Below are positions 1-64,000 of a stretch of 64,000 nucleotides of DNA, piece after piece (the stretch's first letter is position 1; each line of letters opens with the position of its first letter). Source of the DNA: Sphingobacteriales bacterium (lineage in GTDB: Bacteria; Bacteroidota; Bacteroidia; Chitinophagales; Chitinophagaceae); NCBI GenBank assembly GCA_016200915.1, contig JACQDV010000032.1:25084-89083 (forward strand), read 5' to 3'. A program made the translations under genes and the position numbers. The notes beneath the pieces were generated by a model. It was not told the DNA's origin. It saw nothing but the letters and a program-made list of their open reading frames with translations, and made no database searches.

Positions 1-41
1 TTTTTCTTTTAACGAAGTGTTGGAAAATTTTTGAAATTCAA

Positions 42-2489
42 TCACCTGATCAATGCCACTGTCCCTTTCTTTTTTACCGGTGCACCGGTGTAAGTTGTTG
101 CACTTACTACCCATGCATAAACTCCGCCAGGCTGTTCTCTCCCTTTTAATGTGCCATCCCATCCGGAGTTTTCTGAGCCATCTGATGAATAAACCAGTTG
201 ACCGTAACGATTATATACTTTGAAGTAGTTGATCTTTGATATGCCCACAGGTATCGGTCTGAAAAAATCATTCACATTATCATTATTGGGCGTAAAGGCA
301 TTAGGCACAAAAACATCCGGTCCTGTTTTAAATACTCTGACTTTTATAGAACTGTTTTCAGAACAGCCAGAAACAAGATCAGTAACTTTAACCTGATAAA
401 TTATTTCATCAATTGCAGCATTTAATAATGCAATTGGATTTTGAATGGATGTATTAGATAAACCTGTTGATGGTGTCCACAAATATCCCAGACCCGAAGA
501 TATATTTGATTGTACATTCAGTTGTAATGGCTGTCCAACAACAATAAATGTATCATTACCTGCAAATGGATTAATGGGTGGTCTTACTTCTACATTGAAT
601 GTATCAGTCCATGCATTAGGACAACCGTTATTCAAAATGCTTATTGGATAATTAGTAGTAAATAAAGGAGAAGCCGAAGCAGTGAACGTATGTGGTAGCG
701 ATGGAACTTTATTATTATTTGGATCAACTAAAGCATCTACATTGCCCCATTGATAGCTGGTGCCTGTTTGAATAGTAGTGGTAAGACTGGCAGTACCACC
801 ATAACATATAAGCGTATCTTTTGGTGTAATGAATGCTTTTGGAAAATTTGCATTGACCAATGTAACTTTTGCTGCGCTGCTGGTATCTGCAGGACAAACA
901 CCCACTTTTACAATGGCACGATAATATCTTGACCCAACAGTTTGTATGGTTGTATTAAGTGTGGGCGATACAACGGCCGGATTATAACTATTCCATAAAG
1001 ATCCATTGTCCGACCATTGCCAGTTAATAACATCACCGGCATTGCCCGTTAATGACAATTCAGTATTTTGATTTTGCCCAAGACAAATTGCTTTATCTGC
1101 CGGTAATACCTGGCCTCCAATACTTTTTTCATACACTTTAATGACTGCTGCTGTACTGGTATCTGCACTGCAAGCCTGGCCGTTTTGTACTATCGCTTTA
1201 TATTGAGTGGTAGTAGTTAAGTTAATGGCATTATAAGTGTTATTATTAGCATTACCAATATCAGTCCAGCCTGATCCATTGTTGGTGGAGGCTATCCATT
1301 TTATTACGCTTCCCTGGTTATTTTTTAAATTTAGTGTGGTACTGTTATTACCTGTACATACGGAAACATCAGCCAATACATTTCCCGGTAGGGTAGGTGG
1401 CAGCAGTGTTACATTCAATAGTGCATCGAGCTTTGTACAACCATTATCGGCAGTTACCGAAATTTGTCCGCCTGTATTTCCTGGTTTTACGGTTATAATG
1501 TTGGTATTGGCACCCGACGTAATTTGCCATCCGTTGGGAACAGTCCATGTATAGGTACCATTACCAAGTGTTGGAATAGAATAGGTAGATGGAGTATTAA
1601 CGCAACCGGGGCTGGGGCCGGTAATTTTGGGGCCACCACAGTCGTTGCGAAAAGCAATATAGGCATAAGCAAAGTGTCCTCCTGGTAAACAGTTATCTGC
1701 CTCGTAAGTTATAGTTACTGTTTGCCCACGATATTGAGCCAGGTTAAACATTACTTCTGTCCATCCTTTTGTCCACACTCTTATAAGTGATTCGTTAGGC
1801 CGGTTATTATTATTGGGTGATGGTACATTACTTAATGTAAATCCCTGCTGGGCTGCGATAGTTTGGTCAACTTCATAAATGGAATCAAGTCTTCCGCCAT
1901 TGTTATTAACGATGCCGGTAAAGGTGGTAGGTAAATTATAAGTGGCGCTGGCACAGGCAATCTTTCCGGTGGGCGACATAACTGTTGCGTTAAAAATTGG
2001 CTGGCTACTGGTTGTATGACTTCCGTTTTCCAATACCATTGCATAGGCATAAGTAATAATGTAAGGATCGGTAGGTAAACCGGGAGGGACATCAATTGAA
2101 TATTCAATTTTTCTTACATAACCACTATTTCCGCCACCACCGTTAGAAACTAATGTGGAACCAAGTGTAACCGAGTATTGATAATTATATCCGTTAAGCG
2201 TTGGGATTGTTTCAAAAGAACCGAAACGGTCAAAACTATTGGCCGTATTTACCGTAACCGCCGGGACCGCATGATTAAATTCATCAATAGTTACAGCGCC
2301 GGTTGTACCAGTGGGAGCATTGATATTAGCCGGATAAACAATCTGGTAAGGCGGACTGAAAACAAAACTACCTGTTGAAGCTGTCCAGTGCGAAAGATCG
2401 CCAGTTGAAAAATTGATATTGGGAGGGCACTGAGCTTTGAGTAAAGCTGAATGAAACAAAACCAAACCTGGAATACAAATCCACTTCAT
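42..2489 (-). CDS. T9SS type B cargo protein with gliding-motility-associated C-terminal domain
   Basis: An 815-residue exported protein. The N-terminus has a signal peptide ending near Lys-Ala-Gln at about residue 20. The middle (about 280-720) is a run of Thr/Asn/Ser-rich Ig-like or PKD-like beta modules. The last 90 residues hold the motif PNAFTPNNDNVNDFF, then VYNRYGQLVY, GWDG and a final basic VALIR tail, which is the classic C-terminal sorting domain read by the type IX secretion system in Bacteroidota. It is probably released to the cell surface or medium as an adhesin-like protein. No enzymatic domain is visible, so its ligand is unknown. It resembles the protein at 53738-55807 only in the C-terminal domain. 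Confidence 0.85.
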   Translation of the reverse strand: MKWICIPGLVLFHSALLKAQCPPNINFSTGDLSHWTASTGSFVFSPPYQIVYPANINAPTGTTGAVTIDEFNHAVPAVTVNTANSFDRFGSFETIPTLNGYNYQYSVTLGSTLVSNGGGGNSGYVRKIEYSIDVPPGLPTDPYIITYAYAMVLENGSHTTSSQPIFNATVMSPTGKIACASATYNLPTTFTGIVNNNGGRLDSIYEVDQTIAAQQGFTLSNVPSPNNNNRPNESLIRVWTKGWTEVMFNLAQYRGQTVTITYEADNCLPGGHFAYAYIAFRNDCGGPKITGPSPGCVNTPSTYSIPTLGNGTYTWTVPNGWQITSGANTNIITVKPGNTGGQISVTADNGCTKLDALLNVTLLPPTLPGNVLADVSVCTGNNSTTLNLKNNQGSVIKWIASTNNGSGWTDIGNANNNTYNAINLTTTTQYKAIVQNGQACSADTSTAAVIKVYEKSIGGQVLPADKAICLGQNQNTELSLTGNAGDVINWQWSDNGSLWNSYNPAVVSPTLNTTIQTVGSRYYRAIVKVGVCPADTSSAAKVTLVNANFPKAFITPKDTLICYGGTASLTTTIQTGTSYQWGNVDALVDPNNNKVPSLPHTFTASASPLFTTNYPISILNNGCPNAWTDTFNVEVRPPINPFAGNDTFIVVGQPLQLNVQSNISSGLGYLWTPSTGLSNTSIQNPIALLNAAIDEIIYQVKVTDLVSGCSENSSIKVRVFKTGPDVFVPNAFTPNNDNVNDFFRPIPVGISKINYFKVYNRYGQLVYSSDGSENSGWDGTLKGREQPGGVYAWVVSATTYTGAPVKKKGTVALIR

Positions 2490-2616
2490 TAAAGGTCAAT
2501 TAAGGTGTCAAAAGGATATGAAGAGGAGAGACCTAAATTTACTGAAACGCTGTCTAAATAATGTCTTTTGTTTTACCAGGCGGGAATTTTAACTGTTTGA
2601 ATAAGAAGACAGGTAT

Positions 2617-3441
2617 TTAGCACTCAAGAAATGCAGCCAAAGCCTTATTAGCTTTATTAGTTTCTTCCCACATACCCATATGGGCACTTTGCTCAAGAAT
2701 GGTTACATAAGTGATAGCTGGTAAATGGCATTGTTCCAAACAATCCTTAAGCGGAGCGGCTTTATCTTCTGCGCCGATGATGTGTAAAAAAGGAATAGCT
2801 GTATTTTTTAAGACAGCTGTTCTGTCGGGCCTTGCTATCATGGCTTCATAGTACTGTATAAGTGCTTCAGCAGCGAACAATTTGTTTCGTTCAATTAGTT
2901 CAGTGATTGCTTCAGGATGTTCTTCTGAAAATTTTTTACCAAATAAATTTGGAGTGCTTTGTTTTAAAAAAGCATAAGCTCCATGTTCCTTTATAAATTC
3001 AATTCCTCTTCTGCGGGTTTGAATTTTTTCTTCGCTATCAGCATAAGCAGTTGAATGAAGCAATCCAAACTTATTCAGCAGGTCAGGGTATTTTTCTGCA
3101 AAAGCCAATGTAATATAACCACCCATTGAGTGACCGATCAATGAACAACTGCTGATGTTTTCGGTATCCAATATTGCTTTTATGCAATCAGCCAACCATT
3201 CAATAGATAAATAATTACTGCCAACTGTTCCCGATCCAGATCGGGACCAACTGTCAACTTTTGATAAACCGCTTCCCGGTAAATCAGGAATGATCAGTTG
3301 AAATTTATCTTTTAAAAAATCCACCTGGTATTTCCATACCTCACTATCCTCACCAAAACCATGCACCGGCACAACCGGTTTACCTGAACCAATTACGTTA
3401 TAATAAACAGTTGATTGATGATAATTAATTTGTTTTTGCAT
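2617..3441 (-). CDS. alpha/beta hydrolase
   Basis: A 274-residue cytoplasmic hydrolase of the alpha/beta fold. HGFGE at 27-31 is the oxyanion-hole loop, GHSMGG at 103-108 gives the nucleophile Ser105, GAEDKAAP carries the likely acid residue and SAHMGMWE near the C-terminus the catalytic His. The substrate cannot be told from sequence. Residues about 64-76 (SWSRSGSGTVGSN) are a Ser/Gly-rich stretch encoded by a perfect DNA palindrome (3229-3246) and look like an insertion between the PGSG loop and the next helix. The start overlaps the end of lnt by 17 bases, so the two are probably co-transcribed. Confidence 0.85.
   Translation of the reverse strand: MQKQINYHQSTVYYNVIGSGKPVVPVHGFGEDSEVWKYQVDFLKDKFQLIIPDLPGSGLSKVDSWSRSGSGTVGSNYLSIEWLADCIKAILDTENISSCSLIGHSMGGYITLAFAEKYPDLLNKFGLLHSTAYADSEEKIQTRRRGIEFIKEHGAYAFLKQSTPNLFGKKFSEEHPEAITELIERNKLFAAEALIQYYEAMIARPDRTAVLKNTAIPFLHIIGAEDKAAPLKDCLEQCHLPAITYVTILEQSAHMGMWEETNKANKALAAFLEC
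3229..3246. repeat. 18-bp palindrome with flanking 8-bp direct repeats, inside the hydrolase gene
   Basis: TCCCGATC-CA-GATCGGGA is a perfect palindrome with 8-base arms. It is flanked immediately on both sides by CCAACTGT (3221-3228 and 3247-3254), like a target-site duplication. It lies inside coding sequence. Similar TCCCG...CGGGA palindromes occur at 12316-12332 and 15243-15260. Confidence 0.75.
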
Positions 3442-5068
3442 GATGTTGTTTTTTACGGATCACATCATATATCGTCCAACCCAGCAATAAGGCGGTTAAT
3501 AGTAACATGGCTTTTGAAAGTAAATCGCCCAGCCTTACAAATATAGTAGATGAGTTGCGGTGCTGAACCTGGTATTTGATAGCAGCAGCTTTATTCCATG
3601 GTTGCTGCTCCTGTATGTTGCCATATTCATTAATAACACAAGAGATGCCTGTGTTGGCACTGCGAACAACCCAATGCCCTGTTTCAATAGCTCTCAATCT
3701 TGCATAGTTCATGTGCTGCTGATAACCGGGAGTATTGCCCCACCAGCCATCGTTGGTGATGATAGTAATTACATTGGCTCCGTTACGAACATATTTACTC
3801 ATAAACTCTCCGTAAATACTTTCGTAGCAAATGGCAGGAGCAAGTTTGTAATCCGAATTCGGAACATTGATAACTGTTCTTTCATTTTGCCGGGTGTATC
3901 CGGCAGTAGTACCACCAAATTTTTCGAACCAATCATCTAAAAAATGTAAGAACCATGGTAGTGTTTCCACACCGGGCACTAACATTGATTTATGATAGAA
4001 CTGAAGCGGACCGGATGAATCCAGCAGGGCAGAGCCGTTGTAGGATTCGTAGAAAAAATTAGTACCGGCTATTGGCCTGGCATTCACCGATGTTTTATGG
4101 TCAAATACATGATAGCTTTCAATACCAGTAAACAACTTAACCTGCGGGTGTAGTTTTAGAAAAACCCATAACGGATTAAGAAAGAAATTTTCTTTCATTT
4201 TATTTTCTTCTATAGCGTTCTCCATGTAAAGCGCCGTTTCGGGCCATATAACAACTCTTGTATTACTGTCAATTTTTTCTTCACTCAGGTGAATGAGTTT
4301 GGTAAGTTGCGCATCAAAACTGCCGGTAGATATTTTTTCATACGGATCAATGTTTGGCTGAACAATCACCATATTTTCCGTTGGAGGTGCAACAGCCATA
4401 TGAATACTCAGTACTAATGAAAGCAGCACCGGCAAAACAACTACTAACAACGAAAGAAGAATTTTCTTCCATTGCAATTGATATGTTTTGTTTTCACTAG
4501 TATAAAAACTTTTGAATAATAAAATATTGATCACCATCACCCATAATGAGCCACCACTACTACCGGTTAATGAATACCATTGTACCCATTCAGTATGCGT
4601 AGCAAATACATTGCCGAGTGTTAACCAGGGCCAGCTTAATCCCCAATCCTGTAAGTGAATGTATTCAAACGTTAGCCAGTATATAACAAGCGAAAAATAA
4701 CCAATGCGGTTTCCGAATCTTCTTTTAGTACTGAAAAATCCAAGCCACGGAATAGTCATTAATAAACTATTGGCAAGTATAGCACCTGCCGCTCCCGGCG
4801 CCGAAGCATTCCATATCCACCAGGTGGTACTTATGTTCCATATAAATAAGGTGAGATAGGTATAAAAGAAAAACTTCAGCTTGGATTTGCTTTGTTGTTC
4901 AATGATGAGTAACGGGATCCATGCAATAAAGATCAATAAAGTTAAAGGCGACATTGGCCAGGCCGCAAATAATAATAAACCTGACAGGATTGACAGTAAA
5001 AATGGATGTATTTTTTTCAAGCAAAAATCTTTGTGTAAATATAAAGCATTCAGAAGTTGATGATACAA
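3425..5068 (-). CDS. lnt: Apolipoprotein N-acyltransferase
   Basis: Lnt transfers the third acyl chain from phospholipid to the N-terminal Cys of lipoproteins in the inner membrane. The 547-residue protein has about six hydrophobic helices over residues 20-230, then a nitrilase-type domain with the expected triad Glu277 (in WPETALY), Lys360 (in YHKSMLVPG) and Cys414 (in AICYESIYG), and a C-terminal membrane helix near 515. Length fits the family. The first possible start is a TTG at 5068; a second TTG at 5020, just before Lys-Lys-Ile-His-Pro, gives a more usual N-terminus, so the exact start is open. It lies 7 bases after the small gene upstream and overlaps the hydrolase gene downstream. Confidence 0.93.
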   Translation of the reverse strand: MYHQLLNALYLHKDFCLKKIHPFLLSILSGLLLFAAWPMSPLTLLIFIAWIPLLIIEQQSKSKLKFFFYTYLTLFIWNISTTWWIWNASAPGAAGAILANSLLMTIPWLGFFSTKRRFGNRIGYFSLVIYWLTFEYIHLQDWGLSWPWLTLGNVFATHTEWVQWYSLTGSSGGSLWVMVINILLFKSFYTSENKTYQLQWKKILLSLLVVVLPVLLSLVLSIHMAVAPPTENMVIVQPNIDPYEKISTGSFDAQLTKLIHLSEEKIDSNTRVVIWPETALYMENAIEENKMKENFFLNPLWVFLKLHPQVKLFTGIESYHVFDHKTSVNARPIAGTNFFYESYNGSALLDSSGPLQFYHKSMLVPGVETLPWFLHFLDDWFEKFGGTTAGYTRQNERTVINVPNSDYKLAPAICYESIYGEFMSKYVRNGANVITIITNDGWWGNTPGYQQHMNYARLRAIETGHWVVRSANTGISCVINEYGNIQEQQPWNKAAAIKYQVQHRNSSTIFVRLGDLLSKAMLLLTALLLGWTIYDVIRKKQHHAKTN

Positions 5069-5075
5069 TATTAAA

Positions 5076-5501
5076 CTACTTCAGCAGTTTATTAAATTTC
5101 TCCAGTTCAGTTATTTCAGCAGGAGTGATGGTTTCGTTGTTGTCGTACCTGGCTTTTAAAAACAATACTCTTTTATGTTGCGGGTATTTAGTAAGAATAG
5201 CATGGATGAGTGTACCGGCTGTTTCGTCTTTGGTATATAAAGGGGTGTTTTCAGGCAGATCAGATTTATATTTCATGGGTTTTTTTAAGATCACTGCTTC
5301 CAATGTGGCTAACTTATGTGGAGCAATACTTTTCACTTTACTGGCTTTGCCATATAAACCCTGCAATTGTTTCTTACTCAACCCACCTCTTTCCTGGTAT
5401 TGAAAAGTGAGACTCTTAATAAACTCCGATTCAGGATAGGCAACGCCTGTCGCTTTCAGTATATCCATTATAACATCTACCTCTGGTTTTTTTCTTTGCA
5501 T
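5076..5501 (-). CDS. Conserved hypothetical protein, 141 aa
   Basis: I do not recognise a named domain. The protein is soluble, rich in Lys and predicted helical, with no signal peptide or membrane segment. The segment RGGLSKKQLQGLYGKA looks like a helix-turn-helix or DNA/RNA-contacting element, but that is only an impression. It starts one base after the stop codon of the OsmC gene and ends 7 bases before lnt, so it is embedded in a co-directional cluster, which supports it being a real gene. Confidence 0.7.
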   Translation of the reverse strand: MQRKKPEVDVIMDILKATGVAYPESEFIKSLTFQYQERGGLSKKQLQGLYGKASKVKSIAPHKLATLEAVILKKPMKYKSDLPENTPLYTKDETAGTLIHAILTKYPQHKRVLFLKARYDNNETITPAEITELEKFNKLLK

Positions 5502-5502
5502 T

Positions 5503-5913
5503 TTACATGGTGTTATTAGAGAGTAAAGTTACTGTTGCTCCTTTTCTTAATGTATTATGAATTTCGGCAACTGTATCGGTATGCTTTATTAAGTCTTCCA
5601 ATATATCGCAGCTGACAGAAGAGGTAATATGTACTTTGTATTGAATATTCTTTCCTGCTTCACCAGGCCATCCAAACTCACTTTCACATATTACTTCCAC
5701 TGCATCAACAGGAATATCTTGTTTTGCAGCTTCCCGGTAAATATCGTTGCAATAACAGGTGGCTAAGGCCAGCATCAGTAATTCACTGCCATTAATGGAA
5801 GAACCCTTACCAACAGCGTTAGGCGCTATGCTTATTTCCTTTGCTGAGCCATCTGTACCGACAGTTACCCGGTGCAGACCGGCACTATTTATTACTCTTG
5901 CGGCAATTTTCAT
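5503..5913 (-). CDS. OsmC family peroxiredoxin-like protein
   Basis: A 136-residue protein of the OsmC/Ohr fold, whose members reduce organic hydroperoxides through a pair of cysteines. The characteristic central helix LALATCYCNDIYREA carries the candidate reactive Cys, and a second Cys sits in the strand EVICESEFGWPGEAG. The sequence is closer to the general OsmC/YhfA-like group than to Ohr, so peroxidase activity is inferred rather than shown. It is the first gene of the run OsmC - unknown - lnt - hydrolase and lies 12 bases downstream of the CPBP gene. Confidence 0.8.
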   Translation of the reverse strand: MKIAARVINSAGLHRVTVGTDGSAKEISIAPNAVGKGSSINGSELLMLALATCYCNDIYREAAKQDIPVDAVEVICESEFGWPGEAGKNIQYKVHITSSVSCDILEDLIKHTDTVAEIHNTLRKGATVTLLSNNTM

Positions 5914-5925
5914 ATTTGATATGTT

Positions 5926-6828
5926 TTATGAAGAAGAGGATATTAATGCGCTGGCTTTTAATTTCTTCTCATACACATATGCCTGTACAAGCGTAGCAAT
6001 AATCACCAGTACAGAAGCAACAATACTTCCTTCAAAACCGAATTTACCACCGGTTATTATTTCATTGCCATTTATCTCTAATTGAAAAACACTTTGAAAG
6101 TTCAGACCGCTTACTTCATACCCAACAATTGGCCCCTGTAAAAAGTTCCAGGCAAAATGAAAGACAACAGCATACCACAAGTTTTGTGTATAAATATAAT
6201 TGATGCCCAAAATAAATCCCGCCAGGATGATGTTGATAAAAGCTATCCAGCTGAAATTAGGATTAGTGGCATGTGCAATACCAAAGATAGCTGCAGATAT
6301 TGCTAACGCAGCATAACGGCTGGTGGATTGCATCAGGTTATTCAATATATAACCTCTGAAAACCATTTCTTCAGCAACGGCAACAAAAACCATAATGCCC
6401 AGCGAAATAAAAAGATCCTGTCCATTGATGATCCAACCGGTAAACCGTAAATACTTAAAAGCAATAAGAATAAATGTTCCAATACCAATAATGGCTACTG
6501 CCGCACACAAACCAATTAACGCATGTGATACATGATTCTTCAAATCCCAGCCCAAACTAAAAACAGTTTTCTTGTCAATAAACTTCCGGAAAAGAAATAC
6601 GAACAGCACACCGATGACAAAATTGTACAGCACAATAAACAGGATGGGCATAATGCTGTCCTGTTTATTTAATTGCTCCAGTGCATCCTGCATATTACCG
6701 GCAACATTGGTTGCCATCATCAGCAATAAAATTAAAAAGGAGCCTGCCAGTAGTACAGCAAAATAGAGCACACAAAAAACCAGCACTCTTGTCCAGCCCT
6801 TTTTTATTAATGGTTCAGTTGGGTTCAT
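5926..6828 (-). CDS. CPBP family intramembrane metalloprotease
   Basis: A 300-residue polytopic inner-membrane protein with about eight hydrophobic helices. It carries the CPBP (CAAX protease / bacteriocin-processing, Abi) signature: Glu153-Glu154-x3-Arg158 in AEEMVFRGY, a following conserved helix with GIAHATN, and FHFAWN further on, which supply the metal-binding Glu and His residues. Substrate unknown; homologues act in membrane protein turnover or self-immunity to peptides. The reading frame starts with ATG and heads the minus-strand cluster; the divergent pepT gene starts 71 bases away. Confidence 0.85.
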   Translation of the reverse strand: MNPTEPLIKKGWTRVLVFCVLYFAVLLAGSFLILLLMMATNVAGNMQDALEQLNKQDSIMPILFIVLYNFVIGVLFVFLFRKFIDKKTVFSLGWDLKNHVSHALIGLCAAVAIIGIGTFILIAFKYLRFTGWIINGQDLFISLGIMVFVAVAEEMVFRGYILNNLMQSTSRYAALAISAAIFGIAHATNPNFSWIAFINIILAGFILGINYIYTQNLWYAVVFHFAWNFLQGPIVGYEVSGLNFQSVFQLEINGNEIITGGKFGFEGSIVASVLVIIATLVQAYVYEKKLKASALISSSS

Positions 6829-6899
6829 ACAACCAAATTAAATTAAGTTTTGGTAAGTTGATAAAGATTATAAAAGTTTGTGCTCCTAAATAATTAGTC

Positions 6900-8153
6900 A
6901 TGTTTATACAGGTAAATGAGAACCAACTGGCGGAACGTTTTATGCGGTATGTGAAAGTGGATACGCAAAGTGATCCGCTAAGTAATACTTATCCCACTAC
7001 CGCAAAACAAAAAGACCTTTCCCGCATGCTGGTGCAGGAATTACACGGTATGGGTATAAGTGATGCACACCTCGATGAACATGGATATGTATATGCCACC
7101 ATTGCTGCCAATACGCAAAAGAAAAATGTACCGGTGATCTGCTATTGTGCTCATGTGGATACAGCTCCTGATTGCAGTGGTACCAATGTTAAACCAATCC
7201 TGCATAAAAACTATAATGGAGCAGCTATTGTGTTGCCAGATGATTCAACACAAGTATTAACTATTGCTGCATATCCTTATTTAAAAAATCATATAGGCTC
7301 AGATATTATTACTGCCAGCGGAAAAACATTACTCGGCAGTGATGATAAAGCCGGTGTGGCAGAGATAATGGAGTTTGCTTATTATGTAATGACGCATCCT
7401 GAAATCAATCATGGAGAAATAAAATTATTGTTTACGCCTGATGAAGAAGTGGGCAAAGGAACAGCCAATGTTGATCTCAAAAAATTAGGAGCACAGTATG
7501 GTTATACCTTAGATGGTGGTGAAGCCGGTGATTTGGAAGATGAAACTTTTAGTGCAGATGCTGCTCATATCATTGTAAACGGAGTGATCTCACATCCAGG
7601 TTATGCAAAAGGAAAGATGGTGAATGCATTAAAGATAGCAGGAGAGATAGTGGCAGCATTACCAAAAAATGAATGGTGCCCCGAAGCAACAGAAAAGAAA
7701 GAGGGCTTTGTTCACCCGGTGAGAGTAGATGGTATGGCAGAAAGAGCAACGATTGAATTTATTGTCCGTGATTTTGATACAGCTATGTTAGCACAACATG
7801 AAGCAAGACTAAAATCCATTGCAGAAAAAGTATTGAGCAATTATCCCAACTGCAGTATGGAATTTCACGTGTATGAACAATACCGCAATATGAAAGAGAT
7901 ACTGGATAAAAATCCGCATGTGGTGAACAATGCAGAAGAAGCCATCAAACGGGCAGGCTTATCTGTAAGAAAAGAAGCTATTCGTGGAGGCACTGATGGC
8001 AGCCGCTTAAGCTTTATGGGATTACCCTGTCCTAATTTATTTGCCGGTGAACAAGCCATTCACTCTAAATTAGAATGGATAGGAGTGAAGGACATGGTAA
8101 AAGCAGTAGAAACACTTTTGCATCTGTCAATGATATGGGAGGAGAAGTTGTGA
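6900..8153 (+). CDS. pepT: Peptidase T (tripeptide aminopeptidase)
   Basis: A cytoplasmic M20-family zinc peptidase that removes the N-terminal residue of tripeptides. The 417-residue length is typical. Metal and catalytic motifs are present: CAHVDTAPD with His85 and Asp87, LGSDDKAG around Asp148-Asp149, and TPDEEVGKG with Glu182-Glu183; a dimerisation/lid domain follows in the middle (about 210-330). The stop codon lies inside a low-complexity tract of GTGAGTGG-like repeats that continues into the gap downstream, so the last residues may reflect repeat sequence. Confidence 0.93.
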   Translation: MFIQVNENQLAERFMRYVKVDTQSDPLSNTYPTTAKQKDLSRMLVQELHGMGISDAHLDEHGYVYATIAANTQKKNVPVICYCAHVDTAPDCSGTNVKPILHKNYNGAAIVLPDDSTQVLTIAAYPYLKNHIGSDIITASGKTLLGSDDKAGVAEIMEFAYYVMTHPEINHGEIKLLFTPDEEVGKGTANVDLKKLGAQYGYTLDGGEAGDLEDETFSADAAHIIVNGVISHPGYAKGKMVNALKIAGEIVAALPKNEWCPEATEKKEGFVHPVRVDGMAERATIEFIVRDFDTAMLAQHEARLKSIAEKVLSNYPNCSMEFHVYEQYRNMKEILDKNPHVVNNAEEAIKRAGLSVRKEAIRGGTDGSRLSFMGLPCPNLFAGEQAIHSKLEWIGVKDMVKAVETLLHLSMIWEEKL

Positions 8154-8200
8154 GTGGTGAATCGTGAGTAGTGAGTGGTCAGTAGCGATTTGCTCAATGC
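8154..8200. repeat. Low-complexity GTGAGTGGT-type repeat tract
   Basis: The start of the gap after pepT consists of imperfect copies of a GTGAGTGG / GTGAATCGTGAG / GTAGTGAGTGG pattern. The same kind of tract, in the opposite orientation, forms the in-frame insertion in prmC at 16615-16731. Confidence 0.6.
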
Positions 8201-8256
8201 AATTGGTTACTACAACCTTTCTCATTCCTTATTTTTCATTTCTTATTTCTCATTCT

Positions 8257-8607
8257 TCATGCTTCCTCTTTCCAAATCCTCATATACCAGTAAATGGGAA
8301 AGCCGATGCCACCGGTAAAAAGAAATACCAATACCCATATTACTTTTTCTCCACCTTCCTTCACTCGTTTATTATCCAGCATATGAATGATGAAATAAAT
8401 AAGTGCTGCCAGTTTTAGTACAGCAGCAATGATGGCTATCATAATAAAGGGCCATATGCTACTCCACACAGTAAAAAAATCAGGCTCATTATGATCCCAC
8501 GAAGCAAACTGCGGAATCATTGTGAACACCATTACAATTACAACAAAAGCAAAAAGAATTGGAAGGAAACTAAATATACCTGAAAGTATTTTTGAATTGC
8601 GGCTCAT
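8257..8607 (-). CDS. Small membrane protein with PLDc_N-like domain
   Basis: A 116-residue protein with three hydrophobic helices (about 10-32, 48-72 and 88-108). The C-terminal KVIWVLVFLFTGGIGFPIYW stretch matches the PLDc_N membrane-anchor domain seen in phospholipase D leaders and in many small stand-alone Bacteroidota membrane proteins. It is convergent with pepT. No function can be assigned; the domain itself only suggests membrane localisation. Confidence 0.7.
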   Translation of the reverse strand: MSRNSKILSGIFSFLPILFAFVVIVMVFTMIPQFASWDHNEPDFFTVWSSIWPFIMIAIIAAVLKLAALIYFIIHMLDNKRVKEGGEKVIWVLVFLFTGGIGFPIYWYMRIWKEEA

Positions 8608-8740
8608 GTCTTACTATTTATACTAAAGGTATTTTAAAATTCAGCCATGTATAGCTGATTTTCGTCAACCGTTATTTTTGCTATATCAACTATGCTGTGC
8701 GGCGGGTGAGCGGCAAGCCAGTTTCAAAAGGAAGCAGAAG

Positions 8741-8885
8741 GTGCATTTCAAATTTACCCAATGTCTGACTCTTTTGAATTACGATTAGCAGTCTCTTTAT
8801 CCCCTCCACGGGAGAGGCATTAGTGTTTTAAAATAACAAACTATTTAACAGGGGTGGGTAAGAATGCAAAAAAATTGAAATACTG
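8741..8885 (+). repeat. Short non-coding element, family 1 (copy A)
   Basis: About 145 bp, bounded by GTGCATTTCAAATTT on the left and AAAATTGAAATACTG on the right, which are imperfect inverted repeats of each other. The centre carries a perfect hairpin CCCCTCC-ACG-GGAGGGG followed by a conserved A/T-rich piece and AGGGGTGGGT. Other copies lie at 43129-43272, 45900-46044 and, inverted, 53589-53724. It abuts a different element at 8887. No coding potential is seen. Confidence 0.75.
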
Positions 8886-8886
8886 G

Positions 8887-9023
8887 TAGTGTATCAGTTT
8901 GAATTTTTCACGCAAAGGAATACAAGGAGCAAAGACGCCAGGATTTTTTTGCGGCCTATTTTCTTTGCTTCTTGGCGTGAAATCAGATAATACATCGGGT
9001 AAATTTTGAAACTGATACACTAT
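8887..9023 (+). repeat. Fold-back element, family 2 (copy 1)
   Basis: About 137 bp with terminal inverted repeats TAGTGTATCAGTTT at the left and AAACTGATACACTA at the right, and inner arms TTCACGCAAAGG... and ...CTTCTTGGCGTGAAA that also pair. A second copy with a decayed left end lies at 56853-56975. It begins one base after family-1 copy A, so the gap of about 480 bp between the PLDc_N gene and the SPFH gene is largely filled by two unrelated repeat elements. Confidence 0.75.
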
Positions 9024-9088
9024 CGAAATACTACTAAACAGCGTCACTTCCTTTTTTCTTACTACATTAGCTGCTTAATTTATTGTTT

Positions 9089-10027
9089 ATGCAAAACTTA
9101 ATTCTTGAATTCTGGTGGTTGATCCTTTTATTCTTTGTCGTAATGAGCGGATTCTTTACCATCAACCAGGGCTTTGTTGGTGTAATTACCATGTTTGGAA
9201 AATACCGGAGAGCAGAAGGGCCCGGCTTACATTTTAAAATTCCTTTTTTAGAGCAGGTTACTAAAAAGATATCTATACAAAACCGTTCGGTTGAATTAGA
9301 ATTCCAGGCAGTAACGATGGACCAGGCCAATGTTTATTTCAAAAGCATGTTACTCTACTCGGTACAAAACCAGGAAGAGGAAACTATTAAAAGAGTAGCC
9401 TTTAAATTTATTGGCGACAGGGATTTAATGCAGGCATTAACCCGTACGATTGAAGGTTCTATCCGTGCATTTGTTGCTACTAAAAAACAAGCAGAGATAT
9501 TAGGACAAAGAAGAGAGATTGTTGAATATGTAAAAGACCAGATAGATCATACATTAGAAGAATGGGGGTATCACCTGCAGGACTTACAGATAAACGATAT
9601 CACCTTCGACCAGGCTATTATGGATAGCATGAGTAAAGTGGTTGCCTCTAATAACTTAAAAGCTGCAGCAGAAAATGAAGGACAGGCTTTATTGATCACC
9701 AAAACAAAAGCAGCCGAAGCAGAAGGTAATGCCATTAAGATAGCAGCTGAAGCAGAAAGAGAAGCAGCAAGATTAAGAGGACAGGGTGTGGCCTTATTCC
9801 GCCAGGAAGTTGCTAAGGGTATGACGGAAGCAGCCGAGCAAATGAAACAAGCCAATCTTGATACCAATGTAATTTTATTCAGCATGTGGACAGAAGCGAT
9901 TAAAAACTTTGCTGAGTTTGGTAAAGGCAATGTAATCTTCCTCGATGGCAGCAGCGAAGGAATGGAAAAAACAATGAAACAAATTCAGGCAATGATGATG
10001 AAGCCGGTAGGAAGTACTCCTCACTAA
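9089..10027 (+). CDS. SPFH/Band 7 (prohibitin-like) membrane protein
   Basis: A 312-residue stomatin/prohibitin-type protein that likely forms oligomers on the inner membrane. An N-terminal hydrophobic helix (about 5-28) anchors it; the SPFH domain follows (VGVITMFGKYRRAEGPGLHF, residues about 30-190), then an Ala/Glu-rich coiled coil (190-245). A possible TTG start lies 6 bases upstream, but the ATG at 9089 is preferred. The 3' end is partly duplicated downstream: a diverged copy of the codons for QAMMMKPV and the following bases recurs at 10212-10281. A hairpin terminator follows at 10061-10090. Confidence 0.88.
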   Translation: MQNLILEFWWLILLFFVVMSGFFTINQGFVGVITMFGKYRRAEGPGLHFKIPFLEQVTKKISIQNRSVELEFQAVTMDQANVYFKSMLLYSVQNQEEETIKRVAFKFIGDRDLMQALTRTIEGSIRAFVATKKQAEILGQRREIVEYVKDQIDHTLEEWGYHLQDLQINDITFDQAIMDSMSKVVASNNLKAAAENEGQALLITKTKAAEAEGNAIKIAAEAEREAARLRGQGVALFRQEVAKGMTEAAEQMKQANLDTNVILFSMWTEAIKNFAEFGKGNVIFLDGSSEGMEKTMKQIQAMMMKPVGSTPH

Positions 10028-10060
10028 TTCAAAAGTCAAAAGTCAAAATTCAAAATAAGT

Positions 10061-10090
10061 AAGCGGTGCTGATGAAGTGCCGCTTTTTTT
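10061..10090 (+). terminator. Rho-independent terminator after the SPFH gene
   Basis: AAGCGG...CCGCTT forms the stem, extended by a few wobble pairs, with an 8-10 base loop and a run of seven T immediately after. It begins 34 bases past the SPFH stop codon. Confidence 0.75.
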
Positions 10091-10096
10091 ATTGAG

Positions 10097-10203
10097 TCCT
10101 TGTGCCCCTTGTGCCTTCTTAGTGCACCTTGTGGTAAGCCTTCTGAATATGTAAAATGGTAAACCACAAAGAACACAAAGCATTTGCACAAGGAGCACAA
10201 AGA
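10097..10203. repeat. Fold-back repeat with CTTGTGCC / GCACAAG arms
   Basis: Two imperfectly complementary arms of about 38 bases (left arm reading CCTTGTGCCCCTTGTGCC..., right arm ...GCACAAGGAGCACAAAG) flank a short A/T-rich centre. It is non-coding and separates the two copies of the SPFH gene 3' end. It resembles the CGCAAAG-arm elements at 8887, 11178 and 56853 in style, not in exact sequence. Confidence 0.65.
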
Positions 10204-10211
10204 AGTATTTG

Positions 10212-10281
10212 CAGGCAATGATGATGAAACCGGTAGCCTCAACTCATTCATTCAAAATTTAAAATTCAACATTCAAAATAA
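10212..10281 (+). pseudogene. Duplicated 3'-end fragment of the SPFH gene
   Basis: The first 25 bases match the SPFH coding end at 9986-10010 at 24 positions, and the match continues weakly through the stop region into a shared ATTCAAAA...CATTCAAAATA-type tail. Translated, it reads QAMMMKPVASTHS instead of QAMMMKPVGSTPH. It has no start of its own and is a remnant. The stretch from 10282 to 10400 upstream of the dismutase gene shows nothing else recognisable. Confidence 0.65.
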
Positions 10282-10400
10282 AAGCAGCGCATGCAAATGT
10301 GTTTTAATTGTTAAGACAGAATAGCTTTTGATTTGCCGTAGCTTTATTAAGTAACTTCATTCATCCAACCAACATTTCTCTCATTCAATAAACCAACTAT

Positions 10401-11126
10401 ATGAACCGTAAACAATTTTTATCTGCAAGTGGTGTACTCGCAGCAACCAGCATACTGCCAACTAATTCAGTGCTGGCACAACATTATGATGATAACGGGC
10501 TGGATAAACTCACCGATAAAGATGGCAATTTTCAACACCTGCCTTTGCCATACAATAAAAATTTCCTGGAACCATATATGGATGAAGAAACCGTTTATCT
10601 GCATTACACCTTTCATCATGGTGGTGCTGTAAAAGCAGCTAATGGTGATCTGCAAAAAATAAGAAAGGCCATGGATGACAATACACTGGAAACAGTAGAT
10701 TACTGGACAAAGAAATTATCCTATCATTTCTCTTCCCATGTACTGCATACCATTTTCTGGACCAATCTTACCAATAAAAAAACTGATCCTTCCGGTGAAC
10801 TGATGAAACGTATTGAAAAAGATTTTGGCAGCTACGATAAATTAAAAGGATATCTCGCCAAAACATCTAAAGATGTGGATGGGAATGGATGGGGAATACT
10901 CGGTTATCAGCCATACTCCGATAAACTCACCGTAATGCAATGCGAAAATCATGAACGGTTAACACAATGGGGAGTTATTCCCTTACTGGTGGTAGATGTA
11001 TGGGAGCATGCCTACTATCTTAAATACAAAAACAAAAGAGCTGATTTTGTAGACACCATGTTCCAGATCATTAACTGGGATAACGTAGCCGATCGATTAA
11101 ACACAGCAACAAAATTTTCCATGTAA
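10401..11126 (+). CDS. Exported Fe/Mn-type superoxide dismutase
   Basis: A 241-residue member of the Fe/Mn SOD family with an N-terminal export signal ending near Ala26; NRKQFL is reminiscent of a Tat motif but lacks the double Arg. By alignment with E. coli SodA the four metal ligands are kept: His68, His116 (in HTIFW), Asp199 and His203 (in DVWEHAYYL). Two second-shell positions differ: the gate Tyr34 position is Ala76 and the Gln146 position is His184. Export to the periplasm would make it a defence against extracellular superoxide. Metal preference cannot be read with certainty, and the missing Tyr could change activity. Confidence 0.88.
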   Translation: MNRKQFLSASGVLAATSILPTNSVLAQHYDDNGLDKLTDKDGNFQHLPLPYNKNFLEPYMDEETVYLHYTFHHGGAVKAANGDLQKIRKAMDDNTLETVDYWTKKLSYHFSSHVLHTIFWTNLTNKKTDPSGELMKRIEKDFGSYDKLKGYLAKTSKDVDGNGWGILGYQPYSDKLTVMQCENHERLTQWGVIPLLVVDVWEHAYYLKYKNKRADFVDTMFQIINWDNVADRLNTATKFSM

Positions 11127-11177
11127 GCAATCTGCATCAATTCAACATTCAAAATAAAGAGGCTATCTCAAAAGATT

Positions 11178-11271
11178 TTCTCGCAAAGGAGCTAAGGAAG
11201 CAAAGGCCGCAGTGCTGTGAGTACTATCATTCTTCATTGCGCCGCTCTTCACTTTGCGATCTTTGCGTGAA
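11178..11271. repeat. Fold-back repeat with TTCTCGCAAAGG / CTTTGCGTGAA arms
   Basis: An imperfect inverted repeat fills much of the 311-bp gap between the dismutase and exbB genes. The arms (CTCGCAAAGGAGC... and ...GATCTTTGCGTGA) are related to the inner arms of the family-2 elements at 8887-9023 and 56853-56975. Non-coding. Confidence 0.6.
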
Positions 11272-11410
11272 TGTATTTAATGAATTTACACCCCGCTTTT
11301 CTTTTTGCATTTTTATAACACAGTAAAACGCTGTTCTTTCGTTCTATGGCGGGATTTTTGGCTTTCAAGATTAATTTTACCATCAACACGGTTAAAAGCA
11401 CTGATTGATT

Positions 11411-11418
11411 TACATTTG
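11411..11418 (+). promoter_or_regulatory. Bacteroidota -7 box TACATTTG upstream of exbB
   Basis: Matches the TAnnTTTG consensus recognised by the Bacteroidota housekeeping sigma factor and lies 19 bases before the ATG. No clear -33 TTTG partner was found. Confidence 0.45.
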
Positions 11419-11437
11419 TCAATAAACTTACACCCAC

Positions 11438-12130
11438 ATGAAGTTTTTTTTATTGCAGGTAGTGGCCGACTCATTACAAAAAGCAGGTGAATCCGCCGCC
11501 GGAACAGGCAAGGAGTTAAGCATGCTGGATTTGCTGATGAAGGGCGGCTGGATCATGATCCCTCTCTTATTACTCAGTCTCATTGCCGTGTATGTGTTTG
11601 TAGAAAGATGGATGGCTATTAAAAAAGCCTCCCAGATCGATGAGAATTTTATGAACATCATCCGGGATCATATTGTGACCGGTAATGTAACTGCCGCCCG
11701 TTCGCTGGCCAAGAACACCAATAACCCGGTGGCCCGTATTATTGATAAAGGACTGCAGCGTATTGGTAAACCCATTGAAGCTATTGAAAAAAGCATGGAG
11801 AATGTGGGCAAATTAGAAGTATATAAATTAGAAAAGAATACAGGAGCTTTATCTGTTATCAGCGGTATTGCGCCGATGTTTGGATTCCTGGGTACCATTG
11901 TAGGGATGGTGCAGTTGTTTATGAAGATCAATATTACTAATGAATATAACCTGGCCATCATCTCCGGTGGTATCTATACCAAGATGGTGACCAGTGCGGT
12001 GGGATTGATCATTGGTTTGATGGCCTATGTAGCTTACAATTATCTCAACTCACAGATCAATAAAACCGTGAACAAGATGGAAAGTGCCAGCGCCGAGTTT
12101 ATTGATACCCTGTACCAGCCGACGCACTAG
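11438..12130 (+). CDS. exbB: MotA/TolQ/ExbB proton channel family protein
   Basis: A 230-residue inner-membrane protein with three membrane helices: about 33-53 (GGWIMIPLLLLSLIAVYVF), about 140-163 (SGIAPMFGFLGTIVGMVQLF) and about 175-200 (TSAVGLIIGLMAYVAYNYL). The conserved SGIAPMFGFLGTVxGM core identifies the ExbB/TolQ family. With ExbD it would use the proton motive force to energise TonB-dependent outer-membrane transport, or Tol function. The exbD gene follows after 220 bases that contain a tandem repeat; no tonB gene is next to the pair. Confidence 0.88.
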   Translation: MKFFLLQVVADSLQKAGESAAGTGKELSMLDLLMKGGWIMIPLLLLSLIAVYVFVERWMAIKKASQIDENFMNIIRDHIVTGNVTAARSLAKNTNNPVARIIDKGLQRIGKPIEAIEKSMENVGKLEVYKLEKNTGALSVISGIAPMFGFLGTIVGMVQLFMKINITNEYNLAIISGGIYTKMVTSAVGLIIGLMAYVAYNYLNSQINKTVNKMESASAEFIDTLYQPTH

Positions 12131-12164
12131 AAGAAAGTTGACAGTTGACAGTGGGCAGTTGACA

Positions 12165-12270
12165 GGAAGAATGAATAAGAGTTGACCGATGACCGTTGAC
12201 AGTTGACAGGAAGAATGAATAAGAGTTGACCGATGACCGTTGGCCGTTGACCGGAAGAATGAATGAATAA
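12165..12270. repeat. Tandem repeat, 44-bp unit, about 2.4 copies
   Basis: Two consecutive 44-base units (12165-12208 and 12209-12252) beginning GGAAGAATGAATAAGAGTTG are nearly identical, followed by a partial third. The unit is built from GTTGACAG/GTTGACCG motifs that also occur just upstream (12135-12164) and at 43078-43128. It lies between exbB and exbD and is not coding. Confidence 0.8.
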
Positions 12271-12315
12271 AGTATAAAAGAAAAATAGTAGCGGAGGTTT
12301 TGTAACCACAAACCA

Positions 12316-12332
12316 TCCCGCCTTAGGCGGGA
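12316..12332. repeat. 17-bp palindrome with 7-bp direct repeats, upstream of exbD
   Basis: TCCCGCC-TTA-GGCGGGA, flanked directly by CAAACCA at 12309-12315 and again at 12333-12339. The arrangement is the same as for the palindrome in the hydrolase gene at 3229. Confidence 0.7.
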
Positions 12333-12350
12333 CAAACCACAAACCCCACC

Positions 12351-12749
12351 ATGAATTTCAGAAAACGATTAAAAGAGAAGCCGGAATTACATACCAGTGC
12401 ACTGAATGATATATTGTTCATTCTGCTGCTGTTCTTTTTAATTGTTTCTACCCTGGCCAATCCCAATATTGTAAAGGTGAATACACCCAAGGGGAAGAGT
12501 GACAGTAAGGCCAAACAAAGTATTGTAGTGTCTATTGATAATAAACATACTATTTACATAGGGCAAAAGCCGGTGCCTTTATTTGCCATTGACAGTTTGC
12601 TGAAAGAAGCAACTAAGAAGATGGGAATAGATACACCGGTAATTACTATTAATGCCGATACCTCTGCCATGTATGGCGAATTCTTTAAAGTGCTGAATGC
12701 TGCTAAAAAAGCCGGGGCCAAGGTTACGGCGAATGTTACGGCGAATTGA
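12351..12749 (+). CDS. exbD: ExbD/TolR biopolymer transport protein
   Basis: A 132-residue protein with a short cytoplasmic start, one membrane helix (about 20-42, DILFILLLFFLIVSTL) carrying the conserved Asp that takes part in proton transfer, and a periplasmic domain ending VLNAAKKAGAKV. This is the usual ExbD size. It pairs with exbB upstream. The last 62 codons and about 15 bases beyond the stop are repeated at 13676-13874 with roughly 95% identity, in the same orientation. Confidence 0.88.
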   Translation: MNFRKRLKEKPELHTSALNDILFILLLFFLIVSTLANPNIVKVNTPKGKSDSKAKQSIVVSIDNKHTIYIGQKPVPLFAIDSLLKEATKKMGIDTPVITINADTSAMYGEFFKVLNAAKKAGAKVTANVTAN

Positions 12750-12882
12750 GTTTTTTTCTTTGCTTTTATTGAACCAACTTATGCAACTTGCCGAAGTTTC
12801 TTTTCGGGAGTTAAATTGTAACATTGGAGCTGCAGCAATTGAACTCCTGATACCGGCATGTGGTTCGTCTGCAATTTTTTGG

Positions 12883-13071
12883 TCAGACTAAAACTTTTCT
12901 GTTGCGTTTGCCTGAAGTACGTTCTTTTGCAATAGTTTTTTTTATTGGCATTTTTCGCCCTGTTGCTTTGTAATAAGCAATTATTTCACTTATCCTTTTT
13001 CTCTCAGCTGCTGTCAAAGGTTTTGGGTCAACAAAAAAGTCAACTCCGGTAGGTTCTTTTATATAGCCCAT
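12883..13071 (-). CDS. Small basic protein, 62 aa, second gene of a two-gene cassette
   Basis: Not recognised as a named family. The N-terminal half reads GVDFFVDPKPLTAAERKRISEII and the C-terminal half is strongly basic (KKTIAKERTSGKRNRKVLV). It starts with ATG, 12 bases downstream of the larger gene on the same strand, so the two form an operon. Small acidic or basic partners in such pairs are often antitoxins, but the order (large gene first) and the sequence do not prove that here. The whole cassette lies between two copies of the exbD 3' end. Confidence 0.55.
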   Translation of the reverse strand: MGYIKEPTGVDFFVDPKPLTAAERKRISEIIAYYKATGRKMPIKKTIAKERTSGKRNRKVLV

Positions 13072-13083
13072 AATCTTTAAGTT

Positions 13084-13611
13084 TTAAGCAGGAAAATATT
13101 TTTTAATTAGTTTAAGTGCTTCCTGAGGGAAGATTATCATTTTTTGCCCGCCTATATGCGTCGCTCCCAAAGTTCTTTCATAATGTTCAATTAACTTCGT
13201 CTTGGATGTAAAAGAAATGAAACCCTGATAACCTTTGTCCCATGATATTTTACAGGTAAAGGCAAATAAATTACCCGGAACTCCTTCATAAAGTTTATTT
13301 CTGCCTAAATTAAAAGGAGCACTTTCAATCAGGTGTAAATAGAAGTGGTCATTGTAATCGCTAATACTCAAAAGCCCCTGAACAATATCAGGATTATTTC
13401 TTATTGTAAGTTTAAAAAGCTGCCTGTCGGTCAACTTAAATTCACCTGCCCAATTAAAAAGCCATCCGTTCTTTCTCGTCGTAACCTTTAAATCCGTTTT
13501 TGTTACGGGGTGAACATCGGTGGGAAAACTGTCGCCTGAAATAGTATTGATAATGCTATTTGTTAGCCTGTCAATCTCAATTCCTAAATGATATTTGCTG
13601 TGTTTTACCAC
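13084..13611 (-). CDS. Unknown protein, 175 aa, first gene of a two-gene cassette
   Basis: I do not firmly recognise it. The last 60 residues (FTCKISWDKGYQGFISF, then KTKLIEHYERTLGA and a hydrophobic strand) have the look of the end of a GNAT-type N-acetyltransferase, where a Lys-Gly-x-Gly strand is followed by a helix and a final Tyr-rich segment; the N-terminal half is unassigned. The start is GTG at 13611, and a good -7 box lies only 5 bases before it, which would make the message nearly leaderless. It is transcribed toward exbD, opposite to the flanking exbD copies. Confidence 0.6.
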   Translation of the reverse strand: MVKHSKYHLGIEIDRLTNSIINTISGDSFPTDVHPVTKTDLKVTTRKNGWLFNWAGEFKLTDRQLFKLTIRNNPDIVQGLLSISDYNDHFYLHLIESAPFNLGRNKLYEGVPGNLFAFTCKISWDKGYQGFISFTSKTKLIEHYERTLGATHIGGQKMIIFPQEALKLIKKYFPA

Positions 13612-13615
13612 CTTT

Positions 13616-13623
13616 CAAATATA
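13616..13623 (-). promoter_or_regulatory. -7 box TATATTTG of the cassette
   Basis: On the minus strand this is an exact TAnnTTTG match just ahead of the GTG start at 13611. It suggests that the cassette carries its own promoter and gives a transcript with almost no leader. Confidence 0.4.
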
Positions 13624-13675
13624 CGAAATGTGTCGTTATAAATCAGGCTTGATGCAGCAAAGAACAGGAGACAGG

Positions 13676-13874
13676 AAAAGCCGGTGCCTTTATTTGCTAT
13701 TGACAGTTTGCTGAAAGAAGCTACTAAGAAGATGGGAATAGATACACCGGTAATTACGATTAATGCCGATACGGCTGCCATGTATGGCGAATTCTTTAAA
13801 GTGCTGAATGCTGCTAAAAAAGCCGGGGCTAAGGTTGCGGCGAATGTTAGTGCGAATTGAGGTTTTTCTTTGCT
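13676..13874 (+). pseudogene. Second copy of the exbD 3' end (no start)
   Basis: The stretch matches 12565-12763 with about nine differences in the 185 coding bases, at a constant offset of 1111. Five of the nine changes are silent and the rest give mild replacements (Ser to Ala, Thr to Ala, Thr to Ser), as expected when both copies came from functional genes. Upstream the frame runs into a stop (13639-13641) without an ATG, so this copy is a headless fragment. Confidence 0.85.
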
Positions 13875-13890
13875 ATAAGTTTACCTTTCT

Positions 13891-14364
13891 CTATCGATTT
13901 AATAGCTGCTTTAATTGTTTATAGCTATCAACAGGGAATTCAAATAAATGCCATTTTTCTTTATACTCTGCAAGTGAAAGCCGATCTAATAAGCTATCAA
14001 TTCCAAAACAGACAACTGAAATAAAATTAGCCAGTATGTTGATGTCAGAATAAATAAGTTCTTTTCTGCTTGTTGTTTGATAAGCTTTACTTATTTCTTC
14101 CCATTCATCAGACCAAAATATTTCAATTTTCACAGTGTCTTTATCTTGCTTTGAAATTATTAAGGAATGTTCTCCTGGCTCTTCTGCGAAAATTATTTTT
14201 TCTATATCTGATTGGTTATTAATTAACCTGCAAAGTCCCTCAATTAAGTCTGATAATGGGTCACTCAAATACGAAAAATCAAATCTGATATTTTGTTTAT
14301 CGTTAGTGAAGAATACTTCCGCCCAACCTGTTCCGGTCAAGTAATAATTGAAGTTTGTTGTCAT
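13891..14364 (-). CDS. Hypothetical protein, 157 aa
   Basis: No family recognised. It is a soluble, acidic protein with a Tyr/Phe/Trp-rich mixed alpha/beta pattern (YYLTGTGWAEVFF at the start, KIEIFWSDEWEEI in the middle), of the kind seen in bacterial immunity proteins, but no toxin gene is next to it. It starts with ATG and lies just beyond the exbD fragment, at the beginning of a gene-poor accessory stretch. Confidence 0.55.
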   Translation of the reverse strand: MTTNFNYYLTGTGWAEVFFTNDKQNIRFDFSYLSDPLSDLIEGLCRLINNQSDIEKIIFAEEPGEHSLIISKQDKDTVKIEIFWSDEWEEISKAYQTTSRKELIYSDINILANFISVVCFGIDSLLDRLSLAEYKEKWHLFEFPVDSYKQLKQLLNR

Positions 14365-14464
14365 TTAGTAATAGCGAATTTATTTTCTTTCTCCGTAGTG
14401 TCTCCCTGGGAGCATTTTACATGGCCGGGGACACTTCGGCATCAGGGAACAATGGTACAATATT

Positions 14465-14989
14465 TCAACTAAAGTATTTCAATGCCGCAGGGTCGGCTGA
14501 GCCAGACCCTGAGGGGATAGTGAAGATTTCTGCAGAGAAAGGAACCTGATTATTTTTCTGATCTAATTTTAAATCCATAGCAGCTATTACTTGCCATTTA
14601 TTGTTTCTATAAATCCAGGTATCTGTCCACACACTTTTTGTACTTGTTGAATCAGAAAATTTTGTCCAGGTTTCTCCTCCCTGCGCAATGGCAGTAGTTC
14701 CGTAAAATTTTATTTTTATATTATAAGCTTCGGCAGTATATAAATGAGCAGCTTCCACAGCCTCCCGTATCAATGTTTGTTTATCGTATGTTTTGCCTTT
14801 TGAATTCATACCAATAAAATCGTCTGCCATTATCATCTTAATAGCTGATGTATCGCCAATGACAATTGCCTGTGCCCATGCTTTTTCCGATGTTGTTATG
14901 AAATTACCGGCTTCTGTATAATCAATCTTCTGTGAACAGGAGAAAGAGAACACAATTATAAAAAGTAATATGAGATTTTTCTTTGCCAT
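14465..14989 (-). CDS. DUF4440 / NTF2-like lipoprotein
   Basis: A 174-residue protein with a lipoprotein signal (FIIVFSFSCSQ, Cys at about 18) and a SnoaL/NTF2-like cone domain (about 32-145): AWAQAIVIGDTSAIKMIMADDF, then TDTWIYRNNKWQVIAAMD. Members of this fold are small-molecule binders or enzymes; no catalytic residue can be named. The last 28 residues after the domain have no family match and end in LKYFS; that end and its surroundings recur at 15373-15398, so the tail may come from a rearrangement. Confidence 0.75.
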   Translation of the reverse strand: MAKKNLILLFIIVFSFSCSQKIDYTEAGNFITTSEKAWAQAIVIGDTSAIKMIMADDFIGMNSKGKTYDKQTLIREAVEAAHLYTAEAYNIKIKFYGTTAIAQGGETWTKFSDSTSTKSVWTDTWIYRNNKWQVIAAMDLKLDQKNNQVPFSAEIFTIPSGSGSADPAALKYFS

Positions 14990-15533
14990 AATAATACTAT
15001 AAATGCAAATTAATGTTTTGTTGCTGATGCCGTGCTGTATCAGCCTTATAAATATTCTTTATTTGCGCAAAGCGGTGGTATTGTCGTAATGTTTAAATTC
15101 TTTCTGCAACTCAACCAAAAGGAGCATCACCAATATTACTTTAGCAGAGTTTACAGTAGCACACAGCTAAATCAGGGAACAAACCGAATTCGTGCTGTAT
15201 ATCGAATTCGGGGGCCTTTTCTTTGTAACTTTCTGTCGCCTGTCCCGCATAGTTGCGGGAGCCAAACAAAAGAAAGTTAAGCGGAGTGCTTGCATACAAG
15301 AGAATCAGCCATTACTTATACTTTCACAATTGTGGCATTATTTCGGCAGGTGAGGGCACCAGCCGATAAGTGCAATATTTCAACTAAAATATTTCAATAC
15401 ATCCCAACCCAAAAAGTTTTATCTTTTGATGATAGTTCCAATTGTATTCATGATCTTTTTGCAATAAGAGTTACAATCAACTCAAAAATAAGAGAAAATT
15501 TTTGCTCCCAATTAAGTTGGGCTGTAAACAAAA
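14990..15533. other. Gene-poor accessory stretch
   Basis: No gene is convincing here. Visible items are an inverted repeat CCGAATTCG...CGAATTCGG (15184-15211), a TCCCGCA-TAGT-TGCGGGA palindrome (15243-15260), and a 26-base repeat (15373-15398) differing at one base from 14458-14483 at the end of the DUF4440 gene. Short open frames on the plus strand have Cys/Ser-rich, unfamiliar translations and no start signals. Confidence 0.5.
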
Positions 15534-15668
15534 CTATCTGATTGGTTCATCATTTAAGAACACCGTACCGGTATTATATTTCCTTACTTCTAAAAGTTTC
15601 AATTTGTTAATACTCATTTGTTGAGTAAAAAGACTTCTGCCTCCTCCATTCAACACCGGGCAAAGTTC
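15534..15668 (-). pseudogene. Remnant of a RibD C-terminal / dihydrofolate reductase-like gene
   Basis: On the minus strand a headless open frame ends at 15534 and reads ...ELCPVLNGGGRSLFTQQ, then KLKLLEVRKYNTGTVFL, the standard last strand-helix-strand unit of the RibD_C / dihydrofolate reductase superfamily in Bacteroidota (P-x-x-x-GGGR-x-LF ... LKLLE...). The frame closes upstream without a start or the nucleotide-binding N-terminus. It is a decayed 3' end in the same gene-poor stretch. Confidence 0.6.
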
Positions 15669-15707
15669 TCTATTCTGTTTATAACGTATCTTAATGATAA
15701 GACCGTA

Positions 15708-16046
15708 TCATTTTATTTTTTTGCGGGTAATTATTTTGCTGAGCAGGAAATGAAGAATCAATGCCATGACTGTCCAGTACACAGTAAAAACTATTGGCAA
15801 AAGAGGTGGAGGAGGATCAGGGTCCTGACCTAAAACCGTCAGTGGACCAATCATAATAAACTTAATGGGATATATAATGTGAGCCAGCATATTTTTCCAG
15901 GCCACAGGCGATCCCATTCCCGGGAACCACTCACCATTTACAGGCCAGCATTGCACTTTGGGTGCTAAAAGCGAATTAGTGATAAACTGAAATGCAAAAG
16001 CGGAGATGAGGAAGATAATAATGAATCTTGTTCTTGAAATCTTCAT
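15708..16046 (-). CDS. Small membrane protein, 112 aa
   Basis: Two or three hydrophobic segments (about 8-27, 50-72, 82-103) with a Pro-rich loop QDPDPPPPLLP. The N-terminus (MKISRTRFIIIFLISAFAF) is basic then hydrophobic. No family recognised. Orientation and an ATG start support a real gene, but there is no operon partner. Confidence 0.5.
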   Translation of the reverse strand: MKISRTRFIIIFLISAFAFQFITNSLLAPKVQCWPVNGEWFPGMGSPVAWKNMLAHIIYPIKFIMIGPLTVLGQDPDPPPPLLPIVFTVYWTVMALILHFLLSKIITRKKIK

Positions 16047-16110
16047 GCGGCTGAGTTTTACACTATTTTAAAAGTATGTTGTATTTCAAAATAAAATTTA
16101 ATACTCAGTT

Positions 16111-17055
16111 TTATAAAACGGCTTTCACCATCCTGTTCTTCCCCTGTATATCTTTCTTTAATTCTACATTCGTAATTTTTTTTTCTTTAAACAAAGCAAC
16201 TGTTTCATTGCCCAATGCTTCATTAATTTCCATAAATATCATTCCACAGGGCTTTAAATGTGTCAGAGCAAAATCAGCAATCTGTTTATAAAAGATCAAT
16301 GCATCATCATCGGGTACAAAAAGAGCTAAGGAAGGTTCAAAGTCTAATACACCTCTGCGCATCTCGTTTGCTTCACTGCTTTTTACATACGGAGGATTGC
16401 TTACAATAATATCAAACTGTCCAGGTTCATTCCATTTGTTTCTATCTAAAAAATCTAACAGCTTAAAATCAATCTCCGTTTCATTGCTCACGGCATTTTC
16501 AACAGCAATACTCAAAGCTTCACTGCAAACATCAATAGCCGTTATCTCAGCCTGTGGTAATTTCTTTTTTAACGCAATGGGTATGCAGCCGCTGCCGGTG
16601 CCGATGTCGATAATACTGAGTTGTGAGTTGTGAGTTATGAGTTGCGGGTCGTTGGTCGTAATAGTGCTGGCTGCCAACTGCTCACTGCCAACTTTATTTT
16701 TACTCGCCACTCGCCACTCGCTACTCGCTACTTCCTTCACTATCCACTCAACCAACTCTTCCGTTTCCGGTCTTGGTATCAGCACTTTTTCGTTTACATA
16801 AAATTTCATTCCCGCAAACCATGCTTCACCTAATACATATTGCACAGGGCGGTGTGCCCGTAATTCTTTGGTGTATTTTTCTAACCGCTCCTGTTTTTGT
16901 GCTGATAAAGAAAATTCTTTGTTTACGATGCGGTCAATGCGTTTCCATTCTGTAATATGTTCCATCACCCAATCAGCAATAGTATGCGCTTCACTGTCAT
17001 CATAAATTTCAAATAACTGAAACAATAACTGCTGGTATGCCTGGTGTATGGTCAT
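16111..17055 (-). CDS. prmC: Release factor glutamine methyltransferase
   Basis: PrmC methylates the GGQ glutamine of peptide release factors with S-adenosylmethionine. The 314-residue protein has the N-terminal helical domain (1-100, with LIPRPETEELV), the SAM-binding motif DIGTGSGCIPIA at about 150-161, and the diagnostic NPPY at 220-223. It is about 30-40 residues longer than usual. The extra length sits at about 109-147 (VASSEWRVASKNK...ITHNSQLS), between the E-x-E-x-LV helix and the SAM motif. The DNA there is intergenic-type repeat sequence (GAGTTGTGAGTTGTGAG, GCCACTCGCCACTCG), so the gene has absorbed a repeat in frame. Confidence 0.93.
   Translation of the reverse strand: MTIHQAYQQLLFQLFEIYDDSEAHTIADWVMEHITEWKRIDRIVNKEFSLSAQKQERLEKYTKELRAHRPVQYVLGEAWFAGMKFYVNEKVLIPRPETEELVEWIVKEVASSEWRVASKNKVGSEQLAASTITTNDPQLITHNSQLSIIDIGTGSGCIPIALKKKLPQAEITAIDVCSEALSIAVENAVSNETEIDFKLLDFLDRNKWNEPGQFDIIVSNPPYVKSSEANEMRRGVLDFEPSLALFVPDDDALIFYKQIADFALTHLKPCGMIFMEINEALGNETVALFKEKKITNVELKKDIQGKNRMVKAVL
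16615..16731. repeat. Low-complexity repeat inserted in frame in prmC
   Basis: Composed of GAGTTGTGAGTTGTGAGTT, GCCAACTGCTCACTGCCAAC and CTCGCCACTCGCCACTCGC units. The same families occur in gaps at 8154-8200, 12135-12270 and 43078-43128. It encodes about 39 residues with no stop. Confidence 0.75.
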
Positions 17056-17147
17056 TGGGCAAAAATACTGGTTTCTGGTTGCTGGTAGCTTGTTGCTGGT
17101 TTATAGTTCTTATAACATGCAACCGGTAACTTGTAACCTGCAACCTA

Positions 17148-17155
17148 TATATTTG
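17148..17155 (+). promoter_or_regulatory. -7 box TATATTTG upstream of ribD
   Basis: An exact TAnnTTTG match 17 bases before the ribD ATG. The bases upstream are GGTTGCTGGT/GCAACCGGT-type repeats, and no good -33 element is seen. Confidence 0.45.
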
Positions 17156-17172
17156 CATCCTAACATTCACCA

Positions 17173-18279
17173 ATGACCACTCCCGAAACATATATGCATC
17201 GCTGCATTGAACTCGCAAAGCTGGGAGCAGGTAACGTAGCGCCTAACCCAATGGTAGGAGCGGTACTGGTACATGATGGAAAAATTATTGGTGAAGGTTA
17301 TCACCAGCAATATGGTGGTCCGCATGCAGAGGTGAATGCCATCAACAACAGTCGGGACGCTTTAAGCGGTCTGAATGTTGCTGATGACGCAAGTAAAGAA
17401 GTATTACAGAAAAGCACTCTTTATGTTTCTTTAGAACCCTGTGCCCATTACGGTAAAACACCACCTTGTGCTGATTTAATTATTGAAAAGAAAATCCCCA
17501 GAGTACTAATTGGTTGTCGTGATCCATTTAAAGAAGTAAATGGAAAAGGCATTGAAAAACTAAAAGCCGCCGGTGTGGAAGTGGAGTTGGGTGTGTTAGA
17601 AGATGAATGTAAAGAGCTGAACAAACGGTTTTTTATTTTTCATGCACAACATCGTCCGTATATCATTTTAAAATGGGCAGAAACAGCTGATGGGTTTATA
17701 GCCCCCCTTAATCCCCCACAGGGGGAAATAAAAGAGAGATTGCTCATCAGCAATCAATACACCAATCGTTTAGTACATCAATGGAGAAGCGAAGAAGCAG
17801 CGATCCTTGTTGGAACAAATACCGCACTGTATGATAATCCAGAATTAACAGTAAGATTAGTGGAAGGAAATAACCCGGTGCGTTTAGTAGTGGATATGGA
17901 TTTATCATTGCCGCAACAGTTGAAATTGTTTAATAAGCAAACAAAGACCATCGTGTTTAATACCATTAAGCATGAGGTGCAGGAGAACATGTTGTATTAT
18001 CAAATTACCAATGATGTAAGTGTAGTACATCAAATCGTCAATGCATTGTATCATCTAAGATTGCAAAGCGTATTGATTGAAGGTGGCGCCAAACTATTAC
18101 AATCATTTATTGATGAAGGTTACTGGGATGAAGCAAGGGTAATTACCAATACAGAATTAAAAAGCGGACAAGGAATTAAATCATCACAGCTAATCAATTA
18201 CCAATTAATAAACGAAGAAAATATTTTAACCGACACCATCCGCTACTATCAACCACAAACTATAAACTACAAACCATAA
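17173..18279 (+). CDS. ribD: Bifunctional riboflavin biosynthesis deaminase/reductase
   Basis: RibD deaminates and then reduces the pyrimidine intermediate made from GTP in riboflavin synthesis. The 368-residue protein has the zinc deaminase domain (1-145) with His51-Ala-Glu53 and PCAHYGKTPPCAD (Cys90, Cys99), then the reductase domain (about 160-360) with WAETADGFIAP, GTNTALYDNPELTVR and IEGGAKLLQSF. Residues 177-189 (APLNPPQGEIKER) are encoded by CCCCCTTAATCCCCCACAGGGGG, a repeat-like hairpin that appears to have entered the loop. The DMT transporter gene follows after 7 bases. Confidence 0.93.
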   Translation: MTTPETYMHRCIELAKLGAGNVAPNPMVGAVLVHDGKIIGEGYHQQYGGPHAEVNAINNSRDALSGLNVADDASKEVLQKSTLYVSLEPCAHYGKTPPCADLIIEKKIPRVLIGCRDPFKEVNGKGIEKLKAAGVEVELGVLEDECKELNKRFFIFHAQHRPYIILKWAETADGFIAPLNPPQGEIKERLLISNQYTNRLVHQWRSEEAAILVGTNTALYDNPELTVRLVEGNNPVRLVVDMDLSLPQQLKLFNKQTKTIVFNTIKHEVQENMLYYQITNDVSVVHQIVNALYHLRLQSVLIEGGAKLLQSFIDEGYWDEARVITNTELKSGQGIKSSQLINYQLINEENILTDTIRYYQPQTINYKP

Positions 18280-18286
18280 ACCAAAA

Positions 18287-19174
18287 ATGCTTCTTCTCGC
18301 CGGCAGCATTATACTTACCGCTTATCTTGTGCTATCGTTCAAAGTATGTGAGCGGTATAAGATCACAACTTTCCAGGCAATCATTTATAATTATCTAACC
18401 TGTATTATTACCGGCTCTGTTGTAAATGGAGCTTTTCCCGTTAATGAACATAATATCAACGAACCATGGTTTAAATGGGCGGTATTAATGGGAACGATAT
18501 TTATTGTGAGTTTTAATATGCTGGCGATCACCACCCGTAAAGCAAGTGTGGCGGCCGCATCGGTGGCAAATAAATTATCCATGGTTATTCCTGCAGCATT
18601 TTCTGTGTGGTTGTATGGGGATTCTATGGGGATGATAAAAATTGTAGGGATTATTATTGCATTAGTGGCGGTGGTACTTATCAGTACTCAAAGAACAGAT
18701 AAAGTAACTCATAAAAAGAACTGGGGTGTTACTTTATTGATCGCTGCTTTGTTTATTATTTCCGGATTATTGGATACTGCTATAAAGTATGTGGAGCAAT
18801 TGTTCTTAAATGAAGCTAATAAGAATGATTACCTGGTATCAGCATTTTTCTTTGCAGGATCAATCGGAACAATCTTACTCATTATACAATATATTACCGG
18901 TAAACAAAAGTTTGAACCCAAAGCAGTATTGGCCGGCATCTGTATTGGTATTCCCAACTATTTTTCCATATGGTGTTTGGTAAAAGTATTAAAGAAGCCA
19001 CCTTATGGATTGCAGAGTTCAGCTATCATTCCGTTAAATAATATTGGTATTTTATTGTTCAGCACGGTAGTGGCTTTTCTGTTGTTCAGGGAAAGGCTGA
19101 GTAAAACAAACTGGCTGGGTGTTGTATTATCTGTATTAGCCATCCTATTAATTGCATACGGAGATAAATTGTAA
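18287..19174 (+). CDS. DMT/EamA-type membrane transporter
   Basis: A 295-residue inner-membrane protein with about ten hydrophobic helices, arranged as two halves as in drug/metabolite transporters (KASVAAASVANKLSMVIPAAFSVWL in the first half; SSAIIPLNNIGILLFSTVVAFLLFRE in the second). Substrate unknown; its position 7 bases after ribD could hint at a flavin or precursor, but that is only context. The stop codon overlaps the next gene's ATG by one base. Confidence 0.8.
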   Translation: MLLLAGSIILTAYLVLSFKVCERYKITTFQAIIYNYLTCIITGSVVNGAFPVNEHNINEPWFKWAVLMGTIFIVSFNMLAITTRKASVAAASVANKLSMVIPAAFSVWLYGDSMGMIKIVGIIIALVAVVLISTQRTDKVTHKKNWGVTLLIAALFIISGLLDTAIKYVEQLFLNEANKNDYLVSAFFFAGSIGTILLIIQYITGKQKFEPKAVLAGICIGIPNYFSIWCLVKVLKKPPYGLQSSAIIPLNNIGILLFSTVVAFLLFRERLSKTNWLGVVLSVLAILLIAYGDKL

Positions 19175-19782
19175 TGGAAGAAAAAGATTTTTTTTATACG
19201 ATTGATAAAAAAGCCGCAGCTGAGTTTAAAGACCGTGGCAGCAAGTTTATTGCTTATGCTTTTCCCATTGATAGAGTAGAAGATTTTAAAAAGCGGATGG
19301 ATGAATTAAAGAAAGAACATCCGAAAGCAGTGCATCATTGTTTTGCTTATCGCTTAGGATTGGACGGGAATACGTTTCGTGTGAGTGATGATGGAGAACC
19401 ATCCGGAAGTGCCGGCAGACCGATATTAGGACAAATAGATAGTAAGCAACTCACCAACACAGCGATTATTGTGGTAAGATATTTTGGTGGAACATTATTG
19501 GGTGTTCCCGGCTTGATCAATGCCTATAAAACTTCTTCAGCATTAGCATTGCAAGTAACACCAATTGTGCAGAAACAAGTGGAGATTAATTACCAGTTGG
19601 AATTTGATTATACAAGAATGAATGAAGTGATGATGATAATCAAACAAACCAATTGCAGAGTGTTGAGCCAGGAGATGCAATTGTTTTGCCAATTGAAGAT
19701 CGGTATCCCAAAAAATCGTTTGGATGAAGTATTGTACCGGTTAAATGATTTACGCTGCGTAGAAATTAAAAAAGTTTTATAA
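19174..19782 (+). CDS. YigZ/IMPACT family protein
   Basis: A 202-residue protein with the UPF0029 N-terminal domain: RGSKFIAYAFPI, HHCFAYRLG, DDGEPSGSAGRPIL and VVRYFGGTLLGVPGL are the hallmark motifs. A C-terminal DUF1949-like ferredoxin fold follows (about 135-200). Homologues include yeast Yih1 and E. coli YigZ; the bacterial role is not settled. Translationally coupled to the transporter gene. Confidence 0.88.
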   Translation: MEEKDFFYTIDKKAAAEFKDRGSKFIAYAFPIDRVEDFKKRMDELKKEHPKAVHHCFAYRLGLDGNTFRVSDDGEPSGSAGRPILGQIDSKQLTNTAIIVVRYFGGTLLGVPGLINAYKTSSALALQVTPIVQKQVEINYQLEFDYTRMNEVMMIIKQTNCRVLSQEMQLFCQLKIGIPKNRLDEVLYRLNDLRCVEIKKVL

Positions 19783-19831
19783 TAATAAATTGTGCCGGAA
19801 TTATTTGTAAATAACAGTTGAAATTTCTTGT

Positions 19832-20068
19832 ATGAGTAAAGAAATAAAATCGAAAATTTATAAACTGGTGGAGGGAATTAAAGATGAAACTGTGTTAAAC
19901 CAGTTGATGGAAGATGCAGCATTTTATGCAACAAAAAAAGATGTCGTGGATGAGTTGAATCCGGCACAGCTGGCGGAATTAGATAAAGCAATTGAAGAAG
20001 CCGATAAGAATCAGACGATTTCCTGGGATAATTTTAAAAAGGAAATAAATGAATGGCCCCAAAAATAA
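19832..20068 (+). CDS. Antitoxin of a ParE/RelE-type pair
   Basis: A 78-residue acidic protein (ELNPAQLAELDKAIEEADKNQTISWDNFKKEINEW), of the helical kind that Bacteroidota place just before ParE/RelE toxins. It overlaps the toxin gene by 16 bases. Such antitoxins neutralise the toxin and repress the operon; autoregulation is inferred from the family. Confidence 0.75.
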   Translation: MSKEIKSKIYKLVEGIKDETVLNQLMEDAAFYATKKDVVDELNPAQLAELDKAIEEADKNQTISWDNFKKEINEWPQK

Positions 20069-20349
20069 TTGTTGCAAAACGTTTCCGGAACAATACTTAC
20101 CGTGTGTACCAGTATATATTAAAAGAATTTTCTGCACCAACAGCATATAATTTTATCAGGAGATTAGAACGGAGAATTGAATTTATCGCCAACCATCCAA
20201 CAACGGGTAAGCTTTCCTTTAAGAAGAAAGACGTAAGAAGTATTTTATTTTCCCCGCATAACAGAATTTATTACCCTTACCGTAACGATACCATTGAAAT
20301 ATTGTGCTTATTCGATATGAGAAAAAATCCGGATAAAAACCAGTATTAA
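20053..20349 (+). CDS. RelE/ParE family toxin
   Basis: A 98-residue basic protein with the ParE/RelE fold pattern: AKRFRNNTYRVYQYILKEFS at the start, RRLERRIEFIANHPTTGKL in the middle, then VRSILFSPHNRIYYPYRNDT and a last strand IEILCLFDMRKNP. The target (gyrase or ribosome-bound mRNA) cannot be decided by eye. It overlaps the antitoxin gene, which sets the translation order antitoxin then toxin. Confidence 0.85.
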   Translation: MAPKIIVAKRFRNNTYRVYQYILKEFSAPTAYNFIRRLERRIEFIANHPTTGKLSFKKKDVRSILFSPHNRIYYPYRNDTIEILCLFDMRKNPDKNQY

Positions 20350-20358
20350 TCCAGATAA

Positions 20359-21129
20359 TTATTTTCTTATCCTTACCTGTCTGGCAAAATTATAAGTATC
20401 CAATGGCGTAAAACTGATATTGCCGGGATCAACAAAATGTAAATAGGCTTTTAATTTTTCTTCTGTAAACCGCTGCGACCAGAAGCGTTCTTTGGTAGCT
20501 GTAAAATGATCTTTCTTATTAGTGATAACTGTCATTCCCATTTTTTTATAAAAGGATTCCTGCTTTTTACGGGTATTATCGTTGTCAATATAACAGGCAC
20601 CAATCACTATTTCGCCACCGGGGTTTAATAATGAATAAGCTCCTGAAAAAATTTGTTCAAACTTTTTATTGTGTGATAGATCCAGTGTGCCTGGCTGGTA
20701 GTTGTCAAAATCAAAATCATTGGGATAAAAATTGCCGGCAGTAAACCAGGTGGTGATAATTAAATCATATTTCTTTTTCCACTGAGAAAGATTGATGGCA
20801 TCGAAAAAGTGAGTAGCCACTTTATCATCAATCTTTAGTTGTTTAATCACTTCATTCGAAATCTTTATACAAGGTTCAGCATTATCTGTACCATCATACA
20901 CCGCAATCATATCCCATATTTCTTTTACACCGCTCAGGTGTCTGGCGATTCTTGCGTTGCCGATGCCTATGTCCAGCACCTGTATTGGAGATTGTTTTCG
21001 CTGGTATATTTCAGTAATTACTTTTTTCAGTTCAATAAACTCAGCCCATTGTGCCTGCAATAATTCCTCTGGTAAAAAATCTGTGTCAAAAGATTTTTGA
21101 ACCATATTCTCGTTGTCATACATTTCCAT
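20359..21129 (-). CDS. Class I SAM-dependent methyltransferase
   Basis: A 256-residue methyltransferase with the SAM motif VLDIGIGNARIARHL near residue 50-65 and the later motifs YDLIITTWFTAGNFYP and LLNPGGEIVIGACY. Substrate unknown. A TTG start six codons earlier is possible, but ATG at 21129 (MEMYDNENM) is more likely. It is convergent with the toxin gene, with a 9-base gap. Confidence 0.78.
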   Translation of the reverse strand: MEMYDNENMVQKSFDTDFLPEELLQAQWAEFIELKKVITEIYQRKQSPIQVLDIGIGNARIARHLSGVKEIWDMIAVYDGTDNAEPCIKISNEVIKQLKIDDKVATHFFDAINLSQWKKKYDLIITTWFTAGNFYPNDFDFDNYQPGTLDLSHNKKFEQIFSGAYSLLNPGGEIVIGACYIDNDNTRKKQESFYKKMGMTVITNKKDHFTATKERFWSQRFTEEKLKAYLHFVDPGNISFTPLDTYNFARQVRIRK

Positions 21130-21187
21130 GAGTAGCTGTTTTTGCAAAAATAAAAAAACTGCTAAAGCGGCGGCAATATTGTGGTTT

Positions 21188-21220
21188 AGGTGTCTGACAA
21201 TTGCAAATTGTCTGACACCT
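21188..21220. repeat. Palindromic repeat AGGTGTCTGACAATT, copy 1
   Basis: Arms AGGTGTCTGACAATT and AATTGTCTGACACCT pair at 14 of 15 positions around a 3-base loop. A second copy lies at 21298-21331; together they bracket the glnN terminator. Confidence 0.7.
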
Positions 21221-21228
21221 GCAAAAGA

Positions 21229-21254
21229 AATAAAAACCCCGCCGAAGCGGGGCT
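21229..21254 (-). terminator. Rho-independent terminator for glnN
   Basis: Read on the minus strand: GCCCCGC-TTC-GGCGGGG stem-loop followed by TTTTTATTT, about 85 bases past the glnN stop. A further inverted repeat TACGTTGA...TCAACGTA lies just upstream (21254-21280). Confidence 0.8.
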
Positions 21255-21297
21255 ACGTTGAGGCGGATAATATCAACGTAAGAAACAACAGCTAATT

Positions 21298-21331
21298 AGG
21301 TGTCTGACAATTGTGAAATTGCCTGACACCT
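21298..21331. repeat. Palindromic repeat AGGTGTCTGACAATT, copy 2
   Basis: Same hairpin as at 21188-21220 with a 4-base loop; arms pair at 13 of 15. It lies 8 bases beyond the glnN stop codon. Confidence 0.7.
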
Positions 21332-21338
21332 GGTGCTA

Positions 21339-23531
21339 TTATCTCAGGAATAACATTTCACGGTATTTAGGTAATTGCCAGTACTGGTCATCAACCAGCA
21401 ACTCCAGTTTGTCCACATGATAGCGGATGTCTTCAAAGAAAGGAGCTTTTACCTGGCTTTCGTAAGCAATGGCTTTCGTACGGGTATTATCCATCGCATT
21501 ACAAATTTTACGGGCCTCGATCATCTTTGCCACTAAATCACTCACTTTACTGATATGCTCAGATATTTTAGTGAGAATTTGTTTTTGATTGGAATAAGCT
21601 GATTCATCTAACCCGATTTCTTTGATTCCTTTAATATTTTCAATGAGTATATTCTGATATTTTACTGCTGCCGGCAATACATGACTGGTGCACAGTTCAC
21701 CCATGATACGGGCTTCAATCTGCACCTTCTTAATGTATTTCTCTAACTCAATTTCATGACGGGCTTCCAGCTCAATATGCGTTAATACATCATTGCTTTC
21801 AAATAATTCTTTGGATTTATCAGTTATCATCGCATCCAGGGCCAGCGGAGTGGTCTTTACGTTGGGCAAACCTCTTTTCTCTGCTTCTTTCGCCCATTCT
21901 TCACTGTAACCATCACCTTCAAACAATACTTTTTCACTCGCTACAATATATTCACGAATCACATGCATGATGGCAATCTCTTTCTTCTCACCTTTCTCCA
22001 TCAGTGCATCCACATCATCTTTAAACTTCTTCAATGTTTCTGCCATAATGGTATTTAGCACCGTCATTGGATTGGCACAGTTGGCAGTGGAACCTACGGC
22101 ACGGAATTCAAATTTGTTTCCGGTAAAAGCAAATGGTGAAGTGCGGTTGCGGTCAGTATTATCCAACAGTAACTCAGGTATGCTTCTGTGTAAATCTAAT
22201 TTTAAGATGGCTTCATCCTGTTCATCAAACTTTGCACTCACTCTTTCTTTAATATCCTGCAATACTTTATTAAGGTATTGACCGATGAATACAGAGATGA
22301 TGGCAGGAGGGGCTTCATTAGCGCCTAAGCGATGGTCGTTACCGGCAGAAGCAATGGAAGCTCTTAACACATCAGAATAATCAAACACCGCTTTAATGGT
22401 GTTTACAAAGAAGGTTAAGAACATTAAGTTGGTCTTTGGCGTTTTACCGGGTGCTAATAAGTTAACGCCGGTATCAGTAGCCATACTCCAGTTATTATGC
22501 TTACCACTACCGTTAATACCGGCAAATGGTTTTTCATGCAGCAACACTTTTAATTTATGGCGCCGGGCAACCCTGTCCATAATATCCATCAGCAGGGTAT
22601 TGTGGTCAACAGCAATACTTACTTCTTCAAATATAGGAGCACATTCAAACTGCGCAGGGGCCACTTCGTTGTGGCGGGTGCGTAAAGGAATACCAAGTTT
22701 ATAAGCTTCTTCTTCAAAATCTCTCATGAAGGAATACACTCTCTCGGGAATAGAACCAAAGTAATGGTCTTCCAATTGCTGGCCTTTTGCAGGTGCATGG
22801 CCAAAAACAGTTCTTCCGCTCAGCACAATATCCGGACGGGCATTGGCTAATCCTTCATCAATAACAAAGTATTCCTGCTCCCATCCTAAGGTGGCAGTTA
22901 CTTTTGTTACATTTTTATCAAAATAATTGGCAACATCAACGGCTGCTTTATTTAATGCTTCTAATGATTTTAATAAAGGAGCTTTATAATCTAATGTTTC
23001 ACCGGTATAAGAAACAAAGATGGTGGGGATGCATAATGTTTTTCCATTGCCAATCTCCATAATAAAAGCAGGAGAGGAAGGATCCCAGGCAGTATAACCA
23101 CGGGCTTCAAAAGTAGCACGAATACCACCGCTGGGGAATGAAGATGCATCCGGTTCCTGTTGAATTAAGGCACCTCCGTCAAATTCTTCTAAAGATGAAC
23201 CATCGCTTTTAATAGTAAAGAAAGAATCATGCTTTTCAGCAGTTGTTCCTGTTAATGGCTGAAACCAGTGAGTGAAGTGCGTTACTCCTTTGCTTTCGGC
23301 CCAGTGGCGGATACCGGAAGCAATTTGATTAGCTACGGTTCTGTCAATTTTTTTACTGCCTTTTACGGAAGCCACTAAACTTTTATAGGCTTCATCGCTC
23401 AAAAATTCACGGGCAACTTTTAATGTAAAAACGTTTTCGCCAAAGATAGCAGTGATCTTTGATGAACCGCTTACTTCATTCGCCTTTCGCTGAAAGACCG
23501 AATCAAGTGCTTTAAATCGCAGGGAAGTCAT
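21339..23531 (-). CDS. glnN: Glutamine synthetase type III
   Basis: A 730-residue ATP-dependent glutamate-ammonia ligase of the GSIII class, typical of Bacteroidota and cyanobacteria. Motifs include WFQPLTGTTAEKHDSF near residue 80, LGWEQEYFVID (metal-binding Glu), HNEVAPAQFECAPIFEEVS, GINGSGKHNNWSM (ATP/ammonium region) and RTSPFAFTGNKFEFRAVGS. GSIII is nearly twice the length of GSI/GSII, as here. A TTG seven codons upstream is open, but ATG at 23531 gives the usual MTSLRFKAL start. The type II synthetase gene lies directly upstream with its own terminator between. Confidence 0.95.
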   Translation of the reverse strand: MTSLRFKALDSVFQRKANEVSGSSKITAIFGENVFTLKVAREFLSDEAYKSLVASVKGSKKIDRTVANQIASGIRHWAESKGVTHFTHWFQPLTGTTAEKHDSFFTIKSDGSSLEEFDGGALIQQEPDASSFPSGGIRATFEARGYTAWDPSSPAFIMEIGNGKTLCIPTIFVSYTGETLDYKAPLLKSLEALNKAAVDVANYFDKNVTKVTATLGWEQEYFVIDEGLANARPDIVLSGRTVFGHAPAKGQQLEDHYFGSIPERVYSFMRDFEEEAYKLGIPLRTRHNEVAPAQFECAPIFEEVSIAVDHNTLLMDIMDRVARRHKLKVLLHEKPFAGINGSGKHNNWSMATDTGVNLLAPGKTPKTNLMFLTFFVNTIKAVFDYSDVLRASIASAGNDHRLGANEAPPAIISVFIGQYLNKVLQDIKERVSAKFDEQDEAILKLDLHRSIPELLLDNTDRNRTSPFAFTGNKFEFRAVGSTANCANPMTVLNTIMAETLKKFKDDVDALMEKGEKKEIAIMHVIREYIVASEKVLFEGDGYSEEWAKEAEKRGLPNVKTTPLALDAMITDKSKELFESNDVLTHIELEARHEIELEKYIKKVQIEARIMGELCTSHVLPAAVKYQNILIENIKGIKEIGLDESAYSNQKQILTKISEHISKVSDLVAKMIEARKICNAMDNTRTKAIAYESQVKAPFFEDIRYHVDKLELLVDDQYWQLPKYREMLFLR

Positions 23532-23663
23532 ATGCTGTTGTTTAAAATTCAATGCTGTTTCCGGAGTTTAAAATTACAGTTTCAGTTATTGAATTCATTT
23601 GAATGTTATCCTCATTCAAATGAAATATTATCCGCTGTTGAAAGAAAAAGAAAAAGAAAGAAA

Positions 23664-23686
23664 GAAGAACCCAATTAGGATTCTTC
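23664..23686 (-). terminator. Terminator between glnII and glnN
   Basis: On the minus strand GAAGAATCC-TAATT-GGGTTCTTC forms a 9-pair hairpin followed by TTTCTTTC, 18 bases beyond the glnII stop. It implies that glnII is at least partly transcribed separately from glnN. Confidence 0.65.
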
Positions 23687-23703
23687 TTTCAGTATTTAGT
23701 TAA

Positions 23704-24717
23704 TTAGGCCTTTACAGACTTAACTGTTTTAATAATACGGGCGGCTACTTTGTATGGATCAGCAGCTGAGTTTGGACGACGGTCTTCGAGATATCCTTTC
23801 CATCCTCTTGCAGGAACGCCAACAGGAATACGGATAGAAGCACCACGGTCAGAAACTCCATAGCTGAAATCATGAATGCTGGCTGTTTCGTGTTTACCAG
23901 TGAGGCGTAAATGGTTGTCGGCACCATAAACAGCAATGTGTTCTTTAACCACAGGACGGAAAGCCTCACATACTTTGTCGAAGATTTCTTTGCTGCCAGC
24001 ATTTCTCAATAATGAGTTAGAGAAGTTAGCATGCATACCGCTGCCATTCCAGTCTAAAGCACCTAATGGTTTACAATGCCAGTTGACAGATACACCGTAT
24101 TTTTCACCGATTCTTTCAAGCAGATAACGACCTAACCAAATTTGGTCACCAGCTTGTTTTGCTCCTTTAGAGAAAATCTGGAATTCCCACTGACCGGTAG
24201 CAACTTCGGCATTAATACCTTCCACATTCAGGCCAGCTTCTAAGCAGGCATCTAAATGCTCTTCAACAATGTTACGTCCATAAGCATGTTCAGCACCTAC
24301 AGAACAATAATATGGACCCTGAGGTCCGGGGAAACCACCAGCAGGGAAACCAATTGGTTTATTAGTTAAGGGATTCCACAGGAAGTATTCCTGTTCAAAA
24401 CCAAACCAGAAATCATTATCATCATCTTCAATAGTTGCACGGCCGTTTGATTCGTGAGCAGTACCATCAGCATTCAATACTTCGCACATAACTAAATAAC
24501 CATCCTTACGCTGTGGATCGGGTATGATATATACAGGTTTTAAAAGGCAGTCAGAAGAACCACCGGGTGCTTGTTCTGTAGAAGAACCGTCAAAACTCCA
24601 TCCCGGGCAATCTTCTAATTTGCCGCTGAAATCTTTTTCAATTTTAGTTTTGCTTCTTAAGCTTTGAGTTGGCTTGTATCCGTCAAGCCAGATGTACTCG
24701 AGTTTCGATAGTGCCAT
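23704..24717 (-). CDS. glnII: Glutamine synthetase type II (eukaryotic-like)
   Basis: A 337-residue GSII enzyme, matching the short eukaryotic-type family. Key motifs: WSFDGSSTEQAPGGSSDC (substrate/ATP region), FWFGFEQEYFLW (metal Glu), the YYCSVGAEHAYGRNIVE segment, GINAEVATGQWEFQI, LDWNGSGMHANFS, and GVSDRGASIRIPVGV. It makes glutamine from glutamate, ammonia and ATP. GSII and GSIII genes side by side suggest different nitrogen regimes; no regulator gene is next to them. Confidence 0.94.
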   Translation of the reverse strand: MALSKLEYIWLDGYKPTQSLRSKTKIEKDFSGKLEDCPGWSFDGSSTEQAPGGSSDCLLKPVYIIPDPQRKDGYLVMCEVLNADGTAHESNGRATIEDDDNDFWFGFEQEYFLWNPLTNKPIGFPAGGFPGPQGPYYCSVGAEHAYGRNIVEEHLDACLEAGLNVEGINAEVATGQWEFQIFSKGAKQAGDQIWLGRYLLERIGEKYGVSVNWHCKPLGALDWNGSGMHANFSNSLLRNAGSKEIFDKVCEAFRPVVKEHIAVYGADNHLRLTGKHETASIHDFSYGVSDRGASIRIPVGVPARGWKGYLEDRRPNSAADPYKVAARIIKTVKSVKA

Positions 24718-24998
24718 AGTTGTTGTTGTATTTAATATATATTTTTAACTAATGTTTTATAAGTGTCCAGTATTTAAAAAATTTCCAGATAAAATTACAA
24801 GAAAATTAAATTTTAAAGACATTGGATAGCTATTTTTTAGATAAACACATCCAAAAGTAACGATTTATACAACTAACAACGCTTAGTTTTAAATATGATT
24901 TTTTTTGTAATGTGAATTGTTGATTCTATTGTGTATAAACCAGTCTGCTACCTACTTTAATAGTTGCAAGAAATGAACAGGCAGGGATATTAAGGATT
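24718..24998. other. A/T-rich gap upstream of glnII
   Basis: 281 bases, very A/T-rich, no open frame or strong hairpin. It must hold the glnII promoter (minus strand); I could not place a convincing -33/-7 pair. Confidence 0.4.
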
Positions 24999-26246
24999 TT
25001 ATGGTCTTTTTATAAAAATGTTTGGTAAGGATGCCAGCATTGGAGCAATAGTCAATGGTAATAAGATGCTGCGATACCTTACAATGGCCCCGATATTTGG
25101 GATAATATATCCAATAATCATGAAAAGACTAAGAGAGAAAAAGAAAGCAAACAAAACAGATGGCTTGTCAAATACTCTTTTGCCTTTATACAAAAACATA
25201 ATAATTAGGATAATAAACGCTATGACTTCGATTGCAGCCAGCAGGTATTGAACATTTTTAACCTCTGTGGGGTAAGGTCGTAATAAAGAGTGATTTAGTG
25301 CTTCGGGCAGATTATTTACAAAACTTTTAAAACCGGGTTTAAGCCTGGTAGTTTCTATATATGAATTGCCTTTTAGTTTAATGAACTCCGCCTGCCTGAT
25401 TGAAAAGGAGAGGGGAAGATTAATTTTGGGGTCAAAAAACCTGGTAATAAAAAATAACGTTCCAAAAAAACTATAAACTACAACAAAGCTGAGCCATGGT
25501 CTTTGTTTGAACTTTTTAATCATTAGCCATGCCAGTAAAGGTGGTATCAAAGCAACTGAAACATAATTCCGCATTGGTAAAATAAAAATGAGACATGCAA
25601 TGATATATGCACTTCTTTTAAAACCAGTTCCTTTTTCAGCATTCATCTGCTGCATATTGTACATAATGAAAGCGATTGCCATAAAAATCAATCCATCCTT
25701 ATGTATTCCGGAGCACCAGTATAAAAATGAAGGGATTAAAAAACATCCCGCTAACAAATAGAAATTTTTACCGGGGAATATTGTAACATAAAGCCTGTAT
25801 AAAGCTACTGGCCCAAAAAAAGTAAGGAACGAATAGAAGATTGCATTTATATAATAATTTCGCAGGGAAAAAATATTAAATACAGATACCAGCTTCACCA
25901 TGATGTTACTTTTCAGATCGCTCCAGTAGGAGTGGGTGCCCGAGAAAAGGCGTTCATATCCTCTGTTATATGGATTATGAAAAATATTGGTAAGATATTG
26001 AACAGGATCATGAAAAAGCAGGTCAGTTTCATCCAAACTTTCATAATAAAACCGCCAGGTATCAGCATAAATTTTATGATCCGGAATCCTGGAATAGATA
26101 AATCCATAGATCACCCCGGCAAATACCTTCAGCAAAAACAGCAGGATCAATATCCTTGCAGGCAAGCCACTGTTTCTTATAAATTTAACTTTGGTAACTA
26201 ACCATGAAAAGAGAACGAGGTATATTATAAACAGAAGGTAAGACAA
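24999..26246 (-). CDS. Polytopic membrane protein, possible glycosyltransferase/polymerase type
   Basis: A 415-residue inner-membrane protein with about nine hydrophobic helices and a soluble loop after the second helix (YADTWRFYYESLDETDLLF). The loop followed by IMVKLVSVFNIFS and the later LIPSFLYWCSGIHKDGLIF pattern resembles EpsG/Wzy-like or dolichyl-phosphate-mannose-type surface-glycan proteins of Bacteroidota, but I cannot assign it. The frame opens with TTG (no ATG nearby). It is a single gene, divergent from purL. Confidence 0.65.
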   Translation of the reverse strand: MSYLLFIIYLVLFSWLVTKVKFIRNSGLPARILILLFLLKVFAGVIYGFIYSRIPDHKIYADTWRFYYESLDETDLLFHDPVQYLTNIFHNPYNRGYERLFSGTHSYWSDLKSNIMVKLVSVFNIFSLRNYYINAIFYSFLTFFGPVALYRLYVTIFPGKNFYLLAGCFLIPSFLYWCSGIHKDGLIFMAIAFIMYNMQQMNAEKGTGFKRSAYIIACLIFILPMRNYVSVALIPPLLAWLMIKKFKQRPWLSFVVVYSFFGTLFFITRFFDPKINLPLSFSIRQAEFIKLKGNSYIETTRLKPGFKSFVNNLPEALNHSLLRPYPTEVKNVQYLLAAIEVIAFIILIIMFLYKGKRVFDKPSVLFAFFFSLSLFMIIGYIIPNIGAIVRYRSILLPLTIAPMLASLPNIFIKRP

Positions 26247-26333
26247 TCGTGTCAGTAAGTTTTGTGTGGCAAAATAGTTAATAATTGAGAATAAAAAGGA
26301 GAATTAGTTCACATGCATTTAACAGGGTAGTTG

Positions 26334-26341
26334 TACTTTTG
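26334..26341 (+). promoter_or_regulatory. -7 box TACTTTTG upstream of purL
   Basis: Exact TAnnTTTG match 17 bases before the purL ATG. Confidence 0.5.
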
Positions 26342-26358
26342 CGCTTTCTTACACAATT

Positions 26359-28575
26359 ATGGAAATAACCGTTTCAACCGCCGAAAAACTCGGCCTTCGT
26401 CCGGAAGAATTTGAATTAATTAAGAGAATCCTTGGTCGTACACCCAATTTTACTGAACTCAGTGCTTACTCTGTTATGTGGAGTGAGCACTGCAGTTATA
26501 AAAATTCTATCAAGTGGTTAAAAACATTGCCAAGAGATGGGTCAAAACTTTTGGTAAAAGCCGGAGAAGAAAATGCCGGGCTGGTAGATATTGGTGATGG
26601 ATATGCAGTAGTATTCAAAATTGAAAGTCATAACCACCCATCTGCTATTGAACCTTTCCAGGGTGCGGCAACGGGTGTAGGTGGTATTCACCGGGATATC
26701 TTTACCATGGGTGCAAGACCAATCGCTTCACTCAACTCACTTCGCTTTGGAAATTTAAAAGAAGATAAAACACAACATTTATTAAGCGGTGTGGTCCATG
26801 GCATTGGTCATTACGGCAACTGCTTTGGTGTGCCAACTGTGGGTGGTGAAATTTATTTTGAAGATTGTTATCATACCAATCCATTGGTAAATGCGATGAG
26901 TGTGGGTGTTGTAAAAATTGGTGAAACAATCAGTGCAACAGCCGCAGGTATTGGTAACCCTGTTTTTATTGTAGGCAGTGCAACAGGTAAAGATGGAATG
27001 GGCGGTGCAGCTTTTGCTTCCGCCGATATTACTGAGAATAGTATGGAAGATTTACCTGCTGTTCAAGTAGGCGACCCATTCCAGGAAAAGAAATTATTGG
27101 AAGCTTGTCTCGAAGTTATTCCAACAGGTGCATTAATAGGTATGCAGGATATGGGTGCTGCAGGAATTATTTGCTCCTGTTCTGAAACAAGTGCAAAAGG
27201 TGGTGTAGGAATGCGTATTGATTTGGAAAAAGTTCCTACCCGTCAAAAAAACATGAAAGCATGGGAGTTGTTACTGAGTGAAAGCCAGGAACGCATGCTG
27301 ATGATTGTACATAAAGGAAGAGAAGCAGAAGTGCTGAGCATATTTGAAAAATGGGATTTGCCCTGTTCACAAATTGGAGAAGTAACCGATGATGGAATGC
27401 TTCGTTATTATATGAATGGAGAACTGGAAGCGGAGATACCAGCAGAGAGTTTGGTATTGGGCGGCGGTGCACCTGTTTATCACCGTGATTATACAGAGCC
27501 AAAGTATTTTTCAAAAATAAAATCTTTCAACCCTAACAGCATTCCTGTGCCGGATGATTTGAAAGAAGTGGCGGAGAAAATTATTGCTTTACCAAACATC
27601 GCTAACAAACGCTGGATATATAATCAGTATGACAGCATGGTGGGCACGGGTAATACTTCCACCAACGCACCAAGTGATGCAACAATTGTGTTGGCGAAGG
27701 AAGCCAATAAAGGCCTGGCCGTAACAACCGATTGTAACAGTCGTTATGTATTTGCTAATCCACTACAGGGTGGAATGATGGCCGTTGCTGAAGCAGCAAG
27801 AAATATTGTGTGCAGTGGCGGTACACCGTTAGGTGTTACCAATTGTCTCAACTTCGGTAATCCTTACGATCCTGAAGTTTATTACCAGTTTGTACATGCA
27901 CTGAAAGGAATGGGGGAAGCCTGTAAGAAATTTGATACACCCGTAACAGGTGGTAACGTAAGTTTTTATAATCAGTCACCTGATGGGCCAGTTTATCCTA
28001 CGCCAACTATTGGTATGGTAGGTTTGCTGGAGAACATCAACAATAAGATGACGCTTGATTTGAAAGAAGAAGGTGATATTATCTTTTTGATTGGTAAAAG
28101 CAGTGCTGATATTAATTCGTCTGAATATTTACATAAGATATGCGGCGTGGAATATTCACCTGCACCAAAGTTTGATTTGGATGAAGAGTATGCAATGCAG
28201 CAAAAAGTTGCAGAACTAATCAGGAGAAAAGTAGTTGCTTCTGCACATGATGTGAGTGAAGGTGGTTTGTTTGTAACGTTGATTGAGTCAGCTTTCAATA
28301 ACAAACTTGGTTTTGATGTGGTAGCCAATGATTATAAGCTGAGAAAAGATGCGATGTGGTTTGGCGAAGCACAAAGCAGGGTAGTGGTGAGTGTAAATCC
28401 GCTGAATTTAGAAGTGTTTAAAAAAGTAATGGGTAATCATCCGTATGAAGAGTTGGGATTTATAACCAATGGCGAAATTGAGGTGGATGGTATGTATTGG
28501 GGTAATATTGACGAGTGGCAGGAGAAATATGATACAGCAATTGAAACATACATGAATCATTACATGGCTGAATAA
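26359..28575 (+). CDS. purL: Phosphoribosylformylglycinamidine synthase subunit II
   Basis: PurL converts FGAR to FGAM in purine synthesis using ATP and ammonia delivered by PurQ with PurS. The 738-residue length is that of the small PurL type. Visible landmarks: YSVMWSEHCSYKNS, the AFKIESHNHPSAIEPFQGAATGVGG-like ATP/Mg region (here VVFKIESHNHPSAIEP), MGARPIASLNSLRFG, GKDGMGGAAFASADI, and the second-half SAHDVSEGGLFV. purQ and purS are not next to it. The next gene overlaps by one base. Confidence 0.95.
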   Translation: MEITVSTAEKLGLRPEEFELIKRILGRTPNFTELSAYSVMWSEHCSYKNSIKWLKTLPRDGSKLLVKAGEENAGLVDIGDGYAVVFKIESHNHPSAIEPFQGAATGVGGIHRDIFTMGARPIASLNSLRFGNLKEDKTQHLLSGVVHGIGHYGNCFGVPTVGGEIYFEDCYHTNPLVNAMSVGVVKIGETISATAAGIGNPVFIVGSATGKDGMGGAAFASADITENSMEDLPAVQVGDPFQEKKLLEACLEVIPTGALIGMQDMGAAGIICSCSETSAKGGVGMRIDLEKVPTRQKNMKAWELLLSESQERMLMIVHKGREAEVLSIFEKWDLPCSQIGEVTDDGMLRYYMNGELEAEIPAESLVLGGGAPVYHRDYTEPKYFSKIKSFNPNSIPVPDDLKEVAEKIIALPNIANKRWIYNQYDSMVGTGNTSTNAPSDATIVLAKEANKGLAVTTDCNSRYVFANPLQGGMMAVAEAARNIVCSGGTPLGVTNCLNFGNPYDPEVYYQFVHALKGMGEACKKFDTPVTGGNVSFYNQSPDGPVYPTPTIGMVGLLENINNKMTLDLKEEGDIIFLIGKSSADINSSEYLHKICGVEYSPAPKFDLDEEYAMQQKVAELIRRKVVASAHDVSEGGLFVTLIESAFNNKLGFDVVANDYKLRKDAMWFGEAQSRVVVSVNPLNLEVFKKVMGNHPYEELGFITNGEIEVDGMYWGNIDEWQEKYDTAIETYMNHYMAE

Positions 28576-29603
28576 TGGTGAATCTCGAAAAAAAATTAGC
28601 AACACATCCCGAAATGAATATCGTTGATAAAAACGCAATGATCGTGGTTACCGGTGCTGCCGGTTTTATTGGTAGTTGCATGGTTGGTTACCTGAATGAA
28701 CATGGATATGAGAACTTGATATTGGTAGATGAGTTTGACTGGGAAGAAAAAGAATTAAACCTGTTGCATAAAAATTTTACCGCCCGTATTGAAAGAGAAA
28801 ACTTTTTTGAATGGGTGACGAAAGAAAATTCTTCCATCAAATTTGTTTTTCACTTAGGCGCAAGAACAGATACTACTGAGTTTGATTACAGCATCCATCA
28901 AAAGCTGAATGTTGAATACACTCAGCAAATGTGGAAATACTGTACCGAAAAAAATATTCCACTGGTATATGCTTCTTCAGCTGCTACTTATGGTAATGGT
29001 GAGTTGGGTTATGATGATAACCATGAAGTGATAGATAAATTACAACCGCTGAATCCTTATGGTGTTTCCAAAAATGAAGTGGATAAATGGATTCTTCAGC
29101 AAAAAACACAACCAACTTTCTGGGCCGGTTTAAAATTCTTCAACGTATACGGTACTAATGAATACCATAAGGGAAGAATGGCAAGTGTAATATTTCATTC
29201 TTTCAATCAAATTCAAAAAACGGGTCAGGTAAAACTCTTTAAATCGCATAAGCCTGAATATAAAGATGGAGAGCAGCTCAGGGATTTCGTGTATGTAAAA
29301 GATGTGGTGAAAGTTTGTTACTGGTTAATGCAGCATCATACTCCTTCTGGTATTTATAATTTAGGAACGGGTAAAGCAAGAACATTTAAAGACCTGGTTA
29401 ATGCTACTTTCGGCGGACTGGATTTGGAACCGAATATTGAATACATCGATACACCTGTTGATATTCGTGATAAATATCAATACTTCACAGAAGCAAATAT
29501 GGGCAAACTGAAAAGTGTTGGTTATTCCGATGAATTTTATTCATTGGAGAAAGGGGTGGATGATTATGTGAGGAATTACCTCAAAGCAAAAAAATATTAC
29601 TAA
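28575..29603 (+). CDS. hldD: ADP-glycero-manno-heptose 6-epimerase-like protein
   Basis: A 342-residue NAD(P)-dependent sugar-nucleotide epimerase of the extended SDR family. The Rossmann motif TGAAGFIGS is at residues 26-34, the HLGARTDTTE segment is typical of HldD (RfaD), and YGVSKNEVD provides the Tyr-x3-Lys pair. It would interconvert ADP-heptose epimers for lipopolysaccharide core. The first ATG overlaps the purL stop; an internal ATG at 28638 (MIVVTGAAGF) gives the more usual N-terminus, so the true start is uncertain. A terminator follows. Confidence 0.87.
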   Translation: MVNLEKKLATHPEMNIVDKNAMIVVTGAAGFIGSCMVGYLNEHGYENLILVDEFDWEEKELNLLHKNFTARIERENFFEWVTKENSSIKFVFHLGARTDTTEFDYSIHQKLNVEYTQQMWKYCTEKNIPLVYASSAATYGNGELGYDDNHEVIDKLQPLNPYGVSKNEVDKWILQQKTQPTFWAGLKFFNVYGTNEYHKGRMASVIFHSFNQIQKTGQVKLFKSHKPEYKDGEQLRDFVYVKDVVKVCYWLMQHHTPSGIYNLGTGKARTFKDLVNATFGGLDLEPNIEYIDTPVDIRDKYQYFTEANMGKLKSVGYSDEFYSLEKGVDDYVRNYLKAKKYY

Positions 29604-29628
29604 CTTCACTCTCTTGAAACACAAGCTT

Positions 29629-29662
29629 GCCATCCCAACACCAGGGATGGCTTTGTTATAAA
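29629..29662 (+). terminator. Terminator after the hldD gene
   Basis: GCCATCCC-AACACCA-GGGATGGC hairpin followed by TTTGTTAT. It also rules out a proC start upstream of it. Confidence 0.6.
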
Positions 29663-30466
29663 ATGAAATTTATGAACAAGAAAATAGCCATCATTGGTGG
29701 TGGTAACCTAGGAACTTCGATTGCACAGGGTTTAGTAAACAGCGGTTTTACTAAAGCGCAGCATATCATCATTACTAAAAGAAATATTGCTATTTTAAAA
29801 CCATTGGAACAACAGGGTGTGCTGGTGAGCAGTGATAATAAAGAAGCAGTTCGGTTTGCTGATTTTATTATCCTGGCAGTAAAACCTTACCAGATTGAAG
29901 ATGTGTTAGCCGGCATTAAAGCAGAACTAAAAGAAAAGAAACATGTGCTTTGTTCTGTGGTGACAGGCGTTACTATTGAACAAATGCAAAAGATTGTGGT
30001 AAAGAAAGTGCCGATGGTGAGAGCCATGCCTAATACAGCCATTGCCATACAGGAAAGCATGACCTGTATTTGCACCAGGAGTGTGGATGGTGAACAATTA
30101 AAATATGTCGAAGATTTATTTAACCAGTTAGGTCGTGTAGCCATGATTGATGAAAAGCTGATGGATGCAGCAACGGTACTGGGTGCTTGTGGTACTGCTT
30201 ATGCCATGCGTTATATCCGGGCCAATATACAGGGCGGTATTGAAATAGGATTTGATGCAGCTACTGCTTCATTAATTGCGGCCCAAACTGTAAAAGGGGC
30301 AGCTGATCTTTTATTGAAAAAAGGTTCACATCCAGAACAGGAGATTGATAAAGTAACTACACCCAGAGGATGCACCATTGCCGGATTGAATGAAATGGAG
30401 CACCAGGGTTTCAGTTCGTCTCTGATAAAAGGGATTATTACAAGTTACGAGAAGATAGGAGAATAA
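29663..30466 (+). CDS. proC: Pyrroline-5-carboxylate reductase
   Basis: A 267-residue NAD(P)H enzyme making proline from pyrroline-5-carboxylate. Landmarks: the Rossmann start IAIIGGGNLGTSIAQGL, FIILAVKPYQIEDVL, VRAMPNTAIAIQESMT, LGACGTAYAMRYI and the C-terminal DKVTTPRGCTIAGLNEME. The ATG at 29663 (or 29672, MNKKIAIIGG) is the plausible start; reading further upstream would run through the hairpin at 29629-29651. Confidence 0.93.
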   Translation: MKFMNKKIAIIGGGNLGTSIAQGLVNSGFTKAQHIIITKRNIAILKPLEQQGVLVSSDNKEAVRFADFIILAVKPYQIEDVLAGIKAELKEKKHVLCSVVTGVTIEQMQKIVVKKVPMVRAMPNTAIAIQESMTCICTRSVDGEQLKYVEDLFNQLGRVAMIDEKLMDAATVLGACGTAYAMRYIRANIQGGIEIGFDAATASLIAAQTVKGAADLLLKKGSHPEQEIDKVTTPRGCTIAGLNEMEHQGFSSSLIKGIITSYEKIGE

Positions 30467-30469
30467 AAA

Positions 30470-30533
30470 CATTAGGCTAAGAGTTAAAAGAGCAAAAGAG
30501 GTATCTCTTTTAACCTCCTTTTCTCTTTAATCT
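30470..30533. repeat. Long imperfect inverted repeat after proC
   Basis: TAAGAGTTAAAAGAGCAAAAG... and its imperfect complement ...CTTTTCTCTTTAATCTCTTA form a foldback of about 60 bases between the convergent proC and dienelactone hydrolase genes. It may help end transcription from both sides. Confidence 0.5.
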
Positions 30534-30536
30534 CTT

Positions 30537-30570
30537 AGCAAAAAAAAACGCCCCAATTACTGAGACGTTT
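30537..30570 (-). terminator. Terminator for the dienelactone hydrolase gene
   Basis: Minus strand: AACGTCTC-AGTAATT-GGGGCGTT (8 pairs with G-U wobbles) then a run of eight or more T. Confidence 0.7.
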
Positions 30571-30592
30571 TCAATTTTTAATGATTGACTAA

Positions 30593-31456
30593 TTATTTTA
30601 TCCTCGCCTTCAAAAACTCTGTCACATGTTTATATGCATCTTCTGTTGCTGCTTTGTCATGATTAGGATTGCTGGGATTAGCAAATGCATGTACAGCATC
30701 ATAACGATAAACAGTAATTCCTTTTCCCAACTTCTTCATGGTAGCCTCAAAATCATTTACTACCTGTGGCGTTATCCATTGTTCTTTATTGGCAAATAAG
30801 CCCAACACATCAGCTTTTAAAGATTTCAGTTTGTCTTCACTCTTTTCCGGCATACCATAATACATAATGCAGCCTGCTGCCTGGTTACCTAATAAAATGC
30901 TGGTCTGTAAACTCCAGCCGCCACCAAAGCACCATCCAATCGTAAATACTTTTGCATCTTTACCTACATAGGCCATTGCACCTTTAATAATATTTTCAAT
31001 TCGGGTGGCATTAGCTGCCTGCATATATTTGGCAGCATCTTCCTGTTTGGTTGCAACTTTTTTATCATATAGATCCAAAGCAATCACATTTACATCAAAA
31101 TCTTTATTCAGTTTTTCTGCTTCCTGTTTAATATAGTCATTCAGTCCCCACCATTCGTGAATAACAAAAATGTAATAATCAGTTTTTTTACTCGCTTTTA
31201 TTTCATAACCATAAGCATCCGTGCCATCAGCAGCTTTATAAGTTATATCAGTACCACCTTTTTCACTCACAAAAGTGAAGGGCAAAGGATTGGCATGACT
31301 CATCATAAATTGTTTATCGCTGGCAAAACGGGCAAACGCTTTTGTGGCGGGAACTGCACAACAGTTCATCGTTTCTTCTTTCTTGTGCTTAGTTTTTTGT
31401 GCAAATAAACCGGCGGCGGTTAATAAAACAATCACAACTAATAAAATCTTCTTCAT
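30593..31456 (-). CDS. Exported dienelactone hydrolase family protein
   Basis: A 287-residue alpha/beta hydrolase with a signal peptide (ILLVVIVLLTAAGLFAQ). The nucleophile motif GWCFGGGWSL carries Cys in the G-x-C-x-G elbow, and the family motifs VIHEWWGLNDYIKQEAE and the late DAVHAFANP (catalytic His) are clear. The family cleaves enol-lactones or carboxylesters; the periplasmic or surface location suggests scavenging or detoxification. Substrate unknown. Confidence 0.87.
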   Translation of the reverse strand: MKKILLVVIVLLTAAGLFAQKTKHKKEETMNCCAVPATKAFARFASDKQFMMSHANPLPFTFVSEKGGTDITYKAADGTDAYGYEIKASKKTDYYIFVIHEWWGLNDYIKQEAEKLNKDFDVNVIALDLYDKKVATKQEDAAKYMQAANATRIENIIKGAMAYVGKDAKVFTIGWCFGGGWSLQTSILLGNQAAGCIMYYGMPEKSEDKLKSLKADVLGLFANKEQWITPQVVNDFEATMKKLGKGITVYRYDAVHAFANPSNPNHDKAATEDAYKHVTEFLKARIK

Positions 31457-33505
<2,049 letters not shown>

Positions 33506-33584
33506 TTATTTATATTTACAGCCATTAACATAACATAAAGAGTAACTTAACGACCCTCCTGCCTCAGCAAACCGTTTTTAATAA

Positions 33585-34019
33585 GTGAAGCGTATATCAA
33601 ACGTTTTTGGAACCACCTTACTTGTCAAAGTATTCCCCACCGTTTTTGTTGGGGCTACACTTGTTTTTGTAGGTGTGGCAATTTATAATGTTCATTTCCT
33701 GGCGGCATTAATTCTTTCGCTGCCATTAATTGTTTTTTTATTCAGCAGCCCCGGTCGTTATCTTAAACTCAAAGAAGTTTTTTTAGATTATGAAACACAA
33801 ACGATTGCTGTAAGTATGGGACGGGCTAACTGGAAAGAATACAAGTTTGAACAATTAGAAGAAGTAATATTCGGTAAAATGGATACTATACTGGAGCTAT
33901 ATTTTGTCAATGGAGAACGGGTTAGTTTTTTAGCCGGTCGTTTGTGGGGAAAAGCAGCTGAGATTGAAAAAATAAAAACCGAACTGAACGACATAATAAA
34001 AAAATACAGCAAGAAATAA
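33585..34019 (+). CDS. Hypothetical membrane protein, 144 aa
   Basis: Two hydrophobic helices near the N-terminus (about 10-32 and 36-52) followed by a soluble domain with alternating strands (LDYETQTIAVSMGRANWKEY, ILELYFVNGERVSFLAG) that looks like a PH-like/DUF304-type domain, though I cannot assert it. The start is GTG at 33585; no ATG is available. It follows pyrG by 79 bases. Confidence 0.6.
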   Translation: MKRISNVFGTTLLVKVFPTVFVGATLVFVGVAIYNVHFLAALILSLPLIVFLFSSPGRYLKLKEVFLDYETQTIAVSMGRANWKEYKFEQLEEVIFGKMDTILELYFVNGERVSFLAGRLWGKAAEIEKIKTELNDIIKKYSKK

Positions 34020-34074
34020 AATTATCTCCTGCTGTATGGTGGTTGTTCTTTATGGCTGTTTACTATGTTTAACC

Positions 34075-34102
34075 GCTGACGGGGTTTTCAACCGCCGTCA
34101 GG
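34075..34102. terminator. Hairpin between two convergent genes
   Basis: TGACGGGGTT-TTC-AACCGCCGTCA forms a strong stem with one bulge. No T-run follows on either strand, so its terminator role is uncertain; it lies 5 bases beyond the DUF4407 gene end. Confidence 0.45.
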
Positions 34103-34106
34103 GCTC

Positions 34107-35303
34107 TTAATTCTCCTGTTTGGTAATTACATTCTTTTTCACTTTTGTCCAGTAACCATCTAATGAACCATCTTTTTCTTCCTGCCACTGCTTAACCAGT
34201 TTACCAATTTTTTCTTTTCTTTCTTCTTTGGTATGTTCAAAAAATTCATGCAATGTTTCTGTATCTGCCTGTTTGGCTAATTTGTTATACAACAGTTTTA
34301 CTTCTTTTTCACTGGCAGTATTTTCTTCGGCAATTTGTTTTTCCATTTCTTCCCGCAGTCTTACTTTTTCATCATATGTACCGGTTGGCAGCATAAATTT
34401 GGCAATCACCGGCATCAGCTCTATCAGCATTAAAATCACAATAATTAAATAGTACCTGAACTGTAAGGCCGCATTTGCTTTAATTAAATTATTCAGTGCT
34501 TCCGCTCTTGTTAAAAATCCATCATTTAGAAATTTAGTAAACACCACTTCTTCTTTTTTTATATTACTCTCCATTTCATTCAGCTCTTTATTAATATCAT
34601 CCAGCTTCTGACCATCATTGGTGAGCAAAGTTTTGTATTCACCATCTAACTTTTCATATTCATTTCGTTTAGCAATAGCAATATCTTTTATACCTACTTT
34701 ACCGCTTCCTCCCGAACCATCTGTCTCTTTAATAAAATTTTCTCTTGAATTGGATACCTCTGCATATTTCCTGTCCAGCTCTTTTTGAATGGTTTCTTTT
34801 TGATTGAGTAATTCAGTCTTTCTGTCTTTGTACAAAGCATCCAGTTCCTGCCGTTTTACCTGTTTTCTTTTTTCATTGTCTAACGATGTTTGCAATTTTA
34901 TTTCCTTGTCAAACATATACAGTACGACAGGTTGGGCCATAAAGGTTCCAATGGTTAATGCCAGCAAACCACGAAAGAGGAGCGGAGTAATTTTATTTTT
35001 ATTGAATTTGTTAATGCCTTTAATCAAAGCCCGGTCAATGGTGAGTATTACAAAACCCATAAACAATCCGCAGGCGATGGTGAGAAAAGGGTTGTCGGTC
35101 ATAGTGCTGAAAAAATAAGTCCAGGCTAAGGTGGCAAACAGCCAGGTAGCCAGCACACTCATACCAACAATTTTGTAGCGGTTGCGGTCCACAGCACAAT
35201 CGGCAATAATTTCTTTTTCAGCAGTAGCCAGCCACCATAAAAATTCATCCATCTGTGTGGGTACATAGTTTTCCCTTTGGGAAAAAGCAATAGTTTTTTC
35301 CAT
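34107..35303 (-). CDS. DUF4407 family membrane protein
   Basis: A 398-residue protein with three N-terminal hydrophobic segments (about 48-68, 74-96, 108-128), a long central coiled coil rich in Lys/Glu (about 130-270, KRKQVKRQELDALYKDRK...), a fourth membrane helix (FRYYLIIVILMLIELMPVI, about 278-300) and a second charged helix region. The FVILTIDRALIKGINK segment and layout match DUF4407. Function unknown; the coiled coil would lie in the periplasm or cytoplasm between membrane helices. Confidence 0.82.
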   Translation of the reverse strand: MEKTIAFSQRENYVPTQMDEFLWWLATAEKEIIADCAVDRNRYKIVGMSVLATWLFATLAWTYFFSTMTDNPFLTIACGLFMGFVILTIDRALIKGINKFNKNKITPLLFRGLLALTIGTFMAQPVVLYMFDKEIKLQTSLDNEKRKQVKRQELDALYKDRKTELLNQKETIQKELDRKYAEVSNSRENFIKETDGSGGSGKVGIKDIAIAKRNEYEKLDGEYKTLLTNDGQKLDDINKELNEMESNIKKEEVVFTKFLNDGFLTRAEALNNLIKANAALQFRYYLIIVILMLIELMPVIAKFMLPTGTYDEKVRLREEMEKQIAEENTASEKEVKLLYNKLAKQADTETLHEFFEHTKEERKEKIGKLVKQWQEEKDGSLDGYWTKVKKNVITKQEN

Positions 35304-35568
35304 TCTAAATTTGGTTAAAGAGTAAAAAATAGAAGGTAAAGTTGGAGTTGATGTAAGGTTAAGACCGGAACATTACATCAAAAGTAAGAAACGGGTATCA
35401 GTCCCGGATATTTTACACGTAAATCTTAAAAAAAAGGTAAAGCTTTTGTTTCAGGCCAAACCAATATCAATTGGCCTGTTTCGGTTACCTCACCGGCTTA
35501 TTTGTTTATCCGTAGCACAGCCCCGGAAACCCGCCGTTAATTGCTTCTTCCCGTATGCCTCAAATCAT

Positions 35569-35576
35569 TACCTTTG
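35569..35576 (+). promoter_or_regulatory. -7 box TACCTTTG upstream of yidC
   Basis: Exact TAnnTTTG match ending 17 bases before the ATG at 35594. It lies inside the frame that would be read from an earlier ATG (35555), which argues for the later start. Confidence 0.5.
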
Positions 35577-35593
35577 CGGCTCAAATTTTAAAT

Positions 35594-37420
35594 ATGGGTT
35601 TCGATAGAAATACAGTGATTGGTTTTGTACTGCTGATGGGATTGCTGGCCGGTTATATTTATTTTGCCCAACGGGGGCAGGTAGCGGCGGCAAAAGAAAA
35701 GCAACGCATTGAAGATTCAATAAGAAAAGTGCAGGCTAAGCATATTGATTCTACTCATATTAAAGACGATATAAAAAAGGCTGATTCTGCCAACAAGGTT
35801 TTGACGGCTGGTACATTTACAGGTGCAGGAACAGGCGATGAAAAATTAACTGTTGTAGAAAACGATTTACTCAAAATTACTTTTACTAATAAAGGTGCTC
35901 AGCCCAAAATTGTAGAACTGAAAAAATACAAAACATGGGACGACAAACCTCTCGAATTGGTTAAAGGAGACTTTAATAAACTTTCTTACCAGGTAAATAC
36001 GGCTCCCGGTCAAACAGCTCAAACCAATGATTTATTTTTTGGTGGTGGTGAAGTAGTGAAAGATGGAAATAACCAGGTAGTTCGTTTCGCCCTAAAAGAT
36101 TCAACTGGTTCGGGTATTGAACATGAGTACATCATTAAGCCCGGAGATTACATGATTGATTTCAATGTAAAACTAAACGGTGCTGACAGACTCTTAACTC
36201 AAAGTGCATTGAACCTTGTATGGCAGGTGCAGGGCAACCAGCAGGAGAAAGATGCAAAGTATGAAAAGCAGCAATCACAGGTTTTGTTTATGCAGAACAA
36301 TGATGATTATGATTATTATACCACAGTTGCCAATAATGATAAGAAATTAGAGAAGGGTGTAAAATGGTTTAGTGTAAAACAACAGTTTTTCAATTCCACT
36401 TTAGTTTATAAAACTGGTTTTAGCAGCGCTGATACTAAGTGGACAGTATTTCCTGACAGCACACATATTTTAAAACAGGTTACTACAAACTTGCATGGTA
36501 CTGTTCCGGCTGGTGCATCTGCTACTTTACCCATGCAATTATTTTATGGTCCTAATGATTATAAGCTGCTGAAGAGTTATAACCTTGGTATGCATAATAT
36601 CATCAATCTTGGCCAGGGTATTTATGCATTTGTAAAATATCTCAACCGCTGGATTGTAATGCCGGTGTTTAATTTTCTGAAAGGTACCGGGGTGAATTTT
36701 GGTATTGTTATTTTATTACTCACCATCTTTATCCGTTTACTCATCTCTCCACTTACTTATAAAAGCTATTATAGCGGAGCTAAAATGAAAGTGCTGAGAC
36801 CAGAGATAGATGAGTTGAAAAAGAAATTTGGTCACGACCAGCAGCAGATGAGTATGGAACAAATGAAACTCTTTCGTACAGCCGGAGTAAACCCGTTGGG
36901 TGGATGTATTCCTGCTTTATTCCAGATTCCTATCTTTTTTGCCTTGTTTAGCTTCTTTAACTCCAGTATTGATTTAAGGGGGGAACATTTCTTATGGTCG
37001 CACAACCTGGCAGCCTATGATTCTATCGCCAACTTTGGTTTTAATGTACCATTCTATGGCGACCACGTTAGCTTGTTTACTATTACAGCAACTTTAACCA
37101 GCTTCTTAATTTCCTGGTACAGCATGAGTCAAACACCTGATACCGGTAACCCGATGATGAAGTATATGCCATACATCTTCCCGGTGGTATTGTTGGGAAT
37201 ATTTAACTCGCTGCCTTCAGGCTTAACCTGGTACTATACTGTTTCTAACGTTATTACTTTAGCTCTGCAGTTCATCATCCAGAAGTTTATTATTGATGAC
37301 AAGAAAATACATGCGGAGATACAAATGAACAAAACCAAGCCTAAAACAAAGAGCAAGTGGCAGGAACGTTTAGAACAAATGCAGGAAGCACAGAAACAAC
37401 AGCAGCAACGCAAAAAATAA
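35594..37420 (+). CDS. yidC: Membrane protein insertase YidC
   Basis: A 608-residue insertase of the Gram-negative type. There is an N-terminal membrane helix (TVIGFVLLMGLLAGYIYFA), a large periplasmic beta-sandwich domain (about 70-340), then the conserved insertase core: FGIVILLLTIFIRLLISPL carrying the hydrophilic-groove Arg, a cytoplasmic Lys/Gln-rich hairpin, GCIPALFQIPIFFALFSFF and further helices, ending in a basic tail. It inserts inner-membrane proteins alone or with SecYEG. The start is set by the promoter box overlapping the earlier ATG. Confidence 0.95.
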   Translation: MGFDRNTVIGFVLLMGLLAGYIYFAQRGQVAAAKEKQRIEDSIRKVQAKHIDSTHIKDDIKKADSANKVLTAGTFTGAGTGDEKLTVVENDLLKITFTNKGAQPKIVELKKYKTWDDKPLELVKGDFNKLSYQVNTAPGQTAQTNDLFFGGGEVVKDGNNQVVRFALKDSTGSGIEHEYIIKPGDYMIDFNVKLNGADRLLTQSALNLVWQVQGNQQEKDAKYEKQQSQVLFMQNNDDYDYYTTVANNDKKLEKGVKWFSVKQQFFNSTLVYKTGFSSADTKWTVFPDSTHILKQVTTNLHGTVPAGASATLPMQLFYGPNDYKLLKSYNLGMHNIINLGQGIYAFVKYLNRWIVMPVFNFLKGTGVNFGIVILLLTIFIRLLISPLTYKSYYSGAKMKVLRPEIDELKKKFGHDQQQMSMEQMKLFRTAGVNPLGGCIPALFQIPIFFALFSFFNSSIDLRGEHFLWSHNLAAYDSIANFGFNVPFYGDHVSLFTITATLTSFLISWYSMSQTPDTGNPMMKYMPYIFPVVLLGIFNSLPSGLTWYYTVSNVITLALQFIIQKFIIDDKKIHAEIQMNKTKPKTKSKWQERLEQMQEAQKQQQQRKK

Positions 37421-37440
37421 TCTGTTAAAATAATATTACT

Positions 37441-37474
37441 AAAACCTGTTCCGGCTAACCGAAACAGGTTTTTT
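37441..37474 (+). terminator. Terminator after yidC
   Basis: AAACCTGTT...AACAGGTTTTTT stem with inner CGG/CCG pairs, then T-run; 20 bases past the stop codon. Confidence 0.8.
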
Positions 37475-37534
37475 AATGCACTGTGCAACTTGGCATGTAA
37501 TTTTATTATCTTTAAAGCAACTAAGGAAACAAAA

Positions 37535-38191
37535 ATGAAAACAAGGTTTGGAATAGTTTTAATGCTGATGTTTGTAACTGTTTTAGCCAAAGCTCAAAAA
37601 CAATTTACAGAAGGAACGATTGTATATGATGTTACCGTTAAAACCGGCTCAAAAGAACCACAGAGTGCTGACTTATTAGACGGAGCCACTCAAAAAGTAT
37701 TTCTGAAAGGAAACCTGAGCCGCACAGAAATGAGCAGCTTGCTGGGTACTTCCACCACAATACATGATGCAAAGAATGGTACAACCATCCGTTTAAATGA
37801 ATATGGTGATCAGAAGATCCTTGTTCGCCTTACCAAAGAAAATTTTATTGAAGCCAATAAAAAATACCAGGGAGTAACGTTTGAAAAAACAAAAGAAACA
37901 AAAGTTATCGCCGGTTACACCTGTATTAAAGCCATTGGCCAGTTAAAAAACGAGACAACTACTTTCACCGTGTATTATGCCACAGACCTGGCGCCCATGA
38001 ATAAAGAATATGATATGCAGTTTAAAGGATTACCAGGCCTCGCATTAGAATACGAAGCCACACTTGGCGGGTTACAGGTTACCTTCTCCGCTTCTAAAAT
38101 AAGTTTTGATGCGGTACCTTCTGCAAAGTTTGATGCACCTAAGAGTGGGTATAAAGAGATGACCTACGAAGAAAGCAAAGGGCTGAAATGA
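37535..38191 (+). CDS. Exported GLPGLI/DUF4412-like protein
   Basis: A 218-residue protein with signal peptide (MLMFVTVLAKAQ). The core EGTIVYDVTVKTG, then YTCIKAIGQLKNETTTFTVYYATDLAP and FKGLPGLALEYEATL follow the pattern of the GLPGLI-type beta-rich exported proteins of Bacteroidota, here with GLPGLALEY. Function unknown. The ATG at 37535 follows an AAGGAAA stretch; frames opening upstream lack a signal peptide. Confidence 0.8.
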   Translation: MKTRFGIVLMLMFVTVLAKAQKQFTEGTIVYDVTVKTGSKEPQSADLLDGATQKVFLKGNLSRTEMSSLLGTSTTIHDAKNGTTIRLNEYGDQKILVRLTKENFIEANKKYQGVTFEKTKETKVIAGYTCIKAIGQLKNETTTFTVYYATDLAPMNKEYDMQFKGLPGLALEYEATLGGLQVTFSASKISFDAVPSAKFDAPKSGYKEMTYEESKGLK

Positions 38192-38259
38192 TGAAATGCT
38201 CAATGCTCAATAAATCAACTAAGGTAATTAATGTTTCGTAGGAACAACTCGTGGGTAAC

Positions 38260-38292
38260 AAAAAACCCTGGTTGAAAATTCAAACAGGGCTT
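38260..38292 (-). terminator. Terminator for the small exported protein gene
   Basis: Minus strand: CCCTGTTTGAA-TTTT-CAACCAGGG followed by TTTTTTG, about 25 bases past the stop. Confidence 0.75.
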
Positions 38293-38313
38293 ATATTCTG
38301 GTTGTTTTTAGAC

Positions 38314-38634
38314 TTATTTATCCAATCCCGGAGTTTTAAACTTGCTTATAAACAAGCTTTGCTTATGCGGAATGATATAGATGGTGTTACCCTTACTGTA
38401 AGTAACAACAGAGTTATACAGTACAGATTTTTCACAACGCTGGGTGCTTAACACTTTATTACCGCGGTACAGCATTCCATTACGCAATGAAAAATTCATG
38501 GTACCCTTAAGGTTAGAGAAAATAACTTTCTTGTTTTTGCTTTTGGTATCCGTCTTGTCGCCTGCGCCTACATAAGATCCGAAAGACACTGCATACAAGC
38601 ACATAAAGGCCATCAGCATGAGTGTTTTACGCAT
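38314..38634 (-). CDS. Small exported protein, 106 aa
   Basis: Signal peptide (LMLMAFMCLYAVSFGSYVGA) followed by a basic mature part of about 85 residues with one Cys (STQRCEKSVLY). No family recognised. A dedicated terminator and clear signal peptide support a real gene. Confidence 0.65.
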   Translation of the reverse strand: MRKTLMLMAFMCLYAVSFGSYVGAGDKTDTKSKNKKVIFSNLKGTMNFSLRNGMLYRGNKVLSTQRCEKSVLYNSVVTYSKGNTIYIIPHKQSLFISKFKTPGLDK

Positions 38635-38798
38635 AATTAAGTGTTTAAGATGAACAAATGTAGGTAAAAATCAGTTGATAGGCGTGGCCGTTTATCCAAA
38701 AATTTATACACTTATTAACGCCGCACATAAAAAAATGTTACACGAACAACCGTTTTTTTCATAAAAAGCCTTAATTTTCATTAACCCATTAGAACATT

Positions 38799-40220
38799 AT
38801 GAGTAAAAATCCCTACCGCCAGGACCGGGAGGAAATCCGGGAATTATTGAAGCAGTATGAAAACCTCCGGTCAGGCAAAAGTCACTCCTTCATTGACGAA
38901 GACGCCTTCGAACGTATCATCGATTATTTTGAAGAAAAGGAAGATATGCCCGGCGCTATCACGGCAGCCGAGTTTGCTATTGAGCAATATCCTTATTCTT
39001 CCAGTCTCCTTATTAAAAAAGCAGACTTGCTTATTACCACAAGAAAATATAATGATGCGCTTGACCTGCTGGATAGGGTGGAGTCACTTGGCTCGCAGGA
39101 TATCAACTTATATATTTTAAAAACAGATATTTTCCTGGCTCTTGACCAACAGGCAAAAGCTGTTGAATTGCTGGAAGAGGCGATTCATCATTTTGATGGA
39201 GAAGAAAGAATAGAACTCCTTTTTGAATTAAGTGATGTTTACGACGATTACGAAGAATTTGACAAAGTTTTTGATTGCCTCAAGATGATATTAGAGCAGG
39301 AACCAATTAATGAAGAGGCTTTATATAAAATTTGTTTCTGGACAGATTTTACCGGCCGCAATGAAGAAAGCATCAAGCTGCATTCAAAAATCATTGAAGA
39401 TTATCCTTACAGCGAACTGGCATGGTTTAACCTTGCTGCCGCTTACCAGGGATTAAAGTTGTATGAAAAATCAATCGATGCCTATCAATATGCTATTGTT
39501 ATTGATGAAAAGTTTGATTACGCATACAGGAATATGGGTGATGCGTACATCCGCATGCGTAAGTATAAAGATGCTATTGAAATGCTGGAAAAAGTGCTGG
39601 AGCTAAACCGCCCGGAAGATGTAATCTATGAGGCTATCGGTCATTGCTACGACCGGTTGAAAAATTTTGCACAGGCACGGTTTTATTATCGTAAAGCATC
39701 ACATCTTAATACTGAAGACAGCAAACTACTATATAAGATCGCCTGCACATATATTAATGAAGGACAGTGGGAGAGTGCTATCAAACAATTACAGTCTGCC
39801 TTGGAAATACATCGCTTGCAGCCTGAATATAACCAGGCTTTAGGTGAGTGTTTGGTGCAGTTAGGAAAATATAAAGAAGCCATTGAGGCTTATTCCAATG
39901 TCATCCGTCAGCGACCAAAAAATGTTCAGGCCTGGACATCGTTGCTGGAATGTTTTATGGTGGCTGATATGCTGGATGATGCAGAAGAATATGTGGACAT
40001 TGCATATCAGCAATCAAAAAATAAACCCATCTTTTTATTTTACCGGAGCACCATCTTGTTTGCGATAGGTAAATCCAAAGAAGCGATCAATCAGCTGGAG
40101 ATCGCTATGGAAAAGGCTCCCAGGCTCATCAAAAAATTTATAGCCCTTAATCCGCAGATATTACAAAACCAGCAGGTGGTTGACCTGATTGCCCGCTATA
40201 AGCGGAACAAATCAATTTAA
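38799..40220 (+). CDS. TPR repeat protein
   Basis: A 473-residue cytoplasmic protein made almost wholly of tetratricopeptide repeats from about residue 45 on, for example AWFNLAAAYQGLKLYEKSID, YRNMGDAYIRMRKYKDAIEM and AWTSLLECFMVADMLDDAEE. Such arrays are protein-binding scaffolds; no catalytic domain is present. Partner unknown. It stands alone ahead of the ComA-like gene, which has its own promoter. Confidence 0.88.
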   Translation: MSKNPYRQDREEIRELLKQYENLRSGKSHSFIDEDAFERIIDYFEEKEDMPGAITAAEFAIEQYPYSSSLLIKKADLLITTRKYNDALDLLDRVESLGSQDINLYILKTDIFLALDQQAKAVELLEEAIHHFDGEERIELLFELSDVYDDYEEFDKVFDCLKMILEQEPINEEALYKICFWTDFTGRNEESIKLHSKIIEDYPYSELAWFNLAAAYQGLKLYEKSIDAYQYAIVIDEKFDYAYRNMGDAYIRMRKYKDAIEMLEKVLELNRPEDVIYEAIGHCYDRLKNFAQARFYYRKASHLNTEDSKLLYKIACTYINEGQWESAIKQLQSALEIHRLQPEYNQALGECLVQLGKYKEAIEAYSNVIRQRPKNVQAWTSLLECFMVADMLDDAEEYVDIAYQQSKNKPIFLFYRSTILFAIGKSKEAINQLEIAMEKAPRLIKKFIALNPQILQNQQVVDLIARYKRNKSI

Positions 40221-40237
40221 GGCTGACGATAATCAAC

Positions 40238-40267
40238 TTGGCAGTAAAGCAGGCTTCCCTATCTTTG
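40238..40267 (+). promoter_or_regulatory. Promoter of the comA-like/aroE operon
   Basis: TTG at 40238-40240, 19 bases, then TATCTTTG at 40260-40267: the best -33/-7 match in the window. The first codon of the following gene lies about 30 bases downstream. Confidence 0.6.
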
Positions 40268-40296
40268 CGCCTGTTTTATAAGCAAATAAGGTGACT

Positions 40297-41070
40297 ATGA
40301 TGAATTTTAATCTCTCTCAAATTCCCGAAAGAAATAAGAAACCAAGACAGAGCGGCATTACCATGGTAATGGATAAAGGGCTGAGTATTGAAGAAGCAAA
40401 AAACTTCCTGAGCATTGCTCATCCGCATGTGGATATTGTGAAGCTGGGTTTTGGAACTTCTTTCGTTACACCTAACCTGAGGGAGAAGATTGAAGTGTAC
40501 CGTGGTTATGATCTCCCTATTTACTTCGGTGGCACTTTGTTTGAAGCTTTTTTAATTCGCAACCAGTTTGACGATTACATCTCTGTTTGTAAAGATTACG
40601 GTATTTCCTATATGGAAGTGAGCGATGGTTCCATTACTATTCCGCATGCTGAAAAATGCGGTTACATTGAAAAATTGACCAAACACGGAATTGTGTTAAG
40701 TGAAGTAGGCAGTAAAGATGCAGCGCATATCATTCCCCCGTACAAATGGATTGAACTGATGAGGGCTGAACTGGAAGCCGGTTCCTCTTATGTAATTGCA
40801 GAAGCAAGGGAAGCTGGTAATGTTGGTATCTATCGTGGCAGCGGCGAGGTGAGAGAAGGTTTGGTGCAGGAAATATTAACGCAGATACCTGCTGAAAAAA
40901 TTATATGGGAAGCTCCACAGAAAGCACAACAATTATATTTTATTGAACTGGTGGGTTGCAATGTAAACCTCGGCAATATTGCTCCAACCGAAGTGATTCC
41001 TTTAGAAGCCATGCGTATCGGTTTGCGTGGTGATACTTTCAATTTATATTTGAGCAAAGAAAAAGCTTAA
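40297..41070 (+). CDS. Phosphosulfolactate synthase (ComA-like)
   Basis: A 257-residue TIM-barrel protein of the ComA family, which adds sulfite to phosphoenolpyruvate to give phosphosulfolactate. Family landmarks: GITMVMDKGLS, DIVKLGFGTSFV, YFGGTLFEAFLI, ISYMEVSDGSI, VLSEVGSKD, VIAEAREAGNVGIYR and IWEAPQKAQQL. In archaea this starts coenzyme M synthesis; in bacteria it can lead to sulfolactate. No comB or comC lies nearby, and the stop overlaps the aroE start by one base. A GTG at 40291 is also open; ATG at 40297 or 40300 is preferred. Confidence 0.88.
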   Translation: MMNFNLSQIPERNKKPRQSGITMVMDKGLSIEEAKNFLSIAHPHVDIVKLGFGTSFVTPNLREKIEVYRGYDLPIYFGGTLFEAFLIRNQFDDYISVCKDYGISYMEVSDGSITIPHAEKCGYIEKLTKHGIVLSEVGSKDAAHIIPPYKWIELMRAELEAGSSYVIAEAREAGNVGIYRGSGEVREGLVQEILTQIPAEKIIWEAPQKAQQLYFIELVGCNVNLGNIAPTEVIPLEAMRIGLRGDTFNLYLSKEKA

Positions 41071-41801
41071 TGAAAGTTTACGGACTGATAGGATATCCTT
41101 TATCCCATTCTTTCTCCAAAAAATACTTCACTGAAAAATTTCAGCGGGAAGCAGTGACAGATTGTGTGTACGAAAATTTTCCATTAGAAAATATTGAGCT
41201 ATTAACCACACTACTTAAAAACCCTGAACTCAAAGGACTGAATGTGACCATTCCTTATAAAGAACAGGTGATTTCCTTTCTTAACGAACAGAATGATGTG
41301 GTAAAAGCTACTGGTGCATGCAACTGTATTAAAATTGATAACGGACGATTAAAAGGTTTTAATACCGATGTAGTCGGCTTCGAAAACTCATTAAAGAAAT
41401 TCTTACAGCCGTATCATAACAAAGCATTGATATTTGGAACAGGTGGTGCTGCCAAGGCAGTGGAATATGTTTTGCAAAAGCTGCATATTGATTATCTGTT
41501 TGTATCAAGGAAAAAAGGAACGGATAAAACCATTTCTTACCATGAACTGAAAGTTGAAATATTGCAGCAGCGTTTATTGCTTATCAACACCACACCGCTG
41601 GGCATGTATCCTAAAGTGAATGACTGCCCTGATATTGCGTATGATTATTTAACGCCACAGCATCATTTATACGATTTGGTGTACAACCCTGCGAAAACAT
41701 TGTTCCTGCAAAAAGGGGAAGCTAAAGGTGCTACTGTTCAAAATGGATATGAAATGCTGATACTACAGGCTGAAGAAAGCTGGCGGATATGGAATGAGTA
41801 A
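41070..41801 (+). CDS. aroE: Shikimate dehydrogenase
   Basis: A 243-residue NADPH enzyme of the shikimate pathway. GLIGYPLSHSFSKKYF at the N-terminus binds shikimate, GLNVTIPYKEQV carries the catalytic Lys, FNTDVVGFENSL and IFGTGGAAKAVEYVL (nucleotide-binding) follow, and NTTPLGMYP is typical. It is slightly short compared with many AroE proteins (about 270), as is common in Bacteroidota. Translationally coupled to the ComA-like gene. Confidence 0.92.
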   Translation: MKVYGLIGYPLSHSFSKKYFTEKFQREAVTDCVYENFPLENIELLTTLLKNPELKGLNVTIPYKEQVISFLNEQNDVVKATGACNCIKIDNGRLKGFNTDVVGFENSLKKFLQPYHNKALIFGTGGAAKAVEYVLQKLHIDYLFVSRKKGTDKTISYHELKVEILQQRLLLINTTPLGMYPKVNDCPDIAYDYLTPQHHLYDLVYNPAKTLFLQKGEAKGATVQNGYEMLILQAEESWRIWNE

Positions 41802-41823
41802 AATATGGTTGTCATAGAGAGTT

Positions 41824-42585
41824 TTATTTAGTCCTTTCCAGCCGGATAATTTGTTTTTCTTCTTCTTTAAATAATAATCTCAAAAACAAGCCACAATAGA
41901 CAGGAGTTTCGCAAATATCTGCCTGATCAACAACATAAGTCCAATCATTATTTTTAAAAGTCCAGGTAAAACCTCCTTCTGTTCCTTGCTGCTGAGCAAC
42001 ACCCTTATATAAAATAAGGTCTGGTAAGTCAGAAGTATTTTTTCCCTTTCCCCATGAGATATAACGTAATCCATTCTTGGTTTCATCAATTCTAATAAGC
42101 AGGTTTTTTGATTTTGCTACAAGTACATTATAATCCCAGTCCCGTACACTTGGATGCATCTTACTTTTAATATCTGCGATTAATTTATTTTTCAATTCTT
42201 GTTCTTTAGCAGAACTGTAATTGACTGTGATCACTTTCCCTTTTTCATTAATCCATATTTCACCTGAGAAATCTCCTCCTACTAACCCATAGGATGCATA
42301 CTGAGTTAAGATAACAGAATCATTGTATGTCTTTAATAATTGCTTGAAATCTGCATCAAATAGAGTATCGAATTTTGAAATAAAGTCTTTGCTTGTGGAA
42401 ATATCAGCCAATGGATATTCTCTTTTTAATGGATATTGAATCAACTTTGAAAGCTCAGAAGTATTACCTTTTTGTATGAGGGCTACAATTAATTTAAATC
42501 TTTTCACTATATAATCAGGTGTTTGGGCAGTGCAAAAAATGCTAATAATGATTAGCAAAGAAATTAAGAGTGAATTTTTTTTCAT
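41824..42585 (-). CDS. Exported hypothetical protein, 253 aa
   Basis: Signal peptide (KKNSLLISLLIIISIFCTAQ) then a mixed alpha/beta soluble protein; no domain recognised. The segment YPLKREYPLADISTSKDFISKFD and a C-terminal Trp-rich part (GFTWTFKNNDWTYVVDQADIC) are notable. ATG at 42585 is preferred over a TTG two codons earlier. It follows the thioesterase gene on the same strand by about 30 bases. Confidence 0.65.
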   Translation of the reverse strand: MKKNSLLISLLIIISIFCTAQTPDYIVKRFKLIVALIQKGNTSELSKLIQYPLKREYPLADISTSKDFISKFDTLFDADFKQLLKTYNDSVILTQYASYGLVGGDFSGEIWINEKGKVITVNYSSAKEQELKNKLIADIKSKMHPSVRDWDYNVLVAKSKNLLIRIDETKNGLRYISWGKGKNTSDLPDLILYKGVAQQQGTEGGFTWTFKNNDWTYVVDQADICETPVYCGLFLRLLFKEEEKQIIRLERTK

Positions 42586-42614
42586 ATGCAATAATTGTAA
42601 GGTTAATAACTCAA

Positions 42615-43049
42615 TTATATAAGACTTGCTTTTTTCACAAACTCCTCCGGCACAGCCGCCACTTTCTTTACATCATAATCATAGCAAACCATTCCGGTTT
42701 TCGCTTTGGCAATTAAAATATTTTTACCTTCTCTTACTGATTCTATTTTGTAATACAATTCAAAGCTGATCTTTGAAAATTCAGCGGCTGTTACACTTAC
42801 GGTTAATTCGTCACCATAAAAACTTTCGCCTTTATATTCAATTCCCGCATCAGACATGATTAATCCAATACCGCTAATATTTAATTCGGTGTAACCAAAA
42901 TGAGCCAAATATTTTACTCTTGCTTCATGAATAATGGAGAGAATAGCATCATTACCCACATGGCCGCCATAATTAATATCAGTAATACGAACAGGAATAG
43001 AAACAGTAAATAAAAGCTTTTCGGGCAGATCAATCTTAATCCTCGCCAT
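42615..43049 (-). CDS. Hotdog-fold acyl-CoA thioesterase
   Basis: A 144-residue single hotdog domain of the 4-hydroxybenzoyl-CoA thioesterase / YbgC group: VRITDINYGGHVGNDAILSIIHEARVKYL contains the Asp-x-N-Y-G-G-H active-site loop and the following helix. It would hydrolyse acyl-CoA; substrate unknown. Length typical. Confidence 0.85.
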   Translation of the reverse strand: MARIKIDLPEKLLFTVSIPVRITDINYGGHVGNDAILSIIHEARVKYLAHFGYTELNISGIGLIMSDAGIEYKGESFYGDELTVSVTAAEFSKISFELYYKIESVREGKNILIAKAKTGMVCYDYDVKKVAAVPEEFVKKASLI

Positions 43050-43077
43050 TTTTTATTTTAAAAATAAGGAAAATTAG

Positions 43078-43128
43078 TTGACAGATGACAGACGAGAGTT
43101 AACAGATGACAGATGACAGTTGACAGGA
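43078..43128. repeat. GTTGACAG-type low-complexity tract
   Basis: Runs of GTTGACAGATGACAG and AACAGATGACAGATGACAG just upstream of the thioesterase gene, related to the tandem repeat at 12135-12270. Confidence 0.6.
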
Positions 43129-43272
43129 GGACATTTCAAATGTTCGTAATGAAAAGCTCTTTTATATTTCGATCAGCAGCCTTTTTATCCCCTCCACGGG
43201 AGGGGCAGTAGTGTTTAAAAATAAAAGACTGTTTAATAGGGGTGGGTTAGGATGTGGAAATTTGAAATACAC
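43129..43272 (+). repeat. Short non-coding element, family 1 (copy B)
   Basis: About 144 bp, ends GGACATTTCAAA and AAATTTGAAATACAC (inverted), central CCCCTCC-ACG-GGAGGGG hairpin and AGGGGTGGGT. Same layout as copy A at 8741. Confidence 0.75.
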
Positions 43273-43286
43273 AGTTCACAGAAAAA

Positions 43287-44099
43287 CTATTGCGGCAAAC
43301 CCAATGTTTGTAATAATAATTTCCAATCATTCTTCTCTCTTATCCATACTCTTAAATAATTATCATCTTTATCATTTAAATGTACAGACCCATATACATA
43401 AGCAAAATCATAATTGGATGATATTCCATAACCCAGCGGTTTGAAATCTATTTTAGCCGGAATTGATTTAATAGCCCCTTCTAATCTATCCGCACCATTA
43501 AATGGCAGATGGTCTTTTACGTTGAACCAGCAATTTTTAGATACTACTGTTCTGTAAGCAATACTCCCCATGGCTTTATATTGTGCAATAAAGGAATACT
43601 CCAGTTGCATAATATTAAAATCAGACTGATGATCTGCTTTCCCAACAATTGATTTCACTTCTGCCACAGGCGCATGATGCTGTGAATAACTACATCCAAA
43701 ATCAAGTACATTTTTCCACTCACCATTTTTATAATGCCAGATGGAAGTAAAGTTGCCCCGTGCTACTGCGGTATCATTGAATGATTGTTTATATTCCCAC
43801 GGGCCGGTAGTTACTCCATAATCGCCTGCATAAGCAATGGCAGCAAACTCGGGTCCCCAAATTAATTTAGCTGTGCTTTTCGGTCTGTTCTTCCACAATT
43901 GATAACCATTCACCGGTTTGCCATTTTGAAATACAATGCAGCCGGTATCTAAAAATTGTACAAACGCATCACGGGTATTAGAGTCCAATGCGTATTTGGC
44001 AAATGCTTTTTCCGCATTGGTCAATCCTTCAACATTATTTTGAGCAAATGTTATAAAAGGAAGCAGTAAGAATAATGTGCCAGTAAGTTTGTACTTCAT
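43287..44099 (-). CDS. Exported protein with two NTF2-like halves
   Basis: A 270-residue protein with signal peptide (LLLPFITFAQ). Two copies of an NTF2/SnoaL-like pattern are visible: residues about 22-145 (AEKAFAKYALDSNTRDAFVQ ... SIWHYKNGEWKNVLDFG) and about 160-268 (QLEYSFIAQYKAMGSIAYRT ... LRVWIREKNDWKLLLQTLG). Function unknown; the fold commonly binds small hydrophobic ligands. Its last codons lie close to family-1 element copy B. Confidence 0.72.
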   Translation of the reverse strand: MKYKLTGTLFLLLPFITFAQNNVEGLTNAEKAFAKYALDSNTRDAFVQFLDTGCIVFQNGKPVNGYQLWKNRPKSTAKLIWGPEFAAIAYAGDYGVTTGPWEYKQSFNDTAVARGNFTSIWHYKNGEWKNVLDFGCSYSQHHAPVAEVKSIVGKADHQSDFNIMQLEYSFIAQYKAMGSIAYRTVVSKNCWFNVKDHLPFNGADRLEGAIKSIPAKIDFKPLGYGISSNYDFAYVYGSVHLNDKDDNYLRVWIREKNDWKLLLQTLGLPQ

Positions 44100-44216
44100 T
44101 TGGAGTAATTATTAACTAAAGCTATCATTTCCCAACGATCCTCAAAGCTAAAATGTATGAAATGCTTATTTGAATGACAGGCGACAAAGAAGTCACGAAA
44201 ACTTAACCAGAACCTG

Positions 44217-44224
44217 TAAATTTG
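44217..44224 (+). promoter_or_regulatory. -7 box TAAATTTG upstream of pafA
   Basis: Exact TAnnTTTG match 29 bases before the ATG. Confidence 0.45.
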
Positions 44225-44253
44225 TTGTTCACTTTTAACCGTAAAGATTCACT

Positions 44254-45894
44254 ATGAGATTTATCGCCCTTTTGTTAGTTGCTTTTGTTTGTATGAATGC
44301 TGTTGCGCAAAACAGTCCGTCAAATGATGCTAAACTCAGTCGCCCAAAATTAGTGGTGGGCATTGCAGTTGACCAGATGCGCTGGGATTATCTGTATCGT
44401 TATTACAACCGTTATGGCAATGATGGTTTCAAAAGATTAATTAACCAGGGTTTTACCTGTGAGAACACCATGATTCCTTATGTGCCTACCGTAACTGCTT
44501 GCGGCCATACCTGTATTTACACTGGAAGTATTCCAGCTATTCATGGCATCACCAGTAACTCATGGGTTGATCGTATCAGTAACAAAATGGTTTATTGTAC
44601 GGATGATGATACAGTAAATCCTGTTGGAACAACCAATACCGCACAAAAAATGAGTCCACGCAATTTATGGACAACAACTATAGGCGATGAATTAAAAATT
44701 GCTACTAATTTCAAAAGCAAAGTAATTAGTGTGGCTATTAAAGACAGGGCTTCCATTTTACCGGGAGGCCATAGCGCCGATGCTGCTTATTGGTTTGATA
44801 CCAAAACAGGTAACTGGATCACCAGTACTTATTACAGAATGACGACATTACCGGCATGGGTACAAAAATTTAATGATCGTAAAGTGGCAGATAGTTTGAT
44901 GAAATTAAACTGGAAGCTGAGTGATGCTGCTTCAACTTATGTAAACAGTACAGATGATGATGAATGGTACGAAGGAAAATTTTCTCATGAAGCAAAGCCA
45001 ATATTTGATCATGAATTAGCTTCACAAATTGGTAAGAATTATGATCTGCTAAGAGTTACTCCGGGTGGAAATACATTGACGGCAATGATGGCAAAGACAG
45101 TTATCATTAATGAAAAATTAGGACAGGGAACATCAACAGATATGCTGGCCGTAAGTTTTTCATCTCCTGATGGAGTAGGGCATGCATTTGGTCCCAATAG
45201 CCGTGAACAGGAAGATGATTTTCTTAGATTGGATAAAGACCTGGCAGATTTCTTTAATTTTCTTGACACAAAGATTGGTAAAGGACAATATCTCGTTTTC
45301 TTAAGTGCTGATCATGGTGTGGCGAATATCCCTGGTTTTTTGCAGGAGAAAAAAGATCCGCAGGGAGTGATACCCTTTTCAACTATCAGCAAAGAACTGA
45401 ATACAGTATTAAAAGATTATTTTAAAGTTGATTCTATAGTAACCGGTATTTACAACAGCCAGGTACATTTTAATTTTCAAAAGATAACAGCAAATAATCT
45501 GAATGAAAGCGCCATACGAAAAGCAGTGATCAGTTATTTAAACACTAAAGATTATGTTTCGTCTGTAGTTGATCTTACCAATGTAAATGGTTCAACCGTT
45601 CCGGCAAAAATAAAAGAGATGATCACGAATGGATATTCTTACCGTCGCAGTGGTGATATACAGATCATTCTTCAGCCTGGTTGGTTAGAATGGGGCAATC
45701 CAGGCACCACACACAGCACATGGTATCCATACGATGCACATATTCCATTATTGTTTTATGGCTGGAATATAAAGCCGGGCAAATTGTATCGTGAAACTTA
45801 TATGACGGATATTGCCGCCACTGTATCTGCTATGCTGCATATTCAAATGCCCAGCGGCTGTATTGGTAAGGTTATTGAAGAAGTAATGAAATAA
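44254..45894 (+). CDS. pafA: PafA-type alkaline phosphatase
   Basis: A 546-residue periplasmic phosphomonoesterase of the alkaline phosphatase superfamily, close to Elizabethkingia/Flavobacterium PafA. Signal peptide (LLLVAFVCMNAVAQ), then RPKLVVGIAVDQMRWDYLYR with a metal-binding Asp, the nucleophile Thr81 in PTVTACGHTCIYTGS, and FLSADHGVANIPGF and WGNPGTTHSTWYPYD carrying the other zinc ligands. It releases phosphate from phosphate esters outside the inner membrane. No Pho-box was sought on firm grounds. Confidence 0.9.
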   Translation: MRFIALLLVAFVCMNAVAQNSPSNDAKLSRPKLVVGIAVDQMRWDYLYRYYNRYGNDGFKRLINQGFTCENTMIPYVPTVTACGHTCIYTGSIPAIHGITSNSWVDRISNKMVYCTDDDTVNPVGTTNTAQKMSPRNLWTTTIGDELKIATNFKSKVISVAIKDRASILPGGHSADAAYWFDTKTGNWITSTYYRMTTLPAWVQKFNDRKVADSLMKLNWKLSDAASTYVNSTDDDEWYEGKFSHEAKPIFDHELASQIGKNYDLLRVTPGGNTLTAMMAKTVIINEKLGQGTSTDMLAVSFSSPDGVGHAFGPNSREQEDDFLRLDKDLADFFNFLDTKIGKGQYLVFLSADHGVANIPGFLQEKKDPQGVIPFSTISKELNTVLKDYFKVDSIVTGIYNSQVHFNFQKITANNLNESAIRKAVISYLNTKDYVSSVVDLTNVNGSTVPAKIKEMITNGYSYRRSGDIQIILQPGWLEWGNPGTTHSTWYPYDAHIPLLFYGWNIKPGKLYRETYMTDIAATVSAMLHIQMPSGCIGKVIEEVMK

Positions 45895-45899
45895 GTTGG

Positions 45900-46044
45900 G
45901 AGTATTTAAAATTTTTTGCATTGCAGTGCCTTTTTAAATTTTAATTAGCATTCGTTTCATCCCCTCCACGGAGGGGCCGTAGTGGTTTTAAAGTAAAAGA
46001 CTATTTAATAGGGGTGGGTCAGGATGCAAAAATTTGAGATATAC
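45900..46044 (+). repeat. Short non-coding element, family 1 (copy C)
   Basis: Begins 6 bases after the pafA stop. Right end AAAAATTTGAGATATAC, left end GAGTATTTAAAATTTT (degenerate), central CCCCTCC-ACG-GAGGGG and AGGGGTGGGTC. Confidence 0.7.
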
Positions 46045-46160
46045 CCAATGGACCTGCCCCCAATCATCCTTTAATACGATAGTTTAAAGTTGTTTCCCTT
46101 CATTCATAAAATGAGGAGAAGTTTTAGGAATTAATAACTGTCTCAATGGTAGTATGAGCC

Positions 46161-46168
46161 TATTTTTG
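46161..46168 (+). promoter_or_regulatory. -7 box TATTTTTG upstream of the M16 peptidase gene
   Basis: Exact TAnnTTTG match 21 bases before the ATG at 46190. Confidence 0.45.
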
Positions 46169-46189
46169 CAGACGTAAATAAAAATCACT

Positions 46190-49021
46190 ATGTCAAATTT
46201 TTTTAATCAAAAGAATCGTTTTGTTTTAATTATTCTTGCCTTCATTTTATCATTATCCGTTACAGCCCAGGTTAACCCTGATGATAAATTACCGTTAGAT
46301 GCTAAAGTAAAAATTGGAAAGTTAGATAACGGGCTAACCTATTATATCCGTGAAAATAAAAAACCCGAGCAGCATGTAGAGTTGCGCCTGGTTTTAAATG
46401 CCGGATCAATTAATGAAGATGATGATCAGCTTGGTTTAGCACACATGGCCGAGCACATGGCCTTTAACGGAACTACACATTTTAAAAAGAATGACATTGT
46501 TTCTTTTTTACAGGATATAGGTGTGGGATTTGGAAGCGACCTGAATGCACAAACAAGTTTTGACGAAACGATTTATATACTTCCTATTCCAACAGATAAA
46601 CCCGGTAATTTGGAAAAAGGTTTCCAGGTGCTGGAAGACTGGGCACATAATGTTACTTATCTCACCGATGATATAGAAGGCGAGAGAGCTATTATACTGG
46701 AAGAAAGCCGTCGTGGTAAAGGAGCAAATGACAGAATGTTTCAGAAATATTTTCCTAAAGTATTTGAAAACTCCAGGTATGCCGTTCGTTTGCCAATAGG
46801 TAAAGATAGTTTGATCAAAAATTTTCCGCCCGATGCCATCCGTCGTTTTTATAAAGACTGGTATCGTCCGGATTTAATGGCAGTGGTGGTGGTAGGTGAT
46901 ATAACAACAGCACAGGTAGAAGAGTTGATTAAAAAACATTTTGCTTCAATACAAAATCCAGCTAATGAAAGACAAAGGGAAGTTCCCCCTGTGTATCCAT
47001 ATAAAGAAAGCAGTGCGATGGTGCTTACCGATAAAGAAGCTACCAGTAATACAGTAACGGTAATTTATCCTGCTGAAAAGTCAAATGGTTCTGTTACAAT
47101 AAAAGGTTATCGTAATGATCTGATTAACCAGATATTTTCAACAGTGCTCAATCTTCGCTTGCAGGAACTCACACAAAAACCCAATCCTCCATTCCTCGGC
47201 GCTGGTGCAGGTTTCAATGGTTTGGTAAGAGGGTATAAATCTTTTATCATGAATGTTGGCGCCGGTAATAACGATCCGGTAAAAGCATTAAGTGCGGCTG
47301 CACAGGAAGTAGAGAGAATTAAAAAGTTTGGTGTAACTAATGGTGAACTGGAACGAGTAAAGAAAATTATGCAGGCGAGTTATGAAAGAGCCTATAATGA
47401 CCGTGATAAAAATGAATCAGAAAATTATACGAATGAATATGTCAATCATTTTTTAGAGCAGGAGCCATCACCCGGTATTGAAAAAGAGTTTGAATATGTA
47501 AAAGCAATTCTTCCTAATGTAACAGTGGATGATGTAAATGCATTAGCCAATAAATTAAAAGCACAGCAAAATTATTTTGCCATACTCACTGGCCCGGAAA
47601 GAAAAGCTGGAGAAAAATTACCAACAGAAGCTGAGTTAAAAGAAACTATTGCTGCTGCGCAAAATGCCGACTTAAAACCTTATGAAGAAAAAACAGTAGC
47701 GGCTTCATTGTTAAAAACTATTCCCAAATCCGGGAAGGTAATCAGCAAAACAGAAAATAAAACAGCAGGCACAACTGAGTTAAAACTGAGTAACGGAGTA
47801 AATGTAACATTAAAGTCAACCGATTTTAAAAACGACCAGGTGCTGATGGGTGCTAACCGTGCCGGTGGTAAAAATAATTATTCATTAAAAGATAAATACA
47901 ATGCTGAATATGCCATACAGGTAGTGAGCAGCATGGGCATTGGTGATTTTTCTCCCACTGATTTAAAGAAAGCATTAGCCGGTAAAACCGCTGCTGTTAG
48001 TACACAGTTTGGTTATACTTATGAAGGATTAAAAGGTAATTCCAGTGTAAAGGATATGGAAACTATGTTCCAGTTAATTTACCTGAACATGACTAATCCA
48101 CGAATGGATACGGCACTGGCAAAAGCATTTATTCAGCGTAATAAATCTCAGTATGCAATGCTGGCGGCAAATCCACAGGCTGTTTTTGTTGATACGTTGT
48201 ACAAAACTTATTACAACAATAATAAGCTGGCGCCATTATTTGTGCCTAACAGCGCTTACTTTGATAAGATCAATGTAAAGAGGGCGGTGGAGATTTATAA
48301 AGAAAGATTTAGCAATGCCCAGGGAATGAATTTTGTTTTTGTAGGAAGCTTTAACAACGAAACAATTATCCCGTTGATTGAAAAATATATTGCCAGTCTT
48401 CCGTCTGCACCGGCAAAATTTGCTTATGTGGATAATAAAGTAAGACCGGTAACCGGCAATAAAAAATTAGTGATCAATAAAGGAAAAGAACAAAAGAGCC
48501 TGATCGTTCAGATATTCAATGGTGCTATTCCTTACAGCGATGATATGGATTTAAAAGCACAGGCTGTAACCGGCGTATTAAATATTCGGGTGGTAGAAGA
48601 ACTTCGTGAAAAGATACAGGGTATTTACAGCGGTGGTATCTCCGGCGGGTTACAAAAAGTTCCATACTCACATTTTGAATTTATTGCACAGTTACCCTGT
48701 GGCCCTGAAAAAGTTGATACGTTGTTAAAAGCAATGCGTAATGAGATCAATGCTATTATTAAGAATGGCCCCTCAGAAGATAACCTGAAGAAAGTAAAAC
48801 TGCAATCAATAGAAGAACATAAAAAAGCGATAGAAGAAAATGAAGAGTGGCTGGATGTATTACTGGATAATAAATTCCCAGGCTCAGATATCAATTACTT
48901 TTTAAAGTATGAAGATTACGTAAACAAACTCACAGTAAAAGATGTACAGAAAGCAGCAGCATTAATGCTGGGAGAGAAGAATAGTTTTACAGGAGTGTTG
49001 ATGCCTGAACAAAAAAAATAA
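46190..49021 (+). CDS. M16 family zinc metallopeptidase, two-domain
   Basis: A 943-residue exported insulinase/pitrilysin-family peptidase. Signal peptide (LIILAFILSLSVTAQ). The zinc motif HMAEH (His85, Glu88, His89) follows VLNAGSINEDDDQLGLA, and the distal metal Glu lies in ERAIILEESRRG. A second M16-like half (about 520-930) lacks the zinc motif, as usual for two-domain members. Related Bacteroidota proteins degrade peptides in the periplasm. Terminator hairpin after the stop. Confidence 0.92.
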   Translation: MSNFFNQKNRFVLIILAFILSLSVTAQVNPDDKLPLDAKVKIGKLDNGLTYYIRENKKPEQHVELRLVLNAGSINEDDDQLGLAHMAEHMAFNGTTHFKKNDIVSFLQDIGVGFGSDLNAQTSFDETIYILPIPTDKPGNLEKGFQVLEDWAHNVTYLTDDIEGERAIILEESRRGKGANDRMFQKYFPKVFENSRYAVRLPIGKDSLIKNFPPDAIRRFYKDWYRPDLMAVVVVGDITTAQVEELIKKHFASIQNPANERQREVPPVYPYKESSAMVLTDKEATSNTVTVIYPAEKSNGSVTIKGYRNDLINQIFSTVLNLRLQELTQKPNPPFLGAGAGFNGLVRGYKSFIMNVGAGNNDPVKALSAAAQEVERIKKFGVTNGELERVKKIMQASYERAYNDRDKNESENYTNEYVNHFLEQEPSPGIEKEFEYVKAILPNVTVDDVNALANKLKAQQNYFAILTGPERKAGEKLPTEAELKETIAAAQNADLKPYEEKTVAASLLKTIPKSGKVISKTENKTAGTTELKLSNGVNVTLKSTDFKNDQVLMGANRAGGKNNYSLKDKYNAEYAIQVVSSMGIGDFSPTDLKKALAGKTAAVSTQFGYTYEGLKGNSSVKDMETMFQLIYLNMTNPRMDTALAKAFIQRNKSQYAMLAANPQAVFVDTLYKTYYNNNKLAPLFVPNSAYFDKINVKRAVEIYKERFSNAQGMNFVFVGSFNNETIIPLIEKYIASLPSAPAKFAYVDNKVRPVTGNKKLVINKGKEQKSLIVQIFNGAIPYSDDMDLKAQAVTGVLNIRVVEELREKIQGIYSGGISGGLQKVPYSHFEFIAQLPCGPEKVDTLLKAMRNEINAIIKNGPSEDNLKKVKLQSIEEHKKAIEENEEWLDVLLDNKFPGSDINYFLKYEDYVNKLTVKDVQKAAALMLGEKNSFTGVLMPEQKK

Positions 49022-49041
49022 ATGATCTTTTGTTTAACAGA

Positions 49042-49073
49042 GAAGCCCTGCATTGCGGGGCTTCGCTGTTTTT
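49042..49073 (+). terminator. Terminator after the M16 peptidase gene
   Basis: GAAGCCCTGC-ATT-GCGGGGCTTC hairpin followed by GCTGTTTTTC, 20 bases past the stop. Confidence 0.75.
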
Positions 49074-49138
49074 CACTTTCTTTTATAAATATTTACTCAT
49101 GAACTAAATAATTAAAATCTCTTTACAAAACTTTCGCA

Positions 49139-49146
49139 TAATTTTG
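49139..49146 (+). promoter_or_regulatory. -7 box TAATTTTG upstream of the SUFU-domain gene
   Basis: Exact TAnnTTTG match, 29 bases before the ATG at 49176. Confidence 0.45.
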
Positions 49147-49175
49147 AATTTCGTAGTTATTTTATTTGACAATCA

Positions 49176-49751
49176 ATGCAAGCCCTAAATCCCATAACAT
49201 ATACGAACGAACTTCGGCAACATTATGAAAGCTATTTTGGTTCTACAGGTAAAAGACTAACACTTGATAAAGGGCCAAAAGAAAAACTTCATTTTAATTT
49301 CTATGTTTTGGAATTCCAACCTAACCAAAAGCATAACATGGTTTCTTATTGTACTGTAGGGATGTCGGTGGATAGACTCGATGACAATTTAATAGAATTA
49401 GTAATCTATTCTCCTAAATCAGACAATGCATTAGTAGAGCTATTGACAGTTTGCGCCTCCTATCATAGAAATGTTTTACCCTTGAATCTTCATCACACCG
49501 TTAATATTGGACAACCTTGGTTAGATAACTCGAAGTGTGATCATGCTTTTATTTCCCTGCCATATTTAAACGGACAAGAATTAGAGCTTTTCAATTTTAC
49601 AAATAGTATAATTCACTGCTATTGGCTTATTCCTATAACAGAAAAAGAAAGAGATTTTCATTCTGAAAAAGGATGTGAAGCTTTAGAACAACTATTTGAA
49701 GAAAAACAAATAGAATATTTAAATCCAAACAGAGATAGTTTAGTGATGTGA
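49176..49751 (+). CDS. Suppressor-of-fused (SUFU) domain protein
   Basis: A 191-residue soluble protein with the SUFU domain pattern: a strand-rich core (LHFNFYVLEFQPNQKHNM, YCTVGMSVDR, ELVIYSPKSDNALVELL), LHHTVNIGQPWLDNSKCDHAFISLPYL, and YWLIPITEKERDFHSEKGCEALEQLFEE. In bacteria the domain is common among immunity proteins of polymorphic-toxin systems. No toxin gene is next to it, so that role is only inferred. Confidence 0.85.
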   Translation: MQALNPITYTNELRQHYESYFGSTGKRLTLDKGPKEKLHFNFYVLEFQPNQKHNMVSYCTVGMSVDRLDDNLIELVIYSPKSDNALVELLTVCASYHRNVLPLNLHHTVNIGQPWLDNSKCDHAFISLPYLNGQELELFNFTNSIIHCYWLIPITEKERDFHSEKGCEALEQLFEEKQIEYLNPNRDSLVM

Positions 49752-49884
49752 ATGATAACGATCGCTAATATTTGATTTTTCTATACGGACTATAGAATAA
49801 ACACTCGTCATCGAGAGTGATTATCAACTTTATGTCAAGTTGCAGAATAAATTTATAAAGGCGTACAACGCATTATAGCTGACC

Positions 49885-50394
49885 TTATATCTTCTTCCCA
49901 TAATAACTATGTCCATAAGTCTTATCATCAATCTCAATAATATCCGGCATTAAACCCCATTGCTCAAATCCAAACTTTTTTAACAAAGCAGTGCTTGCAT
50001 TATTGGCGTCAATTAAAATAGCCATCAGGTTTTTAAATCCCAGCTCTTTTGCTTTGCTCATCATTACTTCCATCAGCTGCGTAGCAATAGCTTTCTTCCA
50101 GTAATGTTTGCGGATATAATAACTGATCTCCGCCGTGTTTTGTAATGCCTGTCTTCCTTTACGGTAAGCCGATAAACAAATCCAGCCGGCTACAATACCA
50201 TTTTCTTCAGCTATTAAAATAGGAAAACGTTCTTCTTCATGTTCTTTCAGCCAATCTAATTTATCTTCTACAGTTACAACTTTTGTTTCTGCAGTGGATA
50301 GCCTGTTGGCAATACCTTCATTATAAATTTCAATAATAAACGGCCAGTCATTTTTAGTGGCTGGCCGTATCATTATGTATGAAGCACTCATCAT
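49885..50394 (-). CDS. GNAT family N-acetyltransferase
   Basis: A 169-residue acetyltransferase resembling the phosphinothricin/methionine-sulfoximine group: IRPATKNDWPFIIEIYNEGI at the N-terminus, then VAGWICLSAYRKGRQALQNT, and the acetyl-CoA region ISYYIRKHYWKKAIATQLM followed by FKNLMAILIDANNASTALLKKFGF. Substrate unknown. Its ATG overlaps the TGA stop of the upstream BNR-repeat gene by 4 bases, so translation is coupled. Confidence 0.85.
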   Translation of the reverse strand: MMSASYIMIRPATKNDWPFIIEIYNEGIANRLSTAETKVVTVEDKLDWLKEHEEERFPILIAEENGIVAGWICLSAYRKGRQALQNTAEISYYIRKHYWKKAIATQLMEVMMSKAKELGFKNLMAILIDANNASTALLKKFGFEQWGLMPDIIEIDDKTYGHSYYGKKI

Positions 50395-53300
50395 TTTGTT
50401 TTAACAGGTGTTAATCCTGATGATTGTAATTTCCTGTTCAGTTCACTGATATGTTTGTCTTTCATATCCGTCCAGTTGTGCAGGAAATCGGCAAATTCTT
50501 TTTTCAACTTTGCTACTGCCGTTACTGCTTGTGTTGTTGACGTGTTATCATTATCCTGCAAAATGCTGAACACGCCGGTAAAATTATTTTCAAATTTACC
50601 AAAGCTGGGATTCTTACTTCCTCCTGGTGTATTTTCCAATGCAGATAGTTCTTCATCTAATTTATTCAGCAATGGAGTAAAATCGTTACCGGCAACCGGA
50701 AGCAGTGATTTGATCTGTGCTTTAATTCCCGCAATATCATTCAATGCTTTCCTACATTCTTTACGGCTGTTGTATGCATATAAAGCCAAATCATGCTGAA
50801 CAATTAAATCTTTAACCGGAGTTTTTACTCTTGGATCCATTCTTACATTGAATGACTGCGAATATGTTTTCCCATTCACTGTAAGCTTAGCGGTATAAGT
50901 GCCAGGCAATGCCCATGGTGAAGTTTGCTCAGGTGCTGTATTCTTATAAATAGCTGAGATAGGGTAAGAAGGTGGAACATTTAATGGTGCATATTTCATA
51001 TCCCACAAAAAACGATGATGACCTTTCTCAGCTGAAAGAATTTGTTGCTGGCGAATCCAATACAATGGAATATTTACATCGGGAACGTTATACATCGTAT
51101 CGTTGCTGGAATATGTACGAATGACTTTATTTTCTTTTGAATAATGTTTAGAACCAGTATGAATATCTGTTTCGATTAAAACATCATTGTTTTCAATGAT
51201 GTCCAATTGTATATCTTTTGCATCCTCAGCTATATAATAATCAATCACTGCACCATCCGGTGGATTTTCACCAGCAGGTTCTTCCTGTGGCAATGGCGTA
51301 TCAGGATAAATACTCCATCTTACACGGGTAGCCGTTTGCGGCTTATAAAGAATGGTTGATTGCTTGGCAGTTTCACTTGTTATTTGTCTTAACGGAGTAA
51401 TATCATCCAATATCCAGAATCCCCTGCCATGTGTACCCAATACCAAATCATCATCTTTGATTACCAAATCTCGGATAGACGTAGGAGGCATGGTTAAACG
51501 TAAACTCTGCCAATGTTCTCCATCATCAAAGGATACATAAACAGCTTTTTCGCTTCCGGCAAATAATAAACCTTTTCTCACCGGATCTTCTTTTACTACA
51601 TTGATAGGATCATCCGGCAATCCATTAATAATTTCTTTCCATGTTTTGCCACCATCTGTTGTTTTGTAAATATGTGGTTTCATATCATCGCAACGGATAC
51701 GGTTTACAGCTGCATAAGCAGTATTAACATCAGTATGACTGGCATCCATCAATGATACTTTACTCCAACTGGTTACCTGTGGTGGTGTTACATTCTTCCA
51801 TGTTTTGCCACCATCTTTAGTTACCTGAATAAAACCATCATCAGTTCCAACCCAAATAGTATTAATGTCTTTATAGGAAGGAGCGATCGTGTAGATCACA
51901 CCACGCCTTGGCATCTTCTTCAACTCATCGCTTGTATAAATGCCTACACTTGCAGGAATATCCCATGATTCTCTTGTTAGATCGGGACTGATCACCTGCC
52001 AGCTATTGCCACGATCCATTGTTTTAAACAATACATTACCTGCAAAGTATAATGTCTTTTTATCAACAGGAGAAAAGATGATAGGAGCTGTTCTTAAGAA
52101 ACGATAGTTGCCACTTCTTACAGGTTCGGGTAAAATATTTTGTACCTGTCCGGTTCTTTTATCTGTTTTGGTGATCTTACCACCAAAGAGGATATTAGGT
52201 TCATTAGGATCAGCAATGATATATCCATATTCTTCCACACCAACAGGAGCCCAGTCACGGTAAGTGATTTGACCATTATTACTTCTTGAAGCAACGCTGG
52301 CAGAACCACTTTCCTGCTGACCACTGAAAACATTATAAGGAAAAGCATTGTCTGTAGCCACATGATAGAACTGTGCAGTAGGCTGATTATACCAACTGGA
52401 AAAAGTTTCTCCGCCATTCACGGTAACAATTGCTCCCTGATCACTGGCAATTAAAATAATATTAGGGTCATTTGGATTGATCCAGATACGATGATAATCA
52501 TCACCACCCGGTGCACCACGAAATGCATTCCATGTTTTACCACCATCCACACTTTTCCAGGTAACTACATTGGCACTATAAACAACATCTGCATTTTTAG
52601 GGTCAACTTTTACTTCAGCAAAATCACTTCCTCTTCCCCAGAATCGTCCATCTGCATTTGCCATATACCAGTTTTCACCTCCATCATCACTGCGGTAAAT
52701 ACCACCATACTTTCCTGCATCTACGGTGGCGTACAGGCGAAGTGAATTAGAAGGAGCGATTGAAAAACCAATTCTTCCCAAACCTTGTTCTGTAGTGGGC
52801 AGTCCTTTGGTTAATTTTTTCCAGGTAGTACCACCATCTGATGATTTGTATAAGCCACTTTCTTTTCCGTTCCATGAACCATTTTCCCAAGGGCCTTGTC
52901 TTCCAGCCCACATATCTGCATAAATTATTTTTGGATCATTGGGATCAATGGCAACTTGTATGGCTCCGGTGTTTTCATCTATATATAAAATTTTGTTCCA
53001 TGTTTTGCCGCCGTCTAATGTTCTGTAAACCCCTCTTTCTTTATTAGGTCCGTAAGGATGACCCAGCACTGCTGCAAACACACGGTTAGGATCAAATACA
53101 TCTACTGCTAATCCGCCAATTTGCTGAGCATCATGTAAACCGGTGTTGATCCATGTTTGTCCGCCATCCGTTGATTTATACACACCATCACCAACGGACA
53201 GGTCTGGCCGTTGTATGCCTTCACCGGTGGCCACATAAATCACATTGGGATCAGAAGGAGCAACGGCCACATCACCAACCGAACCGGTTGGCTGATCATC

Positions 53301-53537
53301 GAAAATGGGTTTCCAGGTACGACCATAATCATTGGTCTTCCATACACCACCATTATTCACACCGATATAAAATACATTGGGTTGTTTGGCAACACCCACC
53401 GCACCTACAGTTCTGCCACCACGAAACGGGCCAATACAACGCCATTTCATGTTGTTGAAATAAGCAGGATCATAAGTTTGAGAAAAAGAAACAATACAAA
53501 GCGATACGAATACAAGAGAACTGATTAATTTTTTCAT
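50391..53537 (-). CDS. Large exported BNR/sortilin-type beta-propeller protein
   Basis: A 1048-residue exported protein (signal peptide VFVSLCIVSFSQ). Residues about 25-720 consist of many BNR/Asp-box and VPS10-like repeats such as STDGGQTWINTGL, SSDGGTTWKKL, SDDGGENW, TMDRGNSWQV and TKDGGKTWKNV, giving two propellers. A C-terminal region (about 830-940) forms a beta-sandwich, then a helical tail with an Asp/Lys-rich end. Members are called VPS10 or glycosyl-hydrolase-like proteins; the sialidase Arg cluster is not evident, so hydrolase activity is unproven. Confidence 0.87.
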   Translation of the reverse strand: MKKLISSLVFVSLCIVSFSQTYDPAYFNNMKWRCIGPFRGGRTVGAVGVAKQPNVFYIGVNNGGVWKTNDYGRTWKPIFDDQPTGSVGDVAVAPSDPNVIYVATGEGIQRPDLSVGDGVYKSTDGGQTWINTGLHDAQQIGGLAVDVFDPNRVFAAVLGHPYGPNKERGVYRTLDGGKTWNKILYIDENTGAIQVAIDPNDPKIIYADMWAGRQGPWENGSWNGKESGLYKSSDGGTTWKKLTKGLPTTEQGLGRIGFSIAPSNSLRLYATVDAGKYGGIYRSDDGGENWYMANADGRFWGRGSDFAEVKVDPKNADVVYSANVVTWKSVDGGKTWNAFRGAPGGDDYHRIWINPNDPNIILIASDQGAIVTVNGGETFSSWYNQPTAQFYHVATDNAFPYNVFSGQQESGSASVASRSNNGQITYRDWAPVGVEEYGYIIADPNEPNILFGGKITKTDKRTGQVQNILPEPVRSGNYRFLRTAPIIFSPVDKKTLYFAGNVLFKTMDRGNSWQVISPDLTRESWDIPASVGIYTSDELKKMPRRGVIYTIAPSYKDINTIWVGTDDGFIQVTKDGGKTWKNVTPPQVTSWSKVSLMDASHTDVNTAYAAVNRIRCDDMKPHIYKTTDGGKTWKEIINGLPDDPINVVKEDPVRKGLLFAGSEKAVYVSFDDGEHWQSLRLTMPPTSIRDLVIKDDDLVLGTHGRGFWILDDITPLRQITSETAKQSTILYKPQTATRVRWSIYPDTPLPQEEPAGENPPDGAVIDYYIAEDAKDIQLDIIENNDVLIETDIHTGSKHYSKENKVIRTYSSNDTMYNVPDVNIPLYWIRQQQILSAEKGHHRFLWDMKYAPLNVPPSYPISAIYKNTAPEQTSPWALPGTYTAKLTVNGKTYSQSFNVRMDPRVKTPVKDLIVQHDLALYAYNSRKECRKALNDIAGIKAQIKSLLPVAGNDFTPLLNKLDEELSALENTPGGSKNPSFGKFENNFTGVFSILQDNDNTSTTQAVTAVAKLKKEFADFLHNWTDMKDKHISELNRKLQSSGLTPVKTK

Positions 53538-53588
53538 GCAGCAAATGTTAAAGGGTTGAAGTTAGGAAGAAAGGAGCATTGTTACTGG

Positions 53589-53724
53589 GTGCATTTCAAT
53601 TTTTGCATCCTGACCCACCCCAATTAAAAAGTCTTTTATTTAAAAATACTACGGCCCCTCCGTGGAGGGGATAGAGTCACTGCTAATCGAAATTCAAATG
53701 AATTATGGGGAATTTGAAATACAC
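53589..53724 (-). repeat. Short non-coding element, family 1 (copy D, inverted)
   Basis: The reverse complement of the other copies: ends GTGCATTTCAATTTTT and AAATTTGAAATACAC, central CCCCTCCGTGGAGGGG on this strand. It lies between two divergently placed minus-strand genes. Confidence 0.75.
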
Positions 53725-53737
53725 TCATCTTAATTCA

Positions 53738-55807
53738 TCATCGTATCAGTACCGTTGTTCCCTTTAGTAAAAATTCTTTGCCGGTATCCCTGTTTTTATA
53801 TTTCAGGTACCAGGCATAAGTTCCGGTAGGTTGAGGAGTTCCGTTAATAGCGCCATCCCATTTAATTAACCAGTTAGTTGTTTCAAATACTTTTTGACCA
53901 TAGCGGTTAAACACTTTGAACTCTAAATTATCGGCCTTGTATGCATTTAATGGATACAGATAATCATTTAACCCATCACCATTGGGAGTAAAGGCGGTTG
54001 GTACATCAATATAACAGGACTTAACAACGGTGAGATCATGATAAGTGGTATCAAAACAATTTCCGTCAGAAACAATTAACCGGATGGTATATACTTTTTC
54101 TGATGTGGTTTTTGGATAGTATTGTGCCGGAGGGTTTTGAAGCGTACTGGTAATGCCGTTACCAAAATCCCAGTTCCAGCTGTTTACGCTCAAACTTTTA
54201 TCAATAAATACGGCAGTATCTTCCGGACAAATTATTTCCGGCCAGCTAAAATCGGCCAGGGGTTTCTGTGCAAGTGTGAATGATTGTGAGGAAGTATCAC
54301 TGCAAAATCCATTGCTTACAATTAGCTTAACTGTTTTTGTTCCCGGCGTGAAATAATCTCTTTCTGGATTTTGTTCATCAGTAGTGGCAGTATTATCAAA
54401 TGTCCATAACCAGCTGTTTACATTATGGGCGCCGTCATGCATAAATGAAATATGATCTTTTTTACACTCGCTGAGGATGCTGTAAGTAAAATCAGCATTT
54501 ACGGTATCCTTCACAGTAAAGCTTTGTCCTTCACCAATAGGAGTGGGCACACCACATTCATCAATAATAGGATTTCCATCTAATCCATTTTTCAGTTTGA
54601 TGGTAAATGTTCCGTTTGTGCTAACTGGTTGTGATAAACTGATGGTGATGGTACTGGTAGTGCCATCTGCATTACAATTACCACTGGCGGCAATTACATT
54701 AACAGGATAGGGACCTGTAACAAAAAAATCACTTCCATCAGGTGCGATAGAAGCACATTGAATATTCTTTTTAAATACCAGTGTTAATTTATCAGGTGCA
54801 CAGCTTACAGGAGACAGGCTGTCAATATGTGTTGGCTCCAATACTTTTATGGTAAAAGATAATTGCTGACCATATGGAATTTCATTGTCACAATAATCAG
54901 CTAATGAATTGTTATCCGTTCCTTTTTGTGCCACTAAATTATAATTGCCGGGAGGAAGTGTTTGACTGAAAGTAACCAGCAAACTATCCGAATCAAACCC
55001 ATTGGCACAACCATATCCTTCCACTTTAGTAACATTGGCAATGGCAGGAGAAAGTACAAAATCAGAACCATCTGCTGCAATACTATTACAACGAATGTTT
55101 TTTCCTAATGTAACTACCGCACTTGCATGATCACATTTTATGCTGAATGTTTTTAAAGAGGGAATGAGTGGATCAGTAATGCTGGCGGTACCGCCATTGA
55201 ATTCAAGGGTGTAACCACTTTGGGAATCGGTAAAATGACTAACCATTAGCAAATAAGTATGTCCTACTATCAGTGTTGGCATTTTACTAAATGTAGGGGC
55301 ATCTGAAAAAGGTGGATTACCTCCTAATTCAGGAGGATTAGATGCACAAACAAATACATCAGTAGCAGAGGATTTTGTGCCCGTTTGACCAGTAAAGCCT
55401 CTGGCACTTTCTAATGAAGAGTTGCCTGACCAATTACCGGAGATTGCAAGTGTATTATCTGTAAAAATATCATTAGGATTACGACCAGAAATATCGAAAA
55501 GCTGCCAGTCATAATCATCATCAAGATTGCTGGGAGTTATTAAAAACCCAAGCGTACCACCTGTATAGCAAGTAAATTTATAGAAATAAGGATTTTTATT
55601 TGCGTAATTGGCGCTGCCACTTCCTGAACAACCGGGAACAAAAATAGAATTAGTACTGCATGTAGGAACATTGGTTTGAGTAAACACTTTGGTCCCGCAA
55701 ACTGGAAATGCTGTGGAAGGTGTTTGCCCAAGAGTAGTACAAGATTGTGCATTTATATCAGTAACAAACAAAATCCCAAGAACAATTAGCAATAATTTGT
55801 AATTCAT
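53738..55807 (-). CDS. T9SS type B cargo protein with PKD domains
   Basis: A 689-residue exported protein. Signal peptide (LLIVLGILFVTDINAQ), an N-terminal CUB-like or lectin-like domain (about 30-200, CSTNSIFVPGCSGSGSANYA ... GHTYLLMVSHF), two internal Ig-like repeats with conserved Cys (about 215-430), two PKD domains (about 435-600, with SWLWTFDNTATTDEQNPERD and SWNWDFGNGITSTLQNPPAQ), and the C-terminal type B sorting domain with VPTAFTPNGDGLNDYLYP, VFNRYGQKVFE and a basic end TTVLIR. Probably a secreted adhesin. Confidence 0.87.
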   Translation of the reverse strand: MNYKLLLIVLGILFVTDINAQSCTTLGQTPSTAFPVCGTKVFTQTNVPTCSTNSIFVPGCSGSGSANYANKNPYFYKFTCYTGGTLGFLITPSNLDDDYDWQLFDISGRNPNDIFTDNTLAISGNWSGNSSLESARGFTGQTGTKSSATDVFVCASNPPELGGNPPFSDAPTFSKMPTLIVGHTYLLMVSHFTDSQSGYTLEFNGGTASITDPLIPSLKTFSIKCDHASAVVTLGKNIRCNSIAADGSDFVLSPAIANVTKVEGYGCANGFDSDSLLVTFSQTLPPGNYNLVAQKGTDNNSLADYCDNEIPYGQQLSFTIKVLEPTHIDSLSPVSCAPDKLTLVFKKNIQCASIAPDGSDFFVTGPYPVNVIAASGNCNADGTTSTITISLSQPVSTNGTFTIKLKNGLDGNPIIDECGVPTPIGEGQSFTVKDTVNADFTYSILSECKKDHISFMHDGAHNVNSWLWTFDNTATTDEQNPERDYFTPGTKTVKLIVSNGFCSDTSSQSFTLAQKPLADFSWPEIICPEDTAVFIDKSLSVNSWNWDFGNGITSTLQNPPAQYYPKTTSEKVYTIRLIVSDGNCFDTTYHDLTVVKSCYIDVPTAFTPNGDGLNDYLYPLNAYKADNLEFKVFNRYGQKVFETTNWLIKWDGAINGTPQPTGTYAWYLKYKNRDTGKEFLLKGTTVLIR

Positions 55808-55977
55808 AATCAGTGCTCAAATTTACTGGTATATAGATGAATCATTTGAACTTTTTGTGCCACCTATGTAATTAAGCTGTCAATAAATGGTTAATCGCAA
55901 GACATCCGGCTGCTGGTTTTCGTTGCTTATAACTAATCCAATTATTTAGTAATTTCCATCAGCAAAACCCACCTGCT

Positions 55978-56847
55978 ATGAGAAAAGCTTTAGTTTTTTG
56001 CGGATTATTTCTACCGCTGTTGATTTATGCTCAATCCGGCTCAGAAATTTACTTAGCTAAATTGACGGTTACTAAAAATCAAATCAGTATTGCTGCTCCC
56101 AAAAATATCAGCAATCACAAAGGATACGATAGCCAGCCTTTTTTTCATCCATCACAGCCATTGATCTATTATGCTTCGTTTAACGACAGTGGCCGCAGCG
56201 ACATCAAAGCATACAATTATCAAACCAATATCACTAAAAACTTCACTACTACAGAAGAAAGAGAATATTCTCCCACGGTTACACCGGATGGGAAATATAT
56301 TTCCTGCATTATTCAGCGGGATAACGGGGCACAGGATTTAGGTAAGTATCCTATTAATGGAGGCACTGCAGAAGTCATTATTAATTATATGGTGGTTGGT
56401 TACCATTCCTGGATAGATGATAAAAGTTTATTGTTGTTTGTGCTGGATGATACTGCACATAACAGTCTGCATTATTTTAATGTGATCACTAAAGAAGATG
56501 TGGTGATGGTGCAAAATCCCGGAAGATCACTGCATAAAATTCCCAATGAAAATGCGATGAGCTTTGTGGAAAAGGTGAGTGATGATGGATGGCTGATTCA
56601 GAAATTTGATATAAAAACAAGAACCATCAGTACGATCACTAAAACATTACCCAAACGGGAAGACCTGTGCTGGCTGAATAATGGAACAATGTTGATGAGT
56701 GATGGAGAAAAATTATTCTCCTTTGATCCAAAGAAAGATAAAGAATGGATGCCGGTAAAAGTGCAAAGCAGTATTCCATTAAAAGGTATTTCAAGAATTA
56801 TAGTGAATAAGGCCAATAACAAAATAGCGATTGTGGCGGCAGAATAG
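55978..56847 (+). CDS. Exported WD40-like (TolB-type) propeller protein
   Basis: A 289-residue exported protein (signal LFLPLLIYAQSG) with repeats of the TolB/PD40 kind: SQPFFHPSQPLIYYASFNDS, YSPTVTPDGKYISCIIQRDN and a later DGEKLFSFDPKKDKEW. Such propellers bind proteins or sugars; no enzyme domain is seen. It is a single gene followed by repeat sequence. Confidence 0.72.
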   Translation: MRKALVFCGLFLPLLIYAQSGSEIYLAKLTVTKNQISIAAPKNISNHKGYDSQPFFHPSQPLIYYASFNDSGRSDIKAYNYQTNITKNFTTTEEREYSPTVTPDGKYISCIIQRDNGAQDLGKYPINGGTAEVIINYMVVGYHSWIDDKSLLLFVLDDTAHNSLHYFNVITKEDVVMVQNPGRSLHKIPNENAMSFVEKVSDDGWLIQKFDIKTRTISTITKTLPKREDLCWLNNGTMLMSDGEKLFSFDPKKDKEWMPVKVQSSIPLKGISRIIVNKANNKIAIVAAE

Positions 56848-56852
56848 AATAT

Positions 56853-56975
56853 AAAAAACAATAATTGAATCTTTCACGCAAAGAAACATAAGGAGCAAAG
56901 GCGCCAATTTTTTTTGCGGCTTATTTTCTTTGCGTCCTACCGTGAAATCAGGTAAATTTTGAAACTGATGCACTA
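56853..56975 (+). repeat. Fold-back element, family 2 (copy 2)
   Basis: Matches 8887-9023 over TTCACGCAAAGAAACATAAGG, the CGCCA...TTTTTTGCGGC centre, and the right end TTTTGAAACTGATGCACTA. The left terminal repeat is degenerate. It lies directly after the preceding gene's stop. Confidence 0.65.
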
Positions 56976-56988
56976 TTAAATCTTCCAA

Positions 56989-57399
56989 TCACTCATCGCT
57001 GTCAACAATCTCTCCGTAGTTGATCAGTAATTCTTCTCCGGCTTTTATATCACGGGTGGTTTCAAAATCTTCACCGTGATTGATAGAGATGACATTGGAT
57101 GGTTCCGCATGATTGAGATACAAAGAAATATCCATTACTTTAAATCCATAATCGGGCACCCAGTATTTTTCTTCATCAAACAAACAATAAGTGTGAATCA
57201 AATATTTACTGTGCTCCGGCAATGCTTCCACTTCATCATGTGAAAGCTCAACCCATCCGCCAATGCCCTTGGAAAAAAAACCACGGGCACCTTTTGGAAT
57301 ATCTCTTACTGCAAACACACCAATACCGTGTATGCCGGAAGGTTTTATCATCACCCATGTTTCGTTATTTAATTCGTGGAGCAGTTCTTCTTTGGTCAT
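56989..57399 (-). CDS. SET domain protein
   Basis: A 136-residue protein that is a bare SET domain: GIHGIGVFAVRDIPKGARGFFSKGIGG, a helical insert, ISLYLNHAEPSNV (the N-H pseudo-knot motif), TTRDIKAGEELLINYGE. SET proteins methylate protein lysines with SAM. Bacterial targets are largely unknown. It lies 41 bases downstream of the radical SAM gene on the same strand and may share its transcript. Confidence 0.87.
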   Translation of the reverse strand: MTKEELLHELNNETWVMIKPSGIHGIGVFAVRDIPKGARGFFSKGIGGWVELSHDEVEALPEHSKYLIHTYCLFDEEKYWVPDYGFKVMDISLYLNHAEPSNVISINHGEDFETTRDIKAGEELLINYGEIVDSDE

Positions 57400-57440
57400 G
57401 TAATTGAATTAAGCGGCGGCAATATAATTGAATAATATGA

Positions 57441-59492
57441 TTATAATGCCAGCAAACCCACTTTATACAATTGATTCATGGGTTTATTATCCCAAAACAA
57501 TTCAAAATCTTCTGATACATTGGTTTCGTATGATTGTAGTAGTTGAAGACGGGTTTGCGGTTTATTGTTTACCGTAAGTAATGGAAGTATTTGCAATAAC
57601 CAATCAGCCTGTGGCTTTGGCAATTGTATTTTTATATTGCTGAAGGAAGAGATAAAATCAATAGCAGCCATTTCACGACTATTGCCCTTCTTACTTTGTG
57701 TGAAGTATTCAACATTCGCTACTTTTCCCAGCCATACATATTTTGTTTCCGGTTTATCGTTGGCGATCACTTCTTCATCCAACGCCTGCTGAATAAAATT
57801 AGGATCAATGGTTGTTTTGGGAACTTTAAATTCAAACCATTTGAATAATGGTTCTTCAATGCCAATGCCGTGCATGTAGTTAAACAATGATTTTTTCAAT
57901 CCGTCGCTAAACCGTTCATGATCGCCAACCGGGTCAATATGTTCAATATCATTGTTAGCAAATGTTCCTATTACTTCTGTAACTTTTTTCACTTTGTATT
58001 TATCGGGTTCTAATCCAACAGGACTATGAGCCGTCATGGTAAACAAATGCCAGAAAGCTGATTGCAGTACTCCGGTTTTAAATAACTGCCTCACCATTTC
58101 CATTGAGTCAATTGTTTCCTGTGCGGTTTGAGTAGGAAAGCCATACATTAAATAAGCATGTACCATTATTCCTGCTTCAGTAAAATAGCTGTTCACTTTT
58201 GCAACCTGTTCTACCGTAATTCCTTTGTTGATGAGTTGAAGTAAACGATTGGAGGCTACTTCTAATCCGCCTGATACAGCAATACAACCGGATGCTTTTA
58301 GCAGCGAACAAAGATCACGGGTGAAACTTTTTTCAAAGCGGATATTGGTCCACCAGCTAACAACCAGTTTGCGTTTGATGATTTCCAGTGCCACAGCTCT
58401 CATCAATGCCGGTGGTGCGGCTTCATCCACAAAATGGAAACCGTTGTTTCCTGTTTGTTTGATCAGCGTTTCCATTCTGTCAACCAGTACAGCAGCAGCA
58501 ATGGGTTCATAGTTTTTAATATAATCGAGAGAGATATCACAAAAAGTACATTTACTCCAATAGCAACCATGAGCCATCGTGAGTTTATTCCATCTTCCGT
58601 CGCTCCATAAACGATGCATGGGATTCACCACTTCAATGGCATCAATATATTCATTCAGCCGAAGATCACTGTAATCAGGAGTAGCTAAATCCCCTTGCTT
58701 ATAATCTTTGCAGGAAGTGTTATTGATATAAATAACTTTCTTATCCTGTAATACAAATGTTCTTTTTAATGATTCAACAGGCTGTTTGTTCTCAAAATAG
58801 TTTATCAATTGTTCCAATGGAGCTTCACCATCATCGAGTGTAATAAAATCCACCAACTCAAAAACTCTTGCATCACTCAATGAACGAAATTCTGTATTGG
58901 GAAAACCACCACCCATCACCACTTTAATGTGAGGATAATGTTGTTTGATGAATTGGCCGCAACGAAAACCGGTATATAAATTTCCAGGGAAGGGAACTGA
59001 CATAGCAACCACGGTTGGTTGAATCTTATCTAATTGTTTTTTTAAGATGGATATTAAAATCTCATCCACATAAGTAGGTGCTGATTGAAGATGTTTATAC
59101 AATTCATCAAAACTATTAGCACTGCGACCCAATCTTTCGGCATAACGGCTGAAACCAAAATGTTCATCCACTAAAGCAATACGATGGGCCAGTGTTGGGT
59201 TTTTCCCCTGCAGGAATTGAATTACTGAATCAATGGTACTGGTATATTCTTCCTGCATCAGCAATATTCTGCTGCTGGCTGAGGTTTCTTCGGTTTGATT
59301 AATAGCGGCCTGTTGAAATAATTTTTGTAATCCTTCTTTGTTAAAGATATCCAGTGTTACATCAATACCTAAGTCAGACTGGAAAGTTTGAATGCCTTTT
59401 GATACTAAAAAACCTTTGAGGTAAGCCGTAGCAGGGTAGGGCGTATTAAGTTGTGTGAACGGTGGTGTTATTAAATAAACTGTTTGCGGCAA
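57441..59492 (-). CDS. B12-binding-domain radical SAM protein
   Basis: A 683-residue protein with an N-terminal cobalamin-binding-like domain (VYLITPPFTQLNTPYPATAYL; VAMSVPFPGNLYTGFRCGQFI; MGGGFPNTEF; DFITLDDGEAPLEQL) and a radical SAM core. The cluster-binding Cys are Cys310, Cys315 and Cys318 in HGCYWSKCTFC, a CX4CX2C spacing where CX3CX2C is usual. Then GGLEVASNRLLQLINKGI and VHAYLMYGFPTQTAQETID complete the barrel. The frame opens with TTG, fitting the N-terminal domain start. Substrate unknown. Confidence 0.83.
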   Translation of the reverse strand: MPQTVYLITPPFTQLNTPYPATAYLKGFLVSKGIQTFQSDLGIDVTLDIFNKEGLQKLFQQAAINQTEETSASSRILLMQEEYTSTIDSVIQFLQGKNPTLAHRIALVDEHFGFSRYAERLGRSANSFDELYKHLQSAPTYVDEILISILKKQLDKIQPTVVAMSVPFPGNLYTGFRCGQFIKQHYPHIKVVMGGGFPNTEFRSLSDARVFELVDFITLDDGEAPLEQLINYFENKQPVESLKRTFVLQDKKVIYINNTSCKDYKQGDLATPDYSDLRLNEYIDAIEVVNPMHRLWSDGRWNKLTMAHGCYWSKCTFCDISLDYIKNYEPIAAAVLVDRMETLIKQTGNNGFHFVDEAAPPALMRAVALEIIKRKLVVSWWTNIRFEKSFTRDLCSLLKASGCIAVSGGLEVASNRLLQLINKGITVEQVAKVNSYFTEAGIMVHAYLMYGFPTQTAQETIDSMEMVRQLFKTGVLQSAFWHLFTMTAHSPVGLEPDKYKVKKVTEVIGTFANNDIEHIDPVGDHERFSDGLKKSLFNYMHGIGIEEPLFKWFEFKVPKTTIDPNFIQQALDEEVIANDKPETKYVWLGKVANVEYFTQSKKGNSREMAAIDFISSFSNIKIQLPKPQADWLLQILPLLTVNNKPQTRLQLLQSYETNVSEDFELFWDNKPMNQLYKVGLLAL

Positions 59493-59695
59493 TACCGATA
59501 GTTTGCGACTAAATTAAACTATTTTAAAAAATGGAGAAGCAAAACAAATCTTGTGTAAAATATAAGCTTACGAATAAATACGTGACAGAAAAGCGGTCTT
59601 TAAAAACTAAAATCAAAAACTTTGTTTTATATTTATTTATTGTCATTAACGGGGTATCACTATATTACTACATTACATTATACAGTTAAATTTTA
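59493..59695. other. 203-bp divergent promoter region
   Basis: A/T-rich gap between the radical SAM and cyclase genes, which are divergent. No hairpin or confident -7 box seen; TTTATTTATTGTC stretches are present. Confidence 0.35.
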
Positions 59696-61681
59696 ATGAA
59701 GACCGCTATCTGTTTACGCTTACTCTTTGTTTTTATTGTAGCAGGATTTACTTCCTGCAAATTGAAAATTGACCCCAACCTGCCAGTAGCCCGGCAGGGC
59801 ATAATGGATTTAAGTGATTTTGATATAAACAAAAAAGGGAAATTTTCATTAGATGGTGAATGGGCTTTTTATTATAATCAATTACTTTACCCGGCCGATT
59901 TTAAAAATCATACTGATCCTCTGCCAGATGCTTTCATGAATGTACCTGGTTACTGGAACGAGACAAAAGAAGGGATAAAAAAATTTAATGGTTGTGGATA
60001 TGCTACCTACCGGCTGCTGTTAACGAATTATCATTTTAATAGCCTGATGGCATTACGTATCTGGGAAACCAACAGCGCCTATCGGTTATGGATTAATGAT
60101 GAATTGATATCGTTTGCCGGAGTGGTATCTGCCAATCCTGATTCGGTGGTGCCAAAAATTATCCCACGGGTAAAACCATTTTATCTCCCACCAGGGGATT
60201 CTTTGCAAATTATACTGCAAATAGCCAATACGTCACATGTTAACGGGGGGTTACGCAGCAGCATTGACATAGGTGAAGCAGATACCATCATCCGTCAACG
60301 GGATAATAGCAGGAATGCTGAATTATGGATGGCTGCCATCATGTTTATCCTTTTTGTGTATCACCTGCTCATTTTTTTATTGCGTAAAAAAGAATATGCG
60401 GCGCTGTGGTTTGCTCTGCTCTGTCTCGATTCCACCATACGCAACCTGATTACAGGTGAATATATTTTTTATACCAGCTTTCCCGGTTTTCCCTATGCCG
60501 CAGGGATACGTATAGAGTACCTCACTGTTACCATGGGGGTGCCCATATATGTTATGCTGGCCTTCGAATTTTTTAAACAGGAATGGTCGCTATATATCCG
60601 TAACAGCATCCTGCTCATTTGTGTGGCGGAATCATTGCTTATTATTTTTTTTCCGGTACGGGTGTTTACCGGTTTCCTGAGTATTATCCTGTTGTTTGTT
60701 TTGCTTGAATCTGTATATCTTGTTTATATCGTTATCCGTGCTATGATCAATAAAAGGGAGTTTGCTATTATATCTTTTATCAGTTACTGTATTTGTTTTG
60801 CAGGCATTGTACATGATGTACTGGTGGCCCGGCTGGTTATCAACGATTCGTTTATCATCTTTTATGCTTTTAGTGGTTTCCTTCTGATGCAGGCGTATAT
60901 TCTTGCCTACCGTAATTCGGTAGCCTATAAAAAAATAGAAATCTTATCGGAAGAATTGAACGAGGCCAATATTACGTTAGAAAAGAAAGTGGAAGACCGC
61001 ACCGCTGCTTTGAATCTTACCAACAGTCAGCTTACAGACGAAAAAAGAAAATCGGATGAACTGCTGCTCAATATTTTGCCGGCAGAAATAGCGGAAGAAC
61101 TTCGTAATGATGGCACTTCCAAAGCAAGAAGGTATCCCTCTGTTACGGTGATGTTTACCGACTTTAAAGATTTTACCCAACTGAGTGAGGAACTTACGCC
61201 GGAACAATTGGTTAGTGAGATTGATTATTGTTACCGGCAATTTGATACTATCACAGTAAAGTATGGGTTAGAGAAAATAAAGACAATGGGAGATGCTTAT
61301 ATATGTGCCGGCGGTTTACCTGCTATGAATTTTACACACCCGGAAGATGCTGCACTGGCTGCATTGGACATCCGGGATTTTATGATAGGGTACAGTAATA
61401 AAAGAAGGGAAGAAGGAAAACCAGCTTTTGCAATAAGGATTGGAATACATACCGGGCCGGTAGTGGCGGGTATTGTAGGGTATAAAAAATTTGCTTATGA
61501 TATATGGGGCGATACAGTAAACCTTGCGGCCCGTATGGAAAGCAGCGGAGAGATTAATAAAGTAAATATTTCCGGCGCCACCTGGCAGATGATAAAGGAT
61601 AAATTTAACTGCACACACCGGGGAAAGATTGACGCCAAGAACAAAGGGGCCATTGACATGTACTTTGCAGAACGGAAATAA
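59696..61681 (+). CDS. Membrane adenylate/guanylate cyclase with DISM sensor
   Basis: A 661-residue inner-membrane receptor cyclase. A lipoprotein-like signal (GFTSC, Cys21) leads to a periplasmic DISM-type sensor (LDGEWAFYYNQLLYP, NVPGYWNE, GYATYRLLL), then seven hydrophobic helices (about 215-410), a coiled coil (LSEELNEANITLEKKVEDRT) and a class III cyclase domain (about 478-655). Metal residues Asp489 (MFTDFKDF) and Asp533 (MGDAY), Lys529 and Asp602 (YDIWG) point to adenine use, and Asn609-x3-Arg613 are the transition-state pair. Probably makes cAMP on sensing an external ligand. Confidence 0.92.
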   Translation: MKTAICLRLLFVFIVAGFTSCKLKIDPNLPVARQGIMDLSDFDINKKGKFSLDGEWAFYYNQLLYPADFKNHTDPLPDAFMNVPGYWNETKEGIKKFNGCGYATYRLLLTNYHFNSLMALRIWETNSAYRLWINDELISFAGVVSANPDSVVPKIIPRVKPFYLPPGDSLQIILQIANTSHVNGGLRSSIDIGEADTIIRQRDNSRNAELWMAAIMFILFVYHLLIFLLRKKEYAALWFALLCLDSTIRNLITGEYIFYTSFPGFPYAAGIRIEYLTVTMGVPIYVMLAFEFFKQEWSLYIRNSILLICVAESLLIIFFPVRVFTGFLSIILLFVLLESVYLVYIVIRAMINKREFAIISFISYCICFAGIVHDVLVARLVINDSFIIFYAFSGFLLMQAYILAYRNSVAYKKIEILSEELNEANITLEKKVEDRTAALNLTNSQLTDEKRKSDELLLNILPAEIAEELRNDGTSKARRYPSVTVMFTDFKDFTQLSEELTPEQLVSEIDYCYRQFDTITVKYGLEKIKTMGDAYICAGGLPAMNFTHPEDAALAALDIRDFMIGYSNKRREEGKPAFAIRIGIHTGPVVAGIVGYKKFAYDIWGDTVNLAARMESSGEINKVNISGATWQMIKDKFNCTHRGKIDAKNKGAIDMYFAERK

Positions 61682-61831
61682 ACAGCAGGTGGGGTGATGG
61701 AGTATTAGAAATAATACAGTTGAAGATTTATGCTGTTGCTGGCTGCTTTTGCCAAAGCATAGTCATAGCCTGAGCTTAGTTGGGAAATAAATATACAAAA
61801 ACTATGTAGAGGCTCTACGGAAAAAAAATAA

Positions 61832-62344
61832 TCATTTGTCTTTATTTATAAAATAATGAATAGCGTAAATGGCATTAATGCAGTGGTCATTCCAGTGATG
61901 ATTGAAACTCCAATGAAGATGCCAGAGGGCATTTTGCTTTACTTCTTCAGAAGGGTTATTGAATCCATGCAGAAATGTTTTTAAATCCTTGTAAATATCT
62001 CCAAGATCATCAACCAAATCACCGCAGCTGGGCTCAGTATCATTGTAATTGGTTGGATTAAAAACTATCCAGTAATACGAATCGATAATTTTTGCATAAA
62101 TGAAGGAAAGGATATTTTTTATATCATTATCAGTGATGTCGATTTTTTCTGACTCTTTTTCTGGTAATTCAAATTCAGGAAGTTCTATGCTGTAAGTGTA
62201 TAAATGAAGTAATAGTTTTCGTGTAGCAGTAAGAAAGTTCCTGTAATTATCACTCTGAGCCGATTCGATTAATTGACAATAAGCTTCGATAGTTTTTACA
62301 AACTCATTAAAACTATTTGTTTGATTGATTTTATCTACTGCCAT
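61832..62344 (-). CDS. DUF5063 family protein
   Basis: A 170-residue helical protein. The pattern FNEFVKTIEAYCQLIES, RKLLLHLYTYSIELPEF, PSCGDLVDDLGDIYKDLKTFL and WHLHWSFNHHWNDHCINAIY (the HWxxHxxxA-type end) matches DUF5063. Function unknown. Confidence 0.78.
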   Translation of the reverse strand: MAVDKINQTNSFNEFVKTIEAYCQLIESAQSDNYRNFLTATRKLLLHLYTYSIELPEFELPEKESEKIDITDNDIKNILSFIYAKIIDSYYWIVFNPTNYNDTEPSCGDLVDDLGDIYKDLKTFLHGFNNPSEEVKQNALWHLHWSFNHHWNDHCINAIYAIHYFINKDK

Positions 62345-62383
62345 TTGATAAAGTTATTATTTTAGTAAAGTTAAGGTTCATAT

Positions 62384-62414
62384 ACAAAAAATCCCGCCTC
62401 AACGAGACGGGATT
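62384..62414 (-). terminator. Terminator for icd
   Basis: Minus strand: AATCCCGTCTC-GTTG-AGGCGGGATT, then TTTTTG, about 60 bases past the icd stop. Confidence 0.75.
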
Positions 62415-62439
62415 CATTATTTACAATGGGCATTTCGTC

Positions 62440-62466
62440 GTCATACTTCGACAGGCTCAGTATGAC
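62440..62466. repeat. Palindromic repeat GTCATACT...AGTATGAC
   Basis: GTCATACT and AGTATGAC arms around TCGACAGGCTC; a common type of Bacteroidota intergenic repeat, here between the icd stop and its terminator. Confidence 0.5.
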
Positions 62467-62473
62467 ATTAGAA

Positions 62474-63709
62474 TTATAAGCCCATTTTCTTTTTCAAATT
62501 AGCATCAATAGCATCTAAAAATTCTTCGGTGTACAAATAGTGTTCACCATGGTTTACTTTATTACCATGGATACATACTGCCAGATCTTTCGTCATCTTT
62601 CCTTCTTCTACTGTTTCAATACATACGGCTTCTAATGCATTGGCAAAATCGATCAATGGCTGGTTGCCATCTAATTTACCACGGAAAGCCAAACCTCTTG
62701 TCCATGCAAAAATGGAGGCAATAGAATTGGTAGAAGTAGGTTTACCTGCCTGGTGATCACGATAGTGACGGGTAACCGTGCCATGTGCCGCTTCTGCTTC
62801 CATTGTTTTTCCATCAGGTGTAACTAATACAGAAGTCATCAAACCTAAGGAGCCAAAACCCTGTGCAACGGTATCGCTTTGTACGTCGCCATCATAATTT
62901 TTACAGGCCCACACAAAATTACCATTCCATTTTAATGCACTTGCTACCATGTCGTCAATCAAACGATGTTCATATACAATACCGGCTGCATCAAAGGCTG
63001 TTTTAAATTCATTCTTATAGATATCTTCAAAAATATCTTTAAAACGTCCGTCGTATTTTTTAAGAATAGTGTTTTTGGTAGAAAGATATAATGGCCATTT
63101 TTTACTCAGCGCCATATTAAAACAACTGCGGGCAAAACCTTTAATACTTTCATCGGTATTATACATCGTCATTGCCACACCATCACCTTTAAAGTTGAAC
63201 ACTTCAAACACCTGTGGTTCGCCACCACCTTCGGGAGTAAAGGTCATGGTTAATTTTCCTTTACCTTTAATAACAGTATCTGTTGCACGGTACTGATCAC
63301 CAAAAGCATGACGGCCTACAATAATAGGGGCATCCCAGTTGGTAACCAATCGTGGAATATTTTTAATAACGATGGGTTCCCGGAAAACTGTTCCATCTAA
63401 GATATTGCGGATAGTTCCGTTAGGGCTCTTCCACATTTGTTTAAGATTAAACTCTTTTACACGGGCTTCATCCGGTGTAATGGTAGCACATTTGATGCCC
63501 ACGCCATATTCTTTAATGGCATTGGCTGAATCAATCGTTACCTGGTCGTTGGTCTGGTCACGGTATTCAACGCCGAGGTCAAAATATTTAATATCGAGTT
63601 CGAGATAGGGGAGAATTAATTTGTCTTTGATGAATTTCCAGATGATGCGGGTCATTTCATCGCCATCGAGTTCAACAACCGGATTGGCTACTTTAATTTT
63701 TTGTGCCAT
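62474..63709 (-). CDS. icd: NADP-dependent isocitrate dehydrogenase
   Basis: A 411-residue enzyme of the eukaryotic-type (mitochondrial-like) NADP-IDH group, which converts isocitrate to 2-oxoglutarate in the TCA cycle. Landmarks: [54 protein letters not shown] (substrate phosphate loop), [22 protein letters not shown] and [20 protein letters not shown]. Length typical. A terminator follows the stop. Confidence 0.96.
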
Positions 63710-63861
63710 TTTGTAAAACTATTTTACTTGTTTAAACATAATTAAGGACTGCGAATGTAATTAATACCGGCGAGACATTTAACACAGGCGTAAATAATTA
63801 TTCATTTCAACTGTCTGCCGGTATTATACCAGTTAAGTGGTGGTATATTAATAAAATAGTA

Positions 63862-64000
63862 TAACCCGTTGTGCGATTAAGCCGCCAAGGCATGTTTTAA
63901 ATGATTAATTGGTTTTTGATTCTGATAATTAATCCATTGGAGCAATGTAGTTGCGGCAATCTTAGTTATCAGTCTTGTTTTTAACCCTGCCAGGGATTTC
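63862..64000 (-). mobile_element. End of an insertion sequence, running off the window
   Basis: The transposase frame (63877-64000, minus strand) ends 14 bases inside AACCCGTTGTGCGATTAAG, which may be the terminal inverted repeat. The element continues beyond the window, so neither the other end nor a target-site duplication can be seen. Confidence 0.55.
63877..64000 (-). CDS. Transposase, C-terminal part (IS982-like)
   Basis: Forty residues are visible: KSLAGLKTRLITKIAATTLL, then a continuation with WINYQNQKP and an end in HLKHALAA. The K-x-x-GLxTRLxTKIAA pattern followed by a short Asn/Gln loop is the C-terminal end of DDE transposases of the IS982 type in Bacteroidota. Family placement is tentative, because only the end is seen. 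Confidence 0.6.
   Translation of the reverse strand, partial: KSLAGLKTRLITKIAATTLLQWINYQNQKPINHLKHALAA

What the first reader, a model, noticed from the sequence alone, without database searches (positions are those of the whole stretch)
12565..13874. Two copies of the exbD 3' end bracket a two-gene cassette
Bases 12565-12763 and 13676-13874 match at a constant offset of 1111 with about 95% identity over the coding part. The first is the true end of exbD; the second is headless. Between them lie about 0.9 kb with two unknown genes on the opposite strand. The differences are mostly silent or mild, as if the second end came from a functional exbD of a related strain rather than from a recent local duplication. 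The pattern fits insertion by a cassette that carries its own version of the target gene's end and replaces the resident one, leaving the displaced end behind, so the host gene stays intact. No integrase or transposase is present. An alternative is the decayed second exbD of an ancestral exbB-exbD-exbD array, but the high identity argues against that.
Basis: partly seen in the sequence, partly recalled or inferred. Interest (0 to 1): 0.78.

Follow-up and report, generated by a model that had tools for sequence, protein, structure and literature searches.

The report
Gene cassette flanked by exbD ends
A two-gene cassette sits between an intact exbD gene and a second, headless copy of exbD's end, and it likely came in on DNA from a related strain; the same gene pair is bracketed by copies of other genes' ends elsewhere in Bacteroidota, which points to a likely way for a gene pair to spread without a recombinase of its own.

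Summary
In detail: 192 nt of exbD's end recur 1111 bases on at 95% identity, around two minus-strand genes (175 and 62 aa). The two other genomes held of the genus have one exbD end and no cassette. The 175-aa protein is predicted to be a GNAT-fold enzyme of a very large unnamed family (7,233 clusters); among relatives of at least 50% identity the small partner follows in 134 of 134 loci. The bracket recurs: 37 of 161 cassette loci have direct repeats hugging the pair, against 0 of 122 shifted positions in the same loci, 1 of 23 HigB loci and 0 of 25 DUF4440 loci. In ten loci the repeat is a gene end (exbD, murB, uvrC, polymerase IV, rarA and others). There the copies differ mainly silently (pN/pS 0.13 over 419 codons), so they mostly diverged as working genes in separate lineages. 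In six loci the repeats have inverted ends; in three genomes they match repeats near an integron-integrase-like recombinase. Best reading: transfer between strains by recombination anchored in the shared gene and joined illegitimately at the other end. The crossover is inferred.

The parts
12351..12749 (+). exbD, complete, 132 aa
   Evidence: PF02472 E 9.1e-22; 93-94% identical DNA in G173 and G100
12565..12764 (+). duplicated exbD end, copy 1 (attached to the intact gene)
12883..13071 (-). 62-aa partner gene of the cassette; predicted single helix with unfolded arms
   Evidence: ORF; no Pfam, NCBIfam or PADLOC match; 305 homologous clusters; recognised behind the larger gene in 134 of 134 loci of at least 50% identity; model pLDDT 72.8
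13084..13611 (-). 175-aa protein with predicted GNAT fold, first gene of the cassette
   Evidence: ORF; 7,233 homologous clusters; model and fold matches to SpeG, TacT3, AtaT; no family match by sequence
13612..13675 (.). start region of the cassette up to the inner junction with the headless exbD end
   Evidence: sequence; similarity to exbD stops abruptly at 13675/13676
13676..13874 (+). headless exbD end, copy 2

Best explanation
Bases 12351-13874 hold an intact exbD, a two-gene cassette with a predicted GNAT enzyme, and a second, headless exbD end, and the cassette likely entered on DNA of a related strain that recombined through the shared exbD sequence. This is homology-facilitated illegitimate recombination, and events that overlap the gene rather than delete it would be the ones kept by selection. 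The cassette would persist between direct repeats, which recombination could remove, because the pair probably behaves like a toxin (GNAT) and its antidote (62 aa). The same pair also travels as a cassette in integron-like arrays. Shown: the repeats, the empty sites, recurrence at unrelated genes, mainly silent divergence of the copies, and the strict pairing among nearer relatives. Not shown: donor, crossover point, toxicity.
For: Empty sites without a cassette relative by tblastn: exbD in G100 and G173; murB in G024, G237, G121; uvrC in G159, where the displaced copy plus 48 nt outside it match the native uvrC end and flank. Recurrence: 37 of 161 loci against 0 of 122 shifted positions, 1 of 23 HigB and 0 of 25 DUF4440 loci. 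Ten gene-end cases (names): exbD, GH5 cellulase, M3 peptidase, TonB-dependent receptor, a weak GH9 match, polymerase IV, murB and uvrC at the 3' end; ABM-domain gene and rarA at the 5' end. Copies diverged as functional genes: 57.5 silent differences in 274 sites against 27.5 replacements in 980 sites, pN/pS 0.134, one stop in 419 codons; p 5e-9 against one copy drifting freely. At exbD copy 2 shares the AGT codon 130 and sites 297 and 369 with G100 while copy 1 shares codon 130 with G173. Among 31 cassettes compared, DNA homology covers the two genes and ends near them, without common ends. Partner in 134 of 134 loci of at least 50% identity; in that group 121 open GNAT genes all have it, and 15 broken or short ones still have it.
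Against: No donor strain with exbD, cassette and another flank was found. Which exbD copy is foreign is undecided; copy 2 also has four sites (237, 312, 313, 376) shared with neither relative nor copy 1. At uvrC the copies tie (140 of 152 each against G159). 124 of 161 cassette loci show no such repeat, and 21 of the 37 brackets were not assigned to either kind. Below 50% identity 15 of 28 open GNAT genes had no recognised partner, and a simple ORF pattern missed the partner in 8 of 136 nearer loci. Toxin activity is only inferred; the partner lies downstream, unlike in known GNAT toxin pairs (recalled).
Confidence: 0.55

Rival explanations
1. Insertion with long target duplication: the cassette inserted behind exbD and duplicated the local target; the intact gene was later changed by ordinary allele exchange with other strains.
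For: Same end structure as reported for restriction-modification genes (passages of PMC3031569); direct repeats of variable length, 48-448 nt.
Against: The two copies differ by 3-26% in the 37 brackets and mainly silently in gene ends; a leftover drifting since insertion would give pN/pS near 0.5 or more (p 5e-9). Allele exchange afterwards must then be assumed at most loci. Caveat: identical repeats over about 100 nt break short-read assemblies, so young identical cases may be missing.
Confidence: 0.2
2. A circle carrying the cassette and one gene end integrated by a single crossover in the gene end (Campbell type).
For: Produces the same structure; direct repeats could release such circles (inference).
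Against: Both copies would be chimeras with the crossover inside; by eye, differences are spread along the copies with a clear jump only in L091 among the 9 shown. No circle was looked for or seen. The first join of cassette to mid-gene still needs an illegitimate event.
Confidence: 0.15
3. A tyrosine recombinase acting in trans (the integron-integrase-like enzyme that the own genome encodes at G000:C85) placed the cassette.
For: The enzyme is present in G000 (372 aa, NF040815 189.8 bits, below its cut-off of 220); in other hosts the same gene pair is bracketed by repeats matching those near such an enzyme in 3 of 5 genomes tested.
Against: The exbD repeat has no inverted ends and is coding sequence; no direct repeats were found in the 12 kb read around the G000 enzyme. 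The gene-end brackets are different genes from locus to locus.
Confidence: 0.06
4. Assembly artefact: two strains collapsed, a headless branch contig joined to the cassette contig.
For: Six of ten gene-end cases are from MAGs; L070 and L116 begin at the repeat.
Against: A branch contig would share at least one assembly word with the other copy from its first base, yet the copies first differ after 2-15 nt from the inner junction in 5 of 9 cases; the pattern recurs in independent assemblies but not at shifted positions.
Confidence: 0.04
5. Decayed second exbD of an ancestral exbB-exbD-exbD array.
For: Such arrays are known (recalled).
Against: Both relatives have one exbD end; 95% identity; the same happens at murB, uvrC and others.
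Confidence: 0.01

Closest known systems
Insertion with long target duplication (restriction-modification genes; Nobusato et al. 2000, seen only as cited in PMC3031569)
   Same: Short gene pair of selfish type, no recombinase of its own, long direct repeats of variable length at the ends, single copy in empty sites.
   Different: Here the two repeat copies are already diverged and differ mainly silently, which points to a foreign gene end rather than a copied local target.
Homology-facilitated illegitimate recombination with displaced ends (type VI effector-immunity arrays of Vibrio cholerae, passages of PMC5361080)
   Same: A conserved upstream part serves as anchor; new genes are added; an old 3' part stays behind downstream.
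   Different: There the anchor is the effector locus itself; here unrelated ordinary genes serve as anchors for one and the same gene pair in many hosts.
Integron gene cassettes
   Same: The same gene pair sits between array-type repeats in several Bacteroidota; in three genomes these match repeats near an integron-integrase-like recombinase.
   Different: The window's copy has no repeat with inverted ends; its flanks are coding sequence of exbD.
GNAT toxin-antitoxin pairs (TacAT, AtaRT, KacAT)
   Same: Predicted GNAT fold with TacT3, AtaT and KacT among the structural matches; two-gene module with a small partner.
   Different: Partner is downstream, 62 aa, with no recognised DNA-binding domain; toxicity untested.

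Membership tests
Homology-facilitated illegitimate recombination product | Homologous anchor on one side of the insert | tested here: met
   exbD continuous from head into copy 1; 10 gene-end loci
Homology-facilitated illegitimate recombination product | Anchor end comes from another lineage | tested here: inconclusive
   Copies diverged mainly as functional genes and murB polarity fits; exbD and uvrC polarity undecided
Homology-facilitated illegitimate recombination product | Illegitimate junction on the other side, with little or no homology | tested here: inconclusive
   Junction abrupt, but the donor sequence at that point is unknown
Insertion with long target duplication | Single copy of the repeat in the empty site | tested here: met
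   G100, G173; murB in 3 sisters; uvrC in G159
Insertion with long target duplication | Both copies derive from the same local target | tested here: inconclusive
   Mainly silent divergence speaks against it; later allele exchange cannot be excluded
Integron gene cassette (window copy) | attC-like site with inverted ends | tested here: not met
   Inverted-end score of the exbD repeat p 0.43 and 0.55 against shuffles
Integron gene cassette (window copy) | Array or integrase beside it | tested here: not met
   Neither cassette ORF matches a family; only two copies of the repeat in the genome
Integron-like array cassette (relatives) | Bracketing repeat matches repeats near a tyrosine recombinase of the same genome | tested here: met
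   3 of 5 genomes: L142/L289, L080/L293, L129/L291; not L122/L290 or L078/L283. The two enzymes scored, of G000 and Mucilaginibacter arboris, are below the integron-integrase cut-off
GNAT toxin-antitoxin pair | GNAT fold | tested here: met
   Model pLDDT 79.2; 134 PDB matches at E <= 0.001, TacT3 1.6e-5 with TM-scores 0.56 and 0.60
GNAT toxin-antitoxin pair | Antitoxin with ribbon-helix-helix domain (recalled) | tested here: not met
   No Pfam match to the 62-aa protein; model is one helix
GNAT toxin-antitoxin pair | Toxicity neutralised by the partner | not testable with these tools
   Needs expression
Transposon or insertion sequence | Transposase and defined element ends | tested here: not met
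   Neither cassette ORF matches a family; homology among 31 cassettes ends near the genes

The most novel reading that the evidence does not exclude
A recombinase-free addiction-type gene pair spreads through Bacteroidota by using the ends of ordinary genes as its attachment sites: it travels with a foreign gene end, installs that end on the resident gene and leaves the old one behind, and it alternates between this form and a cassette form in integron-like arrays.
Probability: 0.3. Interest if true: 0.82.

Novelty: new variant of a known kind. Interest (0 to 1): 0.62.

Why it matters
Many small gene pairs move between bacteria with no visible recombinase. Here traces of the move are preserved: gene ends left behind, with a clear statistical excess around one gene family and almost none at control positions. 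That makes one route, homology at one side and illegitimate joining at the other, testable by comparing strains. It also ties a large unnamed GNAT-like family to two modes of mobility and to a predicted toxin-antidote role, which would explain why an insert between direct repeats is not lost.

Tried and rejected
Sequence families: Pfam, NCBIfam and PADLOC gave nothing for either cassette protein. Ancestral exbD array: rejected, both relatives have one exbD end. Common element ends: looked for by comparing 31 cassettes pairwise; homology ends near the genes. Site-specific recombination at exbD: no inverted ends; no single-strand fold beyond shuffles in five other gene ends (the shuffles kept base counts only). 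uvrC allele polarity: a tie; of 13 other genomes of that genus only G159 aligned through the gene's end. Donor search within the window's genus: only three genomes are held. TIGR02249 as a test for integrons was not specific: matches in all 18 genomes and all 14 controls, none over the cut-off; the array link was therefore made by repeat similarity. Paper searches for a print record of this family: 'long target duplication', 'homology-facilitated illegitimate recombination' (15 of 49 papers listed), integron with Bacteroidota, GNAT with toxin-antitoxin, Bacteroidetes and integron, restriction-modification with target duplication (8 of 10 listed); none of the listed titles or abstract starts names this gene pair. 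Only passages of PMC5361080, PMC3031569 and PMC3154945 were seen.

Rows dropped: one search had 171 unique loci and left out 10 with under 150 nt before or 500 nt after the gene; five distant relatives (L258-L262, 30-41% identity) were not entered, and none of them reached 60 bits. Of the control loci fetched, 23 of 30 HigB and 25 of 30 DUF4440 loci were used (short ones and the window's own DUF4440 gene left out). The silent/replacement count was first made on eight loci (ratio 0.14), then on ten.

Full report
What is there. The window's contig belongs to a 4.5-Mb genome in 96 contigs. A gene with the MotA/ExbB domain (11438-12130) and exbD (12351-12749) are followed by two minus-strand genes, 12883-13071 (62 aa) and 13084-13611 (175 aa), and then by a second copy of exbD's end. 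The repeat spans 192 nt without gaps at 95%, 200 nt with gaps. Behind it stand a 157-aa ORF without a family match and a DUF4440 gene. The own genome holds no further copy of the exbD end.

Empty sites. Two other genomes of the genus are held. In both, G100 and G173, the exbB and exbD stretches are 90-93% identical and there is one exbD end; tblastn finds no relative of the cassette's larger gene in the 15-16 kb around them. Behind the stop all three genomes differ; in G173 the alignment resumes at window 15712, before prmC (TIGR03534 over its cut-off). So the stretch behind exbD is variable. At exbD the two copies agree at 176 of 185 coding sites; copy 1 matches G100 and G173 at 172 and 173, copy 2 at 173 and 169. 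Copy 2 shares a two-base codon difference (AGT, codon 130) and sites 297 and 369 with G100; copy 1 shares ACG with G173; copy 2 has four sites of its own. The copies thus carry alleles seen in different relatives; which of them came with the cassette is open.

The gene pair. The 175-aa protein has 7,233 homologous 90% clusters at E <= 0.001, none of the 120 listed with a Pfam domain. It is found in 73 of 294 genomes of the family at E <= 0.001 and, at E <= 1e-30, in 50 of 396 of the order, the own genome counted in both. AlphaFold2 on 24 sequences gives a GNAT fold (pLDDT 79.2, residues 1-14 below 50); structural matches include SpeG, TacT3, AtaT and KacT, with TM-scores near 0.5-0.6. The 62-aa protein has 305 clusters and is modelled as one helix. 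In loci of at least 50% identity to the window's protein the partner is recognised in 134 of 134, with 0 of 93 and 0 of 124 at control positions; a simple ORF pattern found it intact in 128 of 136. In that group 121 open GNAT genes and 15 broken or short ones all keep the partner; below 50% identity 15 of 28 open ones have none that the profile recognises. An enzyme lost while its partner stays, and not the reverse, is what a toxin and its antidote would give; this is inference.

The bracket recurs. From and the window I had 171 unique cassette loci; 161 had enough flank. A direct repeat of at least 60 bits, one copy on each side and close to the pair, is present in 37 of 161 (the window included), in 0 of 122 positions shifted by 2.5 kb in the same loci, in 1 of 23 HigB loci and in 0 of 25 DUF4440 loci (control families). 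By identity to the window's protein: 10 of 32 at 70% or more, 21 of 99 at 50-70%, 6 of 30 below 50%. In 31 cassettes compared, DNA homology begins within about 100 nt before the GNAT start and ends about where the partner ends.

Two kinds of bracket. (a) In ten loci the repeat overlaps the end of an ORF with a family: exbD (window), GH5 cellulase (L063), M3 peptidase (L081), TonB-dependent receptor (L091), a GH9 match below its cut-off (L093, ORF runs to the contig end), polymerase IV (L112), murB (L026), uvrC (L225) at the 3' end, ABM-domain gene (L108) and rarA (L307) at the 5' end. (b) In six loci (L321, L142, L072, L129, L080, L122) at least one copy of the repeat has inverted ends beyond shuffles (p <= 0.015; 74 copies tested); L142 and L122 lie in repeat arrays, and in three of five genomes tested the repeat matches repeats on the contig of an integron-integrase-like recombinase (contigs). 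The remaining 21 are other repeats that I did not assign.

The gene ends diverged as genes. Over 419 codons in the ten gene-end loci there are 57.5 silent differences in 274 sites and 27.5 replacement differences in 980 sites (pN/pS 0.134) and one stop. Two copies drifting freely are excluded (p 6e-19), and so is one drifting copy beside one conserved copy (p 5e-9). So most of the divergence arose while both were parts of working genes, in separate lineages. At murB, where three of four sister genomes show one end and no cassette (the fourth gave no murB match), the displaced copy is closer to all three than the end of the intact gene is (54, 47, 48 against 50, 44, 41 of 60). At uvrC the sister G159 has one end, and the displaced copy plus 48 nt outside it match G159's native end and flank (201 nt, 91.5%), while both copies tie in identity.

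Mechanism. The best account is recombination anchored in the shared gene, with an illegitimate join on the other side: the gene stays complete, the pair is added, and one gene end is left over. [quoted passage not shown] The nearest named phenomenon for mobile gene pairs is insertion with long target duplication (passages of PMC3031569). The silent divergence separates this case from a plain local duplication, unless allele exchange followed. Crossover, donor and direction at exbD remain inferred.

Limits. Of 15 named isolate records one, of array type, passed the 60-bit test. Identical long repeats would break short-read assemblies, so the absence of identical pairs is not evidence by itself. 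An assembly artefact is unlikely: in 5 of 9 cases the copies first differ 2-15 nt from the inner junction, too near for a shared assembly word.

Noticed in passing
L288:1113-2231 (own genome, contig C85); L289:5183-6289; L290; L291; L292; L293: Tyrosine recombinases of 345-397 aa with an extra N-terminal part. The two scored against NCBIfam (L288, L289) match the XerA and integron-integrase models below cut-off. On four of the six contigs looked at, dispersed direct repeats of roughly 100-200 nt with genes between lie 1-5 kb away; L292 has tandem repeats instead, L288 none. Possibly an integron-like system of Bacteroidota.
   Followed up: partly
window 12750-15707: The stretch between the exbD stop and the gene before prmC differs among the three genomes of the genus, as a variable insertion spot would.
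   Followed up: partly
L223 (own genome, contig C19, bases 191873-192345): A second, broken relative of the 175-aa gene in the same genome; the wide test gave only a 46-bit repeat far from it.
   Followed up: partly
window 12136-12267: Three 44-nt tandem repeats (82-89%) between exbB and exbD.
   Followed up: no
window 43160-43272 and 45932-46044: Another direct repeat, 114 nt at 82%, 2.8 kb apart.
   Followed up: no
window 14455-14483 and 15370-15398: A 29-nt repeat (93%): one copy overlaps the 3' end of the DUF4440 gene (14465-14989, minus strand), the other lies beyond its start, so a small gene-end duplication may be present here too.
   Followed up: no
window 13616-13623: CAAATATA, on the minus strand TATATTTG, like the Bacteroidota -7 box (recalled), lies only 4 nt before the GTG start of the 175-aa gene, so the real start or a leaderless message may need checking.
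   Followed up: no
L070 and L116: Both contigs begin at the first base of the bracketing repeat, as if assembly broke at it.
   Followed up: no
L236: Here the bracketing repeat looks, by eye, like a piece of an RHS-type gene and is present in three copies in the 5 kb read.
   Followed up: no
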